Shown here one piece after another: positions 1 to 64,000 of a DNA stretch of 64,000 bases. The translations under genes and the position numbers were made by a program. The DNA is taken from assembly GCF_014467015.1 (NCBI RefSeq), contig NZ_CP058559.1:992001-1056000 (forward strand), in the 5' to 3' direction. The notes beneath the pieces are model-generated. The model was not told the DNA's origin, did no database searches, and was given only the letters and a program-made list of their open reading frames with translations. Source of the stretch: Alkalicella caledoniensis. GTDB taxonomy: Bacteria; Bacillota; Proteinivoracia; Proteinivoracales; Proteinivoracaceae. Each line of letters begins with the position of its first letter. Within the stretch, counting starts at the first letter, position 1.

Positions 1-710
1 CCATTAATATTATGTTCAAGCTCATGCATCATTGAAACAGCAAATTGAACTTCATACGGTATTTCCCATATACAATAGTTTACATTGTCATATACTTCAT
101 TAAGTAGATATTCGTCAAAAATCAGTTTCTCTTTTTCATTATCCTTAACACCTAAACTGAGGCCTTTTTCAAACAATCTGAAACCTTCAGATGATGCCAT
201 ATCAAATCCACGTTCATGCATCTTTTTATACTGTATCATTTTTGCATTCAGCTGTTCTTGCTTTTTATGATAATGCCATGCCATGGTCCTATAAGTTAAT
301 AGAAAAACCTGCTTTTGAGTACCTACAAATTCGTAATCCTCAATTTCTTGAAATAAAATTTTATCATGATATTTGCAAAACCCTGTAAAAGTAGTCGCAA
401 TTTTTCTCCCCTTTTTTTGTGTTCCTTGAAAAATCATATTTGACGTCCCGTCTACTGTGATGACATGGCCTTCTTCTGCTATTTTATTCAATATTCTATT
501 GTTCTGTATAGCATGGGCCTTTATAATCTTTTGATCGCATTCATCATGGTTTGGATGAAGACATTGTTTTATACGAGCATCTCTTTCTATTGACTGCATA
601 GAGTACATTATTGCATCTGCCAGTCTCTCGTCATCCGTTTTGTTGAGGCAACATTTTTTATATTTTATGCCGCTACCACATGGGCAAGGTTCATTTCTTC
701 CAATTTTCAT
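1..710 (-). CDS. SEC-C metal-binding domain protein (3' end outside window)
   Basis: The reading frame opens with ATG at 710 and stays open to the window edge, giving at least 236 residues. Residues 5-21 read [16 protein letters not shown], the zinc-binding SEC-C signature (CxCxSGxKxxKCC) found at the ends of SecA and in many standalone proteins. The rest has several Cys/His pairs (for example CLHPNHDEC near residue 47) and no domain I can name. A GGGGTG ribosome site precedes the start. The gene lies 33 bp downstream of the truncated hsdM. The SEC-C call is firm; the role is unknown, as zinc binding alone does not define it. Confidence 0.85.
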
Positions 711-742
711 AGCTGCACACCCCTTTTTGAGTTTGCATACCC

Positions 743-1384
743 CTACGCGCAACAAGTTTGAGGTTCATTAAATTGTATCAATCTCTGAATGATTCTCTCA
801 TATATTCTTCCTTGGTATGGCTCTATCATTTCAACTAGAGTTTTAACTACACTGGTGGGGGTATAGAACTCTCCACCACCTTTACCTTCTTGACTTGCGA
901 ATTTTCCTAGGAAATATTCGTATACTCTACCCAGTAAATCCTTCTCTCCAGTACCATGAAGCTTTATTGTGGAGATTAAGTCTATAAGTTCACCTAATCT
1001 TCTTTTATCAAGTTCAGGTCTTGCATATCTTTTATCCAGCACACCGTTAAGACTTGGGTTTTCTTTTTCGATTAGTATCATGGCATCGTCAATATACTGC
1101 CCTATTTTTGGATCTTTTGCATTGTCTTTTATGTAACCCCATCTTGCTTCTTTAGGAACCCAGAAAATATTTTCAAAGGTATACTCATCCCTATCTTCTT
1201 CAAAACCTTCTCCTTCTTGCAAAAGTTCGTTGTATTTTGTTTCAAATTTATCGGAGATGTATTTCAAAAATATTAGTCCTAAAGTTACATGTTTATAATC
1301 ACTGGCATCCATACTGCCCCTTAATTTATCTGCTGCTTTCCAAAGAGTTTCTTCAAACCCTATATTTCCTGTATTAGTCGCCAT
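743..1384 (-). pseudogene. hsdM: Truncated type I restriction methylase subunit HsdM (N-terminal part only)
   Basis: The product matches the HsdM N-terminal helical domain and the start of the methylase domain: [27 protein letters not shown] near residue 25 and [26 protein letters not shown] near the end. In full HsdM (about 500 residues) this is followed by the SAM-binding DPxCGSGG and catalytic NPPF motifs. Here it switches after GRIYE to an unrelated tail ending QTCCA and stops at about 213 residues, so no methyltransferase activity is expected. A GGGAGG site 7 nt ahead supports ATG at 1384 over a start five codons upstream. No hsdS or hsdR is seen in the window. This is probably a deletion remnant of a type I system. 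Confidence 0.85.
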
Positions 1385-1414
1385 ACTATTACCTCCCAAT
1401 TTTGTTGTAAGTTA

Positions 1415-2008
1415 TTAAAAGTTGTTATCATCAAAAACCTCAAAGATTTCTCCTTCAAATTCCTCTTGCTCTGGTTCACTAACCACCCAAGGGGGTAGTA
1501 CCTCATAATAGTGTGCCAAAGCCTCTATGGTTTTGTGGAGCAGCACCTTATCAGGCACCTTTTCAACGAGCTCTACAATCAACTTATATGTATCCATATA
1601 TGGATTGTTATCAATTATATCTAAGGCTTGTTTGAATCGGGAAGCAAGCTTCGCTTTTTCAATGGTTCGCTCCATTGAATTTATTTCTTCTTTGTCATAT
1701 ATAGGTACTTCGACAAGATCATTAACTTCTCCTGTCATATACTGTAAATCATGTTTTCTAATTACTGGATTGAGATCCCGCTTCAACTTCTCCTTCTGAA
1801 TCTCAAGCTTCTCAATCTCATTAAGCTCCTTAGTGAAATACTCACTATCCAAACCAAAAAGCTCCTCAAGAACAGGGAGATATTTTTTAGGAATGTTCTG
1901 CTTCCCCTTAATCCACATGTTAATATTCTGCTTCCTAATTCCCAACTTCTCCGCCAACTCAATATGCTGCATATTATATATCCCTAAAACATACTCCAAC
2001 CCTAACAA
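1415..2008 (-). CDS. XRE-family helix-turn-helix regulator
   Basis: An HTH spans roughly residues 10-45 (MQHIELAEKLGIRKQNINMWIKGKQNIPKKYL), typical of Cro/C1-type repressors. It is followed by a charged linker and an acidic C-terminal region of unknown role. I place the start at TTG 2008, because GGAGGTGAG sits 6 nt ahead of it; the ATG at 2035 lies upstream of that site and inside the operator palindrome. Two copies of an operator-like palindrome overlap its promoter, so autorepression is likely. The gene directly precedes truncated hsdM, and may once have controlled that restriction system. Confidence 0.8.
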   Translation of the reverse strand: MLGLEYVLGIYNMQHIELAEKLGIRKQNINMWIKGKQNIPKKYLPVLEELFGLDSEYFTKELNEIEKLEIQKEKLKRDLNPVIRKHDLQYMTGEVNDLVEVPIYDKEEINSMERTIEKAKLASRFKQALDIIDNNPYMDTYKLIVELVEKVPDKVLLHKTIEALAHYYEVLPPWVVSEPEQEEFEGEIFEVFDDNNF

Positions 2009-2036
2009 AAACTCACCTCCAATACATAAAACCATA

Positions 2037-2087
2037 TTGACTGAGTCAATATGGTTTTATTATACAGGATAAAATTGTCTGGGTCAA
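2037..2087 (-). promoter_or_regulatory. Promoter with two operator palindromes for the XRE gene
   Basis: On the minus strand, TTGACC (2087-2082) and TATAAT (2064-2059) are separated by 17 bp, close to sigma-A consensus. TTGTC-TGG-GTCAA (2075-2087) covers the -35 box. TTGAC-TGA-GTCAA (2037-2049) lies just past the -10 box and is the core of a perfect 16-bp inverted repeat with a 3-nt spacer (2026-2060). The centres are 38 bp apart. This is the layout of an autorepressed promoter bound by the XRE protein encoded just downstream. Confidence 0.85.
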
Positions 2088-2117
2088 TAATTGTTGAGTA
2101 CGTTTTCCCAAAAACTA

Positions 2118-2525
2118 TTACATAAACAGTTCCAATACTTTTTTACTCATTATTTCGTTAAATGGTTCTCTTTCGCTTGGCTTATAAAAAAACTCTATTT
2201 TTTCATTATCAACTGCTCCTAAACCGATATTAAATTTTTTAAATATATCTATATTCTTCTTGGCAGATTTTACATGATCCATATCTAGTACTACGTATGT
2301 TTCGCAAGAAAAACTCTGGTACCTATAAGCCTGCTTTATTGCTTGTTTCCAGTTTTTTAATTTATACTCAATAGAAACAACTTTCCCATTGTAAATCACT
2401 ATATCAGGTATACCAAATAATCCCTTAGGTTCCATTATATAGTTTACATTTGCATTACCATTCTCGAATTCTTCAATAAGAAGTGGCAGGGAAAAATTCA
2501 CAAGTGCGGCTTCAGAAAGAAACAT
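2118..2525 (-). CDS. Small PD-(D/E)XK nuclease-like protein
   Basis: A 135-residue protein with the arrangement GIPDIVIYNGKVVSIEYKLKNWKQAIKQA at about residues 36-64. An Asp after a hydrophobic strand, then ExK about 13 residues later and a following helix, is the pattern of the PD-(D/E)XK nuclease fold used by many restriction and repair enzymes. It starts 3 nt after the stop of the 395-residue gene, so it is the last gene of an operon led by a protein kinase. No DNA-recognition domain is visible. The nuclease call rests on motif spacing only; a binding-only relative is possible. Confidence 0.6.
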   Translation of the reverse strand: MFLSEAALVNFSLPLLIEEFENGNANVNYIMEPKGLFGIPDIVIYNGKVVSIEYKLKNWKQAIKQAYRYQSFSCETYVVLDMDHVKSAKKNIDIFKKFNIGLGAVDNEKIEFFYKPSEREPFNEIMSKKVLELFM

Positions 2526-2528
2526 TAG

Positions 2529-3716
2529 TTATTCACCCTTTACATATTTACTAAACTTTGTAATAGCCGTATACCATTTATATAAATGGTCACCATTACT
2601 ATCATTATTGAACAAAACACCTTCATTTTCAATTTTATTATATAGCTCGATACCCTCTTTTATTACTTTTCTTAATTCGTTACATCTTTCATTAAAATCA
2701 TCTGGCAAAAGCTTATACTGACTATAAATAGATGTCATGTAGTGTTTATAAAGTTCCGGAAACTTCAAGTGCCAGTTATATTGGTCGGGTGTGCTAAAAT
2801 TTACATACTTGTTGTTGTCAAAAAGCTCTGGAAAGAAGTCAATATCTTTCATTGCACCTAAATAATCAAAGTCAATCCATTGTAGCAGTTTTGAGCTATA
2901 AATTCTTCTTTTGGGTCCTTTTTGGTGACTATCGTTCTTCCTTTCTTTAAAGTTTTCTAAGTTAAATTTTCTCGTATTTTCAAAAACACCAATTGAGACA
3001 GAATCAATTCCGGTCACAGAATAAAGTAACCCTTCAATATCTACATAGGCAAGGTGTACATACAGTTCATTTTCTTTTAAAGCATTTATAAAATAAAGCA
3101 TATTTAAAATGTAATCAATATCTTTTACCCTTTTGCTTATACTTTTTTGAAAAGGTACTAAATATACACCATCTATTTCTGTATATCCAGTTATAAAGTT
3201 TAATAATTCATTAGTGAAATTCTCATCAGTTAACTGAGAGTCTTTAATAACGATTGATAACAAAACTTTCTTATTTGAACTTCCTGCAGAGCCACATGCC
3301 TGCAAGTATGGATCAATGTATAGGTTCTTTAAGATTTCAAGGTAATTCTGTGGAGTCTCATCATAAACAACTGTAGGTATAATTATAAATTTATAATCTT
3401 GGGAAAGCTGGAAATCTACACATTTAACAGCTGACTCAAAACATGATTCTTCAAAATTTATCGTACTGTATCCATCAGATATAACATCTGGGAAAAAGTC
3501 AAACATCGCAAATTTTTGCAATTTACTCCTTGGGTAGTAGAATTGAGGATCAAATAAGGACCTTTGCTTTAACTTATCATCCCTTTGTGTAATTTTATTA
3601 GACGATGCCATTTTAGGACCGAATATTAATCCATCCCCAATCTTATCTTGGGTAAAAATATCAAAATTCCAAACATCATTATGACCACATTGATGAAAAA
3701 CATCAATTTTACTCAT
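2529..3716 (-). CDS. Unrecognised 395-residue protein in a kinase/nuclease-like operon
   Basis: I do not recognise this family. The first 230 residues alternate hydrophobic strands and amphipathic helices (GLIFGPKM, SLFDPQFYYP, YKFIIIPTVVYD, KKVLLSIVIKD, IDGVYLVPF, LYVHLAYVDIEG), which would suit a TIM-barrel-like fold. SLFDPQFYYP recalls tRNA-guanine transglycosylase-related proteins, but this is only a resemblance. The C-terminal 150 residues are charged and helical (ELRKVIKEGIELYNKIENEG). There is no signal peptide or membrane segment. It lies 7 nt after the kinase gene and 3 nt before the PD-(D/E)XK gene, so the three are very likely co-transcribed and act together. Confidence 0.7.
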   Translation of the reverse strand: MSKIDVFHQCGHNDVWNFDIFTQDKIGDGLIFGPKMASSNKITQRDDKLKQRSLFDPQFYYPRSKLQKFAMFDFFPDVISDGYSTINFEESCFESAVKCVDFQLSQDYKFIIIPTVVYDETPQNYLEILKNLYIDPYLQACGSAGSSNKKVLLSIVIKDSQLTDENFTNELLNFITGYTEIDGVYLVPFQKSISKRVKDIDYILNMLYFINALKENELYVHLAYVDIEGLLYSVTGIDSVSIGVFENTRKFNLENFKERKNDSHQKGPKRRIYSSKLLQWIDFDYLGAMKDIDFFPELFDNNKYVNFSTPDQYNWHLKFPELYKHYMTSIYSQYKLLPDDFNERCNELRKVIKEGIELYNKIENEGVLFNNDSNGDHLYKWYTAITKFSKYVKGE

Positions 3717-3723
3717 TCTTTCC

Positions 3724-4533
3724 TCACCTTTCTAAACATTTATTCAAATATTCTTTTAGGAGTCCCACCGTTCTTAATCTTTGAAACGGCTCTCGATTAA
3801 GTAATTTGTTAACTAGGTTTCCTGTAACCTCAGAAAGTCCAATATTCTCGTATTCAAGTCTATATTTATTGTGTAGCATATTTTCAAAAGTGCTCATTCC
3901 TTGCCCGACTACAGCAGGAGAAAAAGGATGTTCCCCAAGAATCAGCTCTGCCATTATAATAGCTAGTGAATAGAAATCACTTCTTATATCTATACTGTTT
4001 TTCTTGTTATCTATTTGCTCTGGAGAAGCGTATATGGGAGTACAAGGACCGTTCATATGCGCTGTTAAAGTTAGAGATTTGTCTTCAAGGACTCTGGCTA
4101 TTCCCAGATCAATTATTACCGGTTTTTCGTTAGCTTTTATTAGAATATTGTCGGGTTTTAAGTCCCTATGAACTATCTTCTTCTTCCATATCAGCTCTAG
4201 ACCATCAATAATTTCAATCATTAGAGAGACAACTCTTTTTTCATCGCCTTTAAAATCCGCCTTACATTCTGTAAGCGTTTTTGAGGAGATGTACTCTTCG
4301 AACATAATAAATTCACCCGTAGGCCATAGTTGGAATTCATAATTTTTCGGGAAATATTTAGAATCAAGTTCGCTTAATATGTTTACCTCTCTTTTTATCC
4401 GTTCTAAAGATGTCTTCGATAGGCATTTACCTTTTTTAAAAATGCACTCACCAAATAACTGATGGTTTATCCGATAAACCTCTTTTTGACCACTTTGCTT
4501 ATACTTTTCTATAACCTCAAAATCAATACTCAT
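3724..4533 (-). CDS. Soluble Hanks-type serine/threonine protein kinase
   Basis: Kinase motifs are intact: a Lys-bearing strand GECIFKKGK (about residue 30), the alpha-C Glu in IKREVNIL, the catalytic loop VHRDLKPDNILI (about 120), the metal-binding IIDLGIA (DLG in place of DFG), the activation segment end YASPEQ, and DIRSDFYSLAIIMAELILGEHPF. The glycine-rich loop is weak. At 269 residues it is a bare kinase domain with no membrane segment or PASTA repeats, so unlike PrkC it acts in the cytoplasm. It is the first gene of a three-gene operon, behind a promoter that overlaps a palindrome. Placement between hsdM and mcrC remnants suggests a defence role. Confidence 0.9.
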   Translation of the reverse strand: MSIDFEVIEKYKQSGQKEVYRINHQLFGECIFKKGKCLSKTSLERIKREVNILSELDSKYFPKNYEFQLWPTGEFIMFEEYISSKTLTECKADFKGDEKRVVSLMIEIIDGLELIWKKKIVHRDLKPDNILIKANEKPVIIDLGIARVLEDKSLTLTAHMNGPCTPIYASPEQIDNKKNSIDIRSDFYSLAIIMAELILGEHPFSPAVVGQGMSTFENMLHNKYRLEYENIGLSEVTGNLVNKLLNREPFQRLRTVGLLKEYLNKCLER

Positions 4534-4569
4534 AATTGCCCCCCTAACTACTTAAACTATATGCCACAA

Positions 4570-4606
4570 ATTATATGTCACTTATCCTATTCTCCAAATA
4601 TTTGGA
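4570..4606 (-). promoter_or_regulatory. Putative promoter and palindrome ahead of the kinase operon
   Basis: On the minus strand TTGGAG (4597-4592) and TATAAT (4575-4570) are 16 bp apart, about 40 bp upstream of the kinase ribosome site AGGGGGG. A perfect 14-bp palindrome TCCAAATATTTGGA (4593-4606) overlaps the -35 box and could be a repressor site. The short spacer and imperfect -35 make this moderate. Confidence 0.5.
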
Positions 4607-4659
4607 TAATCCTTTAAAGTTTAATCATTTAGTTAGGTTTACTTGTTAAACCATTGTTT

Positions 4660-5101
4660 CTAGCTATTTGTCTTAACACTGATCAGCCTCTCCCTAATTT
4701 CCTCGAACTCCCCACCCAAACTCACAGTATTAACTGATATATCATTACCACCCATTCTATAGTTCTGATCCAATCATAATCCAGGTGGGATGTAAAAACA
4801 TCCTGCGTATTTTACCATCAAAACTATTATTTTTAATATAGGTAAAATCTGTTATAGGTTTCCTGATATTTGTGTTTTTCCCCCTAGGTTGCTTTTATTT
4901 AGGGCGTTAGGGTAGTATTTTGTGTCTATTATCATTCTGTGGGTTTGGTTTTCTATTACTTTGTCTGTTCTCATTTGTGGTAGTAGATAGCCATCATTTT
5001 TTTCTTTTCTATTCTCTCGATGTTATCAGTTCTAGCTTTGCATGCCCAGAGTTGTATTTCTTAATTACCTTTAGCCACTTTTCAAATGCTACTCTATCCA
5101 C
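4660..5101 (-). pseudogene. mcrC: mcrC restriction gene remnant in pieces
   Basis: Translating the minus strand by eye gives separate McrC-like pieces. At 5016-4852 the frame reads DGYLLPQMRTDKVIENQ, then HRMIIDTKYYPNALN, and ends near ISGNL: the PD-(D/E)XK core of McrC (MxTDxxLE...IIIDTKYY...SGNLYQ) cut off just before its usual continuation. At 4768-4660 a second piece reads MGGNDISVNTVSLGG then FEEIRERL, like the McrC C-terminus. A third short frame, 5101-5009 (VDRVAFEKWLKVIKKY...), overlaps the first out of frame; its origin is unclear. Stops, frameshifts and an internal deletion exclude function. No mcrB is seen. Confidence 0.65.
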
Positions 5102-5222
5102 TTTAAGTCCCCCTTTCAAACTTAATTAAGTTATTCTTCTTTTCAACAATAATTCCTTTAATTCTATCCTAATTTTTGGTTTCTGTGGCCATTGCTGCTA
5201 GCTGGCTATTTCTCCTTGTAAC

Positions 5223-5258
5223 AAAAAAACTACTCACCTTTTCATCTTAGTGAGTAGT
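5223..5258 (-). terminator. Rho-independent terminator (minus strand)
   Basis: Stem ACTACTCAC / GTGAGTAGT (9 bp) with a 12-nt loop, followed on the minus strand by seven T. No intact gene ends here. It follows a short coding-like remnant (5400-5290), so it probably belonged to a lost gene. Confidence 0.7.
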
Positions 5259-5289
5259 TGTACTAAACAATATATCTATTTCTTTAGAA

Positions 5290-5400
5290 AATTATTGATT
5301 CATTCTTAAGGGTATCTGAAGCGAAATCAGTTGAGCATCCCGCATCCATCCAAGCAATTGCTTGAGATGATCATAATTGTTTGACCACAAGACATTTAAC
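5290..5400 (-). pseudogene. Short coding remnant, origin unknown
   Basis: An open minus-strand frame of 36 codons, bounded by an upstream in-frame TGA, reads WLNVLWSNNYDHLKQLLG and ends SLQIPLRMNQ just ahead of the terminator at 5258-5223. Its composition looks like the C-terminus of a real protein, but it lacks a start and I cannot assign a family. The stretch 5400-5530 shows nothing else apart from a weak hairpin (AACCGG/CCGGTT near 5420). Confidence 0.3.
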
Positions 5401-5531
5401 CATCAAATCTATACAAAAATAACCGGGCAATACCGGTTTCTTCATTTTGTACATCCCTTCATAGTACCTTTGGGGATTGTTAATTTCTATAAATCGTAGA
5501 TTCTATCGTAGGATTTTTTGATTAGTCTGAG

Positions 5532-5694
5532 CGCGCTTTGTGGGTCCGGGCGGGTTCGGAGCCCCGCTCCCTACAGTATGTGGTGCTTTTTGGGGGATAC
5601 CAAAGCTGAAGCATTGGCTACAACAAAAGATGTGGGAGGCGTTTTGTGGGTCAGGGCAGTACGAGCTGCCCCCTACTAGCCTTCGGCTACTACA
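5532..5694 (+). repeat. Modular hairpin repeat, copy A (three modules)
   Basis: Module 1 runs TTGTGGGTC - CGGGCGGGTTCGGAGCCCCGCTCC split core - CTACA (5538-5575). Module 2 has core CCAAAGCTGAAGCATTGG and CTACAACA (5600-5624). Module 3 has TTGTGGGTC, core GGGCAG-TACGAG-CTGCCC and a second hairpin TAGCC-TTC-GGCTA (5644-5694). The repeat is GC-rich against an AT-rich background and ends 21 bp from the stop of the minus-strand GNAT gene at 5716. ORFs crossing it are not coding. Confidence 0.85.
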
Positions 5695-5715
5695 AAATAT
5701 AAAAATCAGTATATG

Positions 5716-6243
5716 TTATAAGTTAATCCAATATCTCTGAACTATTTGATTGTATGTATCACTAAAAAATTCATTTTCTAATTTACCACCGTTATTCATA
5801 ATGACTTTTGCCGATGCAACATTTATTTTGTCACAGGTAATTAGTACATTCTGTATATTAAGTTCTTTACATTTTATCAATCCTGCTTTCAGCAATGTTG
5901 TGGCATATCCCTTTTTTCTTTCAGTAGGTCTAATAGAATATCCTATATGCCCACCTTCCTGCAACGTAAACTCATTTAATTTATGTCTAATATTTATCAT
6001 TCCTATAATTTTTTCATCAGTATTTCTAATATAAAAGTATGTGCTTGCAGGAACTCTTCCAGTAGGTATGTTAGCAATATCTAAATCCTTTTTTATCTTT
6101 AAAAGCCATTCATCGTAGTTTTTATATCTATGAAGTCCACCAGTGCCATTTATTTCCGAATTATATTCATAGAACTCCTTTATGAACTTATTTGCTCTTT
6201 CCTCATACTCTTTTGTTGGATATACCAATCTTACACAATCCAT
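5716..6243 (-). CDS. GNAT-family N-acetyltransferase
   Basis: A 175-residue single-domain acetyltransferase. Motif A, which binds acetyl-CoA pyrophosphate, is visible as IGYSIRPTERKKGYATTLL (about residues 97-115). The preceding strand is KIIGMINIRH, and motif B is NVASAKVIMNNGGKLENEF, typical of the GNAT subgroup that acts on small molecules. The ATG start has AAGGGGG 7 nt upstream. It stands alone and a modular repeat abuts its 3' end. It is one of ten GNAT genes in the window; its substrate cannot be read from sequence. Confidence 0.9.
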   Translation of the reverse strand: MDCVRLVYPTKEYEERANKFIKEFYEYNSEINGTGGLHRYKNYDEWLLKIKKDLDIANIPTGRVPASTYFYIRNTDEKIIGMINIRHKLNEFTLQEGGHIGYSIRPTERKKGYATTLLKAGLIKCKELNIQNVLITCDKINVASAKVIMNNGGKLENEFFSDTYNQIVQRYWINL

Positions 6244-6371
6244 CCAATTACCCCCTTAGTAAAATCATATAAACCTTTAGTAGTTACCTGTTTTGGGTAC
6301 TTTTTTTATATGTTAGTTTATCAAGTATTAATTTCCTGTATTTTACTATAACCTTTAATATTTATTCAATT

Positions 6372-6503
6372 TCAATGTGTCCATTTTAGCCATTGAATAC
6401 ATTCTGTTTCTGTTTCGAATTCTTCTGTCCAAGCATCGCCTGTTCTGTTGTCTACACCGATGAAGTATTTTCCCTCTTTCGTAAAAAACAGTCCCGCGGC
6501 TCT
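6372..6503 (-). pseudogene. Small coding remnant
   Basis: The minus strand reads RAAGLFFTKEGKYFIGVDNR followed by TGDAWTEEFETETECIQWLKWTH and a stop. The pattern (GxYxGVDNxTGDAWTEEF...WL) is recognisably protein-like and resembles small bacterial proteins of unknown function, but the frame begins right after a stop with no start codon, so the 5' end is lost or shifted. The stretches 6244-6371 and 6504-6640 show nothing else. Confidence 0.45.
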
Positions 6504-6654
6504 CTAGTTTCTATTATGTTTAGGGTTTCTTTATTTGATAGTATTTTGATTTACATCTTCCTGAACTCCTTATTGCATTATTTTAAATATAATTATATCC
6601 TACTATGTGACAAATGAGTATCACAAGTAGGATATTTTGATTAGATCTAAGCCC

Positions 6655-6840
6655 GTTTTGTGGGTCCGGGCGGGTTCGGAGCCCCGCTCCCTACAGTATG
6701 TGGGTGCTTTTTGTGGGAAACCAAAGCTAAAGCATTGACTACAACAGAAGATGTGGGGATCTTTTTGTTGGTCACGGCGGGTTCGGAGCTCTGCGACCTA
6801 CAGTTTGCGGGTACGCTTGGGAGGGGTCAAGGCTGAAGCT
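6655..6840 (+). repeat. Modular hairpin repeat, copy B
   Basis: TTTTGTGGGTCCGGGCGGG and GGAGCCCCGCTCCCTACA (6655-6694) match copy A module 1 exactly. This is followed by CCAAAGCTAAAGCATTGACTACAACA (split 6721-6746), a diverged GGTCACGGCGGGTTCGGAGC...CCTACA module, and a partial AAGGCTGAAGCT module ending 8 bp before the stop of the nuclease-like gene at 6848. Confidence 0.8.
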
Positions 6841-6847
6841 GTTATTT

Positions 6848-7631
6848 TTAGTCTTGGATTATCCGCTCATACGCTGCATTCCATAGTATTTTAGCATCGT
6901 CTAGTTTTGTCAAATTTAGGCCTTTGATGTTTGGGTTATTTAGTTCTAGCTCTATAAGGTCTTCAAATGTGACCCAATTGAGGGTAAGGTGGTTCAATCT
7001 TTCTTCTAATGATGTTGGATATTGCCAGTTATTATCTCTCGTTTTTTTGTCACTTTTCAGTTTTATCCTATTGGCTAAACAGCCATTCTGGGTGCCCAAT
7101 ATGCTTGAGTACTCTTTGAATTTGTAGGAGTATAATCTTGAGCCATATGTTTGTTTAAATATTCTTGGGGTTAGTAGGGTAAAGACTAGTTTAGATGGGA
7201 AAAAGCCATTACCCTGAAAGCACAATAGATTTTCTAGCACCCTGTCCATTTGATCAATGTTCTGTTCTTACACTTAGATCTGGTAGGTATTTAGCTTCTA
7301 CGAAGCATACTTCATCGCCAGTACTATTATCGAACTGTATACCTGAAGTGGTTTTATCTCGTATGGATATAGCTCCTAAAGCCATATCTAAGTGTGTATT
7401 ACCTTCATCACCGATGTAAGGGACAAGTGGCTGGCTTTCTAGGAAGATACTATGGTTTTTTTGGCAGTTGAATCCTGTTAGTTCTCTGTAAACATCTTTA
7501 TTCTTTTCTGCTATTTTTCCTATTAGGTATGTCCAAACAATTTCGTTATTGAATATATTCTTTTTGAAGTACTCATCAGTTAGGTTGGCACCTAACTGGG
7601 GTGGGTTGCTGAAGTTTTTAAAGTCTACCAT
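6848..7631 (-). pseudogene. PD-(D/E)XK nuclease-like gene split by a frameshift
   Basis: Two frames, 7631-7254 (125 residues) and 7249-6848 (133 residues), read as one protein of about 258 residues. The first ends PDLSVRTEH-stop, while the next frame already reads NIDQMDRVLENLLCFQGN across the junction. The joined product has THLDMALGAI (about residue 80) and EVCFVEAKYLPD (about 107): an Asp followed by ExK on the next strand, as in the PD-(D/E)XK fold. The first frame starts at ATG 7631 with a GGAAGGTG site. One indel near 7255 explains the break, so the gene is probably inactive unless the shift is a sequencing error. Confidence 0.65.
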
Positions 7632-7799
7632 ATTTATTCACCTTCCTATCTCAAAATCGTATTTTTTATTTAACTATTACTTTTTTAATTCTGGCCCATG
7701 ATTCTATATGTTTTAAATCTAGTTTAAAAAGTTTATATTACATTTATCTAGTCCTGAGCTTGATTGATTCATTTATCCATACAGGTTATTAAAAGACAG

Positions 7800-8085
7800 T
7801 AATATATATGCCTTCACTCTTAACAGTTTCTCTAAGACAAGGTCATCTTACATAGGCATATAACTTAAGCAGTTATGTTAATTCGAGGAGTTAGATTTAA
7901 GAGCTGACTAGATGAGCGGAAGAAGGGGCGAGAAACAGGACGTTTCGAGAGGTCCTCTTGTCATGGACGACAAATTGGACCTGTACCCTTCTGGAGCTTA
8001 GATAGAAGCCTTAAATCTCAACGTAGAATTATTTAACTGTGTAGTTGTATGCCGACAATGGCTGTGACTTTGTCGACCGCAATAG
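7800..8085 (+). ncRNA. Structured non-coding RNA candidate (possibly raiA-like)
   Basis: A non-coding stretch with dense nested pairing. TATATGCC (7805-7812) pairs with GGCATATA (7855-7862). AGATTTAAG (7893-7901) pairs with CTTAAATCT (8010-8018). Inside that, AGAAGGG (7921-7927) pairs with CCCTTCT (7986-7992) and encloses GAAAC/GTTTC (7932-7946) and AGGTCC/GGACCT (7950-7982), itself enclosing TTGTC/GACAA (7958-7973). A weaker hairpin (8051-8080) may be the 3' end. Purine-rich loops (GGCGAGAAACAGGACG) favour the plus strand. The shape and GGCGAGAAACAGGACGUUUCG-type core remind me of the Clostridial raiA motif, from memory only. That it is a structured RNA is much surer than the name. Confidence 0.7.
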
Positions 8086-8094
8086 TGGGGTTGT

Positions 8095-8298
8095 TTTGTG
8101 GGTCCCCAAGGCTGAAGCCTTGGCTACAACAGTTTGGAGTGTGGGTTTTGGTTTTGATTAGTGTTAATCTGTGTTATCTGTGGCTAGGTGAAATGTCAAT
8201 AGTAAATTGTACATTTATGGCATTTTGATGTTTCCGCAGGTCAGGGTGGCACAAGACCACCCCCTACTAGCCTTGGCTAAAACAGTTTGGTGTGTGGG
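8095..8298 (+). repeat. Modular hairpin repeat, copy D (two modules)
   Basis: Module 1 (8095-8131) is TTGTGGGTC, perfect palindromic core CCAAGGCT-GA-AGCCTTGG, then CTACAACAGTTTGG. Module 2 (8237-8291) is CAGGTC with core GGGTGG-CACAAGA-CCACCC, then CCTACTAGCCTTGGCTAAAACAGTTTGG. The same 3' tail (ACAGTTTGGxGTGTGGG) follows both modules and also copy F, so repeats share flanks as well as cores. Confidence 0.8.
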
Positions 8299-8318
8299 AT
8301 GAAGGGAAATGATAAAGT

Positions 8319-8364
8319 AGAACAAGGCACTACCATTATTTATCTAATGGTAGTGCCTTGTTCT
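8319..8364. terminator. Perfect 20-bp inverted repeat, probable terminator
   Basis: The arms at 8319-8338 and 8345-8364 pair perfectly (AGAACAAGGCACTACCATTA and its complement) around the loop TTTATC. It sits 44 bp downstream of the minus-strand kinase-like gene. No long T tract follows, so it may act as a terminator or an mRNA 3' stabiliser. Confidence 0.6.
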
Positions 8365-8407
8365 CGGAAAACTAACGAAATCCCAAATGACATCATATTG
8401 CTTTCCC

Positions 8408-9074
8408 TTACCTTTGCTTCGCCTGCTTCCATGTAGCTGAAAGTACTTCTAGCGACTGATACCTTTGATTCCTATCTTTACTAGCTGCTTTTTTTGCCAC
8501 ATCATATAGTGCCTTATGTGCAAGCCATCCTTCTATGCTTTTTTCCACTGCATTCCCTAACAGGACAAAGGCTGTTGCACCCATTAGGTAGACGTTTGTA
8601 ATTTCATCGATTACGGAACCCTTTTCATATTCTTCTGGAGACATGAACCTTCCTGATCCCCACATTCTTCCCACTGTGTTTACGTAAGGTTTTTTGGCGT
8701 AATACTCTATGTCACAAATTATTGTTCTTTTGTTTTGAAAGTCATACATTATACTCCCATCATAGAAATCGATTGCTACGTATCCTTGTTTATTTACAAA
8801 CCTGTGGAACTCTAAAATATCTTCAAACATGTTGATTCTCTCTTTAATGGGTAGTTCGAAAAACTTATGTCTGGACTCATACTGTTTACCCATGCATTCA
8901 GCATCGGTCCATTCAAAAATAGCTGCGTAGCCATCATTTATTTCAATTCCATCTATGAATTTAACTAAATTATTATGTTTTAAGTTTTTGTAGACTTTGC
9001 ATGCATATTTTAAATCCCTAATAGCGTCTTGAGGCTGCCCTGTGTATCTTACTGTTTTTGCACCTGCAACCTTA
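8408..9074 (-). pseudogene. Divergent protein-kinase-like gene, 5' end removed by an IS element
   Basis: The frame is open from 9074 to 8408 (about 222 codons). It begins AGAKTVRYTGQPQDAIRDLK in an N-lobe, continues LKHNNLVKFIDGIEINDGYA, and holds a C-lobe with YVAIDFYDGSIMYDF, TIICDIEYY (DIE in place of DFG), GRMWGSGRFMSPEEYEKG and EITNVYLMGATAF. This matches a Bacillus/Clostridia kinase-like family of about 270 residues, as I remember it, that naturally carries these unusual loops. The first 60 or so residues, with the ATP loop, are missing, and the frame meets the end of an IS200/IS605-type element at about 9074. ATG 8893 is internal. The missing 5' part was not recognised beyond the element. 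Confidence 0.75.
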
Positions 9075-10560
9075 GTGAACTACCCACCACTTAGGCTATA
9101 AGCCCTGAAGTGGGGGCTTCTTAGTAAAATTTAACTAAGAATTTATTGAAACGAAGATTGGTATTTAAGTTTCCACCTAAGATTGTTCCTAGGCAACCCT
9201 TATTCGTTTAGGGTGGTCCACACACCCTCTATCCCTCACTAATTGGATTAGATAGGGAATACCTTTGTTTTGCATATTTTTGCGAAGTATGTTTAGGCTA
9301 CCATTGACATCTGAGTTCAATAGTATGCCTGTTTCACTTTTGAATAGACCCCTCGTTATTCTTCTTGTTTTATCGTAGTATTGCTCACTTATAGGCTCAA
9401 GGTCTATGCTACTTACTCCACTTGTGTAGTGTTCTTTTTGATATTCTATTTGAATTCCTGCAAGCTCTGCTTTATATTCTATCATTTGTACTAATCTTTG
9501 TAGGGGTATTTGTACAAAGGTTTTAAGATGGCTTTTGTGCTTAATTCCTTTTATATCTCCAATTACTATTTTTCCTACTTTATACTCCACGGCAAGCTGT
9601 ATTATTTTTCTACTTCCTTGGTGTAATGTGTTTGTTATTTTGTTGTGGCGTTTCTTTCTAAGGTTGTTTATCTGTTTTGTGTTTTTAAAGTTCTTTGCCC
9701 CTAGCTGTTTCATGCTTATTGATTGTAGGCAGGATATCTTGTAGTTTATATGCCTATTTATGTCCTTTAAGCTCCTACCGCAGATTATGTAGCTGTGGCT
9801 ACTATGGGAAAAGGTTATGGTTGCTAGATTATCTAATCCTAGATCTATTGCCAATGTGTTGCTATAATCCTTAGGTAGCTCTTCTTCTTTGACCTGGTAG
9901 ATGATAAGAAGTTCCCACTGTTTTTGGTGCTGGTTAAACTGTAGGCGTATCTGTTGTAAGGAGCAGTCTTGAGGTAAGGGGAAGTTTTCTTCCACTTTTA
10001 GGGATTCAACCTCAAATTTTTGTTGCATGGTTTTAGATAGTGATAAGTGTAGATATCCGTCTTTACGCCTTATAGCAAAGTTAGTAAAGATCACCTCATT
10101 TCTCTTTTTCTCTGTGTGTTTATATCTTGGTGGTCTTGGAATGCCTTTATACTTCCTAGGGCTTTTTTTATAATCTTCATAGCTTTTAAAGTAACTTTTC
10201 CAGTTCTGTTCAAGTATTTTTAGGCATTGCTGCCTGGTATGTGAGTGAAGATATTTACAGTGCCAGTTAGTTTTTAGTTCTTTATCTAGTTTTATATATG
10301 GGAGGTATTTTTCTGTGCATATATAGTTAGCAATATTATATAGCTTTGTAGTGTGGAAGGATAGTTCCTGAATTATTGCTACTTGGCTTTCTTTCCACCT
10401 AGGATATACCTTTAGCGATAGTTTCATTTTTTAGCTCACCTCCCTTCTATGTATATTTTATCATAGAATGAGGAAAAAGGGAACATATGTTTGTTAAATT
10501 TTGTGAATTTTCGCTGTACATGTGTCGTATTCATCCCCCACCTAAGAGGAAGGGGTATTA
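9075..10560 (-). mobile_element. IS200/IS605-type element with tnpB only
   Basis: The element holds one tnpB and no tnpA. Its right end (9075-9190, minus strand) folds into two hairpins, CTTAGT/ACTAAG and CCCCCACTT/AAGTGGTGGG, and ends ...GTTCAC at 9075. This region would also supply the guide (omega) RNA. The left end has a hairpin-like CCCCTTCCTCTTAGGTGGGG near 10535-10554, so the left boundary is approximate. The right end interrupts the kinase-like gene. Without tnpA it needs a transposase in trans. The second element in the window also ends ...GTTCAC. Confidence 0.75.
9189..10427 (-). CDS. tnpB: TnpB-family RNA-guided nuclease-like protein, variant catalytic site
   Basis: At 412 residues it has a normal TnpB length. 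RuvC-I is present as LAIDLGLDNLATI (about residue 193) and RuvC-III as LLNSDVNGSLNIL near the end. The RuvC-II strand, normally V/IxxEDL, reads KIVIGDIKGIKH, so the usual Glu is replaced by Gly. The C-terminal zinc ribbon (CxxC...CxxC) is absent: the matching segment reads YTSGVSSIDLEPISEQ with no Cys. Related IS1341-type proteins share such features, and a substitute acidic residue (for example in QMIEYKAEL) may serve. The start at 10427 follows a GGGAGGTGAG site. Confidence 0.85.
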   Translation of the reverse strand: MKLSLKVYPRWKESQVAIIQELSFHTTKLYNIANYICTEKYLPYIKLDKELKTNWHCKYLHSHTRQQCLKILEQNWKSYFKSYEDYKKSPRKYKGIPRPPRYKHTEKKRNEVIFTNFAIRRKDGYLHLSLSKTMQQKFEVESLKVEENFPLPQDCSLQQIRLQFNQHQKQWELLIIYQVKEEELPKDYSNTLAIDLGLDNLATITFSHSSHSYIICGRSLKDINRHINYKISCLQSISMKQLGAKNFKNTKQINNLRKKRHNKITNTLHQGSRKIIQLAVEYKVGKIVIGDIKGIKHKSHLKTFVQIPLQRLVQMIEYKAELAGIQIEYQKEHYTSGVSSIDLEPISEQYYDKTRRITRGLFKSETGILLNSDVNGSLNILRKNMQNKGIPYLIQLVRDRGCVDHPKRIRVA

Positions 10561-10679
10561 ACTCTGTCTTATGGATAAATACTAAGTTTCTCTTTACTGT
10601 TTACCATTTTTATAGTATTTTAAAATTACTAAAGGCGGAGCTAACATTCGCCGAGCATCTTAATTAATTAAAAAGGTAA

Positions 10680-10706
10680 AACATCGCTAATGGCGATGTT
10701 TTTTGT
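10680..10706. terminator. Bidirectional hairpin terminator
   Basis: ACATCGC / GCGATGT with loop TAATG, followed on plus by six T and preceded on plus by AAAA (TTTT on minus). It lies 150 bp downstream of the minus-strand GNAT gene at 10860, beyond repeat copy E. The stretch 10561-10679 shows nothing else clear. Confidence 0.65.
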
Positions 10707-10721
10707 GTTTTATGGGGGGCG

Positions 10722-10852
10722 TTTTGTGGGTCACGGGTGGGTTCGGAGCCCCGCTCCCTACAGTATGTGTGTGCTTTTTGGGGGATACCAAAGCTGAAGC
10801 ATTGGCTACAACAGAGGACTGGGGAGCATTTTAAAGGTCAGGGCAGTATTCA
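10722..10852 (+). repeat. Modular hairpin repeat, copy E
   Basis: TTTTGTGGGTCACGGGTGGG then TTCGGAGCCCCGCTCCCTACA (10722-10762), then CCAAAGCTGAAGCATTGG with CTACAACA (10788-10813), then a decayed GGTCAGGGCAGT module. It ends 8 bp from the stop of the GNAT gene at 10860 and is nearly identical to copies A and B. Confidence 0.8.
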
Positions 10853-10859
10853 GTTTTTT

Positions 10860-11339
10860 CTATTCAATGGTGTCTTTAGTTTTATACATGAGGTATTCCG
10901 TAACACCTTCTTTATAGAAATTAGGTATCATCCCTACTACTTTATAGTCTAGTTCCTCGTATAACCTTTTGGCCCTTTTATTAAAGTCACCAACCATCAA
11001 AAATACTTTGTCATAGTCTGATGTGATGACTTCTTCGAAGTGGCTGAGTAGCTTTTTCCCTATGCCCTTCCCACGTACATTTTCGTCTATGACGATCATA
11101 TGTAAGTAGGGATATTTATCGAATGTCCCGCTAAGTTCAACCCAGAGAAATCCAAGTATTTCGTCTTGTTGATTTAGACAGACATAGATTTCTTTGTTTT
11201 CTATCCCTTTTTGCATCATTTTCATTGGGCTTTTGTCGGCAAAGTATACTTCTCCCAGCTGGGACTGCATTAGAATTCTATAACAGTTGTCTAGGTGCTG
11301 GTTTTTTGCTAGCTCTATGACTTTTATCAAGGATATCAC
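10860..11339 (-). CDS. GNAT-family N-acetyltransferase
   Basis: A 159-residue protein with the acetyl-CoA loop VRGKGIGKKLLSHFEE (about residues 86-101), preceded by LHMIVIDE on strand 4. Motif B is FLMVGDFNKRAKRLYEELDYKVVGMIPNFY, with the NxxAxxLYxxLGF-like pattern. This places it with RimI-like and small-molecule acetyltransferases; the substrate is unknown. The ATG at 11339 has an AGGTGATATCC-type site upstream. Single gene, with repeat copy E at the 3' end and a hairpin terminator beyond. Confidence 0.9.
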   Translation of the reverse strand: MISLIKVIELAKNQHLDNCYRILMQSQLGEVYFADKSPMKMMQKGIENKEIYVCLNQQDEILGFLWVELSGTFDKYPYLHMIVIDENVRGKGIGKKLLSHFEEVITSDYDKVFLMVGDFNKRAKRLYEELDYKVVGMIPNFYKEGVTEYLMYKTKDTIE

Positions 11340-11406
11340 CTCATTTATTATTATCAGGGGAGATTTGTGTATCTGCTCAAGATAAATCTAGGATTGTAAA
11401 GCATCT

Positions 11407-11883
11407 CTAATCTAGTTTATGTATTGCTTCTTCGTAGTTTTTCACAAAATACCGTTTACCCTTTTTAGTTATTTCATGGCCTTCTGCTTCTAATAATGCT
11501 TTTTGCCCCTCTATTCCTCCGGGGTATTTTTCGTTAAGCTCTCCGTCTTTTTTTAGTGTTCTCCAGTATGGCGTTATATCTGTACTGCCTTGATTTTCCC
11601 TTTCTTCTGATGCATTAGCTGCTACGTTGATGAATATCCCTGCTGTTAGTTGGCATGTGAAGTCTGCATGGTGCTGTTTTGCAAGGTAGTCACGTATTTC
11701 TATGGATGTGGTGAGCTTACCCTTGGGTATTTTTTTCATTGCTTCATCGTATTGGATTGGAGCGGCTATAAGCATGTTTCCGCTGCCAAATCTTTTAGCC
11801 ATCTGGTCATCATAGCCAATAAACTCCACCTTAGGTAAGTCTTTAGAATTCTGAAGTTTTTCATTATATGTTTTTTTTGCCAT
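11407..11883 (-). CDS. MGMT-like DNA-binding domain (alkyltransferase-like) protein
   Basis: Residues 45-110 match the winged-helix domain of O6-methylguanine-DNA methyltransferase and the alkyltransferase-like ATL proteins: MKKIPKGKLTTSIEIRDYLA, then TPYWRTLKKDGELNEKYPGG, and IEGQKALLEAEGHEI. The PCHR acceptor-cysteine motif of active MGMT is not seen, so direct alkyl removal is unlikely. ATL proteins flag alkylated bases for excision repair. I place the start at ATG 11883, 8 nt after AGAGGTG; a frame extending to 11949 has no ribosome site. Stands alone. Confidence 0.75.
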   Translation of the reverse strand: MAKKTYNEKLQNSKDLPKVEFIGYDDQMAKRFGSGNMLIAAPIQYDEAMKKIPKGKLTTSIEIRDYLAKQHHADFTCQLTAGIFINVAANASEERENQGSTDITPYWRTLKKDGELNEKYPGGIEGQKALLEAEGHEITKKGKRYFVKNYEEAIHKLD

Positions 11884-12037
11884 TTTATATTCACCTCTAT
11901 TTTTATTTTTGGGGATGGTAAGATCTTCTATACATAAGTTAATATTCAATTTTTTAGTGTGAAACCCTTTTATATTCTAGGAGACCGGTCACCCTTGATT
12001 AATTCAGTTTCTGCATTATTAGCAAGGTTCGGAACCC

Positions 12038-12090
12038 AGTATGTGGGTCCCAAGGCTGAAGCCTTGGCTACAACAGTTTGGGGTGTGGGT
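12038..12090 (+). repeat. Modular hairpin repeat, copy F
   Basis: AGTATGTGGGTC with core CCAAGGCT-GA-AGCCTTGG, CTACAACA and the GTTTGGGGTGTGGG tail also seen in copy D. A partial GGTTCGGAACCC lies just upstream. It is 92 bp from the stop of the minus-strand gene at 12182. Confidence 0.75.
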
Positions 12091-12134
12091 ATGGGAATAG
12101 ATATGGGGACATTTCTTTTGTCACATGGTAGGAA

Positions 12135-12180
12135 AAAACAAGGCATAACCCTTTATTTCAAGTGGGTCATGCCTTATTTT
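12135..12180. terminator. Bidirectional terminator
   Basis: AAGGCATAACCC pairs with GGGTCATGCCTT (one mismatch). It has T-rich flanks on both sides (CTTGTTTTTT on minus, TATTTTTTT on plus) and directly follows the PH-domain gene. Confidence 0.75.
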
Positions 12181-12181
12181 T

Positions 12182-12580
12182 TTATACTTTCACCTGAATA
12201 TTTGGGTTGATTTTTTTTAACTCTTCTGTAAAGGCTTCCACTTCAATAGGTGAAATTAAGGTATATCCGTATTTACTATATTTAATTTCGATTCTGTCTA
12301 GGGATAGTGCAGCAGAAGAAAGGGGACTGCGGGTCTTTTTAATAGTTTTAATTTCTTTGATTTTTATGGACCATTTGAAGGGCCCAGTTCTAACTATTAG
12401 AATTTCATTGGTTATTACATAATAAGTCCCAAACCATATCCAAGCAAAGAAAAGCAAAGTAAGTAACATAACTAAGATAATTGCCCATTGCCCAGAAAAA
12501 ATGGTTCCGATAAACCCGCCTCCTATGACAAGCCAAACAAGTAAGCCAATCCAAAAATCCTTTTTTGAGTTGAATCGCAT
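12182..12580 (-). CDS. Small membrane protein with bacterial PH domain
   Basis: A 132-residue protein with two N-terminal membrane helices (FWIGLLVWLVIGGGFIGTIF and WAIILVMLLTLLFFAWIWF) followed by a PH-like beta domain that opens YYVITNEILIVRTGPF and contains SIKIKEIKTIKKTRSPLSSAALSLDRIEI. This is the layout of the bPH proteins that include SunI, the sublancin immunity protein, so a role in membrane or bacteriocin tolerance is possible but not shown. GGAGGG lies 6 nt before ATG 12580. A strong terminator follows. Confidence 0.75.
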   Translation of the reverse strand: MRFNSKKDFWIGLLVWLVIGGGFIGTIFSGQWAIILVMLLTLLFFAWIWFGTYYVITNEILIVRTGPFKWSIKIKEIKTIKKTRSPLSSAALSLDRIEIKYSKYGYTLISPIEVEAFTEELKKINPNIQVKV

Positions 12581-12677
12581 TTATATCCCTCCTACAATTT
12601 AGTATTCATTGCATTGGATATTATATTTTCACCAGTGACTCACTACGGTATTTCCTGAGAAAATTATCACTGTTTTC

Positions 12678-13460
12678 CTACCGGTTAAATAGTTTTTCAA
12701 CTTTCTTGATATATCCTTCGTTTAATCCTTTGGCAAATTTATCGAAGTTACTTTTATCGATAGCTTTAGGTACACCTAGCTCCTTTAGGTACGTGTCAAT
12801 GTTTAATAGTACTTCCTCCATGTTCATATCTCCACCTTCTGAAACACTATTTCCAAAAAGGTCTACAGTTTTATTGCCTACTTTTATTTCGTAGTAAGGG
12901 TAGTAATCACCTCTGATTTTTGAAACTCCAACAGATCTGCTATCAATCTCGTCATAATTGTACACCGCACCTGTGGGATTTAGAGGGGAGCTTATTTTTA
13001 TTGTATCATCATATACTACCGTATAGCTAGTGATACCAATGTAAATTGCAATAACTAAGATTGGTATATAGCATATTCTAATTGCTCTATATATGCTTTT
13101 GAAAATACTATCTAGCTTTTCTAGCTTGCTAAAAATTTTTACTAGTGTAGTGTAAAATAGATCATTTTCTACTACCTCATCGTCATCTTGATCTTCTGTT
13201 ATTTCATTAGCTAGGTCGTTTTTGTTATTAAACAGTTTCTCTTTTAACTTCATAGATGCAAATACAAAGAGATTTAAAATCATAGTGACTGGTATCATAT
13301 TTAGTTGACTCGAGATAAATAACAAATAGTCCCCCCTAGCAAATAGAAGTGTTTGTGTTGTAAAGTAAAGAAATAAAGTACCTAGAGCAAGAACTACTGC
13401 ATAGATAATTGCTCCAATAATTTTAAATAATGTTAGAATAATTGTCTTAGATATTGTCAA
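12678..13460 (-). CDS. Membrane protein of unknown function
   Basis: I do not recognise this protein. About 260 residues: two or three N-terminal hydrophobic helices (FKIIGAIIYAVVLALGTLFLY, YLLFISSQLNMIPVTMILNLFVF), an acidic cytoplasmic loop (EITEDQDDDEVVEND), another helix (CYIPILVIAIYIGITSYTVVY), and a C-terminal soluble domain of about 110 residues, probably outside the cell. I prefer TTG 13460, which follows GGGGTGG, over GTG 13469, which has no site. Single gene. The gap to 13682 shows nothing clear. Confidence 0.65.
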   Translation of the reverse strand: MTISKTIILTLFKIIGAIIYAVVLALGTLFLYFTTQTLLFARGDYLLFISSQLNMIPVTMILNLFVFASMKLKEKLFNNKNDLANEITEDQDDDEVVENDLFYTTLVKIFSKLEKLDSIFKSIYRAIRICYIPILVIAIYIGITSYTVVYDDTIKISSPLNPTGAVYNYDEIDSRSVGVSKIRGDYYPYYEIKVGNKTVDLFGNSVSEGGDMNMEEVLLNIDTYLKELGVPKAIDKSNFDKFAKGLNEGYIKKVEKLFNR

Positions 13461-13681
13461 TTTTACCACCCCAATATTTTATAGGCCTAGTATAGAAGTT
13501 AAAGCAGGTCCTTAGTAATGTTATATTCTTCATAATCATCCATATCCCTGTTTATTACTACGTTTTTCCCTAAAATTGTAAAATTGGCTTTGTACGTTTT
13601 TGGGGTAAATATTTTAGTACAAAGAGGAGAAGGAGACATATTGTAGAAGGTGTAGGTCTTGGGGTTGATTAGTATTGATGG

Positions 13682-14128
13682 TTATTGGTCAATATCTTTT
13701 ATAAAGCAAATTAGACGGTTTGCTTCTTTGAAGCCGATGCCTTTGTGGAAATGGTAGCTTGTTGTGTTGTCATATTCTATGTCTGAACCTATTTGTGTAC
13801 ATCCCTTTTCTTTTACCCACTGCTCTCCTTTTTTTAGTAGTTCTTTTGATATACCCTGCCTTCTGTATTGTGGTTCAACATATATTCCTTCAACGTAGCC
13901 AACTGGGGAGCTATCTGATCCTTCCACATAGTCAGTTCTTATGGACAGTTGAACAAATCCTATTGGTTTATTATCAGCTATGTAAAGATAGGCTTTGTGT
14001 TTATGGGTCTTTAGCATTGATACATATTCATTTTTCAGCTCCTCGAATTGGTTTTCTGGCCATAGTTTTATGGCTAAGTTAGTTAGGTCATCAAGTTCCT
14101 GCTCATTTACTTCAATAATTTGTCTCAT
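13682..14128 (-). CDS. Aminoglycoside 6'-N-acetyltransferase-like protein
   Basis: This 148-residue protein follows the AAC(6')-I pattern along its length: LWPENQFEELKNEY near residue 23, IRTDYVEGSDSSPVGYVEGI (about 65-84), the CoA loop VEPQYRRQGISKELLKKGE, and the tail CTQIGSDIEYDNTTSYHFHKG with IGFKEANRLICFIKDI. AAC(6') enzymes acetylate the 6'-amine of kanamycin- and tobramycin-type drugs. The motif match is strong but the drug range cannot be told. ATG 14128 has TTGGAGGG upstream. It sits in a run of acetyltransferases. Confidence 0.85.
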   Translation of the reverse strand: MRQIIEVNEQELDDLTNLAIKLWPENQFEELKNEYVSMLKTHKHKAYLYIADNKPIGFVQLSIRTDYVEGSDSSPVGYVEGIYVEPQYRRQGISKELLKKGEQWVKEKGCTQIGSDIEYDNTTSYHFHKGIGFKEANRLICFIKDIDQ

Positions 14129-14161
14129 ATTGTCCCTCCAAATATTTTATTACTTTAATTA

Positions 14162-14422
14162 TTAATCTTTAATAACCAACATATTGGACTCATCAAATTC
14201 CCACATCTCTCCATAAGCTACTTTCCCGTAGTCTCCATCTAGGTCTGTAAAGTATCCCCCGTAACCACCCCAGTCAGTTTCTCTTGCTTCTTTTTGGATG
14301 GTTCCACCTGCTTGTTCTTCTTTTTCTAGTATTTCATCTACTTCTTCTGCAGATTTGGCATTATAGGCAAGGGTAATTCCTGAAAAACCATCTAGGATGT
14401 TGGGTGGATTATCTTTGTTCAC
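14162..14422 (-). pseudogene. VOC/glyoxalase-bleomycin family remnant (C-terminal half)
   Basis: The frame carries only the second half of a VOC fold: GFSGITLAYNAKSAEEVDEILEKEEQAGG, then WGGYGGYFTDLDGDYGKVAYGEMWEFDES. The usual DPDGxxWEVA reads DLDGDYGKVA, so even the metal-ligand region has drifted. The frame is open a little upstream of GTG 14422 (PIEELARD) and then meets a stop near 14472. The N-terminal half of about 55 residues was not found. VOC proteins often bind or inactivate antibiotics, but this one is probably dead. Confidence 0.7.
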
Positions 14423-14525
14423 ATCTCTGGCTAGCTCTTCTATGGGGAAGGGGCACGCTGGTGTGCATCATCTAAGATAGGAGCATTGTATAGCCCATTA
14501 CGTCCCTGACAGCTAATGCATATAC

Positions 14526-14996
14526 TTACTTCTGAATATACTTAGCCATGAAAAGGCATGGATTATTTTCATCCCAGAGGGTTTTAAATACTTCTAATGG
14601 TCTAAAACCCATGGCTAGATAGAACTGTCTTGTTTTTTCATAGCTTTCACTTGCCCGAGATTCGTCTAAGGTCTTAACAGTCAGAAACTCCATTCCGTTT
14701 TCTTTACAGTATTCTTCACATTTATTTATTAGCATTCTACCAATCCCTTTTCGGTGGTACTCTTTTAAGGTTCCCATTACATAGACTTCAGCTGTGTAAG
14801 GGTTGTGAACTTTTATTGCTACAAAGCCTATGGCTTTGTCTTCGTTGTATACGGCGTAAAAGGGTATGTCTTTTGAAGTCTTTTTGTACTCAATTATTGA
14901 TTCCTCGATTCCAAACCAGTTTGGTAAGTCTCTAAGTATGTTGTCACAGATAACACTTTTTAGGTCTTTGTCTTTGACTCCTTGTATTTGTAACAT
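14526..14996 (-). CDS. GNAT-family N-acetyltransferase
   Basis: A 156-residue GNAT protein. The central strand AEVYVMGTLKEYHRKGIGRMLINKCEEYC (about residues 69-97) carries the acetyl-CoA loop HRKGIGR. The tail has MEFLTVKTLDESRASESYEKT and RQFYLAMGFRPLEVF, with the extended YxxTRxFYxxxGF pattern of many Bacillota acetyltransferases. GGTGG lies ahead of ATG 14996. Substrate unknown. The upstream gap faces the divergent MBL-fold gene. Confidence 0.9.
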   Translation of the reverse strand: MLQIQGVKDKDLKSVICDNILRDLPNWFGIEESIIEYKKTSKDIPFYAVYNEDKAIGFVAIKVHNPYTAEVYVMGTLKEYHRKGIGRMLINKCEEYCKENGMEFLTVKTLDESRASESYEKTRQFYLAMGFRPLEVFKTLWDENNPCLFMAKYIQK

Positions 14997-15154
14997 TTTA
15001 TTACCACCTTATTTTTTTATTTTCACATATAATTTGAAAAATTATAGTTGATGAAGGTTTTTGTTTTTACCTTAGCATTTGTTTATCCCATTTAGCAAGA
15101 TATAGTAAGAAATGGTACAATGATAATATCAATTATAGTAGAGGAGGTTTTTTC

Positions 15155-15871
15155 GTGGGTACAGTTAAAAATGGTAGTTGTAAGGTACGTTATTTATACA
15201 ATAGTGGTTTTGTAGTCGAGACGGCGGAACATGTGTTAATATTTGACCTTTGTGAGCTCAGTGAGTTTGTTAATGATGACTTGGTATCGGATAGAAAGGT
15301 TATTTTCTTTGTCACCCATAATCACAGTGACCATTTTGATCCACATATTTATCAGTGGGATTGTAAAGACGGTGTCCAGTATGTTATACATAGGGATGTT
15401 GCTACTTCTAAAGATGCCAATATTCTTTTGGTAGAGGCAGATGAGCAGTATTCCCTAGAAGGTATAGCAGTTCAGACCTTTGGTTCTACTGATCGTGGTG
15501 TATCTTTTTTAGTAGAGGTTAATGGTTTATCGTTATTTCATAGTGGGGACCTCAATTGGTGGAAGTGGAAAAATGACTCTGTAGAAATACAAAACAAAGA
15601 GGAGTCTGCTTACAAGTCTGAGGTTCAAAAACTTAAAAATACACCACTAGATATCGCTTTTATCCCTGTTGATCCACGGCTAGATGATTATCATGATTTA
15701 GCGGTAAAGTATTTTGCTGATACTGTCACCGTAAACACAATTATTCCAATGCATTTTAGGGATGTGGTACAGCCAGTAGAGGATTTAAGTATCAATTGGG
15801 GAAAGTTAGGTTATAGCTCCAAATTTGTGTCCCTTACCAAAAGTGGAGATTCATTAGATTATAAAGGGTAG
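15155..15871 (+). CDS. Metallo-beta-lactamase-fold hydrolase
   Basis: A 238-residue MBL-fold protein of the UlaG-like type. The zinc motif HxHxDH is present as FFVTHNHSDHFDP (about residue 50). Later ligands are plausible in LSLFHSGDLNWW (about 128) and IIPMHFRD (about 205). Substrates in this family are varied, and none can be inferred here. The start is GTG 15155, 7 nt after GAGGAGG. It is one of the few plus-strand genes and shares a terminator with the convergent amidohydrolase. Confidence 0.85.
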   Translation: MGTVKNGSCKVRYLYNSGFVVETAEHVLIFDLCELSEFVNDDLVSDRKVIFFVTHNHSDHFDPHIYQWDCKDGVQYVIHRDVATSKDANILLVEADEQYSLEGIAVQTFGSTDRGVSFLVEVNGLSLFHSGDLNWWKWKNDSVEIQNKEESAYKSEVQKLKNTPLDIAFIPVDPRLDDYHDLAVKYFADTVTVNTIIPMHFRDVVQPVEDLSINWGKLGYSSKFVSLTKSGDSLDYKG

Positions 15872-15873
15872 GG

Positions 15874-15913
15874 AAAACCTCCGCGTAACTAAATTAGTTA
15901 CGGGAGGTTTTTT
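15874..15913. terminator. Bidirectional terminator between convergent genes
   Basis: AAAACCTCC-CGTAACTAA pairs with TTAGTTACG-GGAGGTTTT, with T tracts on both strands. It closes the plus-strand MBL gene, and the stop of the minus-strand amidohydrolase lies inside it. Confidence 0.9.
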
Positions 15914-17361
15914 GAATACACTATAACTCCATCTTTTATTACGCTGTTTACTTTTCTTAAACTGGATATATCCGTAAGTGGATTATTATCTAATATCACA
16001 AAATCACCTATTTTTCCCTCTTCAATAGTTCCTAGTTCTTTTTCTATCCCTAATAGTTCTGCAGGGTTTTTTGTTGCAGTTTGGATTGCTTCAAATTCCG
16101 ACATTCCATGTTCTACAAAGAGCTCTAATTCTTTATAAAGTTGACCATGGGGGACATACCCTGCTCCAGAGGCTCCCGCATCAACTGCTGCCACGATTTT
16201 GACTCCTCTTTCCATGGCATTTTTGAAGTTGATAGGGAAGTAGGTCTCTTTAAATGGTTTGACTTCCTTATAGAATCTACTCCACAAAATGTCTTCTCCT
16301 GATTCAATACCCTTTCTCATTTTTTCTAATGATTTTTTCCCCAATGAGTGATAGGGTTCAGGTATTAATTCTTTCATCTCTTCTGTTTCATATTGTTCTG
16401 GATTTTCTATGAAATTTGACCAGTTATAAAACGTATAAGCTGTAGGGACCCAGTAGGTATTTTTCTTATTCATGAGATCAAAGGTTTCATCATCAATTAG
16501 ACCCAGTGGAGTATGTTCGATACTATCAACTCCCGCCGTCACACCTTCTTTAAAATCTTCTGGCCATGAAACAGTATGTGCTGCTACCTTGAGTCCTTGA
16601 TTATGTGCTTCTTCTACAATCTTTTTCAAAACTTCAGCCTTCATACTTGCTTGGTACTTATCGATTTTTATACCCTTTTTAAGCAAGTTATTTTTAAATT
16701 CCTCATCTTTTTCTATGAAAGCTATGTAAGCTCCAGTAGTTACGGTTTTGATAAAATCAACACCATCTTGTTTTAACTTTTTAACAACTGTACTTGCTTC
16801 TTCTTCAGTATCAACATCTATAGACAGACCATCTGCACCGAAGATTTTACTTAGTATAGAAGTTATTAATGGGTTAGGAGGAAAGAATCTCTTTAGGCTA
16901 AAGTATCCATAAGGTGGTGATAATGCAGGTCCTGATGCTAGTATTCTAGGACCCACTTCACTTCCTAGTCTCACTTTATCCCTAAATTGCAATAAGATAT
17001 TTCCTGCACCTCCAGGCATGTTTCTAACTGTTGTAACTCCGGATTTTAATGTTAGGTAAGCATTTCTTTTTAACTTTGTATTCATTTTTTCTGCGAAGGG
17101 TTTTGCGAAATCATCTACCCCAGATTGTGAAAGATGCAGGTGAGCATCTATTAAACCTGGTATTACGGTTTTTCCTGAAAGTTCTAGAACCTGAGCCTCT
17201 GAAGGTATTTGTACGTCGTCTTTACTGCCTATATTAGTGATAATACCATTCTCCACTAGAATTGTTACATCTTCTCTGAAACTATTAGTTAACCCATCAA
17301 TTAAGTTGACACCTTGTAACACTACAGTTTTTTTATTTCTTGTGCACGCACTTTTATCCAT
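15898..17361 (-). CDS. Amidohydrolase (imidazolonepropionase/prolidase-like)
   Basis: A 487-residue metal-dependent amidohydrolase. The signature VIPGLIDAHLHLSQSG (about residue 69) gives the HxH metal pair. KVAAHTVSWPED (about 245) and VDSIEHTPLGL (about 265) supply later His ligands. VAAVDAGASGAG (about 390) gives the catalytic Asp, and FEAIQTATKNPAELLGIEKELGTIEEGKIGDFVILDNNPL is the family's C-terminal barrel return. Relatives hydrolyse cyclic amides, peptides and mycotoxins; the substrate is unclear. ATG 17361 follows AAGGGAGGGG. A decayed duplicate of the 24060 gene begins right behind it. Confidence 0.85.
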   Translation of the reverse strand: MDKSACTRNKKTVVLQGVNLIDGLTNSFREDVTILVENGIITNIGSKDDVQIPSEAQVLELSGKTVIPGLIDAHLHLSQSGVDDFAKPFAEKMNTKLKRNAYLTLKSGVTTVRNMPGGAGNILLQFRDKVRLGSEVGPRILASGPALSPPYGYFSLKRFFPPNPLITSILSKIFGADGLSIDVDTEEEASTVVKKLKQDGVDFIKTVTTGAYIAFIEKDEEFKNNLLKKGIKIDKYQASMKAEVLKKIVEEAHNQGLKVAAHTVSWPEDFKEGVTAGVDSIEHTPLGLIDDETFDLMNKKNTYWVPTAYTFYNWSNFIENPEQYETEEMKELIPEPYHSLGKKSLEKMRKGIESGEDILWSRFYKEVKPFKETYFPINFKNAMERGVKIVAAVDAGASGAGYVPHGQLYKELELFVEHGMSEFEAIQTATKNPAELLGIEKELGTIEEGKIGDFVILDNNPLTDISSLRKVNSVIKDGVIVYSKNLP

Positions 17362-17371
17362 GTATATACCC

Positions 17372-17676
17372 CTCCCTTAGAGTATTACAGTTTAGCTGTT
17401 AGATTTGCCAACGTCTTCTATGTACAATGAAATCTCTCCACAATTAGGACATACAGCTACTTTAGGCTTTCCTACCCTTTTTTCAAATACACCGGTACCC
17501 TTAGCTATAAGCTACAACTTCCACCTTTAGATCAAAGTCTTCTATCATTTCGGTACCACAACCATGGCAAGTTCTCAGGGTTAACACCCTGTTTTTCTTT
17601 TCCTCAATATTTACATTAACACCTATTTCTACATATATGCTTAATTCCCTTTATTATTAAGAATTGTTCATATTTT
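17372..17676 (-). pseudogene. Decayed duplicate of the zinc-ribbon gene and its flanks
   Basis: This stretch matches 24047-24365 almost base for base, from CCTCCC(T)TAGAGTATTACAG to GAATTGTTCATATTT, so coding and flanking DNA were copied together. In this copy the start ATG has become CTG, the GGAGGTGAT ribosome site has become GGGTGTTA, and indels near 17410 and 17510 break the frame. It is clearly the dead copy of the pair. It lies between the amidohydrolase and the mph gene, next to a solo IS1182-like end. Confidence 0.85.
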
Positions 17677-17685
17677 TAGATATAG

Positions 17686-17717
17686 AGAGACATTGGAACG
17701 TCAGGCTGTGTGAGATA
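17686..17717 (+). mobile_element. Solo IS1182-like terminal repeat
   Basis: GAGAGACATTGGAACGTCAGG followed by CTGTGTGAGAT resembles the left end of the IS1182 element at 47403. The core ACGTCAGGCTGTGTG (17698-17712) differs from ACGTCAGACTGTGTG at one base. No transposase remains, so this is a remnant or a bare end. The rest up to 17850 shows nothing clear. Confidence 0.6.
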
Positions 17718-17850
17718 GGTGAAGGCATTTACGAATTAGAAATTACCTTTGATCCAAACAAATCTCATTTGGGATTTCCCAAGTAACCATATAATATTGT
17801 CTTTTTTTAATTTCAAACTTGCTACCCAATAATACTTATTCGGTATATCA

Positions 17851-17899
17851 ACAGCAAAAAACTTCCTCTAGTATATGTCTAGGGAAGTTTTTTTGCTGT
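17851..17899. terminator. Bidirectional terminator after mph-like gene
   Basis: CAGCAAAAAACTTCC pairs with GGAAGTTTTTTTGCTG, with an inner CTAG/CTAG pairing. Both arms carry A/T tracts, so it works from either side. Confidence 0.85.
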
Positions 17900-17932
17900 T
17901 CTCAAGTTGTTAAACACTTTTAAAGAAGTTCG

Positions 17933-18832
17933 CTAGTCTAGCTCCAATGATTGTTTTGCCATTTCTTCCATTTCTGGCATCCCTGATATAAGTGCGTATT
18001 CCGCTATATCCACTGGGAATGACGCATCTAACTCTATTATATGTTCTTTCATCTTTGGCCAAGAGTATCCGCCGGCTTTTTTGTATGCTGCTATGAGGGT
18101 ATCAAGGCCTTGTTCACCAAATATTCTGTAGTAGGCAACAAAATCTGCGGACATATCGGCTATTTTTGATTCAGTCCAGTCAATCAACCCTGTTACATTA
18201 GCATCATTATCAACTAGTATATGGCCTGCATGCACTTCCCCGTGGATAAATCCTGTTTTTTTGGGCCACATTTCATCGTTTTCTAACCATTTTTGCCATC
18301 TATTCCATAGGTTTTCCCCTACACCAAACTTCTCTTTAACTGCATGCATTCTATCTTTCATGGTTTGCCTTATTTGGTCAGGATTCTCTATAGAAATTCC
18401 TGCTTCTTCTGCTTTTTCAACTGGAATGCTGTGGATAGATACCAAGGCCTTCCCAAGGGTCTCATGGAAGTTTTGGGGAATATTCTTTTCATCAATAAAC
18501 CACACATAAGCTTGTGCTTCTTTGTCTATTGTACCTGCTGGAACACCCTTGAGCTTTTTATAGGCTATTAACTCATCAGTATAGATTAGCCAATTTGGTG
18601 CTTCAAAAGAAACATATTGGTTTACTACATCTAAAGCTTTCTTTTCAACAGTTGTTCGTGCCATTACATCTTCTCTCCTAGGTATACGCAATACCCAATC
18701 TACACCTTCGTTATCTGTGGCAAATACAGCCAAGAAATCAAGGCCTGATTCATCAAATACCAAGGTGTCTTCATTTATTATTAGTTGGTGCTTTTCTGCA
18801 ATTTCCATAACTTCCTTTTTTGTTTTAGTCAT
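17933..18832 (-). CDS. Macrolide 2'-phosphotransferase-like kinase (Mph family)
   Basis: About 299 residues with the APH fold and an Mph(B)-like pattern. The N-lobe has [24 protein letters not shown], with the nucleotide-binding segment typical of macrolide kinases. The catalytic loop is [16 protein letters not shown] (HxExHxxHI in place of HGDLHxGN), and the metal site is [19 protein letters not shown]. Such enzymes inactivate erythromycin-type drugs using GTP. ATG 18832 suits the AAAAGGA site better than GTG 18841. Together with the Msr-like and Mef-like genes it makes a third macrolide-type determinant in the window. Acquired or native status is unclear. Confidence 0.85.
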
Positions 18833-18984
18833 TATTGACACATCCTTTTTATTATTTTATATTTCAGGAGTAAACGAGGAAGAGATCAATATTCTATTTT
18901 TGGGTACACAAAAAGAGGGTAGATTTACTCTCCCTCTTAGATTCCCCTGATTATATGCACTTAAATAAGGTTCTTAAAAATAGG

Positions 18985-19064
18985 TAGACTAATCCCGTTT
19001 ACTCTACATAGTAGAGCTTCAGCAATATTCAATTACTTATGCTAAAATGTGTAAACGTAGTCTA
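18985..19064 (-). promoter_or_regulatory. Nested hairpin upstream of the mph-like gene (possible leader)
   Basis: TAGACTA (18985-18991) and CGTTTAC (18996-19002) pair with GTAAACG (19051-19057) and TAGTCTA (19058-19064), enclosing a second hairpin CTCTAC-ATA-GTAGAG (19002-19016). On the minus strand CTATTTTTAAG follows, as in a weak terminator. It lies about 150 nt before the mph-like start, where leader attenuators are found, but no leader ORF is evident. A decayed terminator is an alternative. Confidence 0.4.
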
Positions 19065-19210
19065 ATATATACAATACCCATTTAAAAGTACCTCCATTTC
19101 TTTAATTTACCTTAATGATAACACATGCCACCTAGGCTAGCAAGACCTTGAATACCAATCATTTACCTCTTTGGGTTACGAAGGTAAGGATGTTTCTGGT
19201 GTAGTGCTTA

Positions 19211-19257
19211 TTGTGGGTCACCAAGGCTAAAGCCTTGGCTACATTTGTAGGGGTGTG
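19211..19257 (+). repeat. Modular hairpin repeat, copy G
   Basis: TTGTGGGTC, core CCAAGGCT-AA-AGCCTTGG, CTACA, and a GGGGTGTGGG tail. It is a single module, about 70 bp beyond the stop of the minus-strand MocR gene. Confidence 0.75.
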
Positions 19258-19325
19258 GGTATGGAAAGGATACGTGGGACTTTCGTTTGCCTCCTATTGG
19301 ATCAAACTGAGTCCTTAAAGTGGGC

Positions 19326-20663
19326 CTAGATTAGAGCTGATAGTATTGTTGATATAGCGTTTATTTGTTTTTCTGTTACTCCTGAGATACATAGTCGAAT
19401 ATAGTTTTGTCCATTTTTGTCTTTTTCTGACCCTTGGTGATAGAATTCTTGGGTATTTTTTACAAGGATTTTTTGCTGTTGAAGTCGTTTTTCAAAGAAA
19501 TGGGGATCTACGTGACTGGGTAGTTGCACCCATATAAATATCCCTTGCCCAGGAACATTCCAGTTTAAACCTTCTGGGCTCAATACTTTAAAAATTTCCC
19601 TTGCCCTCTTAAGCTTCCTCTCATATGACTTCTTCACTTTATTTATATGTTTTTGGTACATACCTGACCTTATGAACAAATCTAAAGCTGCTTGAGATAA
19701 ACTAGATGTGTTTAGGTCAGTTATGTATTTAAAGTTTTTTATTTCTTCACTAATAGATTGGGGGAATACAGCAGCCCCAATCCTAATTCCAGGCATAAAG
19801 GCCTTTGAAAAACTTTTGATATAAACGGTTTGTTTACTTGTATCATAATAGTGTATTGGCATTGAGCCTTTTCTGGATCCTAAGTCTGCCAGGTAATCGT
19901 CTTCTATTACTAGTACGTTGAACTTTTCAGCAAGCTGCGCTATTTTTTGTTTGTCTTTTTCTATCAGGGCATAACCGGTAGGATTGTGATGTCTGGGCAT
20001 TATGTAAAAGGCTCTTATTTCACCAGCTTTAAAAATTTGTTCTAATTCTTTATAATCTAAACCTTCTTCAGTCCTGTGTATACTTGTAACTTCGATTCCT
20101 AAGTGACTGGCCAGTTTTAAAACAAGATCATAAGTAGGTTTTTCCACTAGCAATTTCCCTTTATTTTTACCAAATACATATTGCAGACTCAAATTTATGG
20201 CCTGCTGGGCTCCGTTAGTAATTAATATATTAGAGGGTCTTGTATAAACTCCGTCCTTTTCCAGCTCACCCTTTAGTGTGTCCTTAAGGGGTAGAAGCCC
20301 TCCTTCCGACTCATAATTGAATAAACTGTACTTGTACATTTCCACAGCTTTGTTCATCACATGGGTAAATTCCCTATAAGGAATAAGTCTTTGTTCCAGT
20401 GCCACATTACGAAAATCTATTATTTCTGGAAATACTGCTTTTTTTTGTTGGGAATCAATTAAGTAAAAACCACCACGGGGAACGCTGTAAACTTTGTGTT
20501 CTTGCTCTAGTTCTTTATATGCTTTGTTAACAGTTATTTTATTAATATATAGAGTCGAAGATACCTCTCTGCAGCTAGGCAAGCGCTGACCTTCTTTTAT
20601 TCTTCCATGTTTAATCTCATTGTTTATGTAATCCTTTACCATCACTACCTTAGTTTTTTCCAT
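19326..20663 (-). CDS. MocR/PdxR-type regulator (GntR HTH fused to aminotransferase domain)
   Basis: A 445-residue fusion. Residues 1-70 form a GntR winged helix (KDYINNEIKHGRIKEGQRLP, SCREVSSTLYINKITVNKAY, VYSVPRGGFYL). Residues 105-445 form a fold-type I PLP aminotransferase domain with NGAQQAINLSL, YIMPRHHNPTG, LVIEDDYLADLG and the PLP lysine in YIKSFSKAFMPGIRIG. MocR proteins sense PLP or amine ligands and usually control a divergent neighbour; here that is the acetyltransferase gene at 20839, 175 bp away. ATG 20663 has AAAGGGATG upstream. Confidence 0.9.
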   Translation of the reverse strand: MEKTKVVMVKDYINNEIKHGRIKEGQRLPSCREVSSTLYINKITVNKAYKELEQEHKVYSVPRGGFYLIDSQQKKAVFPEIIDFRNVALEQRLIPYREFTHVMNKAVEMYKYSLFNYESEGGLLPLKDTLKGELEKDGVYTRPSNILITNGAQQAINLSLQYVFGKNKGKLLVEKPTYDLVLKLASHLGIEVTSIHRTEEGLDYKELEQIFKAGEIRAFYIMPRHHNPTGYALIEKDKQKIAQLAEKFNVLVIEDDYLADLGSRKGSMPIHYYDTSKQTVYIKSFSKAFMPGIRIGAAVFPQSISEEIKNFKYITDLNTSSLSQAALDLFIRSGMYQKHINKVKKSYERKLKRAREIFKVLSPEGLNWNVPGQGIFIWVQLPSHVDPHFFEKRLQQQKILVKNTQEFYHQGSEKDKNGQNYIRLCISGVTEKQINAISTILSALI

Positions 20664-20838
20664 TAACTCACATCCCTTTGTAGTAGTACAGATTTAAAAC
20701 TCGGCAATTGAACTATTATACTTTAAATTATATACTGTTGCTACAGTAAATCAATACTTAGTGGAATGTTATTTCTAGATAAACTGTAAATGTTTAGAAC
20801 TACTTCTACTAAACACATTTTTTAGGAGGGGATCGCAA

Positions 20839-21666
20839 ATGATTAAACTAAGTAAAAAAGATTATTTTAAGGTATTACCATTAGTAAATGAAGTAACCTT
20901 TAATAACTTGTTCGCTAAGGTTGTTGTAGAGGATAAAGTCGAAGGAGAAATCTATGTGGACAGTAATGCAAAACCCACTGTATGTTTGGTTATTCATAAG
21001 TATGGAATGTCTTTTTTGTGTGGTAATTATTTGAATGAATCTTTTAATGACAGTTTAATAAAATTCCTAAATAATAGTTCACTTAATACTAAAGGAAAAT
21101 GGATGCTCTTTCATCCTAATGATTGGGAGTCCATAATTGCTTCATTGTTAAACATAAACTCAATAAAACTATATAATGCAACTGATATAGAACCTAGAAT
21201 TAAAGAAAATTACTTTCTACAAACCCAGAGGGTTAATTTCAAGTTCCGTCCTGAGTTATTTCAGGAGAATATTAAAACCCCAGATGGCCTAACTATAAAA
21301 AGAATAGATGAGGATATGTATGATAAGATTTGTGGATCTGTAATTCCTCAATACTTTTGGAATAGTAGACTAGACTTTCTTCAAAAGGGGATAGGTTTTT
21401 CTTTAGTTCAAGATGACAAAGTTATAAGTACTTCCTTTGCTTCATTGATAGCTGATAATACATTAGAGCTTGGAGTTGAGACTTCAAAAGAGTTTAGAAA
21501 TAAAGGACTGTCGATTTTTGCAGCAACTGAGCTAATAAATTACTGTCTCTCTAATTCTTTAAAACCTCTTTGGTCATGTAGAAGTGACAACCTTGGTTCT
21601 TTTAAACTTGCACAAAAATTAGGGTTTCGTCCTGAGTCATACCATATTTATTATTGCTTAAAATAG
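20839..21666 (+). CDS. GNAT-like acetyltransferase, divergent from mocR
   Basis: A 275-residue protein. The C-terminal half is a GNAT domain: DDKVISTSFASLIADNTLELGVETSKEFRNKGLSIFAATELINYC holds the central strands and CoA loop, and SCRSDNLGSFKLAQKLGFRPESYHIYY the end of the fold. The N-terminal half (about 130 residues) is a poorly conserved alpha/beta region, as in two-part Bacillota GNAT proteins. AGGAGGGG lies 7 nt before ATG 20839. The divergent MocR gene is its likely regulator. Confidence 0.85.
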   Translation: MIKLSKKDYFKVLPLVNEVTFNNLFAKVVVEDKVEGEIYVDSNAKPTVCLVIHKYGMSFLCGNYLNESFNDSLIKFLNNSSLNTKGKWMLFHPNDWESIIASLLNINSIKLYNATDIEPRIKENYFLQTQRVNFKFRPELFQENIKTPDGLTIKRIDEDMYDKICGSVIPQYFWNSRLDFLQKGIGFSLVQDDKVISTSFASLIADNTLELGVETSKEFRNKGLSIFAATELINYCLSNSLKPLWSCRSDNLGSFKLAQKLGFRPESYHIYYCLK

Positions 21667-21770
21667 GATACTGTAGATATAGCTTTCAAAGGATTTTGGT
21701 TCACTCTTGGGGATTATTTTCGCTCTACTTGGCCTAAACTTATAAATACACACAGATCAGCTATACAGGA

Positions 21771-21820
21771 ACACCCTTATATTGTAGACATCAAAAAAGG
21801 TCTACAATATAAGGGTGTTT
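21771..21820. terminator. Bidirectional terminator between convergent genes
   Basis: A perfect 19-bp stem (21771-21789 with 21800-21818), containing CCTTATATTGTAGAC and its complement, around a 10-nt A-rich loop and followed on plus by TTTTAATT. It serves the plus-strand GNAT and the minus-strand gene at 21845. Confidence 0.85.
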
Positions 21821-21844
21821 TAATTGTCAGCCTGTCTACTTTAC

Positions 21845-22351
21845 CTATGGTTTTTTAATAAAAAAAAGATTTAGATCATCATCTACCCTTACATTACTCC
21901 CAGGCTCCACAGGTTTAAGATTGTATGTAAGTCCTTGACCATCGGGGATATATCCTCTTTTTGCATAGAGCCTTTGTGCACTGGAATAGCTTGGGTATAA
22001 CCCAACCCCAATACCTACTATTTTGTATTTATCAAAGGCTATTTTTTCTATTTCCTCCATCAGTAAATTCCCTATACCATTTTTTCGGTAAGGGGGTATT
22101 ACATTAAAGTCGTTTATTTCTGGTATATCTCTTTGTTCAAAGTACGGGTAAAGGGATTTATCTAGTAGGTGTAGGCTTCCTACGAACTTTCCCTCTAGGA
22201 ATGCTAGTAAAGTTATCCTTTCCCCTGTAGAATTTTCTTTCCAGCACCTTGTGATATATTGCAGAGACTTCCCGATTTTGTGTTCAGAAAAGACTTGGTG
22301 TATTGTTTCAATATCCCTTTCTTCCATTTGCCTTATTTCTATTTCTGCCAA
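21845..22351 (-). CDS. GNAT-family N-acetyltransferase
   Basis: A 168-residue GNAT protein. Strands 2-3 are STGERITLLAFLEGKFVGSLHL, then EINDFNVIPPYRKNGIGNLLMEEIEKIA holds the acetyl-CoA loop YRKNGIG (about residue 91). SSAQRLYAKRGYIPDGQGLTYN is motif B with the AxxLYxxxGY pattern. The start is TTG 22351 with AAAGGAG 8 nt ahead. It sits downstream of the 23931-22453 pair, separated by about 100 bp that contain a short repeat shared with 24018-24049. Confidence 0.9.
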   Translation of the reverse strand: MAEIEIRQMEERDIETIHQVFSEHKIGKSLQYITRCWKENSTGERITLLAFLEGKFVGSLHLLDKSLYPYFEQRDIPEINDFNVIPPYRKNGIGNLLMEEIEKIAFDKYKIVGIGVGLYPSYSSAQRLYAKRGYIPDGQGLTYNLKPVEPGSNVRVDDDLNLFFIKKP

Positions 22352-22377
22352 ATGTATCGCTCCTTTAATTTTTACTG

Positions 22378-22411
22378 CATAGTACCCAATCCTTGCTGGG
22401 AGAATCCCTAT
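22378..22411 (-). repeat. Short direct repeat, copy 1 (partner at 24018-24049)
   Basis: CATAGTACCCAATCCTTGCTG then GGAGAATCCCT. The copy at 24018-24049 is CATAGTACCAAATCCTTGCTG then GGAGAACCCT. Each lies upstream of a minus-strand GNAT gene (starts 22351 and 23931), so a shared leader piece or a duplication scar are both possible. Confidence 0.55.
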
Positions 22412-22452
22412 TTAAAGGCCATGACTGTTACCGACTTAGTGATAGCAATCTT

Positions 22453-23451
22453 TCATATCTCCATAACCTTCACTAAAATCTGTAGTCTTTTTTCTACTAT
22501 TTTTACATTAGTACGTATCTCTTCCTCACTACATTTATCAAAGCCTGCCATAAACAGTTGCCTCAGATGTTGTCTTATATGTTCTAGTTTTATGATGGTA
22601 GCGACTTCTTCAACTGGTGTATTCTTGTCATTATAAAGTTGTATGAATTCTTTAAGAATCCCTTTGTCTTGACTAAAAAACAACGTTCTAGCTATCTCCA
22701 CAGGCCAAAAATGACTTTTGGCCTCATCCCAATCTATTAGGGTTGTCCCTTTATTTGTATACATGATGTTTCCTTCATGCATATCACCATGAACCAAATG
22801 GGGTGTATACTCACCTAGATTTTTTGATAACTTGTACACATGCTCAAAAATTCTTGGTATAAAGTCTGGAGTGGTTAGCTTATTTGTATGGAAATCCCAG
22901 ATAGATTGTTTGCCTATAAGTGTACTACCAAATGACTTGTCTATAACTAGGTCTATATTCTCATAGTACTCTCTTATACTTCTAAATCTAGGACCTTCTT
23001 CTAAGGAACCATAGTAAGGCATTTCTATCTTGTGGACTTTTTTAAGGTTATCTACAAAATCGGCTATCCATTGATTTCTAGTTAAACTAGCACCATCACT
23101 TCCCGGAAACCATTTTTGGATTATATAACCATAAGGGAAGATTTTATCTGAACTATCACAGTTAGTTAGGGTAATACATTTTACATCAGATTGTTTGATA
23201 AGACTTTGAACTAAAAGTAGTTTTTCTATGGCTGGATAACCTTTTCTAGTTAGTATCTTTAGTTGCAAGGAAGGCTTGCCTTTAACATAGAGAACGTAAT
23301 TAGTATTCATTCCTTTGTTAATTGGTTCCACCTTGTCAATTTCTATATGGTACTTTGTTAAAAGGATAGATTTCAATTGATCAAATTTACCAATTAACTC
23401 ATAATCTTTAGGTCTATATGCTGGATGTGTGGGAAATAAGATTTCACTCAT
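22453..23451 (-). CDS. APH-fold phosphotransferase
   Basis: A 332-residue aminoglycoside-phosphotransferase-fold kinase. The N-lobe strand is YVLYVKGKPSLQLKILTRKG, with the ATP lysine. The catalytic loop is PHLVHGDMHEGNIMYTN (HGDxHxxN, about residue 221), and the metal site is TTLIDWDEAKSHFWPVEIARTL. Proteins of this family phosphorylate drugs, homoserine, choline or sugars; nothing fixes the substrate. It starts 3 nt after the stop of the GNAT gene at 23455, whose last codons (AGGAGT) form its ribosome site, so the two are translationally coupled. Confidence 0.85.
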   Translation of the reverse strand: MSEILFPTHPAYRPKDYELIGKFDQLKSILLTKYHIEIDKVEPINKGMNTNYVLYVKGKPSLQLKILTRKGYPAIEKLLLVQSLIKQSDVKCITLTNCDSSDKIFPYGYIIQKWFPGSDGASLTRNQWIADFVDNLKKVHKIEMPYYGSLEEGPRFRSIREYYENIDLVIDKSFGSTLIGKQSIWDFHTNKLTTPDFIPRIFEHVYKLSKNLGEYTPHLVHGDMHEGNIMYTNKGTTLIDWDEAKSHFWPVEIARTLFFSQDKGILKEFIQLYNDKNTPVEEVATIIKLEHIRQHLRQLFMAGFDKCSEEEIRTNVKIVEKRLQILVKVMEI

Positions 23452-23454
23452 CTT

Positions 23455-23931
23455 CTAACTCCTAAGCCTCATCCTACTAAATATGCACTCCTTTTCACTC
23501 ATACCGGCCCCTGTATATACCTTTCGTGCAGCTGGATTGTCAATATCTACAGTGAGACGTAACTCCCATATGTCTAGGTCCATCCCTACTTCTTTTATTC
23601 TTTCAATTAAAGCTTTTGCCACACCTAATCCTCTAAATGAGTCTTGTGTCCAGACTTCATCTACAAAAATTGTTCCTTTCCTTTTGTCGGGTTTAGGTAT
23701 CAATGATGCTTGTAAGTATCCCACCATTTCACCATCAATTTTAGCTGCAAACACCCAGAAGTACTCCTTTTCAAGACAGTTTCCATATGTTATATCTTCA
23801 TTTGTGTAAGGTGCTAGTTCGCCTTCTTGTCTCAGTTGGGAAGCCCTCTTCCCGTGGATCCTCCATTTAATCATATCCAAGTATTCTTGGTAGTTTTTCA
23901 TTGTTACTCTTTCTATCTTAATACGGCTCAT
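23455..23931 (-). CDS. GNAT-family N-acetyltransferase, coupled to APH-fold gene
   Basis: A 158-residue GNAT protein with VFAAKIDGEMVGYLQASLIP, then TIFVDEVWTQDSFRGLGVAKALIERIKEVG bearing the CoA loop FRGLGVA (about residue 103), and LTVDIDNPAARKVYTGAGMSEKECIFSRM as motif B. GGGAGG precedes ATG 23931. An acetyltransferase and a kinase made from one transcript is a layout seen in drug-modifying enzymes, but this remains inference. Confidence 0.9.
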   Translation of the reverse strand: MSRIKIERVTMKNYQEYLDMIKWRIHGKRASQLRQEGELAPYTNEDITYGNCLEKEYFWVFAAKIDGEMVGYLQASLIPKPDKRKGTIFVDEVWTQDSFRGLGVAKALIERIKEVGMDLDIWELRLTVDIDNPAARKVYTGAGMSEKECIFSRMRLRS

Positions 23932-24017
23932 ATTTTCCTCCCTGTTAACACTACAATTTACCTATTTTAGATGATTCCAACTAGGCAGAACCCTTAAAGG
24001 TCTACGATAATACAACA

Positions 24018-24049
24018 CCATAGTACCAAATCCTTGCTGGGAGAACCCT
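24018..24049 (-). repeat. Short direct repeat, copy 2 (partner at 22378-22411)
   Basis: The match to copy 1 is 29 of about 32 positions, including the run AATCCTTGCTGGGAGAA. It ends where the 24047-24365 segment, duplicated at 17372-17676, begins. Confidence 0.55.
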
Positions 24050-24059
24050 CCCTAGAGTA

Positions 24060-24266
24060 TTACAGTTGAGCTGTTTGTAATTTGTCAACGTCTTCTATGT
24101 ACAATGAAATTTCTCCGCAATTAGGACATACAGCTACTTTAGGCTTTCCTATTCTTTTTGCAAATACGCCGGTACCCTTAGCTATTTTAATCCCATAAGC
24201 TCCACCTTCTACCTTTACATCAAAGTCTTCTATCATTTCCGTATCACAACGATGGCAAGTTCTCAT
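24060..24266 (-). CDS. Small zinc-ribbon protein (YgiT-type-like)
   Basis: A 68-residue protein with two CxxC pairs, MRTCHRCDTEM at the start and VAVCPNCGEISLYIE near the end, which together would hold one zinc. The middle, DFDVKVEGGAYGIKIAKGTG, is a beta-rich insert typical of small Bacillota zinc-ribbon proteins. Start at ATG 24266 is fixed by AGGAGGTGAT 4-5 nt ahead; a GTG three codons upstream lies inside that site. A decayed duplicate is at 17372-17676. The role is unknown; nucleic-acid binding is plausible. Confidence 0.8.
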   Translation of the reverse strand: MRTCHRCDTEMIEDFDVKVEGGAYGIKIAKGTGVFAKRIGKPKVAVCPNCGEISLYIEDVDKLQTAQL

Positions 24267-24395
24267 GGTTATCACCTCCTGTTTTTCTTTTCATCAATAT
24301 TTACATTAACAGCTAATTCTACATATATACTTAATTTCCTTTATTATTAAGAATTGTTCATATTTACAGCCATATTATTTAGTCTCTGCCCATCT

Positions 24396-26021
24396 CTATA
24401 GGTTATTTTTAAGTCTTTCTATCTCTTCATCTATTTTCTTTTTATCAATTCTTTCAAATAGAATCTCTACTTTTTCTATGGTTAAGCCTGATGGCACTTC
24501 AATATACCCCCACTCTGGGCTGTCTATTTTTAGTATTTCACGGATCCTAGATGATGAGGTTGGTAGAAATGGGTGCAGTAGGATTGAAAGGTTAGCTATA
24601 ATCTGTACACATGTATAGAGGGTATCATTACATTTTTCAATGTTATTCTTTACAGCAATCCATGGTTGCTCTTCGTCAAAATACTTATTTGCAGAACGTA
24701 TAAAAGAAAATATTTTCTCTATGGCATCTTTAAAGTTACCATGTTCAATAAGCTCTCCTACTTTTATATAAAGGTCACGCAATTCTTTCTTTATGTCAGA
24801 ATTACATTTTCCATCTGGTACTATGCAGCTAAAGGATTTTTGTATAAATACAAGATTTCTATTGATAAAGTTTCCATAGGCACCTAATAACTCTCCATTA
24901 TGGCTGTTGATAAATTCCCTCCATGAAAAATCTCCATCTCTTCTTTCAGGCCCATTGGATATCAAGAAGTAACGGATGGTATCTGGGTGATAGTGTTTTA
25001 GTAGATATGGTACCCAAACCGCCCAGTTCTGACTTGTGGATATTTTTCTACCTTCTAGGGTTACATATTCACTGGATATTATTTTATCAGGTAAGTGGAG
25101 TTTTCCATGGGCTTTAAGCAATGCAGGAAGAATAACAGTATGAAATGGTATGTTATCTTTTCCATGGACATAGTAATGGATGGATTTTTCTGACCATATG
25201 GACTCCCAGTTTTCACCTTGGTTATTTGCCCATTTTTTACTTGCTGATAGGTAACCTAGTACAGCTTCAACCCAGACGTATATTTTTTTATCTTGAAATC
25301 CTTTTACAGGAACAGGTATGCCCCACTCTAAATCCCTTGTTATAGCTCTATCTCGAAGACCCTCATTGACATATCTTTGAGATTGGTTTATTGCGTTTTC
25401 CCTCCAACCTGAGGATGAATTGATATATTTTTCTATAAAACCCTCTAATTTCGATAGTGCCAGATAAAAATGTTCTGTTGGTTTAAAAACTGGTGTTTCT
25501 CCACAAATACCACAGCTTATTTTTTCTAAGTTTGAAGGTTCCAACAGAACCCCACAGGCGTCACATTGATCGCCCTTTGCGCTTTTTCCACAATTAGGGC
25601 ATAAACCTACAACAAATCTATCTGGAAGAAATTGATTGCAAGCATTACAAAAGGCTTGTTCCACAGTCTTTTTATAGATGTATCCGCTATTTAATAGTTT
25701 TTCAAAGTATTTTTGAACAAAGTTAATATGATCATCGTTATTGGTTTGGCTGTATAAGTCGTAAGAAAAGCCAAGTTTTTCAAAGCAATCCTTAAATTCA
25801 ATGTGATAGTGATTTGCTATTTGTTCAGGTGTGACCCCTTCCTTATTAGCTCTGATCTGAATAGGTGTACCATGGCAATCACTACCTGAAACGTAACATA
25901 CATTATATTTTTTTGATCTATAATATCTTGCCAAAATATCTCCTGGTAGTAAAGCAGCCACATGGCCTATGTGTAACGAACCATTTGCGTAAGGCCACGC
26001 TCCTCCGATTAATACATTCAT
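24396..26021 (-). CDS. metG: Methionyl-tRNA synthetase, short form without C-terminal domain
   Basis: A 541-residue class I synthetase charging tRNA-Met. It has the HIGH motif ([15 protein letters not shown], residue 15), and two zinc knuckles ([29 protein letters not shown]...CGICG), the arrangement of E. coli-type or MetRS2 enzymes. The second signature is KISTS ([12 protein letters not shown]), not KMSKS. The anticodon-binding helical domain is present, but the C-terminal EMAP-like dimer domain is missing. ATG 26021 follows AGGAGG. Expression is under the T-box at 26152-26450. MetRS2-type copies in other Bacillota tolerate MetRS inhibitors, so this may be a second, resistant form; whether another metG exists lies outside the window. 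Confidence 0.9.
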
Positions 26022-26151
26022 AAACTAGCACCTCCTAATTATTTTAATAACTCATGTTCAACAAAATTCAAAGACTTAGGAACCCTAGATTTCTTCTTAA
26101 AACCTTTATTCCCGAGCAGTGGATTTCTTATAACTTCTTATTTTTTCATAT

Positions 26152-26450
26152 AAAAAAGCTCTCACCTCCAGGTTTTATCCTGGGGACGAGAGCTTTAACT
26201 TCGTGGTACCACCCCGGTTCGCCAATGTTTACACATCAGCCTCAACAAGTACGTCAGAATGAATTTCTGATTATACCCTGGCACTTTAACGGGTGCACCC
26301 GTCGCAGCCTAAATCCTAAGATATTCGGTGCGATAGCTCCAAGACCATGTTCAGCCACCTATTCTTTCCTCCTTCTCAGCTTTGTGGAGTTCTCTGTATA
26401 AGACATCAATAGCTTACTCTTCTTTTCATTGCTTGAGTATGTTTTCTTTA
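26152..26450 (-). promoter_or_regulatory. T-box leader, methionine specific
   Basis: On the minus strand, the T-box sequence GGGTGGTACCACG (26214-26202) precedes a terminator whose arms AAAGCTCTCGTCCCCAGG and CCTGGAGGTGAGAGCTTT enclose ATAAAA and are followed by a T tract (26196-26152). Upstream in Stem I, GAAC-ATG-GTC puts ATG at 26348-26346 in the specifier position, matching tRNA-Met and the metG gene below. Uncharged tRNA-Met should favour the antiterminator and switch the gene on. The 5' edge is approximate. Confidence 0.92.
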
Positions 26451-26597
26451 AATTTATCATATGTAGAAATTTTCTGCAATATGTCGTCAGATCAAAAGAG
26501 ACATGTTGACGTTTCGTTTTTTCTACTTCGGGTATGTGAGTAAGCCTGATTCTTAGTGGTAGCATTATTTAATGGTTATTAAAGCATCTTGATTAGT

Positions 26598-26683
26598 TTT
26601 GTGGGTCACGGGCGGGTTCGGAGCCCCGCTCCCTACAGTATGTGGGGGCGTCTTGTGGGAAGCCAAAGCTGAAGTTTTGGCTA
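26598..26683 (+). repeat. Modular hairpin repeat, copy H, cut by an IS element
   Basis: TTTTGTGGGTCACGGGCGGG with TTCGGAGCCCCGCTCCCTACA (26598-26638), then GCCAAAGCTGAAGTTTTGGCTA (26662-26683). The last module loses its CTACAACA tail, and the IS right end begins about 10 bp later, so the element may have inserted into or beside the repeat. Also lying at 26450-26580 is sequence with no feature I can support. Confidence 0.75.
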
Positions 26684-26830
26684 AGTCAGGCTAGTGAACC
26701 TCCCACGAATGAATTCGCGGGCTTCCAGTATCACTACTAGAATTTCCTGTTTCTCAGACCGACCTTACTGCATCGCATTCTCCACAGGCGTTAATTCGGA
26801 TAGTTCCTACCCTACATGTTTTGTTTTTTG

Positions 26831-27958
26831 TTAGGCTAACATTCGCAAGCCTTCTTGCAGTATATTCCTACTGGCATTTATATCTCTATCATGTTCATTT
26901 CCGCAATTATCACAAGTCCATTCTCTAACTGATAGACTCTTGGTTTTTGTGTTCTTAAATCCACAATGAGAGCATAGCTGACTAGATGGGAATAACCTGT
27001 CTATCTTGACATAAGTTCTGCAATACCAGTTAGCTTTATATTCTAGTTGTCTAGTGAATTCTGACCATGACACATCTGATATTGCTTTAGCTAGTTTATG
27101 ATTCCTTACCATTCCTCTTACATTTAAGTCTTCACTAACTATAACTTGGTTTTCGTTGATAATTTGCTTAGACAGTTTATGTAAGAAATCCCTCCTGGTA
27201 TCTGATATCTTTTCGTGAAGCCTGGCCACCTTGATTCTCATCTTGTTTCTATTGTTACTAGTTTTTTGTTTCTTGGCTAATTGCCTTTGTAGTTTTGCCA
27301 GTTTTCTTTCATGTTTATATAGGATTTTTGGATTAGAAATTGTATTTCCATCACTGTCTATCAGAAAATTACTGATTCCTAAGTCTAACCCTATAGTCTT
27401 ATCTACTTTCGGTAGTGGTAGATCTTTTGTTTCTGTATCCACAAGAATACTCACAAAATATCTTCCGCTTGTGTTTTGAACTATGTTTGCAGACTTGATT
27501 TTTCCATCAAATTCTCTGTGAACTTTGGATTCTATCCATTTAAGTTTAGGTAACTTAATTTTATTATCTGAGAAATCAATTTTTATGTTGTTATTTGTAA
27601 AATTAGTTGTGTAGCTTAATCTATTGCTATGTCTACTTTTAAATCTAGGAAATCCTGTCTTATCTTTTCCTTGTTTAACTCTTCTAAAGAAATGCTGATA
27701 AGCAGTATCCAGGTTGTAAATAGAATTGGTTAAGGCGAACTTATCTACTTCTTTAAGCCATATCAGTTCTTTCTTTAGTTCTCTGTTTAGATGGTTGTTA
27801 CAGTCTATTTTAGACAGAGATTCTTGTTTGTCTTTATACAGCTTTATTTTTTCGGCTAAGTAGTAGTTATACACAAATCTAGCACACCCAAAGGTTTTAG
27901 CTAGTTGCTTTTTTTGCATTTCATTTGGATATATTCTATACTTGTATGCCTTTAACAC
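26831..27958 (-). CDS. tnpB: TnpB RNA-guided nuclease, canonical
   Basis: A 375-residue TnpB with all landmarks: the N-terminal LKAYKYRIYPNEMQKKQLAK, RuvC-I TIGLDLGISNFLI (about residue 190), RuvC-II VIVSEDLNVRGM with the catalytic Glu, the zinc ribbon CSHCGFKN...WTCDNCG, and RuvC-III DRDINASRNIL. It should cut DNA guided by an omega RNA from the element's right end. It contrasts with the variant at 9189-10427. The tnpA gene ends 19 nt upstream. Confidence 0.93.
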   Translation of the reverse strand: MLKAYKYRIYPNEMQKKQLAKTFGCARFVYNYYLAEKIKLYKDKQESLSKIDCNNHLNRELKKELIWLKEVDKFALTNSIYNLDTAYQHFFRRVKQGKDKTGFPRFKSRHSNRLSYTTNFTNNNIKIDFSDNKIKLPKLKWIESKVHREFDGKIKSANIVQNTSGRYFVSILVDTETKDLPLPKVDKTIGLDLGISNFLIDSDGNTISNPKILYKHERKLAKLQRQLAKKQKTSNNRNKMRIKVARLHEKISDTRRDFLHKLSKQIINENQVIVSEDLNVRGMVRNHKLAKAISDVSWSEFTRQLEYKANWYCRTYVKIDRLFPSSQLCSHCGFKNTKTKSLSVREWTCDNCGNEHDRDINASRNILQEGLRMLA

Positions 27959-27976
27959 ACTGGTTCGCCTCCTTTT

Positions 27977-28378
27977 CTATTTAGTCTTTTGGCCTCTTAT
28001 ATATTCCCTTATCTGCTCCTGTGTATTTTCTGATACAGTGGCTACAAAGTAGCTAGGATTCCACAAATGTCCACCCCAGAGCTGCTTCTTTATTTCTGGA
28101 TGAGCTTTAAATAATAACCTTGCACTTACGCCCTTTAATGCTTTGATTATATTAGGAATATAATGTTGAGGGCTGCAATCTATAAGTAGATGAATATGGT
28201 CTAAATCAGTTTCTATTTCTTCTATTGTGAACTGATTGTCTTCTGCTATCTGTTTAATTATCTCTTTTAGAGTCTTTTCTACTTTTCCTAGTAGTATTTT
28301 GTGTCTATATTTAGTACACCAAACTATGTGATACTGGATAGTATAAACATACCCTCTTCCATAAATAACTTTTCCCAT
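27977..28378 (-). CDS. tnpA: IS200-type Y1 transposase
   Basis: A 133-residue HUH single-strand transposase. The metal motif is DLDHIHLLID (HxH, about residue 62), and the likely catalytic Tyr is in QIREYIRGQK near the C-terminus. Other IS200 landmarks are YTIQYHIVWCTKYRHKIL at the start and WGGHLWNPSYFVATVS. It works as a dimer on left- and right-end hairpins of single-stranded element DNA. AAAGGATG lies ahead of ATG 28378. Length is normal for the family and there is no frameshift. Confidence 0.93.
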   Translation of the reverse strand: MGKVIYGRGYVYTIQYHIVWCTKYRHKILLGKVEKTLKEIIKQIAEDNQFTIEEIETDLDHIHLLIDCSPQHYIPNIIKALKGVSARLLFKAHPEIKKQLWGGHLWNPSYFVATVSENTQEQIREYIRGQKTK

Positions 28379-28478
28379 ACGTCACATCCTTTAATTACAT
28401 GTTAACATATGTATATGTATAATTCTAGTATTTGTAATAATATAAGATCTATTTTAAGCAACATATGTTGCCACTAAC

Positions 28479-29027
28479 TCATTCAATGGCCTCTAATGAA
28501 TATTCCAGTTGACAATCGCAAGGTTCTTCTGCCACTAGCCTTTCGTTATATTCCACAGCTTCCCTGCATCCCACAGCCTTATAGAATGCCTGGGATTCTT
28601 CCGATGAGTGTGTTGATATGTAGAGTTTTTTTGCTCCCATTGCTTTTGCTTGTTCACATGTAAGTCTAAACAATTTCTTTCCTATACCCATTCCACGATA
28701 GTCATATGAGGTGTGTAGACTGGAAAGTTGCAAGTAATCCTTGTTTGATCCAAATAGCTCATTTTCAACTGATGCAAATCCAACTAGCTCGTCGTTGTAG
28801 AAAGCCCCTGTGACTTTTCCCCCTGCATCTATTGTTCTGTATAAGTGTTCAATTAGAGTGTTGTAATCATCCATACTCCAGTTTTCTGTGAATGGGATAT
28901 CTTTTAATACCCAGTCGCCATTTTGTTTGCGCCAGCATTTTTTGACTTCCTGGTAACGATTAAATTTTACAAATATATCAATGTTGATCTGTGATTTATT
29001 TAATTCTTTAAGGTAGATTTGATTCAT
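28479..29027 (-). CDS. GNAT-family N-acetyltransferase
   Basis: A 182-residue GNAT protein. GAFYNDELVGFASVENELFG leads into LSSLHTSYDYRGMGIGKKLFRLTCEQAK with the CoA loop YRGMGIGK (about residue 114), then KLYISTHSSEESQAFYKAVGCREAVEYN as motif B. The first 60 residues carry the substrate-side helices (FNRYQEVKKCWRKQNGDW). AAGGAGAG precedes ATG 29027. The IS element ends just past its stop, leaving the gene intact. Confidence 0.9.
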   Translation of the reverse strand: MNQIYLKELNKSQINIDIFVKFNRYQEVKKCWRKQNGDWVLKDIPFTENWSMDDYNTLIEHLYRTIDAGGKVTGAFYNDELVGFASVENELFGSNKDYLQLSSLHTSYDYRGMGIGKKLFRLTCEQAKAMGAKKLYISTHSSEESQAFYKAVGCREAVEYNERLVAEEPCDCQLEYSLEAIE

Positions 29028-29112
29028 GTGTTTTCTCTCCTTTATGTTCTTCTAGGCCTCAACTTATTAGTCTAATCCATATTTTCTAATGACTCGGGCT
29101 CCTTTGCTTTTG

Positions 29113-29442
29113 TTACTCAATTACATATTCATTAAGTATTTCTTTGACACTGTGTGCAAACTCATCAGCTGCTCCCCAGTCGAAGTTGAATATTAGTCCT
29201 TGGGAGCTTCCCGTTCCCACTGATCTCACTTCTGTGGTTCCGCTTATGTTGTCACATATCATAATTAGCGCTGCTCTGTTAGATGTTCTAAAGTAGTATT
29301 TCTCAAAAATCAATGTACCAACGAATTTCCCTTCCCCTACATCTAATAATTCTTCGTGAACTAGTTCAGCATTGTGATTTTGTTTCACCAACTCCAATGC
29401 TTCTTTAGGGGATATGGTTATTTTGAAGTTAATTTTACTCAT
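29113..29442 (-). CDS. Conserved protein of DUF6054 type
   Basis: A 109-residue soluble protein. The pattern FKITISPKEALELV at the start, ICDNISGTTEVRSVGTGSSQ in the middle and FNFDWGAADEFAHSVKEIL at the end matches, as I recall it, the DUF6054 family found in Bacillota. No catalytic motif is visible and the role is unknown. AAGGAGGG precedes ATG 29442. It follows, or shares a unit with, the GNAT gene 86 bp downstream. Confidence 0.7.
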   Translation of the reverse strand: MSKINFKITISPKEALELVKQNHNAELVHEELLDVGEGKFVGTLIFEKYYFRTSNRAALIMICDNISGTTEVRSVGTGSSQGLIFNFDWGAADEFAHSVKEILNEYVIE

Positions 29443-29490
29443 TATTTTCCCTCCTTAATTAATTGGGGCTAATATGTAAAGCTATGCTTA

Positions 29491-29528
29491 TTTTGTGGGT
29501 CTCCCAAGGCTAAAGCCTTGTCTACAAC
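29491..29528 (+). repeat. Modular hairpin repeat, copy I
   Basis: TTTTGTGGGTCTCCCAAGGC with TAAAGCCTTGTCTACAAC: a single module with core CAAGGCT-AA-AGCCTTG. The stretch 29530-29700 shows nothing else I can support. Confidence 0.7.
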
Positions 29529-29710
29529 TTTTTTAAATCCTCCCTAAGTCTATAGCAAATCATTGATTACCCTATAGCTATATCTTATGAAAGTGGTAGT
29601 TTGAGGCATTGTCATCTTTTCCCACCCATTTATAGTATTCGTCCCTTAAGCTATTTTCCCTTCAAATATTTATAAGATTCTATTATAAGCATTGAGTTTC
29701 CTTTTATATA

Positions 29711-29745
29711 AAAATAATCCCCTGTAATTAAATATACAGGGGATT
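29711..29745 (-). terminator. Terminator of the merR-type gene
   Basis: AATCCCCTGTA / TACAGGGGATT (11 bp) with an 8-nt loop, followed on the minus strand by ATTTTTATA. Confidence 0.85.
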
Positions 29746-29762
29746 GTGCACAAGTAGCACAG

Positions 29763-30743
29763 TTACTTCAACTTAATTGGTACTAACAAATCAAGCATTC
29801 CGTCTATACCATCTTCTGGCCATCCCATATGGGAAGAATACACCCAGTTTAGATGTTCTTCAAGGCATCCTCCCATGATTTCTTCACCAAGTTCACTATA
29901 ATTAGGAATGTACTTTTCGTTGTTTTCTGCCCATTTACACAAAAGTTGCCATTCATGAAAATCCCCGAACTTGATGGAATGTGCGCCGTATAAACCACCC
30001 TCAAAATATTTCTTTGTAAGGGGCTTAGGTACTTCTAAATCCTCTGGGATGGTAACCCAACTCTCATATCCATAAGGGTTATCTTTTGAGGGGTTTGGAT
30101 GATTAAAACCGAACATTCTTGCATCTGGCTTTAGTTCATACAGTTTACATTCTTGGATAAATTTGTTTATCTGAGCACCTACTGTATCTTCAGGATTCTC
30201 TCCGATGTAGTGATATGAAGCAACTGTACATGATGGTAGTAGTACTATCCGCACATTTTCCAACTTTCTTAGGGTTTCATTAGCTTTGCTTAGTTTTTCC
30301 ACTGAACATTCCTCCTTGAAATTAGTTCTTGAAAGGCTCAGAGCGTCCACAACCTTGATGATATCATCATCGTGTAACAAATCCAGTTTAACATTTTCCT
30401 GAAGGTCTTTATCGAGGCGAGATACAAAGATTTTTAGTATATCTCTTATTGTACTTAGAGCAACAATCTCACTATCTAGTTCTTGGATGTTTTCCAGAAA
30501 TATACTTAAAATAGAATTATATTCAATATTCTCAAGTATCACGGCGATTTCTTTCAAAGAAATCCTTAGCTTTCTTAGTACTATTATTTGCTGTAGACGT
30601 CTTACAACATTTTCATCGTACATACGATATGCATAGTCTTCTTTGCGTAGGCTGGATAAAAGACCTATTTGTTCGTAATAACGCAGTGTACGTGTTGAAA
30701 CATTAAACGTTCTGGATACTTCACTGATAGTCATCATTGTCAA
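29763..30743 (-). CDS. MerR-family regulator with effector-binding domain
   Basis: A 326-residue regulator. Residues 4-75 form the MerR winged helix (ISEVSRTFNVSTRTLRYYEQIGLLSS, YRMYDENVVRRLQQIIVLRKL). A coiled coil follows, and from about 150 a GyrI-like effector domain (VLLPSCTVASYHYIGENPED, PYGYESWVTIPEDLE, GGLYGAHSIKFGDFHEWQLL) of the type that binds drug-like ligands in BmrR. The start is TTG 30743, 8 nt after GGAG. Its own promoter has the 19-bp spacer typical of MerR control. No target gene adjoins it, so it may regulate itself or a distant exporter. Confidence 0.88.
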   Translation of the reverse strand: MTMMTISEVSRTFNVSTRTLRYYEQIGLLSSLRKEDYAYRMYDENVVRRLQQIIVLRKLRISLKEIAVILENIEYNSILSIFLENIQELDSEIVALSTIRDILKIFVSRLDKDLQENVKLDLLHDDDIIKVVDALSLSRTNFKEECSVEKLSKANETLRKLENVRIVLLPSCTVASYHYIGENPEDTVGAQINKFIQECKLYELKPDARMFGFNHPNPSKDNPYGYESWVTIPEDLEVPKPLTKKYFEGGLYGAHSIKFGDFHEWQLLCKWAENNEKYIPNYSELGEEIMGGCLEEHLNWVYSSHMGWPEDGIDGMLDLLVPIKLK

Positions 30744-30767
30744 AGGCTCATCTCCTTTCTGAAACTT

Positions 30768-30798
30768 AGTATAAAGTACGACACGACGTCAAAGTCAA
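30768..30798 (-). promoter_or_regulatory. MerR-type promoter with 19-bp spacer
   Basis: On the minus strand TTGACT (30798-30793) and TATACT (30773-30768) are separated by exactly 19 bp, the over-long spacer that MerR proteins shorten by twisting DNA. The leader to the TTG start is only about 20 nt. The stretch 30800-30995 shows no gene. Confidence 0.7.
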
Positions 30799-30994
30799 GG
30801 GGTATGTCATAGTTTTTTTACCCTACAGGGTTTTATTTTTTTCTTTTCTTATGTAAAGTTATGTATTCTAACTGATATAGCAATTTCCTTCTAAAGATAT
30901 ATTAAAACTATATTAATTATGAGACCGTGCAATCACCTCTAGTATGACATGTATTGGCACAATGAAGGTCGGGGCCCCATACTGTTAACTTTCA

Positions 30995-31028
30995 TTAGAA
31001 AAGACCTTAGAAAGTGATTTCTAAGGTC
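30995..31028 (-). terminator. Terminator of the exporter/regulator operon
   Basis: GACCTTAGAAA / TTTCTAAGGTC (11 bp) with a 4-nt loop (31003-31028), followed on the minus strand by TTTTC. It lies 77 bp past the ArsR-type gene. Confidence 0.8.
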
Positions 31029-31104
31029 AAGATAACTGAATTTATGGGAGGAGGTTTTAGGTCTGAGCCCTGCACCCTGTATTATTTACCTCTTACTGTA
31101 TTCT

Positions 31105-32193
31105 TTAAGTAATTTTCAAGTCTTTTTTTAAGTCCTTAAAGCATTTCTCAATTGTTTCGTGATTAACTACATAAATATATCGCCCTTCTGCATGTAAAGG
31201 CACGATAATTTTGCTTGTGGTTAAATTACTTATATGATAAGAAATAGTAGCAGAAGATACCCCTAATTCCTTAGCAATTACCTTTGTGGATGTTGTACCA
31301 CTTGCGATACATTTTAGTACTTCGTAACGGGTTTTATCCCCTAAGTTTTTAAATAACAGTATTCTGTCTGATAACTCATTTTCTTCTCTTTTAGAGAGTT
31401 TTTGAAAAATCTCTTCAATCCCCATTCCCCATGCAATAAATCCCGGACCTACTCCTGGATATATGTGAATACTATAATCACCAAAATAGGATATCAGCAT
31501 GTGTCCTTTTTCTCCTGGTATCATGCTATTTTTTAATGTTCCATTGGTGATTTTATCTAGGGCATCACCTTCAACATTGTTTAGCCGCAATATGAACTCT
31601 TCTCCATAATCCATGATTTTCTTTTCTACTGGTGAGTAATACTCCAAGAAAATCCCTTCTAAAGACCTAAGGGTATTTATACATTCATTCAGACTTTCCT
31701 TTGGAGTCTTTGTAAATGTGAGTAATTGCCATTTTGTTTCTCCCGAATAGCTAAGTTTATTAATCCAAGACATTAGTCTACTATCGTCATTCACTAATTC
31801 TTCAGCCAATTTTCTAGCCTCTTGGCTTTTAGGGGTGCCAGTTTCTTTGGCTTCTAAACTCCCTATAATTGTTTTTACTATTTCTTTAGAATCTAAGTTT
31901 TGCAATGCATCCAAATAATCACTAACGTTTACATAATCAAAGAAAGAATACTTGCCCAACAACAAGTGAATTATATTTATATCGTCATAGTAGTAGTACT
32001 TAGATAGAATGTTTTTATAGGGCTTTAACTTAAGGCTTATTTCAGTCTGTAGTTTTATAAATTCTTCTGGGACTTCATCCTTGTGATTATCTACTTTTGA
32101 ATTATCTTGTTCATTATAATGTACAAGACTGGGAAAATATAAGTAGTCATATATTTTACTCGCATTGGGGTAGAAACTAAATAAGCTTTTCAT
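31105..32193 (-). CDS. ArsR-type HTH regulator with large sensor region
   Basis: A 362-residue protein. The last 85 residues form an ArsR-like winged helix (LLFKNLGDKTRYEVLKCIAS, VIAKELGVSSATISYHISNL, IVPLHAEGRYIYVV). The first 275 residues are a helical sensor region with no metal-ligand Cys pattern, as in DUF5937-like regulators. It starts 30 nt after the MFS exporter gene with its own GGAGG site, so the two are one operon. It most likely represses the promoter at 33547-33616 and is released by the exporter's substrate. Confidence 0.82.
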   Translation of the reverse strand: MKSLFSFYPNASKIYDYLYFPSLVHYNEQDNSKVDNHKDEVPEEFIKLQTEISLKLKPYKNILSKYYYYDDINIIHLLLGKYSFFDYVNVSDYLDALQNLDSKEIVKTIIGSLEAKETGTPKSQEARKLAEELVNDDSRLMSWINKLSYSGETKWQLLTFTKTPKESLNECINTLRSLEGIFLEYYSPVEKKIMDYGEEFILRLNNVEGDALDKITNGTLKNSMIPGEKGHMLISYFGDYSIHIYPGVGPGFIAWGMGIEEIFQKLSKREENELSDRILLFKNLGDKTRYEVLKCIASGTTSTKVIAKELGVSSATISYHISNLTTSKIIVPLHAEGRYIYVVNHETIEKCFKDLKKDLKIT

Positions 32194-32223
32194 AAAAAGC
32201 CTCCTTCTTGTTTAAGCTATAGC

Positions 32224-33522
32224 CTATGTTGCAAAACTCTCATTAAGTTCCGTATCCTCAACTTTAATAGGCGATTGGTCTGCTTTTAATAATGGTTTTT
32301 GATAGTATAGCACAGCCAATAAAATAATTCCAGAAGCAAAGGCAATAACATATGATGCAGGGAATAGATCAAGGGCAATACCAAAAAGCATTTGTCCCAA
32401 TGGCATAGCTATTGTAAGACCTAGATTCATGGTAGTCCCAACTCGCCCCATGAATTGTCTAGGAACAACAGTATCAAATAATGTTCCCAGCCCTATATTA
32501 GCTAATGATACTATCATAGCCATGGTAAAGGTTAATAATGTAACTACTAAAATAGGTACATTGTTAGTTTCATATAGCCCGATAAACGACTTTGAGGTTG
32601 CAAATGATAATAGTAAAATAAATACTGCTACAATGGAAAAAACATAAACTAGTAATTTACCAACTTTAATTTTTTTTGCAATTCCACCTAGAAGCATAGG
32701 TGATAATAGCATAGAGAAGGAAACTGATGCTGCAAAAAATCCATATTGGATTTCTGAACCAACTAGAGTCTCCCTGATTACAAAAAGCAAGACTACACTG
32801 AACAGGGGTGCAAAACAAAAATTTAAAATCATACCCAATCCAATTATATTCATTATTATTTTATGTTTTTTTATCAAGTTAACCCCTTGTAATAGATCAG
32901 TTTTAAAGGCACCAAGATTAATTTTATCTGGTTTTTTGTTTGTACATGGTATTTCAATCAGTAGCTCACTTAATGCAGAAAGGATAAAACTTATACTATT
33001 TATTATAAATATAACCAGCAATCCTGCAAAAGCGTAAAGGGTTGCTGCTATCAATGGCGATAGCATATTTGCCCCACTTAGAATGACTGATTTAACACTA
33101 TTAGCTTCAAATAATTGCTCTTCATCTACTATACTAGGTATAACTGCTGACATTGCAGCACCAAAGAAAATCTCAGTTATTTCAAGGAGAATTACTAGAA
33201 CATAAATACTTGCTAAACTTAACCCTCCGTTTACGGAATATAAAATAGCAAATCCTCCTATTAAAATACCATTAAATAAATCCAATGTAACAATACTTTT
33301 TTTTCGGTCAAACCAATCCCCAAAAACTCCAGCAACAGGTGAAAGCACGAGCCTAGGTAGAATCGATATTGCCATCATAGATGCAAAGATAGTAGCGGAT
33401 CCTGTCTCAGCTAGAACATATAAAGATAAAGTAAATTGTTGCATGTTGCTACCCACCATGGATACCCCTTTACCTAACATTAGCAATGCAAAGTTCTTAT
33501 TCTTTAAAATCCTTAAATTCAT
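32224..33522 (-). CDS. MFS drug exporter (Mef-like)
   Basis: A 432-residue, 12-helix major facilitator protein. Helix 1 is NFALLMLGKGVSMVGSNMQQF. The loop 2-3 motif VAGVFGDWFDRKKSIV (GxxxDRxxRK-like) marks the MFS fold, and AMSAVIPSIVDEEQLFEANS is the segment shared by the MFS_3/Mef group that exports macrolides. Drug specificity is not proven. AAAGGGGGG precedes ATG 33522. It has a near-perfect promoter lying in a large palindrome, and the regulator gene follows in the same operon. Confidence 0.88.
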   Translation of the reverse strand: MNLRILKNKNFALLMLGKGVSMVGSNMQQFTLSLYVLAETGSATIFASMMAISILPRLVLSPVAGVFGDWFDRKKSIVTLDLFNGILIGGFAILYSVNGGLSLASIYVLVILLEITEIFFGAAMSAVIPSIVDEEQLFEANSVKSVILSGANMLSPLIAATLYAFAGLLVIFIINSISFILSALSELLIEIPCTNKKPDKINLGAFKTDLLQGVNLIKKHKIIMNIIGLGMILNFCFAPLFSVVLLFVIRETLVGSEIQYGFFAASVSFSMLLSPMLLGGIAKKIKVGKLLVYVFSIVAVFILLLSFATSKSFIGLYETNNVPILVVTLLTFTMAMIVSLANIGLGTLFDTVVPRQFMGRVGTTMNLGLTIAMPLGQMLFGIALDLFPASYVIAFASGIILLAVLYYQKPLLKADQSPIKVEDTELNESFAT

Positions 33523-33546
33523 TTCAAGCCCCCCTTTGATAGTTAT

Positions 33547-33616
33547 ATTATAACGGAGCTTGTATTACATGTCAATCTAATAATTAGATATTTATCTAAT
33601 TATTAGATTGACATGT
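33547..33616 (-). promoter_or_regulatory. Consensus promoter inside a 24-bp perfect palindrome
   Basis: On the minus strand TTGACA (33575-33570) and TATAAT (33552-33547) are 17 bp apart: both boxes match consensus. The -35 box lies in one arm of a perfect inverted repeat, 33567-33590 with 33593-33616, spacer TT. Each arm holds its own smaller palindrome TCTAAT-A-ATTAGA, so the site could bind two dimers. This fits tight repression of the exporter operon by the ArsR-type protein. Confidence 0.88.
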
Positions 33617-33621
33617 TTCAA

Positions 33622-33650
33622 AAACTAAAAAGGTGGCTAAATAGCCACCT
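33622..33650 (-). terminator. Terminator of the 33655 gene
   Basis: AGGTGGCTA / TAGCCACCT (9 bp, loop AA), followed on the minus strand by TTTTTAGTTTTTG. Confidence 0.85.
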
Positions 33651-33654
33651 CAAA

Positions 33655-34314
33655 TTATCTTACATTCTGATAAGATATCCTATAAACTCCATCTAACTTC
33701 CATAATTCTTGTTGCCTGAAATAAGTAAACTCTATCTCCATATCTTCTTGTTTTACCAGTACTTTCCTCTTCCCCCCTAAGGTCATACTAACCTTTGTTT
33801 CTGCAACTTTAATATTATCAATCTTATCTAAAACATCTAACATTGTACTAGGATTATCCGTATTTTCAATGATAAATTTTAACGGATCCACACTTTCTAT
33901 AAAACTATCAACAAATTCTTCATGCCTTAATAACACCTGTTGATTTGTATAACTAACCCCTACTATGCTGATAATTATTGAAGGTAATAGTAGGCATGAA
34001 ATAATTAACATCTGACTTTTCTTCATGCCATATTTCAGTCTTTCACCTTTAACCAATCTGGAAATATAGTAATTAGCCCCTAATCCCATGGGTAAAATTA
34101 AAAGCAGTTGAATATACAAAATGAATTCAAAGACATCTCCCATTTGTATAGTTGTTTTAACAATAAAAAAGTTCAGAAACCCTAGGATAAAACAGAAGCT
34201 ACTTAGGCTGTCCTTTTGGGCAAACTCTTTTAAGTTCCTAACCCTAAGAAAAAGAATAAACAGAGGACTTGCTAAAAGAAAACTCACAGATATATCCTTT
34301 AAAAACTCAATCAT
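33655..34314 (-). CDS. Membrane protein of unknown function
   Basis: I do not recognise this protein. It has 219 residues: four hydrophobic helices in the first 130 (VSFLLASPLFILFLRV, FCFILGFLNFFIVKT, FILYIQLLLILPMGLGAN, LIISCLLLPSIIISIVGV), then an acidic soluble domain of about 85 residues ending FTYFRQQELWKLDGVYRISYQ, probably outside the cell. AAAGGGTGG precedes ATG 34314. It is a single gene with its own terminator. Confidence 0.65.
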   Translation of the reverse strand: MIEFLKDISVSFLLASPLFILFLRVRNLKEFAQKDSLSSFCFILGFLNFFIVKTTIQMGDVFEFILYIQLLLILPMGLGANYYISRLVKGERLKYGMKKSQMLIISCLLLPSIIISIVGVSYTNQQVLLRHEEFVDSFIESVDPLKFIIENTDNPSTMLDVLDKIDNIKVAETKVSMTLGGKRKVLVKQEDMEIEFTYFRQQELWKLDGVYRISYQNVR

Positions 34315-34354
34315 TTTTCCCCACCCTTTACTATGTTAATGATGAATATATTTC

Positions 34355-34610
34355 TCCATTAAATCTAGAAATCCTCTTTTTGGTAGGAGTAGATTATTGG
34401 CTAAGGAAGTTGTGGATGAATTAAGGGACTTTCAAGGGAAATATGAGTATATCCCTTGTAATGTTCAAAGCAAAAATGATGTGGAATATCTTTGGCATCT
34501 TGAAAAACACGAAAAATGATGCTCATTTGGTCTGGTTGTCAAAGACAAAAATAATCGGGAGATTTGCCATGGCTCCAGTGTCAAAGCGGAAGTTGATTTA
34601 GATTATTACT
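34355..34610 (+). pseudogene. Plus-strand coding remnants
   Basis: From 34358 the frame reads SRNPLFGRSRLLAKEVVDEL, then FQGKYEYIPCNVQSKNDVEYLWHLEKHEK and a stop at about 34519. A second frame then reads SFGLVVKDKNNREICHGSSV and KAEVDLDYYYYKK to about 34620. Both are protein-like but lack starts, and they look like pieces of one or two decayed genes. I cannot name the family. Confidence 0.45.
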
Positions 34611-34616
34611 ACTACA

Positions 34617-34647
34617 AAAAAGGAGCCCTTATGGACTCCTTCTTCAT
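34617..34647 (-). terminator. Terminator of the AraC-type gene
   Basis: GGAGTCC / GGGCTCC (one G-T pair) around ATAA, followed on the minus strand by six T. Confidence 0.8.
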
Positions 34648-34659
34648 TTGCCACTTATG

Positions 34660-35532
34660 TTATTTCTTCTTCACTGGTATCCAGATTTGACTTGTGAATG
34701 TTGGAGAGTCTAGCTCCTTTTCTTCGTTCCATAGTATTTCTGGTCCTTCTGCAATTTCGTAGTTTGATGATGGGAACCATTCTGAGTAGATGCGTCCCCA
34801 TATGCTTTGAAGGGTTTCTGGGAATGGACCCACTGCTTCAAATACTGCCCAAGTAGATGCTGAAACTTCCAGTTGAGTAAAGCCTTCTGAACATTCTTTA
34901 GTAGTTGCAACACCTATATAGTGGTCTAATTCACCCTTCTCCTCCATTCTTCCTTGGGAGAAATTCGTAGATGCACTGATTATTCCAGCTGGCTCAACAT
35001 TGGAAAGTTCTTTGAGATTCTTAATCATCTCCTCATTTAGACTTTGCCACATGGCAGCAATTTCTGGGTTAACTCCATGGAATATGATGGGGACACGTTT
35101 ACCCATACCCACAACTCTAAATGCCTGCTTTTCTACAATTCGATAGTTCATTTCACTACCTCCTTCTATTGTTAGTTTAAAGGTCATTTTAGGATATGCT
35201 TTCATTTGTTGACTATGTTCTCTTGCTTCTGAAGGTGTTACACCATGTAAATTTTGAAAAGCCCTTGTAAAAGAGTCAGGTGAACTATATCCGTATTTTA
35301 CAGCTACATCAATAACCCTGACGTCATTGTTGATAAGCTCAAAGGCTGCAAGGGTAAGACGTCTGCGACGAATATACTCCCATAGGGATACACCTGCTAG
35401 GAAAGAAAACATTCTTTGAAAGTGGTATTCAGAGCAGAGAGCAATTTTTGCAATTTCCTTAGTGTCGATTTCGCAAGTTAGATTGCCTTCGATATAGTTC
35501 AAGGCTTCATTCATTTTCTTAATGGAATCCAT
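34660..35532 (-). CDS. AraC-family regulator with GyrI-like domain
   Basis: A 290-residue protein. Residues 3-105 carry the paired AraC helix-turn-helix motifs ([53 protein letters not shown]). From about 125 there is a GyrI-like effector domain ([59 protein letters not shown]). This is the layout of Rob/BltR-type drug-sensing activators. I place the start at ATG 35532 because AAAGGAGG lies 7 nt ahead; a start seven codons upstream has none. No target adjoins. Confidence 0.88.
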
Positions 35533-35658
35533 TTTTATGACCTCCTTTAACAATATAGTATCAGGTGTGGAACTAATATATCCGACATTCCCTGCACAGT
35601 TACGTAGGGTGGTGTCGGATAACAGGGTACCTATGGGTAAGTGGAACTTTGCAATGCA

Positions 35659-36165
35659 CTAGGGCGTTAGCTCTATGACCTCTGTTTTTGCATAGTTATC
35701 GTGGATAGCTTTGTTACCCCTTTTATAAAACAAGTATCCCACGTATATCAATATAAGTGCGTTTGGAATGTAGATTAGGTAAGTACTCTCTGGAGTTAAA
35801 GTCCACCATGGTTTGGGAATGAGAATGATAATATGGGTTAACTCCCATGGAAACAGTCTCACCAATGTCCTCGCTATAGCTTGCGTTGTTTTGATATTTT
35901 GCCTCTCTTTATTAACTACCTTTATGTTTAAAAACTTCTTCCCTAAGGTTTGGCCCTTTTTTGATTCAAGCAATATAAAGTATAGCCAAACTGGTAATGA
36001 CATGGTTAGCAAAACCCACACTTCTATTTTATAGCCCGTATCTAAGTATGTGAAGGGAAAGCCATTAGTTATATTGTTTAGTAACCATTGGCCCCCACCA
36101 AGTACCGATGTTAAGATTACAAAGTCAAGCCAATAGGCTATTAGACGTTTTAAAGTCAGTCTCAT
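35659..36165 (-). CDS. RDD-family membrane protein
   Basis: A 168-residue protein with the RDD pattern: R-L-I-A-Y-W-L-D-F at the start (RLIAYWLDFVILTSVLGGGQ), then two more membrane helices (WVLLTMSLPVWLYFILLESK, TYLIYIPNALILIYVGYLFY). The segment KKGQTLGKKFLNIKVVNKER lies between helices and is the family's hallmark TxGKxxxxIKV. Some RDD proteins act in ion exchange or stress tolerance, but most are untested. AAAGGAGG precedes ATG 36165. The gap 36166-36330 has no gene. Confidence 0.85.
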   Translation of the reverse strand: MRLTLKRLIAYWLDFVILTSVLGGGQWLLNNITNGFPFTYLDTGYKIEVWVLLTMSLPVWLYFILLESKKGQTLGKKFLNIKVVNKERQNIKTTQAIARTLVRLFPWELTHIIILIPKPWWTLTPESTYLIYIPNALILIYVGYLFYKRGNKAIHDNYAKTEVIELTP

Positions 36166-36330
36166 AGGCTACCTCCTTTGTTTGCGATAATAGTCTTTTC
36201 AAGTATATCATAGTTTTGTTTTATATCTCCACGAAATATGCAGGTGTCCATAGCTAAGTAAACATCAATAAGCCTGAATAGATAATTATCAGTTCTCCTT
36301 CTGGTTTTTCTCCATCATAAGATGATCCAT

Positions 36331-36371
36331 TTTGTGGGTCCGGGCAGGTACGGAGCCCTGCACCCTACACT
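36331..36371 (+). repeat. Modular hairpin repeat, copy J (diverged)
   Basis: TTTTGTGGGTCCGGGCAGGT then ACGGAGCCCTGCACCCTACAC. It matches the flanks and half the core of copies A, B, E and H, with GCAGG/CCTGC as the pairing part. A terminator follows and then the APH-fold gene's stop at 36428. Confidence 0.7.
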
Positions 36372-36395
36372 ATGTTGGTGCCCTATGTAAGTTGC

Positions 36396-36425
36396 AAAAA
36401 AGCCGTAGGTTACTACAGGCTTTTT
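36396..36425. terminator. Bidirectional terminator
   Basis: AAAAAGCC-TAG / CTA-GGCTTTTT hairpin, with A and T tracts on both sides, immediately past the APH-fold gene. Confidence 0.8.
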
Positions 36426-36427
36426 GT

Positions 36428-37423
36428 TTATTTGCTTCTTCCATATAAAAATCCTTCGCCAGATAGATATAGTTTTATTAGTTTTGCTATAAATGGTGAT
36501 TTTCTAATCAAGTCCTCTTTCTCTTGAGGGTTTGATGAGTGGAAACTTATGTTTTCAATACATGCCATAATGAAGAAGGTCTCTAGACAGTCTTGATGAT
36601 TTCCAGGTAGTTTCCTTATACTTTCATACCCTTCTATGAAAGATCTCCTCTGTGATGGAGCTATGCCCAATAGTGTTTGAGCTATATCATATTGGTAAAA
36701 GCCATAGCCACAGCGACCAAAGTCAATTACCCTAGGTAGGCCTTTGTGAAAAACAACATTCCCCATATGTAAGTCTCCATGAATTATGCCAAATGTATGA
36801 TGAGTTTTTTCCATTTCGTCTATTTCTACACTGATTTTTTCTACACCCTTTTGAAATATTGCAAAGTCTTCCTTAGACATTAAATCATCACAGTATTTTT
36901 CTAACTTTTCTATATCCCTTTTAATACTTTCTTTCCCCCAAGTAGGTCTTACAAATAGATGGTCTGGCTTAAATTCAGATGATGAATTATGTAGCTTTGC
37001 CATCATAGACCCGACTTTAAATAAATGGGTGTGTTGAATACCTTCTTGCCTTAACCGTCCTTCAACCCATTTCATCAATGAACATGGTTGTTTTGTGTCT
37101 TTAAGTTCTGTTTCGAACTCTGTAACATAACAGTTATGGATATTTTTTACTCCTTGAGGGACTACTACATCCCTTTCTTGTAAGTATTCCAGCCAAGTAA
37201 GTTCGGAAATAATTTGATTTTTATTCAGTAGCTTATCCTGATGTAAACGTAATAAATACCTCTCCCCTAGGTCTGTATCTATACGATAGGTAATGTTATC
37301 GGATACTCCAATGAGTTTTATTGTTATATGGCCTTCTATTTCGTAGTTTTTAATCACTCTGTTAGCTATTTCTTTTCCTTGTTTCAATAACATTCTTCTA
37401 GAGCTAATTTTATCTTTAATCAA
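36428..37423 (-). CDS. APH-fold phosphotransferase
   Basis: About 331 residues of kinase fold. GVSDNITYRIDTDLGERYLLRLH is the N-lobe with the ATP lysine region. HTFGIIHGDLHMGNVVFHKG is the catalytic loop (HGDxHxxN, about residue 215). LPRVIDFGRCGYGFYQYDIAQTL is the metal site. The overall pattern is like Bacillota APH/choline-kinase-type proteins of unknown substrate. TTG 37423, 7 nt after AGGGGG, is preferred over GTG 37441, which lacks a site, but this is not certain. Single gene with its own terminator. Confidence 0.83.
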   Translation of the reverse strand: MIKDKISSRRMLLKQGKEIANRVIKNYEIEGHITIKLIGVSDNITYRIDTDLGERYLLRLHQDKLLNKNQIISELTWLEYLQERDVVVPQGVKNIHNCYVTEFETELKDTKQPCSLMKWVEGRLRQEGIQHTHLFKVGSMMAKLHNSSSEFKPDHLFVRPTWGKESIKRDIEKLEKYCDDLMSKEDFAIFQKGVEKISVEIDEMEKTHHTFGIIHGDLHMGNVVFHKGLPRVIDFGRCGYGFYQYDIAQTLLGIAPSQRRSFIEGYESIRKLPGNHQDCLETFFIMACIENISFHSSNPQEKEDLIRKSPFIAKLIKLYLSGEGFLYGRSK

Positions 37424-37559
37424 TTGGCATCCCCCTGGCACATTGCTTTTTTAATAATTCTAACATTGTCTATGTTAGAATTAAATATAAAAAACACCTA
37501 TGAAGTTTTCTTTACATACAGCTTTTGTAGTGTTCATAGCCCTTGGAAATATGTACGTA

Positions 37560-38081
37560 CTAGTTGACTCTAGTACTTGATTTAATAGTATACTCAAGAA
37601 TAGTTGCATCCCTTAGCATCATGAATTTCATTGAGTAATCTTCACATTTTTTGAATGATTGTCTTAAAAGCCTCAAAGCATGATCCAACTCAAACCACTG
37701 TAGCTCAAACCCGAGCTCTTGCTCATTTTTAGACAGACTCTGATTTTGGTCAGATGGTAGCTTACTAGCTAAAAAACAATAGGATAGTTGAAGAAATTTA
37801 TTAATATTTTTGTGTTCTTCTACAATACCTAATTCTTCAATTATTTCACATTCAAAACCAGTTTCTTCTTGGATCTCCCTTAAAAAAGCTACCTCGGAAT
37901 TCTCATCTTCCTCGATTCCACCCCCTGGTAATTTAAATAGATCTACCTTTTTCATGTACATAAGAGCAATTTTTTTATTCTCGTCAAGTAGTACTCCCCT
38001 TGCCCCATATCTATCTACCCTTTCTAATAAATCTTTTGAACCACCTATTACATCAAAATCAGTAATTATTCTATGTAGCAT
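37560..38081 (-). CDS. Nudix hydrolase
   Basis: A 173-residue Nudix protein. The Nudix box GGGIEEDENSEVAFLREIQEETGFECE (about residues 52-78) fits Gx5Ex7REUxEExGU with all catalytic Glu residues. Flanking strands are GARGVLLDENKKIALMYMKK and FLQLSYCFLASKL. Substrates in the family include nucleotide sugars, oxidised nucleotides and capped RNA; nothing points to one. GGAGG precedes ATG 38081. It stands alone with a 120-bp gap to the APH-fold gene. Confidence 0.92.
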   Translation of the reverse strand: MLHRIITDFDVIGGSKDLLERVDRYGARGVLLDENKKIALMYMKKVDLFKLPGGGIEEDENSEVAFLREIQEETGFECEIIEELGIVEEHKNINKFLQLSYCFLASKLPSDQNQSLSKNEQELGFELQWFELDHALRLLRQSFKKCEDYSMKFMMLRDATILEYTIKSSTRVN

Positions 38082-38287
38082 AATCTAACCTCCAGTATAA
38101 GTTTGACTAATTTCGTTAATCCTGACTTTTCTATACAAGTTGTATTTCATTTGTCATTCGCTCTAGATTTAGCAAATCCCTTTTAATTGTCATAGTATTT
38201 TTAGATGTGTGGTTAACAAAATGAAATTAAATACATGGTGGAGAATATTGGGGCCGTCCCACGCTGAAAGCATGAGCTACAATATTA

Positions 38288-38325
38288 AAACAGCCTGCTT
38301 TGGTATAGCAGGCTGTTTATTACTT
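38288..38325. terminator. Bidirectional terminator
   Basis: AAACAGCCTGCT / AGCAGGCTGTTT (12 bp) with a 7-nt loop, next to the stop of the SdpI-like gene. A faint relic of the modular repeat (GGGCCGTCCCACGCTGAAAG) lies just upstream at 38251-38270. Confidence 0.85.
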
Positions 38326-38667
38326 TTTTTCAATTTTTCCTTTTAGCTTCATTTCTATATATGGAATTGGTATAACCAGTGCTATTATTCCTATTCCGGC
38401 GTTTATCAAGCTTAGATATTCAGGGGCAAGTGACATTTGTAATTTACCTATAGATACTATAACCAGTATTAATATGCCCATTAGTAAATAAGCTGCACCA
38501 CACAGCTTATGGGCATAGTCCCATGCTTCTTTTGACTTCATAGATCTCTTTGTTCTATATCCGTAGATATAATTGATATTTTTAGGTGGGCGTGTTCGAA
38601 ATAAAATACCAATTATTATCATTGATACAGGGATCAGTAAATCGACAATCCAGAAGAATAAAGTCAT
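38320..38667 (-). CDS. SdpI-family membrane protein
   Basis: A 115-residue protein with three membrane helices. The family marker NYIYGYRTKRSMKSKEAWDYAHKLCG (residues 31-56) matches the conserved SdpI loop (GYRTxxSMKNxxxWxxAN). SdpI protects Bacillus from the SdpC killing peptide and signals to its repressor. Here no sdpC or sdpR neighbour is seen, so it is probably an orphan immunity-like protein. GGAGGG precedes ATG 38667. Confidence 0.88.
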   Translation of the reverse strand: MTLFFWIVDLLIPVSMIIIGILFRTRPPKNINYIYGYRTKRSMKSKEAWDYAHKLCGAAYLLMGILILVIVSIGKLQMSLAPEYLSLINAGIGIIALVIPIPYIEMKLKGKIEKK

Positions 38668-38750
38668 ATAATCCCTCCAGCCTTTTTCGTTTTGGTCTTG
38701 TATGTTCTAAAATTTTACTGATTTCAAGGAAGAAATTTATGTTAGGAGAA

Positions 38751-38790
38751 ACATGCCATATACAGTGCTACTATATATGGCATGTCTTTT
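38751..38790. terminator. Bidirectional terminator
   Basis: ACATGCCATATA / TATATGGCATGT (12 bp), followed on plus by CTTTTTATT, directly behind the 38790 gene. Confidence 0.75.
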
Positions 38791-40372
38791 TATTGTAGGT
38801 TATTATTTTCAAATACCCTTATTAAGTTATCCTCAGACTCCAAGTACTTTATACTTACAGCATCACCTTTTTCAGTGATTACTAGGTTGGCAAAATCCTT
38901 AAATGAACCTCGGTATAGTTCAGGGTTGCCCTCAAGTTTTACATAGTAATAAGTGTCCCCTTCCACTATTACCATGTTTATACGTTCTACTATTCCATTA
39001 ACCTCAGCCAAGTTAGATTCGTCTATTATGAAGTCAGTATCATTTCTAAGGCCAATCTCTACCATATACTCTGCTTGAGCTGTTTCTATATTCCTAGAAA
39101 CACCGCTTCGCATGTAATCACTAACATTAACAAAGGCATATTCCGCTATGTTGTTATTACTGTCTTTTAATGTCATGAAGTAGGTAGGTTTTCCACCAAC
39201 ACTAATTAGTACAGGCTCAGTTGCAGTATAGCCAGCATTTTGAACTCGTCCTTCTGCAATGTTCATGGCTTTCTTTTCAGTAGCACCGGATATGCTGTAT
39301 AAACTCACTTCTTCTGTTCGTGTATCCATAAGCATGAATCCCACAGTGGCTTCATCGCTACCCCACGATGTTACTCCTGTATAATAATATGCTCTACCCT
39401 CGTTGTAGACTATGTTTGTTCCACTGGACTGTTTTAACTGTCCCTTATTGGAAGGGTTAAACCAACCGTTGGGATACTTGCCCCAAGCCGCTAATCTTTT
39501 TTTGAAGAATGATTCAGGGATCACCCTATCTACCCATGTAGGATAGTTACTACCTTGCTCAAAAAACTCCATCTCGCCGTCAACTGCATCTACAACTAGA
39601 ATACCTTCCACTTCGGAACCACTAAAACCTATTGTGTTGTCATATACAGTAATTATATAGTATGGATGCCCGTTATCATCTATTTCAAAAGAGAAATCTG
39701 TATATCCTTTTCTTTTGGAGAAATTGTTATAAACGTGTCTACGGATGTCATTTCCCCAGTATGCACTTGTAGAATACTTAATTTTGTGATCTCTAACCCA
39801 CTCAGTCTCCCTACTATTTGCATTTACTTTAATGTACCCTTCAGCTCCATCAAGGTTGTTTCTCCACTTGAAGAAACCCCTATGCTGCAGTGGTGCCACC
39901 CAGTACAATTCATCCCCTATTGTTTGTAGGGTAAAGTCCCTCTCCCTTAGTTCAAACTGAGAACCAATGGCGGATTCACTACCTAACCTGTTTTCTGCAT
40001 GCCTTAAAGCATCAGAACTGTCTAAAACCCGTAGTCTAGATGTATCTACAACTGTTATTTCATTGCTGAATCTTTTTCTTCAACATTACCAATCAAAGTG
40101 TGCCTGCTCGAGTGGGTGAATATAGCTGAATTAAAAAAGCCAAATCCTAGCATGAAAATTAGTATTACAGCAGGTATTGCCAAAACACTAACTTTTTTTG
40201 TACGTATAGAAAAATAAGTTGTTAGGATTACTGCATATAGCAGAACTATAATCCATGAAGATATGAAGTTAATAACAAACAAAGGAGGCAAGAACAACCA
40301 TGTTATAAAGATAAACAGTAATGTGATTGCTACTACCACAATTAAATCGATAATTGCATTTTTTGAATTCAA
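38790..40372 (-). pseudogene. Large membrane-anchored extracytoplasmic protein split by a frameshift
   Basis: The frame 40372-40055 (105 residues; four membrane helices such as LIVVVAITLLFIFITWLFL) ends ...NVEEKDSAMK-stop. One frame over, reading continues without stops from that point: FSNEITVVDTSRLRVLDSSDA, then LRHAENRLGSESAIGSQFEL, into the 372-residue frame 39908-38790. Joined, this is about 525 residues: a four-helix anchor and a beta-rich domain, WVAPLQHRGFFKWRNN being typical. The junction is an A5 run (GAAGAAAAAGATTC); one more A, or a -1 slip, restores the frame. TTG 40372 has GAGGAG. The family is not recognised. Lesion, sequencing error or slippage cannot be told apart. Confidence 0.75.
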
Positions 40373-40490
40373 TGTAAAACTCTCCTCTCAATAATTAAAT
40401 ATATAACACAGCGAAATTGTATGCATATATTTTTATTCTATGCCTCATTTTAATAACCCTTTTTTATTAATAATTGTTCATAATTGGAAG

Positions 40491-41183
40491 TCATAACCAG
40501 CCTTTACTCTTCCAATACTCCTTATCAACATTTCCATCTTCGTACCCTGCTATCATCTTCTTCATCATTATGAAAACACCCTTGGTAAACAATCTATCTT
40601 TCATATTTACCCGTTTCACTAAACTAGTATGATACTTCTTACCTAGGCTGGCTAAATCCCTCTCCATTCTAACCCTTTTCTTATGGTTTATATCCTCCCA
40701 TTTACTGGCTGCCACATTGGCTCCAAATGAGTATGTTCTCTTTACCCCCATATAGTCTAAGGCTAAATTCATAGACTTATTTGCCCTTTTGGTTCCTGTA
40801 CCTGCAGCTGTAGATATAACCAAACCTATCTTTGAAAACATCTCTTCCTTAGGCCTGTGGGGCATCCACATAAAACAAAGATGATCTATAAAGGTCTTCA
40901 TGGCCCCTGATACATCTAAACCATATACAGGGGATGCTAGGATAATACCATCTACTTTTACAAGTGTATCAACTATTGGTGCAACTTTTTCAACATGAGG
41001 ACAGTATTCTTCTCCTTTGAGTATACAATTGAAACAACCCAAGCAGTGATCAGGCAAATCCTTTTGTAACCATATTTCCTGAAATTCAAAGTCTCCCTGC
41101 TTAGAGAGTGTCTCTTTTACTATCTTTACGCAGTTATAGGTACTACCCTTTCTACAATTTCCGTAAATAATTGCTACCTTCAT
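40491..41183 (-). CDS. NADPH-dependent FMN reductase / flavodoxin-like oxidoreductase
   Basis: A 230-residue flavoprotein. MKVAIIYGNCRKGSTYNCVK is the FMN phosphate loop. DHCLGCFNCILKGEEYCPH (about residue 44) is the Cys-rich segment of iron-sulfur flavoprotein-like enzymes. DGIILASPVYGLDVSGAMKTFIDHL is the second FMN segment. A C-terminal extension of about 60 basic residues follows. It probably reduces quinones, nitro groups or metals using NAD(P)H. ATG 41183 follows TAGGAGGTG and is better placed than a start three codons upstream. Confidence 0.88.
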   Translation of the reverse strand: MKVAIIYGNCRKGSTYNCVKIVKETLSKQGDFEFQEIWLQKDLPDHCLGCFNCILKGEEYCPHVEKVAPIVDTLVKVDGIILASPVYGLDVSGAMKTFIDHLCFMWMPHRPKEEMFSKIGLVISTAAGTGTKRANKSMNLALDYMGVKRTYSFGANVAASKWEDINHKKRVRMERDLASLGKKYHTSLVKRVNMKDRLFTKGVFIMMKKMIAGYEDGNVDKEYWKSKGWL

Positions 41184-41350
41184 AAGTCGCACCTCCTACC
41201 CTTTACTTATCCATCCATTTTCACAAAACACATTACATCCTATCTTTGAGTTCCATCATATCTTCTTTATACTTTCAGAGCTGTAATAATCTTATCCATA
41301 ATGTTTTGGCATTAGCACTGTGGTATCAGTGTTTTATTTAGACTTCCTAA

Positions 41351-42139
41351 TTATTTGAAAGGTATGGTAAACATTTTTAAAATCCAGTCGCTGATATTTG
41401 GATAAGCACTTCTGATAAGGGAGATTACCTCGTCTTTTGTAGCACTTACTTGGGAAAGGCTATAGTTAGGCCCTTCGCTTCCCCCACTTATTACGTAATC
41501 CCCTATTGCTTTTCCTCCTATTGCAACCGTACCGCGAGCATATCCCCCTACTGCTATGTTCCCAATTGCTAAACCACCCATTGCACCCAACCCTATTGCA
41601 ATTCCTCCTAGGGCCAGTAATCCTAAAGCTATTCCTCCCAAAGCAATACCTCCCACTGCAAGTCCGCCAAAGGCAAAGGCTCCTAATCCGATTCCCCCAA
41701 AAGAGGTAACGCCAAAGGCAATCCCCCCAATGGATATAACCCCCACGGCTATATCACCAATGGCTATAATACCTTTTGCTAAGCAAGGCTTATTAAGTCT
41801 TTTTGTCCTACTGAATTTTATGTGAACTAATGGTAATCCAAATATCAGTTTTTTTGATTTATATTCATAGTAGTTATTTAAAAGTTTATTTGTCATTTTA
41901 CATTCTTGTATTAGTCTTTCTATAACTTCATCTTTATCTTGATATAATGTATCCATAAAATCCTTAGCAACCTCTTTTGGGTCACCCATATTTTCTAAAA
42001 TTGTTTCCATATCTTTTTCTATACTTGCTTCATCAATATGCTGAAATAAGTCTTTTCTAATTCTTTCTTTCATTTTCCCATCCACTGCCATATTATCAAT
42101 GACCTGTTGTACGTAAAGTTCGGCTTTATAACTGTTCAT
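41351..42139 (-). CDS. HAAS-type protein with about 19 glycine-rich pentapeptide repeats
   Basis: A 262-residue protein. Residues 1-85 are a HAAS-like signalling domain (YVQQVIDNMAVDGKMKERIRKDL; ILENMGDPKEVAKDFM), which pairs with PadR regulators. Residues about 122-215 repeat a five-residue unit x-A-(I/L/V/F)-G-x without a break (IAIGD IAVGV ISIGG IAFGV ... IALGG IALGL LALGG IAIGL), about 19 times. The C-terminal 40 residues are soluble. Such repeats could stack as a square beta-helix or embed in membrane. Its ATG overlaps the PadR stop (TAATG), so they are coupled. Confidence 0.8.
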   Translation of the reverse strand: MNSYKAELYVQQVIDNMAVDGKMKERIRKDLFQHIDEASIEKDMETILENMGDPKEVAKDFMDTLYQDKDEVIERLIQECKMTNKLLNNYYEYKSKKLIFGLPLVHIKFSRTKRLNKPCLAKGIIAIGDIAVGVISIGGIAFGVTSFGGIGLGAFAFGGLAVGGIALGGIALGLLALGGIAIGLGAMGGLAIGNIAVGGYARGTVAIGGKAIGDYVISGGSEGPNYSLSQVSATKDEVISLIRSAYPNISDWILKMFTIPFK

Positions 42140-42483
42140 TATACTCCCCCCAAGTTCATTATAGATTCTACTGCATTAAACAAAACATCAAGCTCTTCTT
42201 TCATATTCTCGAGCTCATTTAAACCTTCGTCCTTAATTTTGTAGTACTTCCTAGGGACTTTTCTTTTTGCGTCTTCCTTATCCCAGTAGCTTTCGATTAA
42301 ATTATTGTCTTCTAGCCTATATAAAATGGGATACAATGTCCCTTCCTTCATAAGAAATACACTGTCACTTTTGTTATCTAATTCCTGAATTAGTTGATAT
42401 CCATACATGTTTTCTATGCTCAGTAATTTTAGAATTAATATATCTATAACTCCTTTTTTTAGTTGCCTACCTATTTTATTCAA
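42139..42483 (-). CDS. PadR-family transcriptional regulator
   Basis: About 114 residues, the winged helix of PadR group 2: LKKGVIDILILKLLSIENMYGYQL, DSVFLMKEGTLYPILYRLEDNNL and RKVPRKYYKIKDEGLNEL, followed by one helix for dimer formation. The start is TTG 42483 or GTG 42492; GGAGGAG sits 7-10 nt from the TTG. The TAATG overlap with the HAAS/pentapeptide gene marks a regulator/effector pair. Repression of its own operon is the usual arrangement. Confidence 0.9.
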   Translation of the reverse strand: MNKIGRQLKKGVIDILILKLLSIENMYGYQLIQELDNKSDSVFLMKEGTLYPILYRLEDNNLIESYWDKEDAKRKVPRKYYKIKDEGLNELENMKEELDVLFNAVESIMNLGGV

Positions 42484-42636
42484 TAATAACACTCCTCCTA
42501 ATCTATATACCTAGTATTACTAAGTATATAGTAAACCAACATAGTACCGTAAATCAATATGGATTTCCATTAATTAATAGTTTGTTAATATCTCAGTACA
42601 AATAACTCGACCAAAAAATGACTTTGTCATCATAGT

Positions 42637-42663
42637 AAAAAAAGGAAGTCATTAGAGACTTCC
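42637..42663 (-). terminator. Terminator of the msr-like gene
   Basis: GGAAGTC / GACTTCC (7 bp, loop 6), followed on the minus strand by seven T, 42 bp after the stop. Confidence 0.85.
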
Positions 42664-42704
42664 TTCATTTATTATGATAATAAACAATGATGAAAGAGAC
42701 GAAA

Positions 42705-44165
42705 TTAAACTAGGTGCAGCTGATTGTCCTTTATATCATAAACTACATCAGCCACGTTATCTATTAGTCCCTTGTCATGGGATACAAACACAATTGTTCC
42801 TTTATAGTCTTTCATAAGACGTTCCAACGCTTCTATGCTGGGCAAATCTAGGAAATTGCTGGGTTCATCCATGAGCAGTATATTGTATGGTCCTAGTAGC
42901 ATTTTAGCGATCAATAGCTTTATAATTTCCCCGCCACTTAGTACAGATAACTTTTTAGAGATATCTGTCTGTGCAAAGCCCATTGATGCCAGCACAGAAC
43001 GGATCTCAGAAGTATTGTAATCACAGTCTTGGGTCATAAATTCGATGATACCCAGCGCTTGGTTATACTTATAACCATTTTGAGCAAAGTAACCCATCAT
43101 AGCTTTGGGTGAGACTGTGATACCATCTTCTTGATTTAGGATCATCTTTAATAGGGTGGTTTTTCCTGTTCCGTTGCCTCCTGTCAAGGCTACTTTTGAG
43201 CCCAGAGGTATATTAAATGAGGCATTATCAAATAGTAGCTTGCCCCCTAATTGTTTAGTTATTTCTGAACCAATGATGGGGTATGGGTTATGGAGCTGTA
43301 GTGCTTTACTTTGTCGGAATCGAATTGAACGGGTGTTTTCAGGAGCTTCTACATCACCTAAGGCCTCTATCCTATTCTCAATGGATTTAGCAGCATTATA
43401 TAGCTTTTTCTGCTTACTTCCAGTTGGTTTCTGGTGCCCTAATCGTCCCGCACTTTGAGTGTTTTTCTTTTTAGCACCGCTATTTGCCTTTTGCTCTATT
43501 TTATTCGCTTGTTTTCGCTTTTCCTCTACAGCTTTTTGTAGTCTGTCCCGTTCAGCAACAAAACGTTGATATTTTACAGTTTCATTTTGGTGTTCTTCCT
43601 CTTTTTGTCGAACATAATCAGAATAGTTACCCCAGTATTCTGTGATTCTGCCATTCTTTAGTTCCCATATTTTATCCACTACCTCATCAAGGAAATAACG
43701 GTCATGGCTTACTACCAGTAGGGCTCCAGTATAGTATTTTAGTTGCCCAATTAAAAACTCTGTCCCTTCACTATCCAAGTGAGATGTGGGTTCATCGGCA
43801 AAAATACCATGTACTTGTTCTGATAAAGCTTGAGCTATTTTAAGCCTTGTTTCTTCTCCACCACTCATGTTCTGCAAATTTACTTCTTTTACACCCATTT
43901 TGCCCATAAGTGAAAAGTCTTTAACTTCTGTATTACTTACTTGGTCTAGCTGGGGCACATATGCAAATCTACCTAATCGATTAATTTTACATCCTGGAAG
44001 TTCTATTTCCCCCAAAAGAATCTTTAGTAGCGTGCTTTTCCCTGAACCATTGGCGCCTACCAATCCAATTCTATGGTAATCGTATATTTCTATGTCCTTT
44101 ATATCTAAAATATCCTTACCTGAGTATTCTACACAGATATCTTTTCCTTTTATTAACAATTCCAT
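42705..44165 (-). CDS. Msr(D)-like ABC-F ribosome-protection ATPase
   Basis: A 486-residue soluble protein with two ATPase domains and no membrane part. Domain 1 has [20 protein letters not shown] (Walker A), [18 protein letters not shown] (signature), [12 protein letters not shown] (Walker B). Domain 2 has [34 protein letters not shown] and [12 protein letters not shown]. The linker between is long and basic ([25 protein letters not shown]). Length and many stretches ([44 protein letters not shown]) follow Msr(D). Such proteins bind the ribosome E site and displace macrolides. The leader encodes two short peptides and several hairpins. No mef gene precedes it; the Mef-like gene is 9 kb away. 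Confidence 0.92.
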
Positions 44166-44173
44166 TTTCTATT

Positions 44174-44236
44174 CCTCCTGTCTAAATCGCATGTTTCCTT
44201 ATAAGTATTCGCAGGGAAAATCCTGCGATTGACAGG
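44174..44236 (-). promoter_or_regulatory. Hairpin covering the msr ribosome binding site
   Basis: On the minus strand CCTGTC (44236-44231) and ATCGCA (44229-44224) can pair with TGCGAT (44191-44186) and GACAGG (44182-44177), which overlaps the AGGAGG site (44179-44174) of msr. A competing short hairpin TCGCAGG/CCTGCGA (44228-44209) uses the same ATCGCAGG segment. Two exclusive folds behind a leader peptide are the hallmark of erm-type translational attenuation. Confidence 0.7.
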
Positions 44237-44241
44237 GTTGA

Positions 44242-44283
44242 TTATATATAGATATAGAACATGATTCTTGCTGTATTGAACAT
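44242..44283 (-). CDS. Leader peptide 2 of the msr gene (13 codons)
   Basis: ATG at 44283, 7 nt after GGGAGG, encodes MFNTARIMFYIYI and a stop. It ends just before the hairpin that masks the msr ribosome site. A ribosome stalled on this peptide would cover the first arm and could expose the site. It lies downstream of both terminators. Confidence 0.65.
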   Translation of the reverse strand: MFNTARIMFYIYI

Positions 44284-44311
44284 AGTCTTACCTCCCTTTA
44301 TTTTTGAAATT

Positions 44312-44350
44312 AAAAAAGCAGATCATATCCACACAGGGATTTTGATCTGC
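44312..44350 (-). terminator. Attenuator terminator 2 in the msr leader
   Basis: GCAGATC / GATCTGC (7 bp, extended by ATCC/GGAT inner pairing) followed on the minus strand by six T. It lies about 150 nt before the msr start and inside the transcript, so it must be overcome for expression. Confidence 0.8.
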
Positions 44351-44373
44351 AAATTATCGAAAAAAGCATATGA

Positions 44374-44402
44374 ATAAAAAAGGGTAACCCTAAAAGGGTA
44401 CA
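44374..44402 (-). terminator. Possible attenuator terminator 1 in the msr leader
   Basis: GTACCC / GGG-T-TAC hairpin with one bulge, followed on the minus strand by CCTTTTTTATT. Weaker than terminator 2. Further upstream CAACAAAAA (44489-44479) can pair with CTTTTTGTTG (44447-44438). Confidence 0.5.
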
Positions 44403-44495
44403 CTCCACCTATTCCATGTCATTTTCGCAATATAAGCACAACAAAAAGCCCACTGATGTGGATTGGTTTTACCTCTTTTTTGTTGAAAACTTATA

Positions 44496-44516
44496 TTAAC
44501 CGAAAAATAAAAACAT
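44496..44516 (-). CDS. Leader peptide 1 of the msr gene (6 codons)
   Basis: ATG at 44516 encodes MFLFFG and a stop, 10 nt behind AGGAGG. It closely recalls MYLIFM, the drug-sensing leader peptide of msrD in streptococci. Its place at the head of the transcript, before both terminators, suits transcription attenuation. Confidence 0.7.
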   Translation of the reverse strand: MFLFFG

Positions 44517-44550
44517 AAAATGGTGTCCTCCTTAGCACTTTGATATAAAT

Positions 44551-44579
44551 ATCATAGCATAAATGGATTAGTGTTTCAA
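44551..44579 (-). promoter_or_regulatory. Promoter of the msr leader transcript
   Basis: On the minus strand TTGAAA (44579-44574) and TATGAT (44556-44551) are 17 bp apart. The start of transcription would be near 44543, about 25 nt before leader peptide 1. Confidence 0.8.
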
Positions 44580-44681
44580 GATGATGAGTCATGCTCTGAT
44601 TTTTTTGTTAATGAGAAGGATTAGAGTGGGTCTTTAGAGAATATATTATCGTTATCTAAAAAATTGATAGGAGGTAATTTG

Positions 44682-45041
44682 ATGGGACTATTTGACTTAG
44701 TATTTTCTAAAAAGAAACAGCCGGAGGTTTCAGAGAACTCTTTCGCATTGTTCATTGTTCCAGATGAAAGTAAAAAGGATGACGAAAACATGGATATCTT
44801 TTGGTCTTACTCAGAGCAACTAGAAGATTATAGTGAAATTGGCCGTACCTATGACCTAGGGAAAGATGAATTACTGAAAGTCAATAACACTATAAGTATA
44901 GACAAAACTCCTTGCTTCATCCTCACACAGGACATTTTCTATGATGAGGAAGATATAAAAAATATGCTGTATAACCCCCTTGTCCATAGTGATAATCTTC
45001 AAGATGTTATAGATTACCTAGAACATAAAAGAAATAAATAA
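44682..45041 (+). CDS. Small conserved-looking soluble protein, unknown
   Basis: A 119-residue acidic protein: MGLFDLVFSKKKQPEVSENS, then a beta-rich segment (FALFIVPDESKKDDENMDIFW), a middle with GRTYDLGKDELLKVNNTISI, and the end IKNMLYNPLVHSDNLQDVIDYLEHK. I do not recognise the family. ATG 44682 follows AGGAGG; a frame extending to 44664 has none. It is one of four plus-strand non-IS genes and carries its own terminator. Confidence 0.7.
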   Translation: MGLFDLVFSKKKQPEVSENSFALFIVPDESKKDDENMDIFWSYSEQLEDYSEIGRTYDLGKDELLKVNNTISIDKTPCFILTQDIFYDEEDIKNMLYNPLVHSDNLQDVIDYLEHKRNK

Positions 45042-45052
45042 ACTTTAATAAA

Positions 45053-45090
45053 CTAACCCCCTCGACTAATCTTTTAGCGGAGGGGGTTAG
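45053..45090. terminator. Terminator between convergent genes
   Basis: CTAACCCCCTC / GAGGGGGTTAG (11 bp) with a 16-nt loop, between the plus-strand 44682 gene and the minus-strand chemoreceptor gene. Confidence 0.8.
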
Positions 45091-45146
45091 TGCATTAAAT
45101 GGTCATATGATTGAGCAGACCCACCATTAAGGTCCCTCTTTTTAAA

Positions 45147-47189
45147 TTAAACTTTAATTTCTGCTATTAGTGAGTGTAATTCTTGAGCTAATTTAGCCAG
45201 AGCCTGACTTGATGCAGAGATTTCCTCCATGGAGGCAGTTTGTTCCTCTGTGGCTGCAGATATGTTCTGAATTTGACCTGCAACTTCTTTAGAGGAGAGT
45301 TCCACTTCAGAAGCTGATGCAGATACTGTTTGACTTCCATTACTAACCTGCTCCACTGAATTACCCACTACTTTTATCTGTTCACTGACTGCTCGAATTA
45401 CTTCTGCAACTTCATCAAAAGAAGCATTTGCTATTTTCACAGCTTCCATTCCTTCTTTTACATGCTCAGCTGTGCCATCCATAATTCTATTTACTTCTGT
45501 TACACTATCCCTATTCTCTTGTATAATGCTAACTATGTTCAGAACTGCTGAGTTTGATTCTTCAGCAAGCTTCCTAACTTCATCTGCTACTACAGCAAAT
45601 CCTTTTCCTGCTTCACCTGCCCTTGCAGCCTCTATGGCAGCATTTAGTGCTAATAAGTTAATCTGCCTTGAAATTCCTTGTATCAGCTCTGTTATGTTAC
45701 GAATTTTATCTGAGCTTTCAGCTAACTGTTTGATTCCCTTTGTAACCTCTAAACTGCTTTCATTTATATCCTTCATTTTTGCATTTACTAAACCAATATT
45801 ATTTTTACCCTCTCCAGCTTGTCCTTGCATTTCTTGACTCATCTGTTGAATAAAAGATGCATTGGTATTTACCTCCTGGATACTAGTGGTTATCTGTTCC
45901 ATGGCTGCTGTGGTGTTTAATACCTCAGATAATTGTTTATCCGTATTGATAGCAACTTCACCAGCCGAGTTAGCTACATGCTCCGAGGCCATTGCAGCTT
46001 GTTCGGAACTTGCAGTTAGCTCTTCTGAACTTGCTGCTAGTTGCTCTGCCTTTTCATTTATGCTCTTTGTTAGACTCTGCATCGATGTAACAATTTCGTT
46101 AAACCCGGAAGCTAACGTTCCAATTTCATCACTTCTTTTTGTAAACTTTTCATCCATAAATTCAGTAAAATTCCCTGAAGCCATTCTATTACATTGAGCA
46201 GTAGCCGCAACAATAGGTGTTGTAATTCTCCTTGCCACCACTGAAACTAAGACTACCCCTATAATTAAAGCTATAATTGTAATGAGCATCAATCTACCTT
46301 TTAATGCAGGCAAAGCCCTTAAGACTTCGTCCTTAGGTACAGTTACCCCTACAATCCATGATGTGTTAGCCACTGGTGAATATCCCACGTACATTTCAGT
46401 ACCATTTAAGGTATAATGGGTAACATTTGTATCCCCTTTTACCATTTTAGTTGCTGCTTGTCCTACAAATTTATAAACCTCATCACTTTTGCCTGCTTCA
46501 ATAACATTGAACATTTCTCTAACGAAGGTTACATTTGGATGAGCAACTGTAACTCCGTTTTTATTTAACAGATATGCGTAACCTGTTTCGCCATAAGTTA
46601 TGCCATCTACTAAGTTATTAAGAAATGTGGCATCTCCCACAGCTACTAATACCCCTATTATTTCTCCTTCAACTTCTATAGGCACAGAGTATACGATAAT
46701 TACTCCCCCATTATCGTCTGTGTTTACACTTACCGTGGGATCCATAAGACCTCTTTTTCCCTTTAAGGATTCATGGTAGTATTCCCTACTGGAGACGTCA
46801 ACTATTTCACCCCTTAGTCCATAGGAGTCAGAAAGAAAAAGATTACCATTTAAGTCAGAGATTCCAATTCTTAAAAAATCCGTTCCCATGACAATTTGCA
46901 AGAGAGTATCCATTTTCCCCTGCATGTCATCATTCTCTACATCTGTCACAAACTCTCTTTGTGCTAACCCTTCCAAAAAAATAAAGTTGTTTTCAATATT
47001 AGCTGCTACGACATTACTAACATCTTCAGCTTTATAGGGTAATGACCCTTCAACCTCATCGATTAGTGCTCCCGAAGCACTGTTGTACGAAATAGTTGAT
47101 AATATAAGACTAACTACAATCAAAAGAGTAGAAAAGTACAAAATTAACTTAAAACTTAAACCTTTAAATATTTCCTTTAATTTGCTCAT
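45147..47189 (-). CDS. Methyl-accepting chemotaxis protein with dCache sensor
   Basis: About 680 residues. A membrane helix ([23 protein letters not shown]) is followed by an extracellular dCache sensor of about 250 residues ([54 protein letters not shown]), a second helix ([20 protein letters not shown]), a HAMP linker and the signalling domain with hairpin tip [36 protein letters not shown]. dCache receptors often bind amino acids or amines. ATG 47189 follows GAAGGGAG; a start 11 codons upstream has no site. No che genes are nearby. Confidence 0.93.
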
Positions 47190-47321
47190 AGTGAACTCCC
47201 TTCTAGTGTGTAAGCTTAACATATGTATATAATAGATATAATAATTACTTTGCTAATATTCGACATAAATCGTCACACACCTTTTAAATTCCCAAGCATT
47301 TCTATTGGTAAATTCTACCTA

Positions 47322-47353
47322 ATTAAAAAGGACGTCAATTTATGATTGACGTC
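47322..47353 (-). terminator. Terminator now separated from its gene by an IS
   Basis: GACGTCAAT / ATTGACGTC (9 bp, loop 5), followed on the minus strand by CCTTTTTAATT. The nearest minus-strand gene upstream is 49104-49475, on the far side of the IS1182-type insertion, so the element probably landed between that gene and its terminator. The rest of 47190-47400 shows nothing else. Confidence 0.6.
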
Positions 47354-47402
47354 ACAATTATCTTACGCTGTCTACTTTCACTATGTTCCCTTAACTGAAA
47401 AA

Positions 47403-49090
47403 GAGACAAATGAAACGTCAGACTGTGTGAGAATTAAACAATAATATATGTCTAAAATGCCTACAAAGTACTGTAAATACAGTACTTTTCCCTTTTTCTG
47501 TAGTATAATTAAGTTATAGAATATCGGAGAGGGGATTTTAAATGTCATTTATACAAGGTACAGATAGAAAGCAAAAAACAATGTTTCCTGACTGCATAGA
47601 AAATTACATAGGTGAGGATAATCCCGTTAGGGTAATTGATGAATACGTAAAACTGGTCAATATGAGTGCATTCACTAAATCAAAGGAACACCGCAGAGGT
47701 GCACCAGGATATCATCCCTCTGTTTTATTGAAGTTATATCTATATGGGTATGTAAATGGCATAAGATCATCTAGAAAGCTAGAAACAGAATCTCACAGGA
47801 ATATAGAAGTGGTTTGGCTATTACAAAAACTAAAACCTGATTTTAAAACAATAGCTGATTTCAGGAAAGAAAATAAAACTCAGCTAAAACAAGTTTTCAA
47901 GGATTTTACTAAGTTGTGTAAGGATCTCAAACTATTAGGCGAGGAATTCATAGCAATAGATGGGACTAAAATTCAAGCTAATAATTCAAAGAAGAATAAT
48001 TTCTCAAAGAAAAAAATACAAAGACACAAACAATATATCGAAGATAAGGTTAATTCCTATCTAGATTTGTTAGAAAGCAGTGACAAAGACGATTCACCTA
48101 AACTTAAGTATACACCTGAAGAAATTCAGCAAAAAATTGAAAAACTCAAGGAGCGTAAAATTAAATTTGAAGAGTTGGAAAAAAAACTACAGGATAGCGA
48201 AAGTAATGAAATATCTACAGTTGACGAAGATGCTAGGCTTATGGACAACAAAAACAATGGTGTTACTGTAGCATATAACATACAAACAGCTGTAGACTCT
48301 AAGCATAGTATTATAGTGGCATATGATGTTACAAACAATCCCGCAGATCAAGGTAATCTAAATTCACTTGCAGAAAAGGCTAAAGATATATTTGGAAAAA
48401 GGAAACTTGAAGTAGCAGCAGATAAAGGCTATTACCAAGCAGACGACCTTATGAAATGTGAGAGAAACGAAACAACAGTCTATTTGCCAAAACAGTCGTA
48501 TTCTAACGCCACAGGAGACAAAGATTTCTACGGAGATAAATTTACTTATGTGCCTGAAAAAGACTTATATATTTGTCCTTTGGGCCATGAATTACGCAGA
48601 ATAAACCACAAATCAAAAGAACCAAAAAGAATAAAATATAGAAACTACGATGCCTGTAAAAACTGTGAATCAAAAAGCAAATGCACCACTGCAGCCAAAG
48701 GCAGGATAATAAATCGGTCACCTAACCAAGATTTTTTGGATACTATAGATGCTAGAACAGAAGCAAATATGGACAAATACCTACAAAGGCAGATGATTGT
48801 TGAGCATCCTTATGGAACCATCAAAAGGACAATGAATGCTGGGTATTTTTTAACAAGAGGGATGGATTCTGTAACTACAGAGACAGCCCTAGTTTTGCTA
48901 GCCTATAATTTTAAAAGAGTAATAAATATTATAGGAGTGAAAGAACTACTAAGGATATTAGTAGCTCTTAGACCCACTTTATCATTGTATTTTTATATGT
49001 TTAAGTCATATTGCACCAAAAGACAGGAAATTTACGGCTAATCTTTGAGTTTTTAGAGATTAGCCACACAGTCTGACGTCCCCACGTCTC
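47403..49090 (+). mobile_element. IS1182-type insertion sequence, intact
   Basis: Both ends begin GAGAC and share a perfect 15-bp terminal inverted repeat, ACGTCAGACTGTGTG (47415-47429) and its complement (49065-49079), with looser pairing outside. Inside is one full transposase gene. A hairpin GGCTAATCT/AGATTAGCC (49036-49064) at the transposase stop acts as terminator. No clear target duplication is visible. A solo related end lies at 17686. Confidence 0.88.
47542..49041 (+). CDS. IS1182-family DDE transposase
   Basis: A 499-residue transposase. The N-terminal DUF772 domain reads RRGAPGYHPSVLLKLYLYGYVNGIRSSRKLE. The DDE catalytic core has FIAIDGTKIQANNSKKN (first Asp), EVAADKGYYQADDL (second Asp, about residue 297) and MIVEHPYGTIKRTMNAGYFLTRG (Glu, about 418). 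A Cys cluster CKNCESKSKCTT precedes the last motif. GGAGAGGGG precedes ATG 47542. No stop or frameshift is seen, so it may be active. Confidence 0.93.
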   Translation: MSFIQGTDRKQKTMFPDCIENYIGEDNPVRVIDEYVKLVNMSAFTKSKEHRRGAPGYHPSVLLKLYLYGYVNGIRSSRKLETESHRNIEVVWLLQKLKPDFKTIADFRKENKTQLKQVFKDFTKLCKDLKLLGEEFIAIDGTKIQANNSKKNNFSKKKIQRHKQYIEDKVNSYLDLLESSDKDDSPKLKYTPEEIQQKIEKLKERKIKFEELEKKLQDSESNEISTVDEDARLMDNKNNGVTVAYNIQTAVDSKHSIIVAYDVTNNPADQGNLNSLAEKAKDIFGKRKLEVAADKGYYQADDLMKCERNETTVYLPKQSYSNATGDKDFYGDKFTYVPEKDLYICPLGHELRRINHKSKEPKRIKYRNYDACKNCESKSKCTTAAKGRIINRSPNQDFLDTIDARTEANMDKYLQRQMIVEHPYGTIKRTMNAGYFLTRGMDSVTTETALVLLAYNFKRVINIIGVKELLRILVALRPTLSLYFYMFKSYCTKRQEIYG

Positions 49091-49103
49091 TTCCCATGTC
49101 TAT

Positions 49104-49475
49104 CTACTTCCTCCAAAATGTTGTACAGTGTGCTTTTTCTTGGATATTAAATTCTATTATTTTCTCAAGTAATGAAAAATCAACAGAGTTATCCCACTGG
49201 ATACGAAATAACTCTTTAGTATGAGTATAGCCAGCCTCCACAATTTCATGGGAAAATTGGTTAATCCCTGCATTTTCAGGTGCAACAGCTAAATGTTTTT
49301 TAGCTATGCTAAATCCAATTATAAATGTACCGTGATCTGTGAACATAGGCTGATTCCACGCAATCCTTGGGATTAATTTTGGAAATTTCTTTGTTACCCA
49401 ATCTAAAACTTCTTCCGTTCTAGCCCTATGTTCAGGTTTTTCAATACCAGTTAAATATTCTGCAAAAATTTCCAT
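49104..49475 (-). CDS. DUF1801 (YdhG-like) protein
   Basis: About 123 residues with the DUF1801 pattern: [26 protein letters not shown] at the start, [32 protein letters not shown] in the middle, and [20 protein letters not shown] at the end. The fold is known, and Bacillus relatives have been linked to iron handling; this is tentative. ATG 49475 follows TAGGAG; the frame runs 16 codons further without a site. The IS1182-type element sits just past its stop. Confidence 0.82.
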
Positions 49476-49586
49476 ACGGTTCACTCCTAAAGTAAATTTT
49501 AACTGAAAGGTTTTACAAAGCAATTTCCTATACGAGATAAGGGAACTAGAAGTGAAGACAAGGGCCCATCATGGACTCTTGTCTCT

Positions 49587-51191
49587 TTATCCTTGAATGT
49601 CTCGTTTGTTGTAGCCGATGCCCCCAAGTACTGTCAGGGCTATGGCTATTATGGTTAGTATTAGAAACTTAGGGAGACTGAAATCATCTACTGGAAGCTG
49701 AGGCACGTTGCCAAATGGTGAGAGTTTTCCCATCCATTTCGGGAATTGTAGTAGATTTCCCATATATACTACCACAAAGGAGTATCCTAGATACAACCAA
49801 CTCATACCTGTCCAAGAGGGTAGCCATCCTATTAACAGCACTGCTACACCTATCATCGCCCAAATGGCAGGAAGGTAAACAAATGCCGAGCTTAGGATTG
49901 TACTTAAGGCGATTGGTTCCTCCATTACAGCAGCCGCTGCGTACCACAACCCTATTACGGACATGAACTGCATCACTACAGAAGATACAAAGGATATACT
50001 TAAATAACTTACTAGTACATTGGTTCTAGATACAGATCTTGCGTAAAGATGTTCAGTACGGCTTAGTTTTTCTTCACCTGCAAGTTTTAGGATAAACATT
50101 AACACAGGTACGGTACTTAATATTGAAATTATGGTAAATAGGAAGGTTAAGAATGTCTCTGCTAAGGTAACCCCTTCGATTTTAGGAAGCATATCAGCTA
50201 TCATACCACTTCCATCTAAAAATACTTCTATGTCTCCAAAAATCGATCCATAGGATACTCCTAATATAAACATTCCTAATACCCAGCTAATTATGGCTGT
50301 ACGTTGGAGCCTAAGAGCTAAACCTAGTGGACTTTGAAGGAAGGCAGAAGCTGACTTTCTACCTGGCTTTGCTGGTATGAATCCAGCTCCTAAGTCACGA
50401 ATTGAGGTTAGGTATAGGGCAAAAACTAGTATAGCTAAAGATGCCCCTAGAGTTAGTAATACTGGCCACCAGTAATTGTTTACAAAAACCTCTGTACGTA
50501 AAACCCAACCAAAGGGTGAAAGCATGGATATTGCAGGATTACTGGTATCACCAATAGCCCTAATCAAGTATGCAATGAGTAAAAATGTAAAGGAGTAACC
50601 GATTGTTCCCCTTGTGGTTGATGTAAGTTGAGCAAATAAAGCAGTAATAGCTAAAAAGAAGATTCCCGTAACACCTAGGGCAACACCATATAGCATTGAG
50701 CCCATAAAATCCATACCTTCTAGGCCTAAAGCTGCTAAGCCAAGCCCAACTATAACTGAAAGAAGTACATTAACTGCTATCAGTACTAGTGATATGGACG
50801 CTAGGTTGGATAAAGGGCCAACAGGTAGTGAACGTACCATCTCTATACGGCCTTCTTCTTCATCCTCCCTTGTATGACGAGTAACAAATAAAATACTCAT
50901 GATACCTACACCCAAAGCTGTGAAAAGTAACATGAAATTTGACATCATTGCTCCATCGTGATAATCATCTATTCCGTAAACAGGACCTAGCATGGCTACC
51001 ATGGCAGGGTTTTCCATGGATTCGGCCATGATTTGTCTTTCAGCCCCTGTTGTGTATAGGCCCGGTAACGCTATACCTATGAGTATTGTAATGAGAACGA
51101 TGGAAACTACCCAGATAGGTAGGCGAATCCTGTCCCTTCTTAGTATGAGTTTGGAAAGTTTCATTGTGTTGCTAAAAAGCTGCTTTGACAT
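49587..51191 (-). CDS. ABC transporter permease (multidrug/antibiotic exporter type)
   Basis: A 534-residue protein with about 12 membrane helices in two halves (LPIWVVSIVLITILIGIALPGLY, NFMLLFTALGVGIMSILFVTRHTREDEEEGRIEM, IISWVLGMFILGVSYGSIFGDI, TVPVLMFILKLAGEEKLSRTEHLYARSVSRTNVL). The paired EEE-GR-EMVRSLP and EEKLSRTEHLYARSVSR segments after each half are coupling helices typical of TnrB/ABC exporters of actinomycete drugs. Its ATG overlaps the ATPase stop by TAATG, so synthesis is coupled. The substrate is unknown. Confidence 0.88.
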   Translation of the reverse strand: MSKQLFSNTMKLSKLILRRDRIRLPIWVVSIVLITILIGIALPGLYTTGAERQIMAESMENPAMVAMLGPVYGIDDYHDGAMMSNFMLLFTALGVGIMSILFVTRHTREDEEEGRIEMVRSLPVGPLSNLASISLVLIAVNVLLSVIVGLGLAALGLEGMDFMGSMLYGVALGVTGIFFLAITALFAQLTSTTRGTIGYSFTFLLIAYLIRAIGDTSNPAISMLSPFGWVLRTEVFVNNYWWPVLLTLGASLAILVFALYLTSIRDLGAGFIPAKPGRKSASAFLQSPLGLALRLQRTAIISWVLGMFILGVSYGSIFGDIEVFLDGSGMIADMLPKIEGVTLAETFLTFLFTIISILSTVPVLMFILKLAGEEKLSRTEHLYARSVSRTNVLVSYLSISFVSSVVMQFMSVIGLWYAAAAVMEEPIALSTILSSAFVYLPAIWAMIGVAVLLIGWLPSWTGMSWLYLGYSFVVVYMGNLLQFPKWMGKLSPFGNVPQLPVDDFSLPKFLILTIIAIALTVLGGIGYNKRDIQG

Positions 51192-52084
51192 TATTGGGCA
51201 CCTCCATCTCCTTTATAATGGCGCATAAACAGGTCTTCTAAAGTAGGTGGTGCACTTTCTAATTTTACAACATCGAACTGACTAATATGTTTGATGATGT
51301 ATCCTAATTGCTCAGTGTCAGCTTGGAAAGTTATACTCTTTTCTCTCTTTTGAATATCATGAACCCCTTTAAGGTTTTCTAAGTTATCAACTGTCTTTAA
51401 TGTTTCTAGATTTATACTGGTTCTTGTTAAGTGACGTAACTCATCTAGGGTTCCTGACTCTATGATCTTTCCTTGTCGTATGATGCTTACTTTGCTGCAG
51501 AGTTTTTCCACTTCAGATAGTATATGGCTGGAAAGCAATATACTTTTGCCTTTATTTTTTATCTCCATAACGCTTTCTTCGAAAACCTTCTCCATTAGGG
51601 GATCCAATCCTGATGTGGGCTCATCGAAGATATATAAGTCTGCATCAGATGCTAAAGCGGAAATTAATGCTACCTTTTGTCTGTTTCCTTTTGAGTATGT
51701 TCTACATTTTTTTGATGGGTCTAGGTCAAACTTTTTGATAAGTTCTTCCCTACGACTTTTGTTGTCAGTTCCCCTTAGTTTAACAAATAAGTCTATAACT
51801 TCTCCGCCTGTTAGATTAGGCCACAGGTTAACATCACCTGGCACATATGCAATCCGCTTGTGGATTTCAACGGCTTCTTTCCACGCATCTTTACCAAATA
51901 TAGTTGCCTTACCTTCAGTGGCTTTTAATATTCCAAGTAATACCCTAATCGTAGTTGTTTTCCCAGCACCATTTGGTCCGATAAAACCGTAAACTTCCCC
52001 TTTTTTTACCTCTAGGTTAATTCCATCTAAAGCTGTAAATTTACCAAACTTCTTAGTTATATTACTAACCTTTAAAACTGACAT
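51191..52084 (-). CDS. ABC transporter ATP-binding protein
   Basis: A 297-residue ATPase: Walker A GFIGPNGAGKTTTIRVLLGI, Q-loop IAYVPGDVNLWPNL, signature YSKGNRQKVALISALAS, Walker B LYIFDEPTSGLDPLME, and switch His in ILLSSHILSEVEKL. The C-terminal 70 residues (SINLETLKTVDNLENLKG, ITFQADTEQLGYIIKHIS) are the extension of the DrrA-like drug-export class. It drives the permease encoded downstream. GGGGAGG precedes ATG 52084. It follows the TetR gene by 14 nt. Confidence 0.93.
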   Translation of the reverse strand: MSVLKVSNITKKFGKFTALDGINLEVKKGEVYGFIGPNGAGKTTTIRVLLGILKATEGKATIFGKDAWKEAVEIHKRIAYVPGDVNLWPNLTGGEVIDLFVKLRGTDNKSRREELIKKFDLDPSKKCRTYSKGNRQKVALISALASDADLYIFDEPTSGLDPLMEKVFEESVMEIKNKGKSILLSSHILSEVEKLCSKVSIIRQGKIIESGTLDELRHLTRTSINLETLKTVDNLENLKGVHDIQKREKSITFQADTEQLGYIIKHISQFDVVKLESAPPTLEDLFMRHYKGDGGAQ

Positions 52085-52098
52085 TTTTCAACCTCCCC

Positions 52099-52725
52099 CT
52101 ATTTGTAGAAAATTCTTTTTAAGACCTCTAAGAACCTATAAAAATCTTCCCAGTAAGGCTCCATGTCAACATCTTGTAATTCCTTACCATCAAGTTTACT
52201 TACTAACTCTTTTTCGTACCCATCCATTGTCCATTGAATAAGTTTAATTACTTCTTGGGGTTCCACATCCTCCCTAAATAGCGATGCGTCTATGTTGTCA
52301 TATAGTTTTTTAAAACCGGAATCCCTAACATAATCAAGTTTATTTTTCAATTCTTGACTCATTTCAAATTTATCTTTATTGATGTATATAGTACCAAAAA
52401 AATTGAATATATGTGGATTTTTGGTATAAGCCTCTTTTTTTATCTTCCCTACTTGGGCATATTTTTCTATAAAGTCTGATTGGCCTTCATGAATTTTATC
52501 AAGGTACTCTGTGATTACAAATTTACTCCCATACTCGATTAAATAATCAAATAGTTCTTTTTTACTATTGAAGTAGTAAAAAAGCATCCCTTTACCTATA
52601 CCAGCCTCCTTTACAATATTATTTGTTGATGCCTTGTTATATCCCTCTTTAGCAAACTCTTCAAAGGCAGCATTTAAGATTCGTTGTTGTTTTTCTTCGT
52701 CAAGTCCTCGGAATTTCTCTGTTAT
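52099..52725 (-). CDS. TetR-family repressor of the ABC exporter, non-standard start
   Basis: The full TetR domain reads ITEKFRGLDEEKQQRILNAAFEEFAKEGY, then ASTNNIVKEAGIGKGMLFYYFNSKKELF, followed by a ligand domain to residue 208. No ATG, GTG or TTG lies in frame at the right distance from AAAGGAG: the codon there is ATA (52725), with CTT before it. ATG 52587 is inside the HTH and would ruin it. Either ATA starts translation, or a start mutation or small indel has damaged the gene. It should bind the two GACCA-N3-TGGTC sites upstream. Confidence 0.78.
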   Translation of the reverse strand: MTEKFRGLDEEKQQRILNAAFEEFAKEGYNKASTNNIVKEAGIGKGMLFYYFNSKKELFDYLIEYGSKFVITEYLDKIHEGQSDFIEKYAQVGKIKKEAYTKNPHIFNFFGTIYINKDKFEMSQELKNKLDYVRDSGFKKLYDNIDASLFREDVEPQEVIKLIQWTMDGYEKELVSKLDGKELQDVDMEPYWEDFYRFLEVLKRIFYK

Positions 52726-52746
52726 AAGTCATCACTCCTTTACTTC

Positions 52747-52797
52747 TAGACCACCATGGTCTAAGTAAATATTACCATGTTCGACCATGCTGGTCAA
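52747..52797 (-). promoter_or_regulatory. TetR-type promoter with paired operators
   Basis: On the minus strand TTGACC (52797-52792) and TAATAT (52774-52769) are 17 bp apart. Operator 1, GACCA-TGC-TGGTC (52783-52795), overlaps the -35 box. Operator 2, TAGACCA-CCA-TGGTCTA (52747-52763), covers the start of transcription. Their centres are 34 bp apart. This matches the layout at the XRE promoter (2037-2087). Confidence 0.88.
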
Positions 52798-52844
52798 TAT
52801 TTTTTTAAATATTTTTTCTATTTGTTTTTCTGATTAAATAGTTC

Positions 52845-52868
52845 AAGGAGTCCTGCCTAGGACTCCTT
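52845..52868. terminator. Hairpin after the GNAT gene at 52873
   Basis: AAGGAGTCCT / AGGACTCCTT (10 bp, loop GCCT), 5 bp from the stop. The T tract is weak on both strands. Confidence 0.6.
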
Positions 52869-52872
52869 AAGT

Positions 52873-53379
52873 TTATTTCTTTCCTAATGAAACCTTATAT
52901 TCATCACTATTTCCCCTGTATTCACCTAGACTGTTAATTGTACCAGTTGATACTTTTTCAAATCCAAAGCTCTCATGTAATTTTATCGATGCAATATTTC
53001 TTCGGGAAATATTAGCAGATACTTCTTGAATTCCCCTATTCTTTAAAATAGATAAACCGTGTTTAATAAGCGACCTAGCTATCCCTAACCTTCTCATTTG
53101 AGGGATTGTCTCAATGCCTTCAATTAGCCACTTATTTTCTAGATATGGAGAGTTCCAAAATCTAACTACTCCAACAATTATTTCCCCACTAGTTTCTGTA
53201 GCAATAATTGTAAGTTTTTCTCCCTGTATTTTGTTAGAAAACCAATCATACCAAAAGTCTTTTATGCCCTCATGGGAACCTGGATTGTTATAGCTGTAAA
53301 CCTTTGCTATATTCTCAATAATTATTTCGTTAAAGCAATCTATTTCTCTTATAAAGAATCTGGTGTAGTTCTCTGACAT
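52873..53379 (-). CDS. GNAT-family N-acetyltransferase
   Basis: A 168-residue GNAT protein. GEIIVGVVRFWNSPYLENKWLIEGIETIPQMRRLGIARSLIKHGLSIL holds the central strands, with the CoA loop MRRLGIARSL (about residue 96). The next strand and helix are QEVSANISRRNIASIKLHESFGFEKVS, motif B. It resembles RimJ/RimL-type small-molecule acetyltransferases. GAGGGGG precedes ATG 53379. The small membrane protein gene upstream may share its transcript. Confidence 0.9.
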   Translation of the reverse strand: MSENYTRFFIREIDCFNEIIIENIAKVYSYNNPGSHEGIKDFWYDWFSNKIQGEKLTIIATETSGEIIVGVVRFWNSPYLENKWLIEGIETIPQMRRLGIARSLIKHGLSILKNRGIQEVSANISRRNIASIKLHESFGFEKVSTGTINSLGEYRGNSDEYKVSLGKK

Positions 53380-53393
53380 TTTACCCCCTCCAA

Positions 53394-53621
53394 CTATATA
53401 CTATTTAAGGTTTCTTTTATGTCTCCTGGTTCATCTGACATGATATTAGATATAGTAATAAATAGCGCTGTTACCGAAACGAAAAAACTTAACCAAGCAT
53501 CGAACATTGTGGCGGCTTCTTCAAAAAATAAAAATTTCTTGTTTCTCAGTATATATACAAAATCAATAAAGTAAAGAATTGCACATAAACTCATAAGCCC
53601 ATCTCTAATAATGTTCATCAT
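53394..53621 (-). CDS. Small membrane protein, unknown
   Basis: A 74- or 75-residue protein with two or three membrane helices: LMSLCAILYFIDFVYILRN, a short loop KKFLFFEE, and FDAWLSFFVSVTALFITISNIM. The C-terminus is acidic (SDEPGDIKETLNSI). ATG 53618 suits the AAGGAGGAT site slightly better than ATG 53621. Family unknown. It lies 14 nt ahead of the GNAT gene. Confidence 0.65.
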   Translation of the reverse strand: MMNIIRDGLMSLCAILYFIDFVYILRNKKFLFFEEAATMFDAWLSFFVSVTALFITISNIMSDEPGDIKETLNSI

Positions 53622-53639
53622 ATCCTCCTTATTTTAGCA

Positions 53640-53668
53640 ATAAAGGAGCCTTACTCAGGGCTCCTTTA
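53640..53668. terminator. Bidirectional terminator
   Basis: AAAGGAGCC / GGCTCCTTT (9 bp) with an 8-nt loop and A/T-rich sides, 20 bp past the stop of the 53688 gene. Confidence 0.8.
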
Positions 53669-53687
53669 AATTTTTATTTTTTAGGCC

Positions 53688-54425
53688 TTACTGATTTTTC
53701 AACACTAGCCCTTTGTATATCTCTTCAGTGAGGGCTGAATTTCCTGCATTGAATATCACTATTCTTCCATTACTCTCCATGTAGATAAATGGTGATTTCC
53801 TTTCATCTACGTGTAACCTTGCTGAGCCATATCCTTCTAGATCGAAATTCCCTTTTTTATGGGGTCCTATGGCAGAACCGTTGGTTCTTCTGTTAATTTG
53901 GGGTAGTTCATCAAGTAATTTTACTTCTTCAATACTATCCCAAGCATATATCCTTCCGTATATACCATGAATTTTTACCCCTTCGTCTTCGAAAGAAATC
54001 TTTGCGGGTTGTGAAGAATAGATCATCAATACTCCAACCCCTAAAAATATAACACCTGTAAAAATTATAGTTATCAGTTGTTTCCCCTTTGATTCCTTGT
54101 TTACTACTCCTTTTTCCCCTAACCTATTCCTATCGTATTTCTGAATTATTATTAGCATACATACTGTGGATACTCCGAAAAAAATAAGGGGTACTGTCAT
54201 TCCTGCTTTTATCCCTAAAGCATTTAAGATCCCTAATGCTAGGAAAACTGCACCATTTGCATATGAGTAGATACCCATTATATTTGCAACTTTTTTAATT
54301 TCAACCTTCTCTTGTTGTTCCTTTGACATTGTGTTATATCCTGCAATTAAAAAGTACCACTTAAAATTTACTATGGCCATACCCATCAGTAAAAACGTAG
54401 CTGCTATCATAAAATATACCCACAT
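53688..54425 (-). CDS. DUF3784-family membrane protein with PH-like C-terminus
   Basis: A 245-residue protein. The first 95 residues match DUF3784 (YFMIAATFLLMGMAIVNFKWYFLIAGYNTMSKEQQEKVEIKK, with three helices). Helix 4 (LITIIFTGVIFLGVGVLMIYSS) then leads to a soluble part resembling the bacterial PH domain (KISFEDEGVKIHGIYGRIYAWDSIEEVKLL, SPFIYMESNGRIVIFNAG). This mixes features of the SdpI-like and PH-domain immunity-type proteins elsewhere in the window. GGGAGG precedes ATG 54425. Role unknown. Confidence 0.75.
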   Translation of the reverse strand: MWVYFMIAATFLLMGMAIVNFKWYFLIAGYNTMSKEQQEKVEIKKVANIMGIYSYANGAVFLALGILNALGIKAGMTVPLIFFGVSTVCMLIIIQKYDRNRLGEKGVVNKESKGKQLITIIFTGVIFLGVGVLMIYSSQPAKISFEDEGVKIHGIYGRIYAWDSIEEVKLLDELPQINRRTNGSAIGPHKKGNFDLEGYGSARLHVDERKSPFIYMESNGRIVIFNAGNSALTEEIYKGLVLKNQ

Positions 54426-54618
54426 AACAACGCCTCCCTATAATTTCTATTTTTATCTTATCCCCATTATTCTCCATATTCCATATCACTACCTCAAGGT
54501 GTATTACAATGGTAGTACACCTTCCTTTACTTAATGATATTACTTTTTCCATGTCCTGTCAAACTAAAATATATTAATAATTTATTAAATCCTTAATAGC
54601 CTTCGGGTTCGAGGCCAC

Positions 54619-54657
54619 AAAAAAAAGAACCTCAGTGTATACAATACATGAGGTTCT
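54619..54657 (-). terminator. Terminator of the adenylyltransferase gene
   Basis: AGAACCTCA / TGAGGTTCT (9 bp, loop 14), followed on the minus strand by eight T. The rest of 54426-54730 shows nothing else. Confidence 0.8.
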
Positions 54658-54733
54658 GGGCTTTGAAGTAGCAAAGAAGATAGTTTTTTTTAGCCTGATA
54701 TCCAAATCAACTAGTTTACATATAGAACGGTCC

Positions 54734-55495
54734 CTATTCTATTAAACTTAATATTTTATCCTCCATATAATATGCAAATTCTTTAATTTCCTCTTGGTTC
54801 CATACAGTTTTAAAGTTTGAGTTTTGGTACTGTGCTAGTGCATAATCAACAATGGTGCGGAACTTTGTCGGAACATTTTTGTTGCCCCATTCTCCACCTT
54901 CTTTTTTTGAACATACAATATCTTCTTGTAGAAATGCTAAAACTCTACAAAGGTTTAGAATTAGATACACTGGCTCGTCTTGAGCTTGATCTTTGGCATA
55001 CTTTACATCGTTTACTATAGATTGAACATAGTGTTCTTTTGTCACATCCCCAAAGGCTAGCTCTATGGGCTGTCCATACAAACATTTCCCTCTATTTTTG
55101 ATTATGGTTATATGGGCAGCTAAATCTTCGTCATTAAAGTTACCACAAATATATTCTGGATCATTGAGATATCTTTCTTTATGTGCTTTGGAATAATGTA
55201 GTATAAAGGGAGTGGGATGTACGAAGTCCTTTGCAATTTCCTCTAATACAACACTCATTTCGAAATCTTTAGCTGGTCCCCCTTCACCTAATTCAACTAG
55301 CACATCTGCCAGCTTTCTTTTTACTTCTAAGGTGATCTCTTCTTTTACTACCACTAAAAAATCAATGTCACTGGAGTTTGGATTGAAGCATCCCATAGCC
55401 AACGAACCATGTAAGTATATGCCTGTAAGGTTCTCTTGTAAAATCTCTCTATACCTTGCAACTATGTTATCTAGTATTTTTTGAACATCTAACAT
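54734..55495 (-). CDS. Aminoglycoside nucleotidyltransferase-like protein (ANT/DUF4111)
   Basis: A 253-residue protein. The nucleotidyltransferase motif GIYLHGSLAMGCFNPNSSDIDFLVVV (residues 25-50) has the GSxxxG and DxD metal pair. The rest is the DUF4111 domain of ANT(9)/ANT(3'')-type enzymes (PFILHYSKAHKERYLNDPEYI, DEDLAAHITIIKNRGKCLYGQPI, LILNLCRVLAFLQEDIVCSKKEGGEWG). Such enzymes add AMP to spectinomycin or streptomycin. The drug spectrum cannot be told. GGGGAGG precedes ATG 55495. Confidence 0.87.
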   Translation of the reverse strand: MLDVQKILDNIVARYREILQENLTGIYLHGSLAMGCFNPNSSDIDFLVVVKEEITLEVKRKLADVLVELGEGGPAKDFEMSVVLEEIAKDFVHPTPFILHYSKAHKERYLNDPEYICGNFNDEDLAAHITIIKNRGKCLYGQPIELAFGDVTKEHYVQSIVNDVKYAKDQAQDEPVYLILNLCRVLAFLQEDIVCSKKEGGEWGNKNVPTKFRTIVDYALAQYQNSNFKTVWNQEEIKEFAYYMEDKILSLIE

Positions 55496-55531
55496 TTAAT
55501 AACCTCCCCATTAAGCTTGATTTAAACAAAG

Positions 55532-55562
55532 AAAAAGTGAGCTCAAATGGCTCACTTTTATT
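55532..55562. terminator. Terminator of the sigma/anti-sigma/lipoprotein operon
   Basis: AAAAGTGAGC / GCTCACTTTT (10 bp, loop 7) with A/T tracts on both sides. Confidence 0.85.
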
Positions 55563-55629
55563 ATAGACAATGAAGGATAAGAAATCTATATAAAGATTTT
55601 TTTATAATATTCTATTGCACACCGTAATA

Positions 55630-56046
55630 TTAATTTTGATGTCCAATAATTTCTTTAAATATTTCAAGATACTTTTTCGATATCATATATCCTTGCCCAG
55701 TGTTCTCAACATCAAGAATTGTTCCATTTTCTTCACCTAGATAGACATGATATCCCTTTATACTTTTATCACCATAGGTAATTTTTATATCATAATGCAT
55801 GGCGGCTACATCAAGTATCCCTTCCATTGGTTTAGCCTTCTCAACCATTTCTACTATTTTATCTATTTCCTGTTTATCTGTTATTGTAACTATTAATTCA
55901 TCACTTATTTGTGCGAATCCCTTAAATATTGATATGGTTATCATGCTAATATTATTTGGGTTTAAGGATTTGTTAGTGTTTTGCTGGCAACCTACAAGTA
56001 TAGCGACCAGCAAAATTAAATTGACAAATATACCTCCCTTACGCAT
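55630..56046 (-). CDS. Small lipoprotein of an ECF sigma operon
   Basis: A 138-residue lipoprotein: a basic start (MRKGGIF), a hydrophobic core (VNLILLVAILVG), then lipobox LVGC with Cys about 20. The mature part ends in an alpha/beta domain (MITISIFKGFAQISDELIVTITDKQEIDKIVEMVEKAKP, YDIKITYGDKSIKGYHVYLG). ATG 56046 follows a G8 run that forms the ribosome site, and the frame's further nine codons lack one. It is the third gene after sigma and anti-sigma, so it is probably part of that response. Confidence 0.8.
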   Translation of the reverse strand: MRKGGIFVNLILLVAILVGCQQNTNKSLNPNNISMITISIFKGFAQISDELIVTITDKQEIDKIVEMVEKAKPMEGILDVAAMHYDIKITYGDKSIKGYHVYLGEENGTILDVENTGQGYMISKKYLEIFKEIIGHQN

Positions 56047-56081
56047 TACCCCCCCCTTATATATGGATATCAAAAATCCTG

Positions 56082-57308
56082 TTAATTCACAAATCTATCT
56101 AAAAATGCTGCAAATTCAGCAGATACTTCATGTCTTGATATAAAACCAAGATTTGGGTAGTATTGTGCTTCGAAGTATATTCCCTTTTGGTTGTAGATTC
56201 TTATGGATACTGAATTAAATAGGGCATCTCCTACATTCCCTACACTTGGCTCAGTGGATTGACCTTGTTCGCCTTTGGATTGTCCTCTATCTTCCCCATT
56301 GGCTTGACTGTCGTCACCCTTGTCGATGATTCTTCCTTGGCTATCCCTCGCATCTTTTGATGGACCTAAGTCCACAGGAGGTTTCGCTTCATCAGTCCCT
56401 ATAGGTAGGGTATTTACTGCTTCTTCATGGTCTGTGGAAACTGAACTATCAGGCGCTTCATCTTGAGGCTTCCCATAGTCTGGCGGCAGTTGCCTTGGTT
56501 CTGATGGGGTCCTGGGCTTGGTTTTGGTCTGGTCTATTCTATAGTTATATAGCTTATCAAAGTACTTATCACTGGCATCTTTCATTACAGAGTAGAAGTT
56601 ATAGAATGTGGTTATTCCGTCTGTATCAGATATTTCCCCTTTTGTACTAGGTACTCCCCTTAGTTTTGCTTCTTCACTATATCCTATGAACTGTATTTTT
56701 GAGATATCTGCTGGAGAGTTTATTCCATAGAGTTTTAGGTATGTGGCTACATCTTCATCTTTATTATTGATATAACTGTCAAAGTTAAGGAACATGAAAA
56801 GCTCATACACTCCATCTCTTTTTACTGCGACTATAGCTTCTCCACCAGCAGGAATGTACCCATATATGTCAAGCCCAATTAGGCTTTCGTCAATACTACT
56901 GGTGATGGTTGTGATGTTTTCACCAATATCACTTTCTTTAATGGTGTTAGGTAAATTAAACTGCTCTTTGTGCCATTGTGTCAGAAGCATATATGTTCTA
57001 TCTTCTATTTTAAATTGATCTCTCATGATATCCGCCATGTCTTCCCTTGCAAAATCATCACCCGTTAGCCTATCTGTTTCCGCCCCACTGGATGGTTTAT
57101 TTAAAAATAGGTCATAGTTCAGAACCCCTACAGTTAGTACACATATCATAGCAGCTGCGGGTATTATTTTTTTTAGATTCATAGTACTAATAAAACTCTT
57201 CTTTTGCTTTTTGTCAGCGTGATTTAAAACTTTGTTTAGCATCCTTTGTGTGGAGATACTATTTGGTTCTATACCATCAAACGATTTCTTTATATCTTCT
57301 TTTCTCAC
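56082..57308 (-). CDS. Membrane-bound anti-sigma factor
   Basis: A 408-residue protein. Residues 1-40 are a cytoplasmic helix pair (RKEDIKKSFDGIEPNSISTQRMLNKVL) that would hold the sigma factor. The single membrane helix is IIPAAAMICVLTVGVLNYDLFL. Outside is a sensor domain (ITSSIDESLIGLDIYGYIPAGGEAIVAVKRDGVYELFMFLN), a linker rich in Pro, Asp and Gln (TKPRTPSEPRQLPPDYGKPQ) and a last beta-rich piece. Its start overlaps the sigma gene by 4 nt (ATGA), so they are made together. Similar anti-sigma proteins respond to envelope stress. Confidence 0.82.
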   Translation of the reverse strand: MRKEDIKKSFDGIEPNSISTQRMLNKVLNHADKKQKKSFISTMNLKKIIPAAAMICVLTVGVLNYDLFLNKPSSGAETDRLTGDDFAREDMADIMRDQFKIEDRTYMLLTQWHKEQFNLPNTIKESDIGENITTITSSIDESLIGLDIYGYIPAGGEAIVAVKRDGVYELFMFLNFDSYINNKDEDVATYLKLYGINSPADISKIQFIGYSEEAKLRGVPSTKGEISDTDGITTFYNFYSVMKDASDKYFDKLYNYRIDQTKTKPRTPSEPRQLPPDYGKPQDEAPDSSVSTDHEEAVNTLPIGTDEAKPPVDLGPSKDARDSQGRIIDKGDDSQANGEDRGQSKGEQGQSTEPSVGNVGDALFNSVSIRIYNQKGIYFEAQYYPNLGFISRHEVSAEFAAFLDRFVN

Positions 57309-57796
57309 TTTAAATCACCTTCCATTTCAATTTTGAGGATTTTTCTACCGGTATGTAAATAACCTCTGATGGTTGATTCTTTCTTGTTCAGTATCTTTGC
57401 TATTTCCACCGTAGAATAACCCTCGTAGTAGTACAAATAAATAACTACTTTACACTTAGAGGGAAGGGCCATGACCTTTTCCAATGTCTCATCTATAGTT
57501 ATTGATTCTTCTCCTGCCACTTCAGCTACCGCGTCCATGCCCACTGTTTTTGACCACCAATGCTTAAAGTGATCTTTGCATAGGTTACTTGCTGTTCTAA
57601 TAAGCCATGCTTTCTCGTGTTCTTCGCTTTGAAAATGTGTTTTATCTTCCATCAACCTCATATAGGTGTTTTGTACCATATCTTCGGTATCGGGGATATT
57701 TTTCATATACATAAAGCAGACACGATAAACAGTTTTAACATGACGATTATAGATTTGTGACAGTTCTTCATTCGTACGCAATAAAGAACTTTCCAC
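57305..57796 (-). CDS. ECF RNA polymerase sigma factor
   Basis: About 163 residues. Region 2 is IYNRHVKTVYRVCFMYMKNIPDTEDMVQNTYMRLME; region 4 is LEKVMALPSKCKVVIYLYYYEGYSTVEIAKILNKKESTIRGYLHTGRKIL. This is the usual pair for extracytoplasmic-function sigma factors. The start is GTG 57796, about 7 nt after GGGGGG; GTG 57814 lies upstream of that site. An adjoining membrane anti-sigma factor should hold it inactive until signal. The target promoters are unknown. Confidence 0.92.
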   Translation of the reverse strand: MESSLLRTNEELSQIYNRHVKTVYRVCFMYMKNIPDTEDMVQNTYMRLMEDKTHFQSEEHEKAWLIRTASNLCKDHFKHWWSKTVGMDAVAEVAGEESITIDETLEKVMALPSKCKVVIYLYYYEGYSTVEIAKILNKKESTIRGYLHTGRKILKIEMEGDLK

Positions 57797-57857
57797 TTCA
57801 CTTCCCCCCTTCACTACTAATACGATTGAAATGGTAAAAACGTTGTTTATTTTATTT

Positions 57858-57912
57858 CAAAACCCAGAATCCTTACGTATTAAATATACGATGGGGTTCT
57901 GGGCTTTTTTTA
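57858..57912. terminator. Bidirectional terminator
   Basis: AACCCAGAAT and the near complement GTTCTGGG(C) flank a region with CGTAT/ATACG pairing, and seven T follow on plus. It sits between the sigma operon and the GNAT gene at 57981. Confidence 0.65.
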
Positions 57913-57980
57913 CCTTGAAATCCGAAGGCTTTGAGCAGCCTGGTATATCAAATGATTTTTTCACTGATCGCCTTTAAAAC

Positions 57981-58388
57981 CTATTTCCTGCCACACTGAA
58001 ATTTATAATTTCTATGTATCATCCCTTGTGATTCTATCATACCCAATTTCTTATAAAAAGGCTGTAGCCTTTCATCACAACATAGATCTATCATATAAAA
58101 ATCATTTAATTCTTCTAACATCTTTCTAACCAATTCTGCACCAATGCCTTGTTTTTGATATTCAGGCAAGACTTCTAAAAGAGGAATATACGCTGATAAG
58201 ACACCGTCACTAACAGCATTTATGAACCCGATTACTTTTTTGTTTTCTTCTACTGCAACAATAGTTTTATAACTTTTTTCTAATATTTCTCTGTGCTTTT
58301 CTTTATTAGGAGGGTTCGGCCAGTCTTTAAAAAAGCCATCTCCTATTTCTAAGTTTAAGTGGACAGTATATGTTAAATATGAAATCAA
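57981..58388 (-). CDS. GNAT-family N-acetyltransferase
   Basis: About 135 residues, a compact GNAT. VIGFINAVSDGVLSAYIPLLEVLPEYQKQGIGAELVRKMLEEL holds the core, with the CoA loop YQKQGIGAEL (about residue 80). MIDLCCDERLQPFYKKLGMIESQGMIHRNY is motif B. The start is TTG 58388, 8 nt after AAGGAG; GTG 58397 overlaps that site. Substrate unknown. Confidence 0.88.
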   Translation of the reverse strand: MISYLTYTVHLNLEIGDGFFKDWPNPPNKEKHREILEKSYKTIVAVEENKKVIGFINAVSDGVLSAYIPLLEVLPEYQKQGIGAELVRKMLEELNDFYMIDLCCDERLQPFYKKLGMIESQGMIHRNYKFQCGRK

Positions 58389-58570
58389 TATTTCCACTCC
58401 TTCTATAATTATTTAAATTGATATAGCATCCTAGCATTCTCCCACTCTCAGTGAATTTGGTATCTAGTTGTTTTTTTTCTTGTCATTGCGTTCTTTTAGA
58501 TAATTCTACTTGTAGTTTCAATATCCTTTATTATTAATAATAGTTTATAAATTGCTATGTTAACTTTAAA

Positions 58571-58602
58571 TGTAAAAAAGAAGTCCATTAAGGACTCCTC
58601 TA
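58571..58602 (-). terminator. Terminator of selO
   Basis: GAGTCC / GGACTTC hairpin around TTAAT, followed on the minus strand by TTTTTTACA. Confidence 0.75.
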
Positions 58603-58618
58603 ATAAAGCTATTGTTAG

Positions 58619-60094
58619 TTAGGTTCCGCAGAAGGTTCGGTATGGCCGGACTGATGGCCCAGGAGCTGTGCTGTATTCATCATGCTCAGGTGTGTGGACA
58701 TAAGGCTTTGCTAAAACTTCAAGGAGTTTTTCCATCACCGTGTAGTCTCCTTTTTCCTCTGCTGCTTTAAGGGCTTCTTCTACCCTGTGGTTCCGTGGAA
58801 TAACCATTGGATTGTTCTTTTGCATCAGTTGAAGTGCTTCTACCATAGATTGTTGTTGTCTGTCTAGTCTTTTCTGCCATCGATTATGCCATTGGGCAAA
58901 ATCATCTGTACCAAAAAGGGCTGTTTCCTCTGGTTTTTCTAAGGTTAATGCCCTAAAGGTATTGGTATAGTCTACTTCATATTTTTGCATTATATTAAGG
59001 AGATCTTCAATGAGGGCTTCATCTTCTTTCTCTTGATTAAATAATCCTAGTTTTGCTCTCATACCTCCTAGCCAATTACAGTGAAATATTTCTGTGAAGT
59101 CTTCAATGGACTCCTGGGCCATATTCACTGCCCGCCCTTGATTTTCATTAAGTAGTGGCAGTAAGGTTTCTGCGAATCTAGCTAGATTCCATGCTGCAAT
59201 TTTGGGTTGGTTGCTGTAAGCATAGCGTCCACGCCGATCTATGGAACTAAATACCGTTGCTGGGTCGTATTTATCCATGAAGGCACATGGCCCGTAGTCA
59301 ATTGTTTCTCCACTAATTGTCATATTATCGGTATTCATTACCCCGTGTATAAATCCAACCATTTGCCACTGTGCGATAAGAGCTGCCTGACCTTTGATGA
59401 CTTCCTGAAGTAAAAAAAGGTATGGATTTTCAGCTTCCACAAAACCTGGATAGTGCCTTTTTAAAGTATAATCAGCTAAGGCTTTTAGTTCTTCAGTAGT
59501 GCCCCACTGAGCAGCGTATTCAAAGGTGCCTACTCTCAGGTGGCTAGCTGCCACACGAGTCATAATTGCCCCAGTAAGGTGGTTTTCCCGTATTACTTCT
59601 TCACCAGTTGTTACAACTGCTAGGCTCCTTGTGGTAGCAATGCCGAGGGCGTGCATTGCCTCACTGATGATGTATTCACGGAGCATGGGTCCAAGGGCCG
59701 CACGTCCATCACCACCTCGAGAATAGGGTGTTCTACCTGATCCCTTTAGTTGTATATCAAACCTTTCACCTTTTGGGGTGATTTGCTCACCAACGAGTAG
59801 AGCCCTACCGTCCCCTAGCATTGTAAAATGACCAAATTGATGCCCTGCATAGGCTTGGGCTAGGGGCATAGACCCTTGTGGAAAACGGTTTCCAGCTAAT
59901 ATGGCTACACCCTCTTCACTTTGCAAGGGTTTGGTGTGTAAACCAAGTTCACTGGCTAGTGGTTGATTAAGAATAGTTATTTTTGGTGATGGTACAGGGT
60001 TAGGCTCTATTATTGAGTAAAATGTTTTAGGCAGATTGGAGTAACTGGTTTCTAAGTTCCATCCTGTTTCTAAACTATCATTTCTATTTGTCAT
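58619..60094 (-). CDS. selO: Protein adenylyltransferase SelO (YdiU)
   Basis: A 491-residue pseudokinase-fold enzyme that moves AMP from ATP onto Ser/Thr/Tyr of target proteins. Landmarks: [61 protein letters not shown] (with the reversed-ATP-binding Lys and Arg), [32 protein letters not shown] (with catalytic-site Asn and Asp). The length is normal. Relatives act in redox stress; eukaryotic SELENOO ends in a selenocysteine, whereas here the end is FCGT. AAAGGAG precedes ATG 60094. Confidence 0.95.
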
Positions 60095-60423
60095 TTGTAT
60101 CTCCTTTCTAAAACTTTGTCACAAATCCCAGATATTTTCTATATTAGTTTGTTTTTTATATTTACAATAACCATCTTTAGTTTCTACTGGTTGTTGTTTA
60201 TTATTCTTGTTGTACCTTCTCTTAGAATACCGAATGGTTATTTTTCTTTTCATTCATAGCAGTAAGTTATAATAGGATCTTTGTTTTTTCATTTGGATAA
60301 GCCCTTGGAGTCTTTTAGCTGTTGTGATACTATATGATTATGTGAGAAATAATACCATTGTGAAACGTTGAAAATCTTCAGGTTCAGATGGCTATGGCGC
60401 CTACAAATAAGGAGGAATAATTC

Positions 60424-61062
60424 ATGAAAACAAGTAAAATAAAAAGATTTACAATACTGTTCGCTCTTTTAGTTTCAGTACTAGTTACAGGGTGCAGCAG
60501 AAATCAAACAGGTGAAAATGAGACACCTAACTATAATACTAATGGTGAAAATCCATTGGTGCAGATAGAGATGCAAGATGGTAGTAAAATGGTGCTGGAA
60601 CTTTATCCTGAGTATGCTCCAGAGACAGTTGAAAACTTTATTGGTCTTGTTGAGTCTGGTTTTTATGATGGATTGACTTTTCATAGAATTGTTAAAGGCT
60701 TTATGATTCAAGGTGGCGACCCAAAAGGTGACGGAACTGGTGGTTCAGAAAATAGAATCCCCGGTGAATTTGCAGCTAATGGTTTCACACAAAATACCCT
60801 TAGCCATACAACTGGGGTTATTTCCATGGCTCGAAGCAACCATCCGGACTCTGCCAGTAGTCAGTTCTTTATCATGGATGGAGATGTAACCTCCCTTGAC
60901 GGCGATTACGCAGCCTTTGGCAAGTTAATTGATGGTGTGGAGACCCTTAAGTCCATATCTGAAACACCTGTTTCTCGTAATCCTTGGAGTGGAGAGCTAT
61001 CAATTCCCCAAGAGGATGTGGTTATCAAAAGAATCACCATGTTAGAAAATGGTGAAAATTAA
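60424..61062 (+). CDS. Lipoprotein cyclophilin-type peptidyl-prolyl isomerase
   Basis: A 212-residue protein exported as a lipoprotein: signal with lipobox VTGC (ALLVSVLVTGCSRN, Cys about 24). A cyclophilin domain follows at about 45-205, with FHRIVKGFMIQGGDPKGDGTGG, ISMARSNHPDSASSQFFIMDG and FGKLIDGVETLKSI, which include the active-site Arg, Gln and Phe residues. It would fold or chaperone proteins outside the membrane. AAGGAGG precedes ATG 60424. It diverges from selO across 330 bp in which no other gene is seen. Confidence 0.94.
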   Translation: MKTSKIKRFTILFALLVSVLVTGCSRNQTGENETPNYNTNGENPLVQIEMQDGSKMVLELYPEYAPETVENFIGLVESGFYDGLTFHRIVKGFMIQGGDPKGDGTGGSENRIPGEFAANGFTQNTLSHTTGVISMARSNHPDSASSQFFIMDGDVTSLDGDYAAFGKLIDGVETLKSISETPVSRNPWSGELSIPQEDVVIKRITMLENGEN

Positions 61063-61099
61063 TTATTATTATAGGTTACAGGTGGAATTTCATAGCACT

Positions 61100-61147
61100 A
61101 AAAGCTTTATCAATGGGAATACCTCTTCCCTTGATAAAGCTTTTTTA
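61100..61147. terminator. Bidirectional terminator
   Basis: AAAAGCTTTATCAA / TTGATAAAGCTTTT (14 bp) with a 17-nt loop and a T run on plus. It serves the cyclophilin gene and the convergent 61158 gene. Confidence 0.88.
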
Positions 61148-61157
61148 TTTATATCCA

Positions 61158-62009
61158 TTATTTTATATATTTTAGAAATTTAATATTCAATATAAGTGCT
61201 ATCATTCCTAATACAACAAAAGAGAAAACCAAGCCAATCAAGGATTCTAGAGGAATATCAACTCCCATGGAAGTCTGAACTATATTTTGTCCGATAACTA
61301 TAACTCCAATTGTTATAATAAAAGTTAGTAAAATAGGCACTAACTTATAGCCAATAGCCTTTCTTTTCAATACTAAAATACCACAAGCGAGGTATATGGG
61401 AAGGATAATACCTAGATCTAAAACAAAAGTTGGCTCTGTGGTATATATTTCAATGTGTGACATAGGCTGACCAGTTGTAATAGTTGGTATGATAAAAGGC
61501 AACCACACAAGAACTGAGCACCCACTAACTATCATAAATAATGCTGTTCCTTTCAAGCTTTTACTGTTTAATTCTTCTGATATATTTTTTTCCTTAATCA
61601 ATTCACATAGTAATAATATATAAGTGAACAAGGATGCAGAAAAAAGCAATACATAAACCAGAAATAGTCTGTTAAATGTAACACCAAAAACCAAACAAGA
61701 AGCGTAGTAAAGTATGCCAGTTAATAAACCAACATGGACAAATTTATATTTACTTGATTTTGATCTTATAGCAGTAAAAATTCCAAATAAAATTGCCACA
61801 ATCAGCATTACATAATCTGTACCTTTATTCACACCAACCACAAACACAGAATTGTAAGCGTAAATCCCATCTCCATAGAGTTCAATACTTTCACCATATA
61901 TATTTTCAACAGTGAATCTATCCCCCCCTGTTGTGTAAAATATCCCCACTAGACCGCAGACGAATATTAAAAACACGATAAAGTAACATAAATAGTTCAG
62001 TTTCTTCAT
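61158..62009 (-). CDS. Polytopic membrane protein, unknown
   Basis: A 283-residue protein with about seven membrane helices (YLCYFIVFLIFVCGLVGIFY, YVMLIVAILFGIFTAI, HVGLLTGILYYASCLVFGVTF, LVYVLLFSASLFTYILLLCEL, ALFMIVSGCSVLVWLPFI, LGIILPIYLACGILVL, VPILLTFIITIGVIVIG). Between helices 1 and 2 lies a short outside loop with FTVENIYGESIELYGDGIYAYN. Family not recognised. ATG 62009 suits the GGAGGAG site better than ATG 62015. Confidence 0.7.
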   Translation of the reverse strand: MKKLNYLCYFIVFLIFVCGLVGIFYTTGGDRFTVENIYGESIELYGDGIYAYNSVFVVGVNKGTDYVMLIVAILFGIFTAIRSKSSKYKFVHVGLLTGILYYASCLVFGVTFNRLFLVYVLLFSASLFTYILLLCELIKEKNISEELNSKSLKGTALFMIVSGCSVLVWLPFIIPTITTGQPMSHIEIYTTEPTFVLDLGIILPIYLACGILVLKRKAIGYKLVPILLTFIITIGVIVIGQNIVQTSMGVDIPLESLIGLVFSFVVLGMIALILNIKFLKYIK

Positions 62010-62089
62010 AACCATTCTCCTCCTTCAAGCTTATATTCAATTACTCCCAGCTATGGTTTATTAACTAGTTCATTGTTTACTTTCAGTTA

Positions 62090-62144
62090 AAACTAAAGAT
62101 AGAATTACATTAAACACTGTTCAATGTAATTCTATCTTTAGTTT
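62090..62144. repeat. Perfect 22-bp inverted repeat 1
   Basis: 62090-62111 (AAACTAAAGATAGAATTACA, then TT) pairs perfectly with 62123-62144 around an 11-nt spacer. It could act as a terminator or a protein site; there is no strong T tract. Confidence 0.75.
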
Positions 62145-62169
62145 ATTAAAGTTGTCAAGGGTTTTTTTA

Positions 62170-62219
62170 GGGGTTCAGGCTTCAATTATCCATTATTGGA
62201 TAATTGAAGCCTGAACCCC
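62170..62219. repeat. Perfect 22-bp inverted repeat 2
   Basis: 62170-62191 (GGGGTTCAGGCTTCAATTAT, then CC) pairs perfectly with 62198-62219 around ATTATT. A T7 run precedes it on plus, so on minus it is followed by A, not T: not a classical terminator for the gene ending at 62225. Confidence 0.75.
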
Positions 62220-62224
62220 CTGTA

Positions 62225-64000
62225 TTATTCTTGCTCAAGTGCACCCTTTATTCCTTTTTCATGAACCAGTGGTACTAGGTTATTTTGTAAGATGTACTCA
62301 GATAGTTTAAGTTCTGCTACAGCCCTCTCGTAACCTTCTCTGGCTAGTTCTAAATCCAGGGGTTCTCCTGTCTTTAAATCCCAAGCATCACTGTTTTCAA
62401 ATATACCATCTTCTGACATAACAAATACTATATTGTCGTCTATGAAAGATCCTTGTGCCACGTGATTTTGTATAGCAGCAAAACCTTTTTCTGTGTTTAG
62501 TAAGTCTTTGCCTAAAACACTATCACTTCTTAGCTCTATACCAAGCAAGTTGGCCATTGTTGGATAAAAATCTACTTGTCCTCCAACAGTGCTTATTGTT
62601 TCTTTCAAACCACTTCCTGGCATATGAACTATAAATGGAACTCTGTACATCTCTTGTACTTGATATTCCCTTCCTATCAAGTTAGTTATATGCTCGTTTG
62701 CTTCAGCGTAACGATAATCTAACCCTTTATGGTCACCATAGACAACAATTATTGAGTTGTCATAGAGGTTTTCGTCCTTCAGTGCTTGTATAAATTCGCC
62801 AATTTGAGTATCTAGGTATCGCACTGTTTGTAAATAATCCTCTAGGGAAGTCCCCTCGTACTGTTCCCCAACATTCAGTTCCTTTAGGTCTTCTGGAATA
62901 ATAAATGGATGATGGGAGGTCAAAGTTATGAGGAAGGAATAGAAGGGTTGATGTAATTCCTTTATAAAATCCATTGATTGACGGAAGAAAGACTGGTCAC
63001 TCAAGCCTAGTCCTAGCTCTTCATCTACCTCTAAATCCTCTATACTTATATATTCGTCTAAACCTTGGGATGGATAAGCTTTTTCTCTATCCCAAAAATC
63101 ACCTTCATTACCATGGAAAGCAATGGTGTTGTAGCCTTTGTCTTTTAGATTTATAGGTAGTGTAATAAAGTCAATTCCTTCATAGGCCTTGTAGCTAAAA
63201 ACCCTCCTTGAGGCATAAAAACCGTTATGGGATATAAACTCTGCATCTGAAGTATTTCCCCATCCAATCTGCTCGTAGTACCTGTCAAAGTAAATGGATT
63301 CATTGTCTACTAGCTTATTTAGATTTGGAGTTATTTCTTGCCCATTTATTTTAGTGTTGATTACAAAATTTTGCACTGACTCAGCTTGGATTACAAAGAC
63401 ATTTTTACCCTCTGCAACTCCAAAATATTTAATTCCATTTTGCTCTGGCTCTATAAACTTAGCTAAGGCCTGTACATGTTCAGTTTTTAGTGACGCTTTC
63501 CTAACATATCCTGCTACATCATAAAGGTGAAAATTAATTACCCCTGTGTTGTGTGGAGTGAAATATCCATTGGTCTTTTTAGATAAGTTTAGATTCATAC
63601 CTGTTATCATAGAAATTAACAGCACTAGGGTCACTGCCGTAGCTAATCTCTGTTTTGGGGTGCTTTTTATTATAACTGCCTTGTCCTTAAATAGATATAT
63701 AAAAATTACTATTGAGTCTATGAAATATAAAAAATAAAGGGGGTTTAGTAGTGCAGCTATACTATTTGAAACATGCCTTACTTGGCCAGCCTGATAAATA
63801 CTATGTGCTCTTATGAGTGTATAAAAATGTCCATAGTATACTGCATCGATAAACAATAATGCGGAAATCAATATGTTAACAATTAGCATAGCCCTTATCC
63901 TGTTTCTTTGACTAATTATACATGTTAAGCACATTATTGCCATAACGATTAAGTAGTTTTTAAATGTAACCCTAAATATATCCCCGATCCCCATGGTGCT
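62225..64000 (-). CDS. LTA-synthase-like sulfatase (5' end outside window)
   Basis: At least 591 residues. Membrane helices fill the first 150 (NYLIVMAIMCLTCIISQRN, AMLIVNILISALLFIDAVYY, PLYFLYFIDSIVIFIYLF, TAVTLVLLISMITGMNL). An extracellular sulfatase-fold domain follows: VFVIQAESVQNFVINT, the Thr nucleophile region GWGNTSDAEFISHNGFYAS, and IIVVYGDHKGLD for metal. This is the plan of LtaS, which polymerises glycerol phosphate into lipoteichoic acid. The frame is open past 63994 to the window edge, and LtaS usually has another helix first, so the true start is probably outside. Confidence 0.9.
   Translation of the reverse strand, partial: STMGIGDIFRVTFKNYLIVMAIMCLTCIISQRNRIRAMLIVNILISALLFIDAVYYGHFYTLIRAHSIYQAGQVRHVSNSIAALLNPLYFLYFIDSIVIFIYLFKDKAVIIKSTPKQRLATAVTLVLLISMITGMNLNLSKKTNGYFTPHNTGVINFHLYDVAGYVRKASLKTEHVQALAKFIEPEQNGIKYFGVAEGKNVFVIQAESVQNFVINTKINGQEITPNLNKLVDNESIYFDRYYEQIGWGNTSDAEFISHNGFYASRRVFSYKAYEGIDFITLPINLKDKGYNTIAFHGNEGDFWDREKAYPSQGLDEYISIEDLEVDEELGLGLSDQSFFRQSMDFIKELHQPFYSFLITLTSHHPFIIPEDLKELNVGEQYEGTSLEDYLQTVRYLDTQIGEFIQALKDENLYDNSIIVVYGDHKGLDYRYAEANEHITNLIGREYQVQEMYRVPFIVHMPGSGLKETISTVGGQVDFYPTMANLLGIELRSDSVLGKDLLNTEKGFAAIQNHVAQGSFIDDNIVFVMSEDGIFENSDAWDLKTGEPLDLELAREGYERAVAELKLSEYILQNNLVPLVHEKGIKGALEQE

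Follow-up and report, generated by a model that had tools for sequence, protein, structure and literature searches.

A protein kinase, an orphan barrel protein and a putative PD-(D/E)XK nuclease form a conserved three-gene unit with a likely role in anti-phage defence

Do three closely packed genes beside a truncated restriction gene of Alkalicella caledoniensis form a system of their own, and if so, does that system act against phages? We addressed this question in a stretch of 64,000 nucleotides, hereafter the window, whose relevant features are collected in Table 1. The three genes encode a kinase (K), a protein of no known family (M) and a small putative nuclease (N). A first-pass annotation, made from the letters of the window, had described them as three genes, the kinase gene intact, separated by 7 and 3 nt and sharing a promoter. 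The open reading frames show the same arrangement: all three are intact minus-strand genes, arranged K-M-N, with 7 nt between K and M and 3 nt between M and N. The GC content of the trio is 31.8%, versus 35.6% for the whole window. We could not confirm the promoter, as a consensus scan of positions 1900-4800 gave no promoter-like site on the minus strand ahead of K, and promoter-like sites in this interval show no clear excess over shuffled sequence. The promoter-like site of Table 1 would serve the adjacent XRE gene rather than the trio. Taken by themselves, the short gaps suggest that K, M and N are read as a single transcript.

Table 1. Features of the trio and its immediate neighbours, in window coordinates.
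Feature	Coordinates	Strand	Remarks
Truncated hsdM, 218 aa	743..1399	minus	HsdM_N E 7.3e-28; PADLOC MTase_I E 2.7e-85
XRE/HTH_3 regulator	1415..2035	minus	HTH_3 E 8.3e-7
Promoter-like site TTGACC-17-TATAAT	2059..2087	minus	Consensus scan, 11/12 positions; just past the 3' end of N
N, putative PD-(D/E)XK nuclease, short form, 135 aa	2118..2525	minus	Intact ORF
M, orphan (beta/alpha) barrel protein, no known family, 395 aa	2529..3716	minus	Intact ORF
K, Hanks-type protein kinase, soluble, 269 aa	3724..4533	minus	Intact ORF

K matches the Pfam Pkinase profile with an E-value of 1.7e-32, and its residues K33, E49, H122, D124, K126, N129, D142 and G144 are invariant in all 14 of 14 homologues. D124 lies in an HRD motif and D142 in a DLG motif, and every catalytic residue checked is present, as expected of a Hanks-type Ser/Thr kinase; the first reading had likewise proposed an intact Hanks kinase. 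The best PADLOC models for K are mad6 (E 5.5e-41) and PD-T4-6 (E 2.9e-35), both through the kinase domain only, and we attribute these matches to a kinase domain that is common to many such proteins. We considered K as a single-gene PD-T4-6 and rejected this assignment: the kinase matches, but the gene is part of a three-gene unit at every testable locus. Elsewhere in the window, positions 8408-8893 hold a fragment that resembles a kinase, matches PD-T4-6 weakly (E 7e-5) and seems to lack its N-terminal part; it is apparently a second, decayed kinase of the same island.

In N, the residues E32, D41, E53, K55, Q65 and G101 are invariant in 18 of 18 homologues. They spell out the E...D...ExK...Q pattern of PD-(D/E)XK nucleases, bearing out the Asp...ExK spacing noted on first inspection, and the sequence suggests the helix-strand-strand-strand-helix-strand order of these enzymes. 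Family matches are weak: N matches NCBIfam sce7726 at E 1.2e-3 (18.8 bits versus a cut-off of 70), one member of the N family matches PDDEXK_9 at E 0.01, and a profile of the N core searched against solved structures returned no significant PD-(D/E)XK match and nothing relevant. On the motif and these weak family matches, we classify N as a putative PD-(D/E)XK nuclease. Most N homologues carry a winged helix inserted between D and ExK, which matches MarR/Lrp regulators in a search of solved structures (E 2.6e-4) and would fit a DNA substrate; the insert is missing from N in the window and in L004, L017 and L025.

Whether these genes make up a system depends on their occurring together in other genomes, which they do. 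Searching with M and with successively larger M alignments, we found M at 20 loci, of which L030 and L031 are nearly identical, and one decayed copy. The hosts include several bacterial lineages; prophages, a Tn7-like element and one plasmid each of Polaromonas and of a haloarchaeon also carry M. All 19 loci that can be tested have K beside M; L098 falls outside this count because its contig cuts M itself. Likewise, N adjoins the K-M pair at each of 19 testable loci, with L013 left out because its contig ends after M. Loss of co-occurrence, the most direct objection to the first-pass proposal, is therefore refuted. The same gene content appears in three gene orders: K-M-N in the window and L004; N-K-M in L014-L017, L020, L022, L024, L025, L030, L031 and L097; and K-M with a convergent N in L018, L019 (where the kinase frame is incomplete), L021, L026 and L027. 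At L098, N follows M. Where the genes are co-directional, they overlap or are closely spaced nearly everywhere. L097 and L098 were found last, with a wider profile built before either was known, and therefore serve as a check: L097 is a complete trio, and the N proteins of both carry all of the invariant residues.

Pairwise distances among K, M and N across 14 loci are strongly correlated (r 0.87 for K-M, 0.88 for K-N and 0.84 for M-N), with 0 of 10,000 Mantel permutations reaching the observed values, and the correlation persists among distant pairs alone (r 0.63-0.74). Such matching distance matrices are as expected for a jointly inherited unit. Overall, we consider it established, at the level of sequence comparison, that K-M-N is one conserved three-gene unit. 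M is truncated to 147 aa in L017 (7266-7709) and broken in L099 while the neighbouring genes are still there, indicating that the system decays or disappears in some lineages.

The first-pass annotation had placed a truncated hsdM on one side of the trio and mcrC pieces on the other. The hsdM remnant is real, consisting of an HsdM_N domain and the first 50 positions of N6_Mtase (just positions 2-52 of 311 are covered). The mcrC pieces remain unconfirmed: to the eye, stop-interrupted frames at ~4680-5100 resemble the C-terminal part of McrC, but no mcrC match came from Pfam, from PADLOC or from searching the complete genome with PF10117, which leaves hsdM as the only confirmed defence remnant in the window. 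The XRE gene is probably outside the system, because no such regulator is seen among the open reading frames at the trio of Clostridium thailandense (L004). Just left of the window (L087, 1-12778), we noted by eye phage tail, holin and lysin-like genes and a short amidase-like ORF soon followed by a reverse-transcriptase-like ORF (6440-8233). Next come two large serine-recombinase-like ORFs, also recognised by eye, which end ~1.2 kb before the window. From left to right there then follow an HKD-type protein (PADLOC DpdK/DrmC-like, E ~1e-7), a SEC-C gene, hsdM, the XRE gene and the trio. Given the phage-like and recombinase-like genes to its left, the trio adjoins the apparent end of an integrated prophage. 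Beyond the trio, adjacent minus-strand ORFs at 7254-7631 and 6848-7249 look like one frameshift-split gene with a VEAK motif near the break, and neither has a Pfam or PADLOC match. A GC-rich stretch, gggtccgggcgggttcggagccccgctccctacagtatgtgg, occurs twice in non-coding DNA (window ~5520-5680 and ~6640-6800) and by eye has the look of a dispersed repeat.

Mobile elements carry the trio at other loci as well. In L026 and L027 it has an integrase on one side and a repressor/ImmA-type peptidase pair on the other, where lysogeny regions usually keep accessory genes. A complete trio sits inside a phage tail gene cluster, apparent tape-measure genes included, in L030 and L031 (3325-6206), and in L004 the trio adjoins TnsA, a Mu-type transposase and a TniB-like ATPase, that is, a Tn7-like element. 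L024 is a plasmid from a haloarchaeon, and L025 one from the betaproteobacterium Polaromonas. The loci from viral contigs come from a collection of virus-like contigs only. With the window M as query, phages and plasmids gave no match; a diverged M homologue recovered these two plasmid loci.

As a raw count, known or candidate defence genes neighbour the trio in the window (the hsdM remnant) and at six other non-viral loci, of eleven non-viral loci with some flank. In L016 (192-9239), HmaB and HmaC immediately precede the trio in the same direction, with no HmaA seen in the stretch examined. Its neighbours are a DISARM DrmMI/type IIG-like enzyme in L024, a GajB-like helicase in L025, LmuB and PDC-M62 in L097, and AbiEi/AbiEii in L098; in L099, AbiEi stands beside the decayed M. 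For comparison, 36% of vapKSC loci are reported to have an immune gene no more than 10 kb away (PMC13373217).

Joint spread through distant lineages and mobile elements, often near defence genes, leads us to propose that the trio is probably an undescribed anti-virus system. Specifically, we assign a probability of about 0.62 to K-M-N being an undescribed anti-phage unit of the abortive-infection or toxin-antitoxin-like kind that works broadly as in the switch model given below; the positions that the trio takes up at several independent loci make a defence role likely. Its presence on prophages, plasmids and a Tn7-like element would also suit a module that stabilises such prophages, plasmids and transposons by addiction, with N as toxin, M as antitoxin and K as regulator, and with defence as a side effect at most. 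The compact operon agrees with such a role, and the architectural relative gop-beta has been described as toxin-antitoxin-like (PMC9122126). However, defence genes lie near the trio at chromosomal loci, and three parts with an active-looking kinase exceed what maintenance needs, so that we regard simple addiction as unlikely.

The barrel protein bears on a further alternative. M has no match at a meaningful E-value in Pfam, PADLOC, NCBIfam or PHROGs, and no useful match among solved structures. Its AlphaFold2 model predicts a beta/alpha barrel followed by a C-terminal helical part (pLDDT 84.5, pTM 0.89). The final alignment held 15 sequences, with two plasmid-derived sequences left out; an earlier model from four sequences was too poor (pLDDT 55). 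In the model, eight strands alternate with helices as in a TIM barrel, so that the protein first reported as unplaceable and possibly barrel-like is now confidently predicted to be a TIM barrel, with no family match. Foldseek returned a mixture of TIM barrels as best hits, with query-normalised TM-scores of just 0.3-0.4, and therefore no family can be named for M. Invariant in M are G11, the DPQxY motif at 56-60 (after strand 3 in the model), P114, Y185 and G243, and near-invariant are Q9, P34, V220, R249 and F251. S154 marks the one column of M with Ser or Thr throughout an alignment of 17 sequences. C-terminal strand ends are more conserved than N-terminal ones (0.59 versus 0.43; Mann-Whitney p 2.5e-4). 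TIM barrels bind substrates and ligands at the C-terminal ends of their strands, and the conserved residues of M are predicted to occupy this active- or ligand-site position. The position of Asp56 and several viral Foldseek matches prompted us to consider M as a tRNA-guanine transglycosylase (TGT) or DpdA-like enzyme, which a profile comparison with TGT does not support: hhalign gave 0.2% against 28 TGT sequences, about the same as against triosephosphate isomerase.

These features bear on a restriction-like scheme in which N would cut incoming DNA, M would be a nucleotide or base enzyme (for example, a distant base-exchange or phosphohydrolase barrel) and K a regulator. The clustering of conserved residues on the catalytic face of the predicted barrel speaks for it, as do four queuine tRNA-ribosyltransferase-like proteins among the best 50 viral structural matches of M and the winged-helix insert of long N proteins. 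Against it stand the near-absent profile similarity to TGT and an operon without a recognisable modification gene, and we give this scheme little weight.

How the trio is distributed bears on whether it serves the host. In a sample of the phylum, 10 of 398 genomes match M at E<=1e-3, a figure that includes at least one chance match and places the trio at ~2%; among these ten, G117 has no trio nearby and the copy in G088 is decayed. We discarded the weak M matches in G070, G234 and G117 as chance, as they were lost with the wider profile or had no trio nearby. The four other genomes of the same family all lack the trio. Such a sporadic distribution resembles that of defence systems and mobile genes. 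Although Hanks kinases and TIM barrels occur frequently in signalling and metabolism, an ordinary host signalling or metabolic operon kept by descent is very improbable for a trio so scattered, which travels on mobile elements of bacteria and of one archaeon. Nor did the trio match a known housekeeping operon, another of the objections to the first-pass proposal.

In the anti-phage reading that we prefer, M would be a switch that binds an infection-linked ligand or partner protein and keeps N inactive. Infection would activate K, K would phosphorylate M (or N), and the freed N would cut DNA, stopping the phage and probably also the cell. These individual steps, drawn by analogy, are less certain than the overall reading as a defence unit. 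If the defence role is true, the trio would be a three-gene anti-phage system absent from PADLOC (2023), Pfam, PHROGs and NCBIfam, M would represent a protein family without a known relative, and phosphorylation control over a DNA nuclease could be tested in bacterial and archaeal immunity. A bolder claim, which we put forward tentatively and consider doubtful, is that of a bacterial and archaeal immune system of a new type, with a TIM-barrel sensor or signal enzyme, a Hanks kinase phospho-relay and a PD-(D/E)XK effector, and with no known homologous precedent.

The trio is undescribed in the libraries searched: PADLOC (2023), Pfam and PHROGs hold no family covering M, and a literature search, with preprints and most subscription journals outside its scope, found no paper on the trio. 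Several known systems share parts of its design. Hanks-type kinases also act in PD-T4-6, Stk2, MADS6 and PglW, the last of which joins a NERD PD-(D/E)XK nuclease to kinase domains (PMC12839542); K, by contrast, consists of nothing more than a 269-aa kinase domain and is encoded next to M and N.

The nearest known systems are VapKSC by likely logic and gop-beta-cII/PD-Lambda-2 by architecture, and the trio belongs to neither. VapKSC, a functional analogue with a three-gene kinase-adaptor-nuclease logic, protects against a phage, and its authors' model has the kinase phosphorylate the antitoxin and thereby free the nuclease (PMC13373217). Its GHKL kinase VapK, STAS protein VapS and PIN nuclease VapC are, however, not homologous to K, M or N: Pfam finds no GHKL, STAS or PIN domain in the trio, and K is a Pkinase.

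Gop-beta-cII (from the P4 satellite; beta/cll in PADLOC) and PD-Lambda-2 likewise combine a barrel-like protein (by eye) with a small PD-(D/E)XK-type protein and a third gene, travel on prophages and satellites, and can have convergent nuclease and barrel genes, an arrangement that L018, L021, L026 and L027 share. Gop-beta-cII protects against lambda and P1 (PMC9122126), and PD-Lambda-2C is needed for defence, not for toxin neutralisation (PMC9519451). The third gene is gop or HigBA there, whereas it is a kinase in the trio. We rejected M as a Beta_protein (PF14350), with no Pfam or PADLOC match and 0.4% by hhalign. The N core aligned to a sce7726 plus Cll profile with a probability of 10.9% (P 0.0028), so that N resembles Cll/sce7726 remotely at best. 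In L084-L086, a Beta_protein gene adjoins a Cll/sce7726-like nuclease.

The sce7725/sce7726 pair (NCBIfam NF033831/NF033832) similarly joins a barrel-like protein (by eye) to a PD-(D/E)XK-type protein; the compact operon also holds a third gene, whose product is RES-like (by eye), in contrast to the kinase of the trio. Neither NCBIfam cut-off is reached, N falling short as given above and M having no match, and M as sce7725 was rejected with a profile comparison of 0.2%. In L078-L082, sce7725 and sce7726 form a conserved three-gene operon with a RES-domain-like (NAD-targeting) protein, again by eye, which is possibly a parallel defence module. If our reading is true, the trio may join gop-beta-cII, PD-Lambda-2 and sce7725/7726 as another instance of a recurrent design that pairs a barrel-like protein with a small PD-(D/E)XK nuclease.
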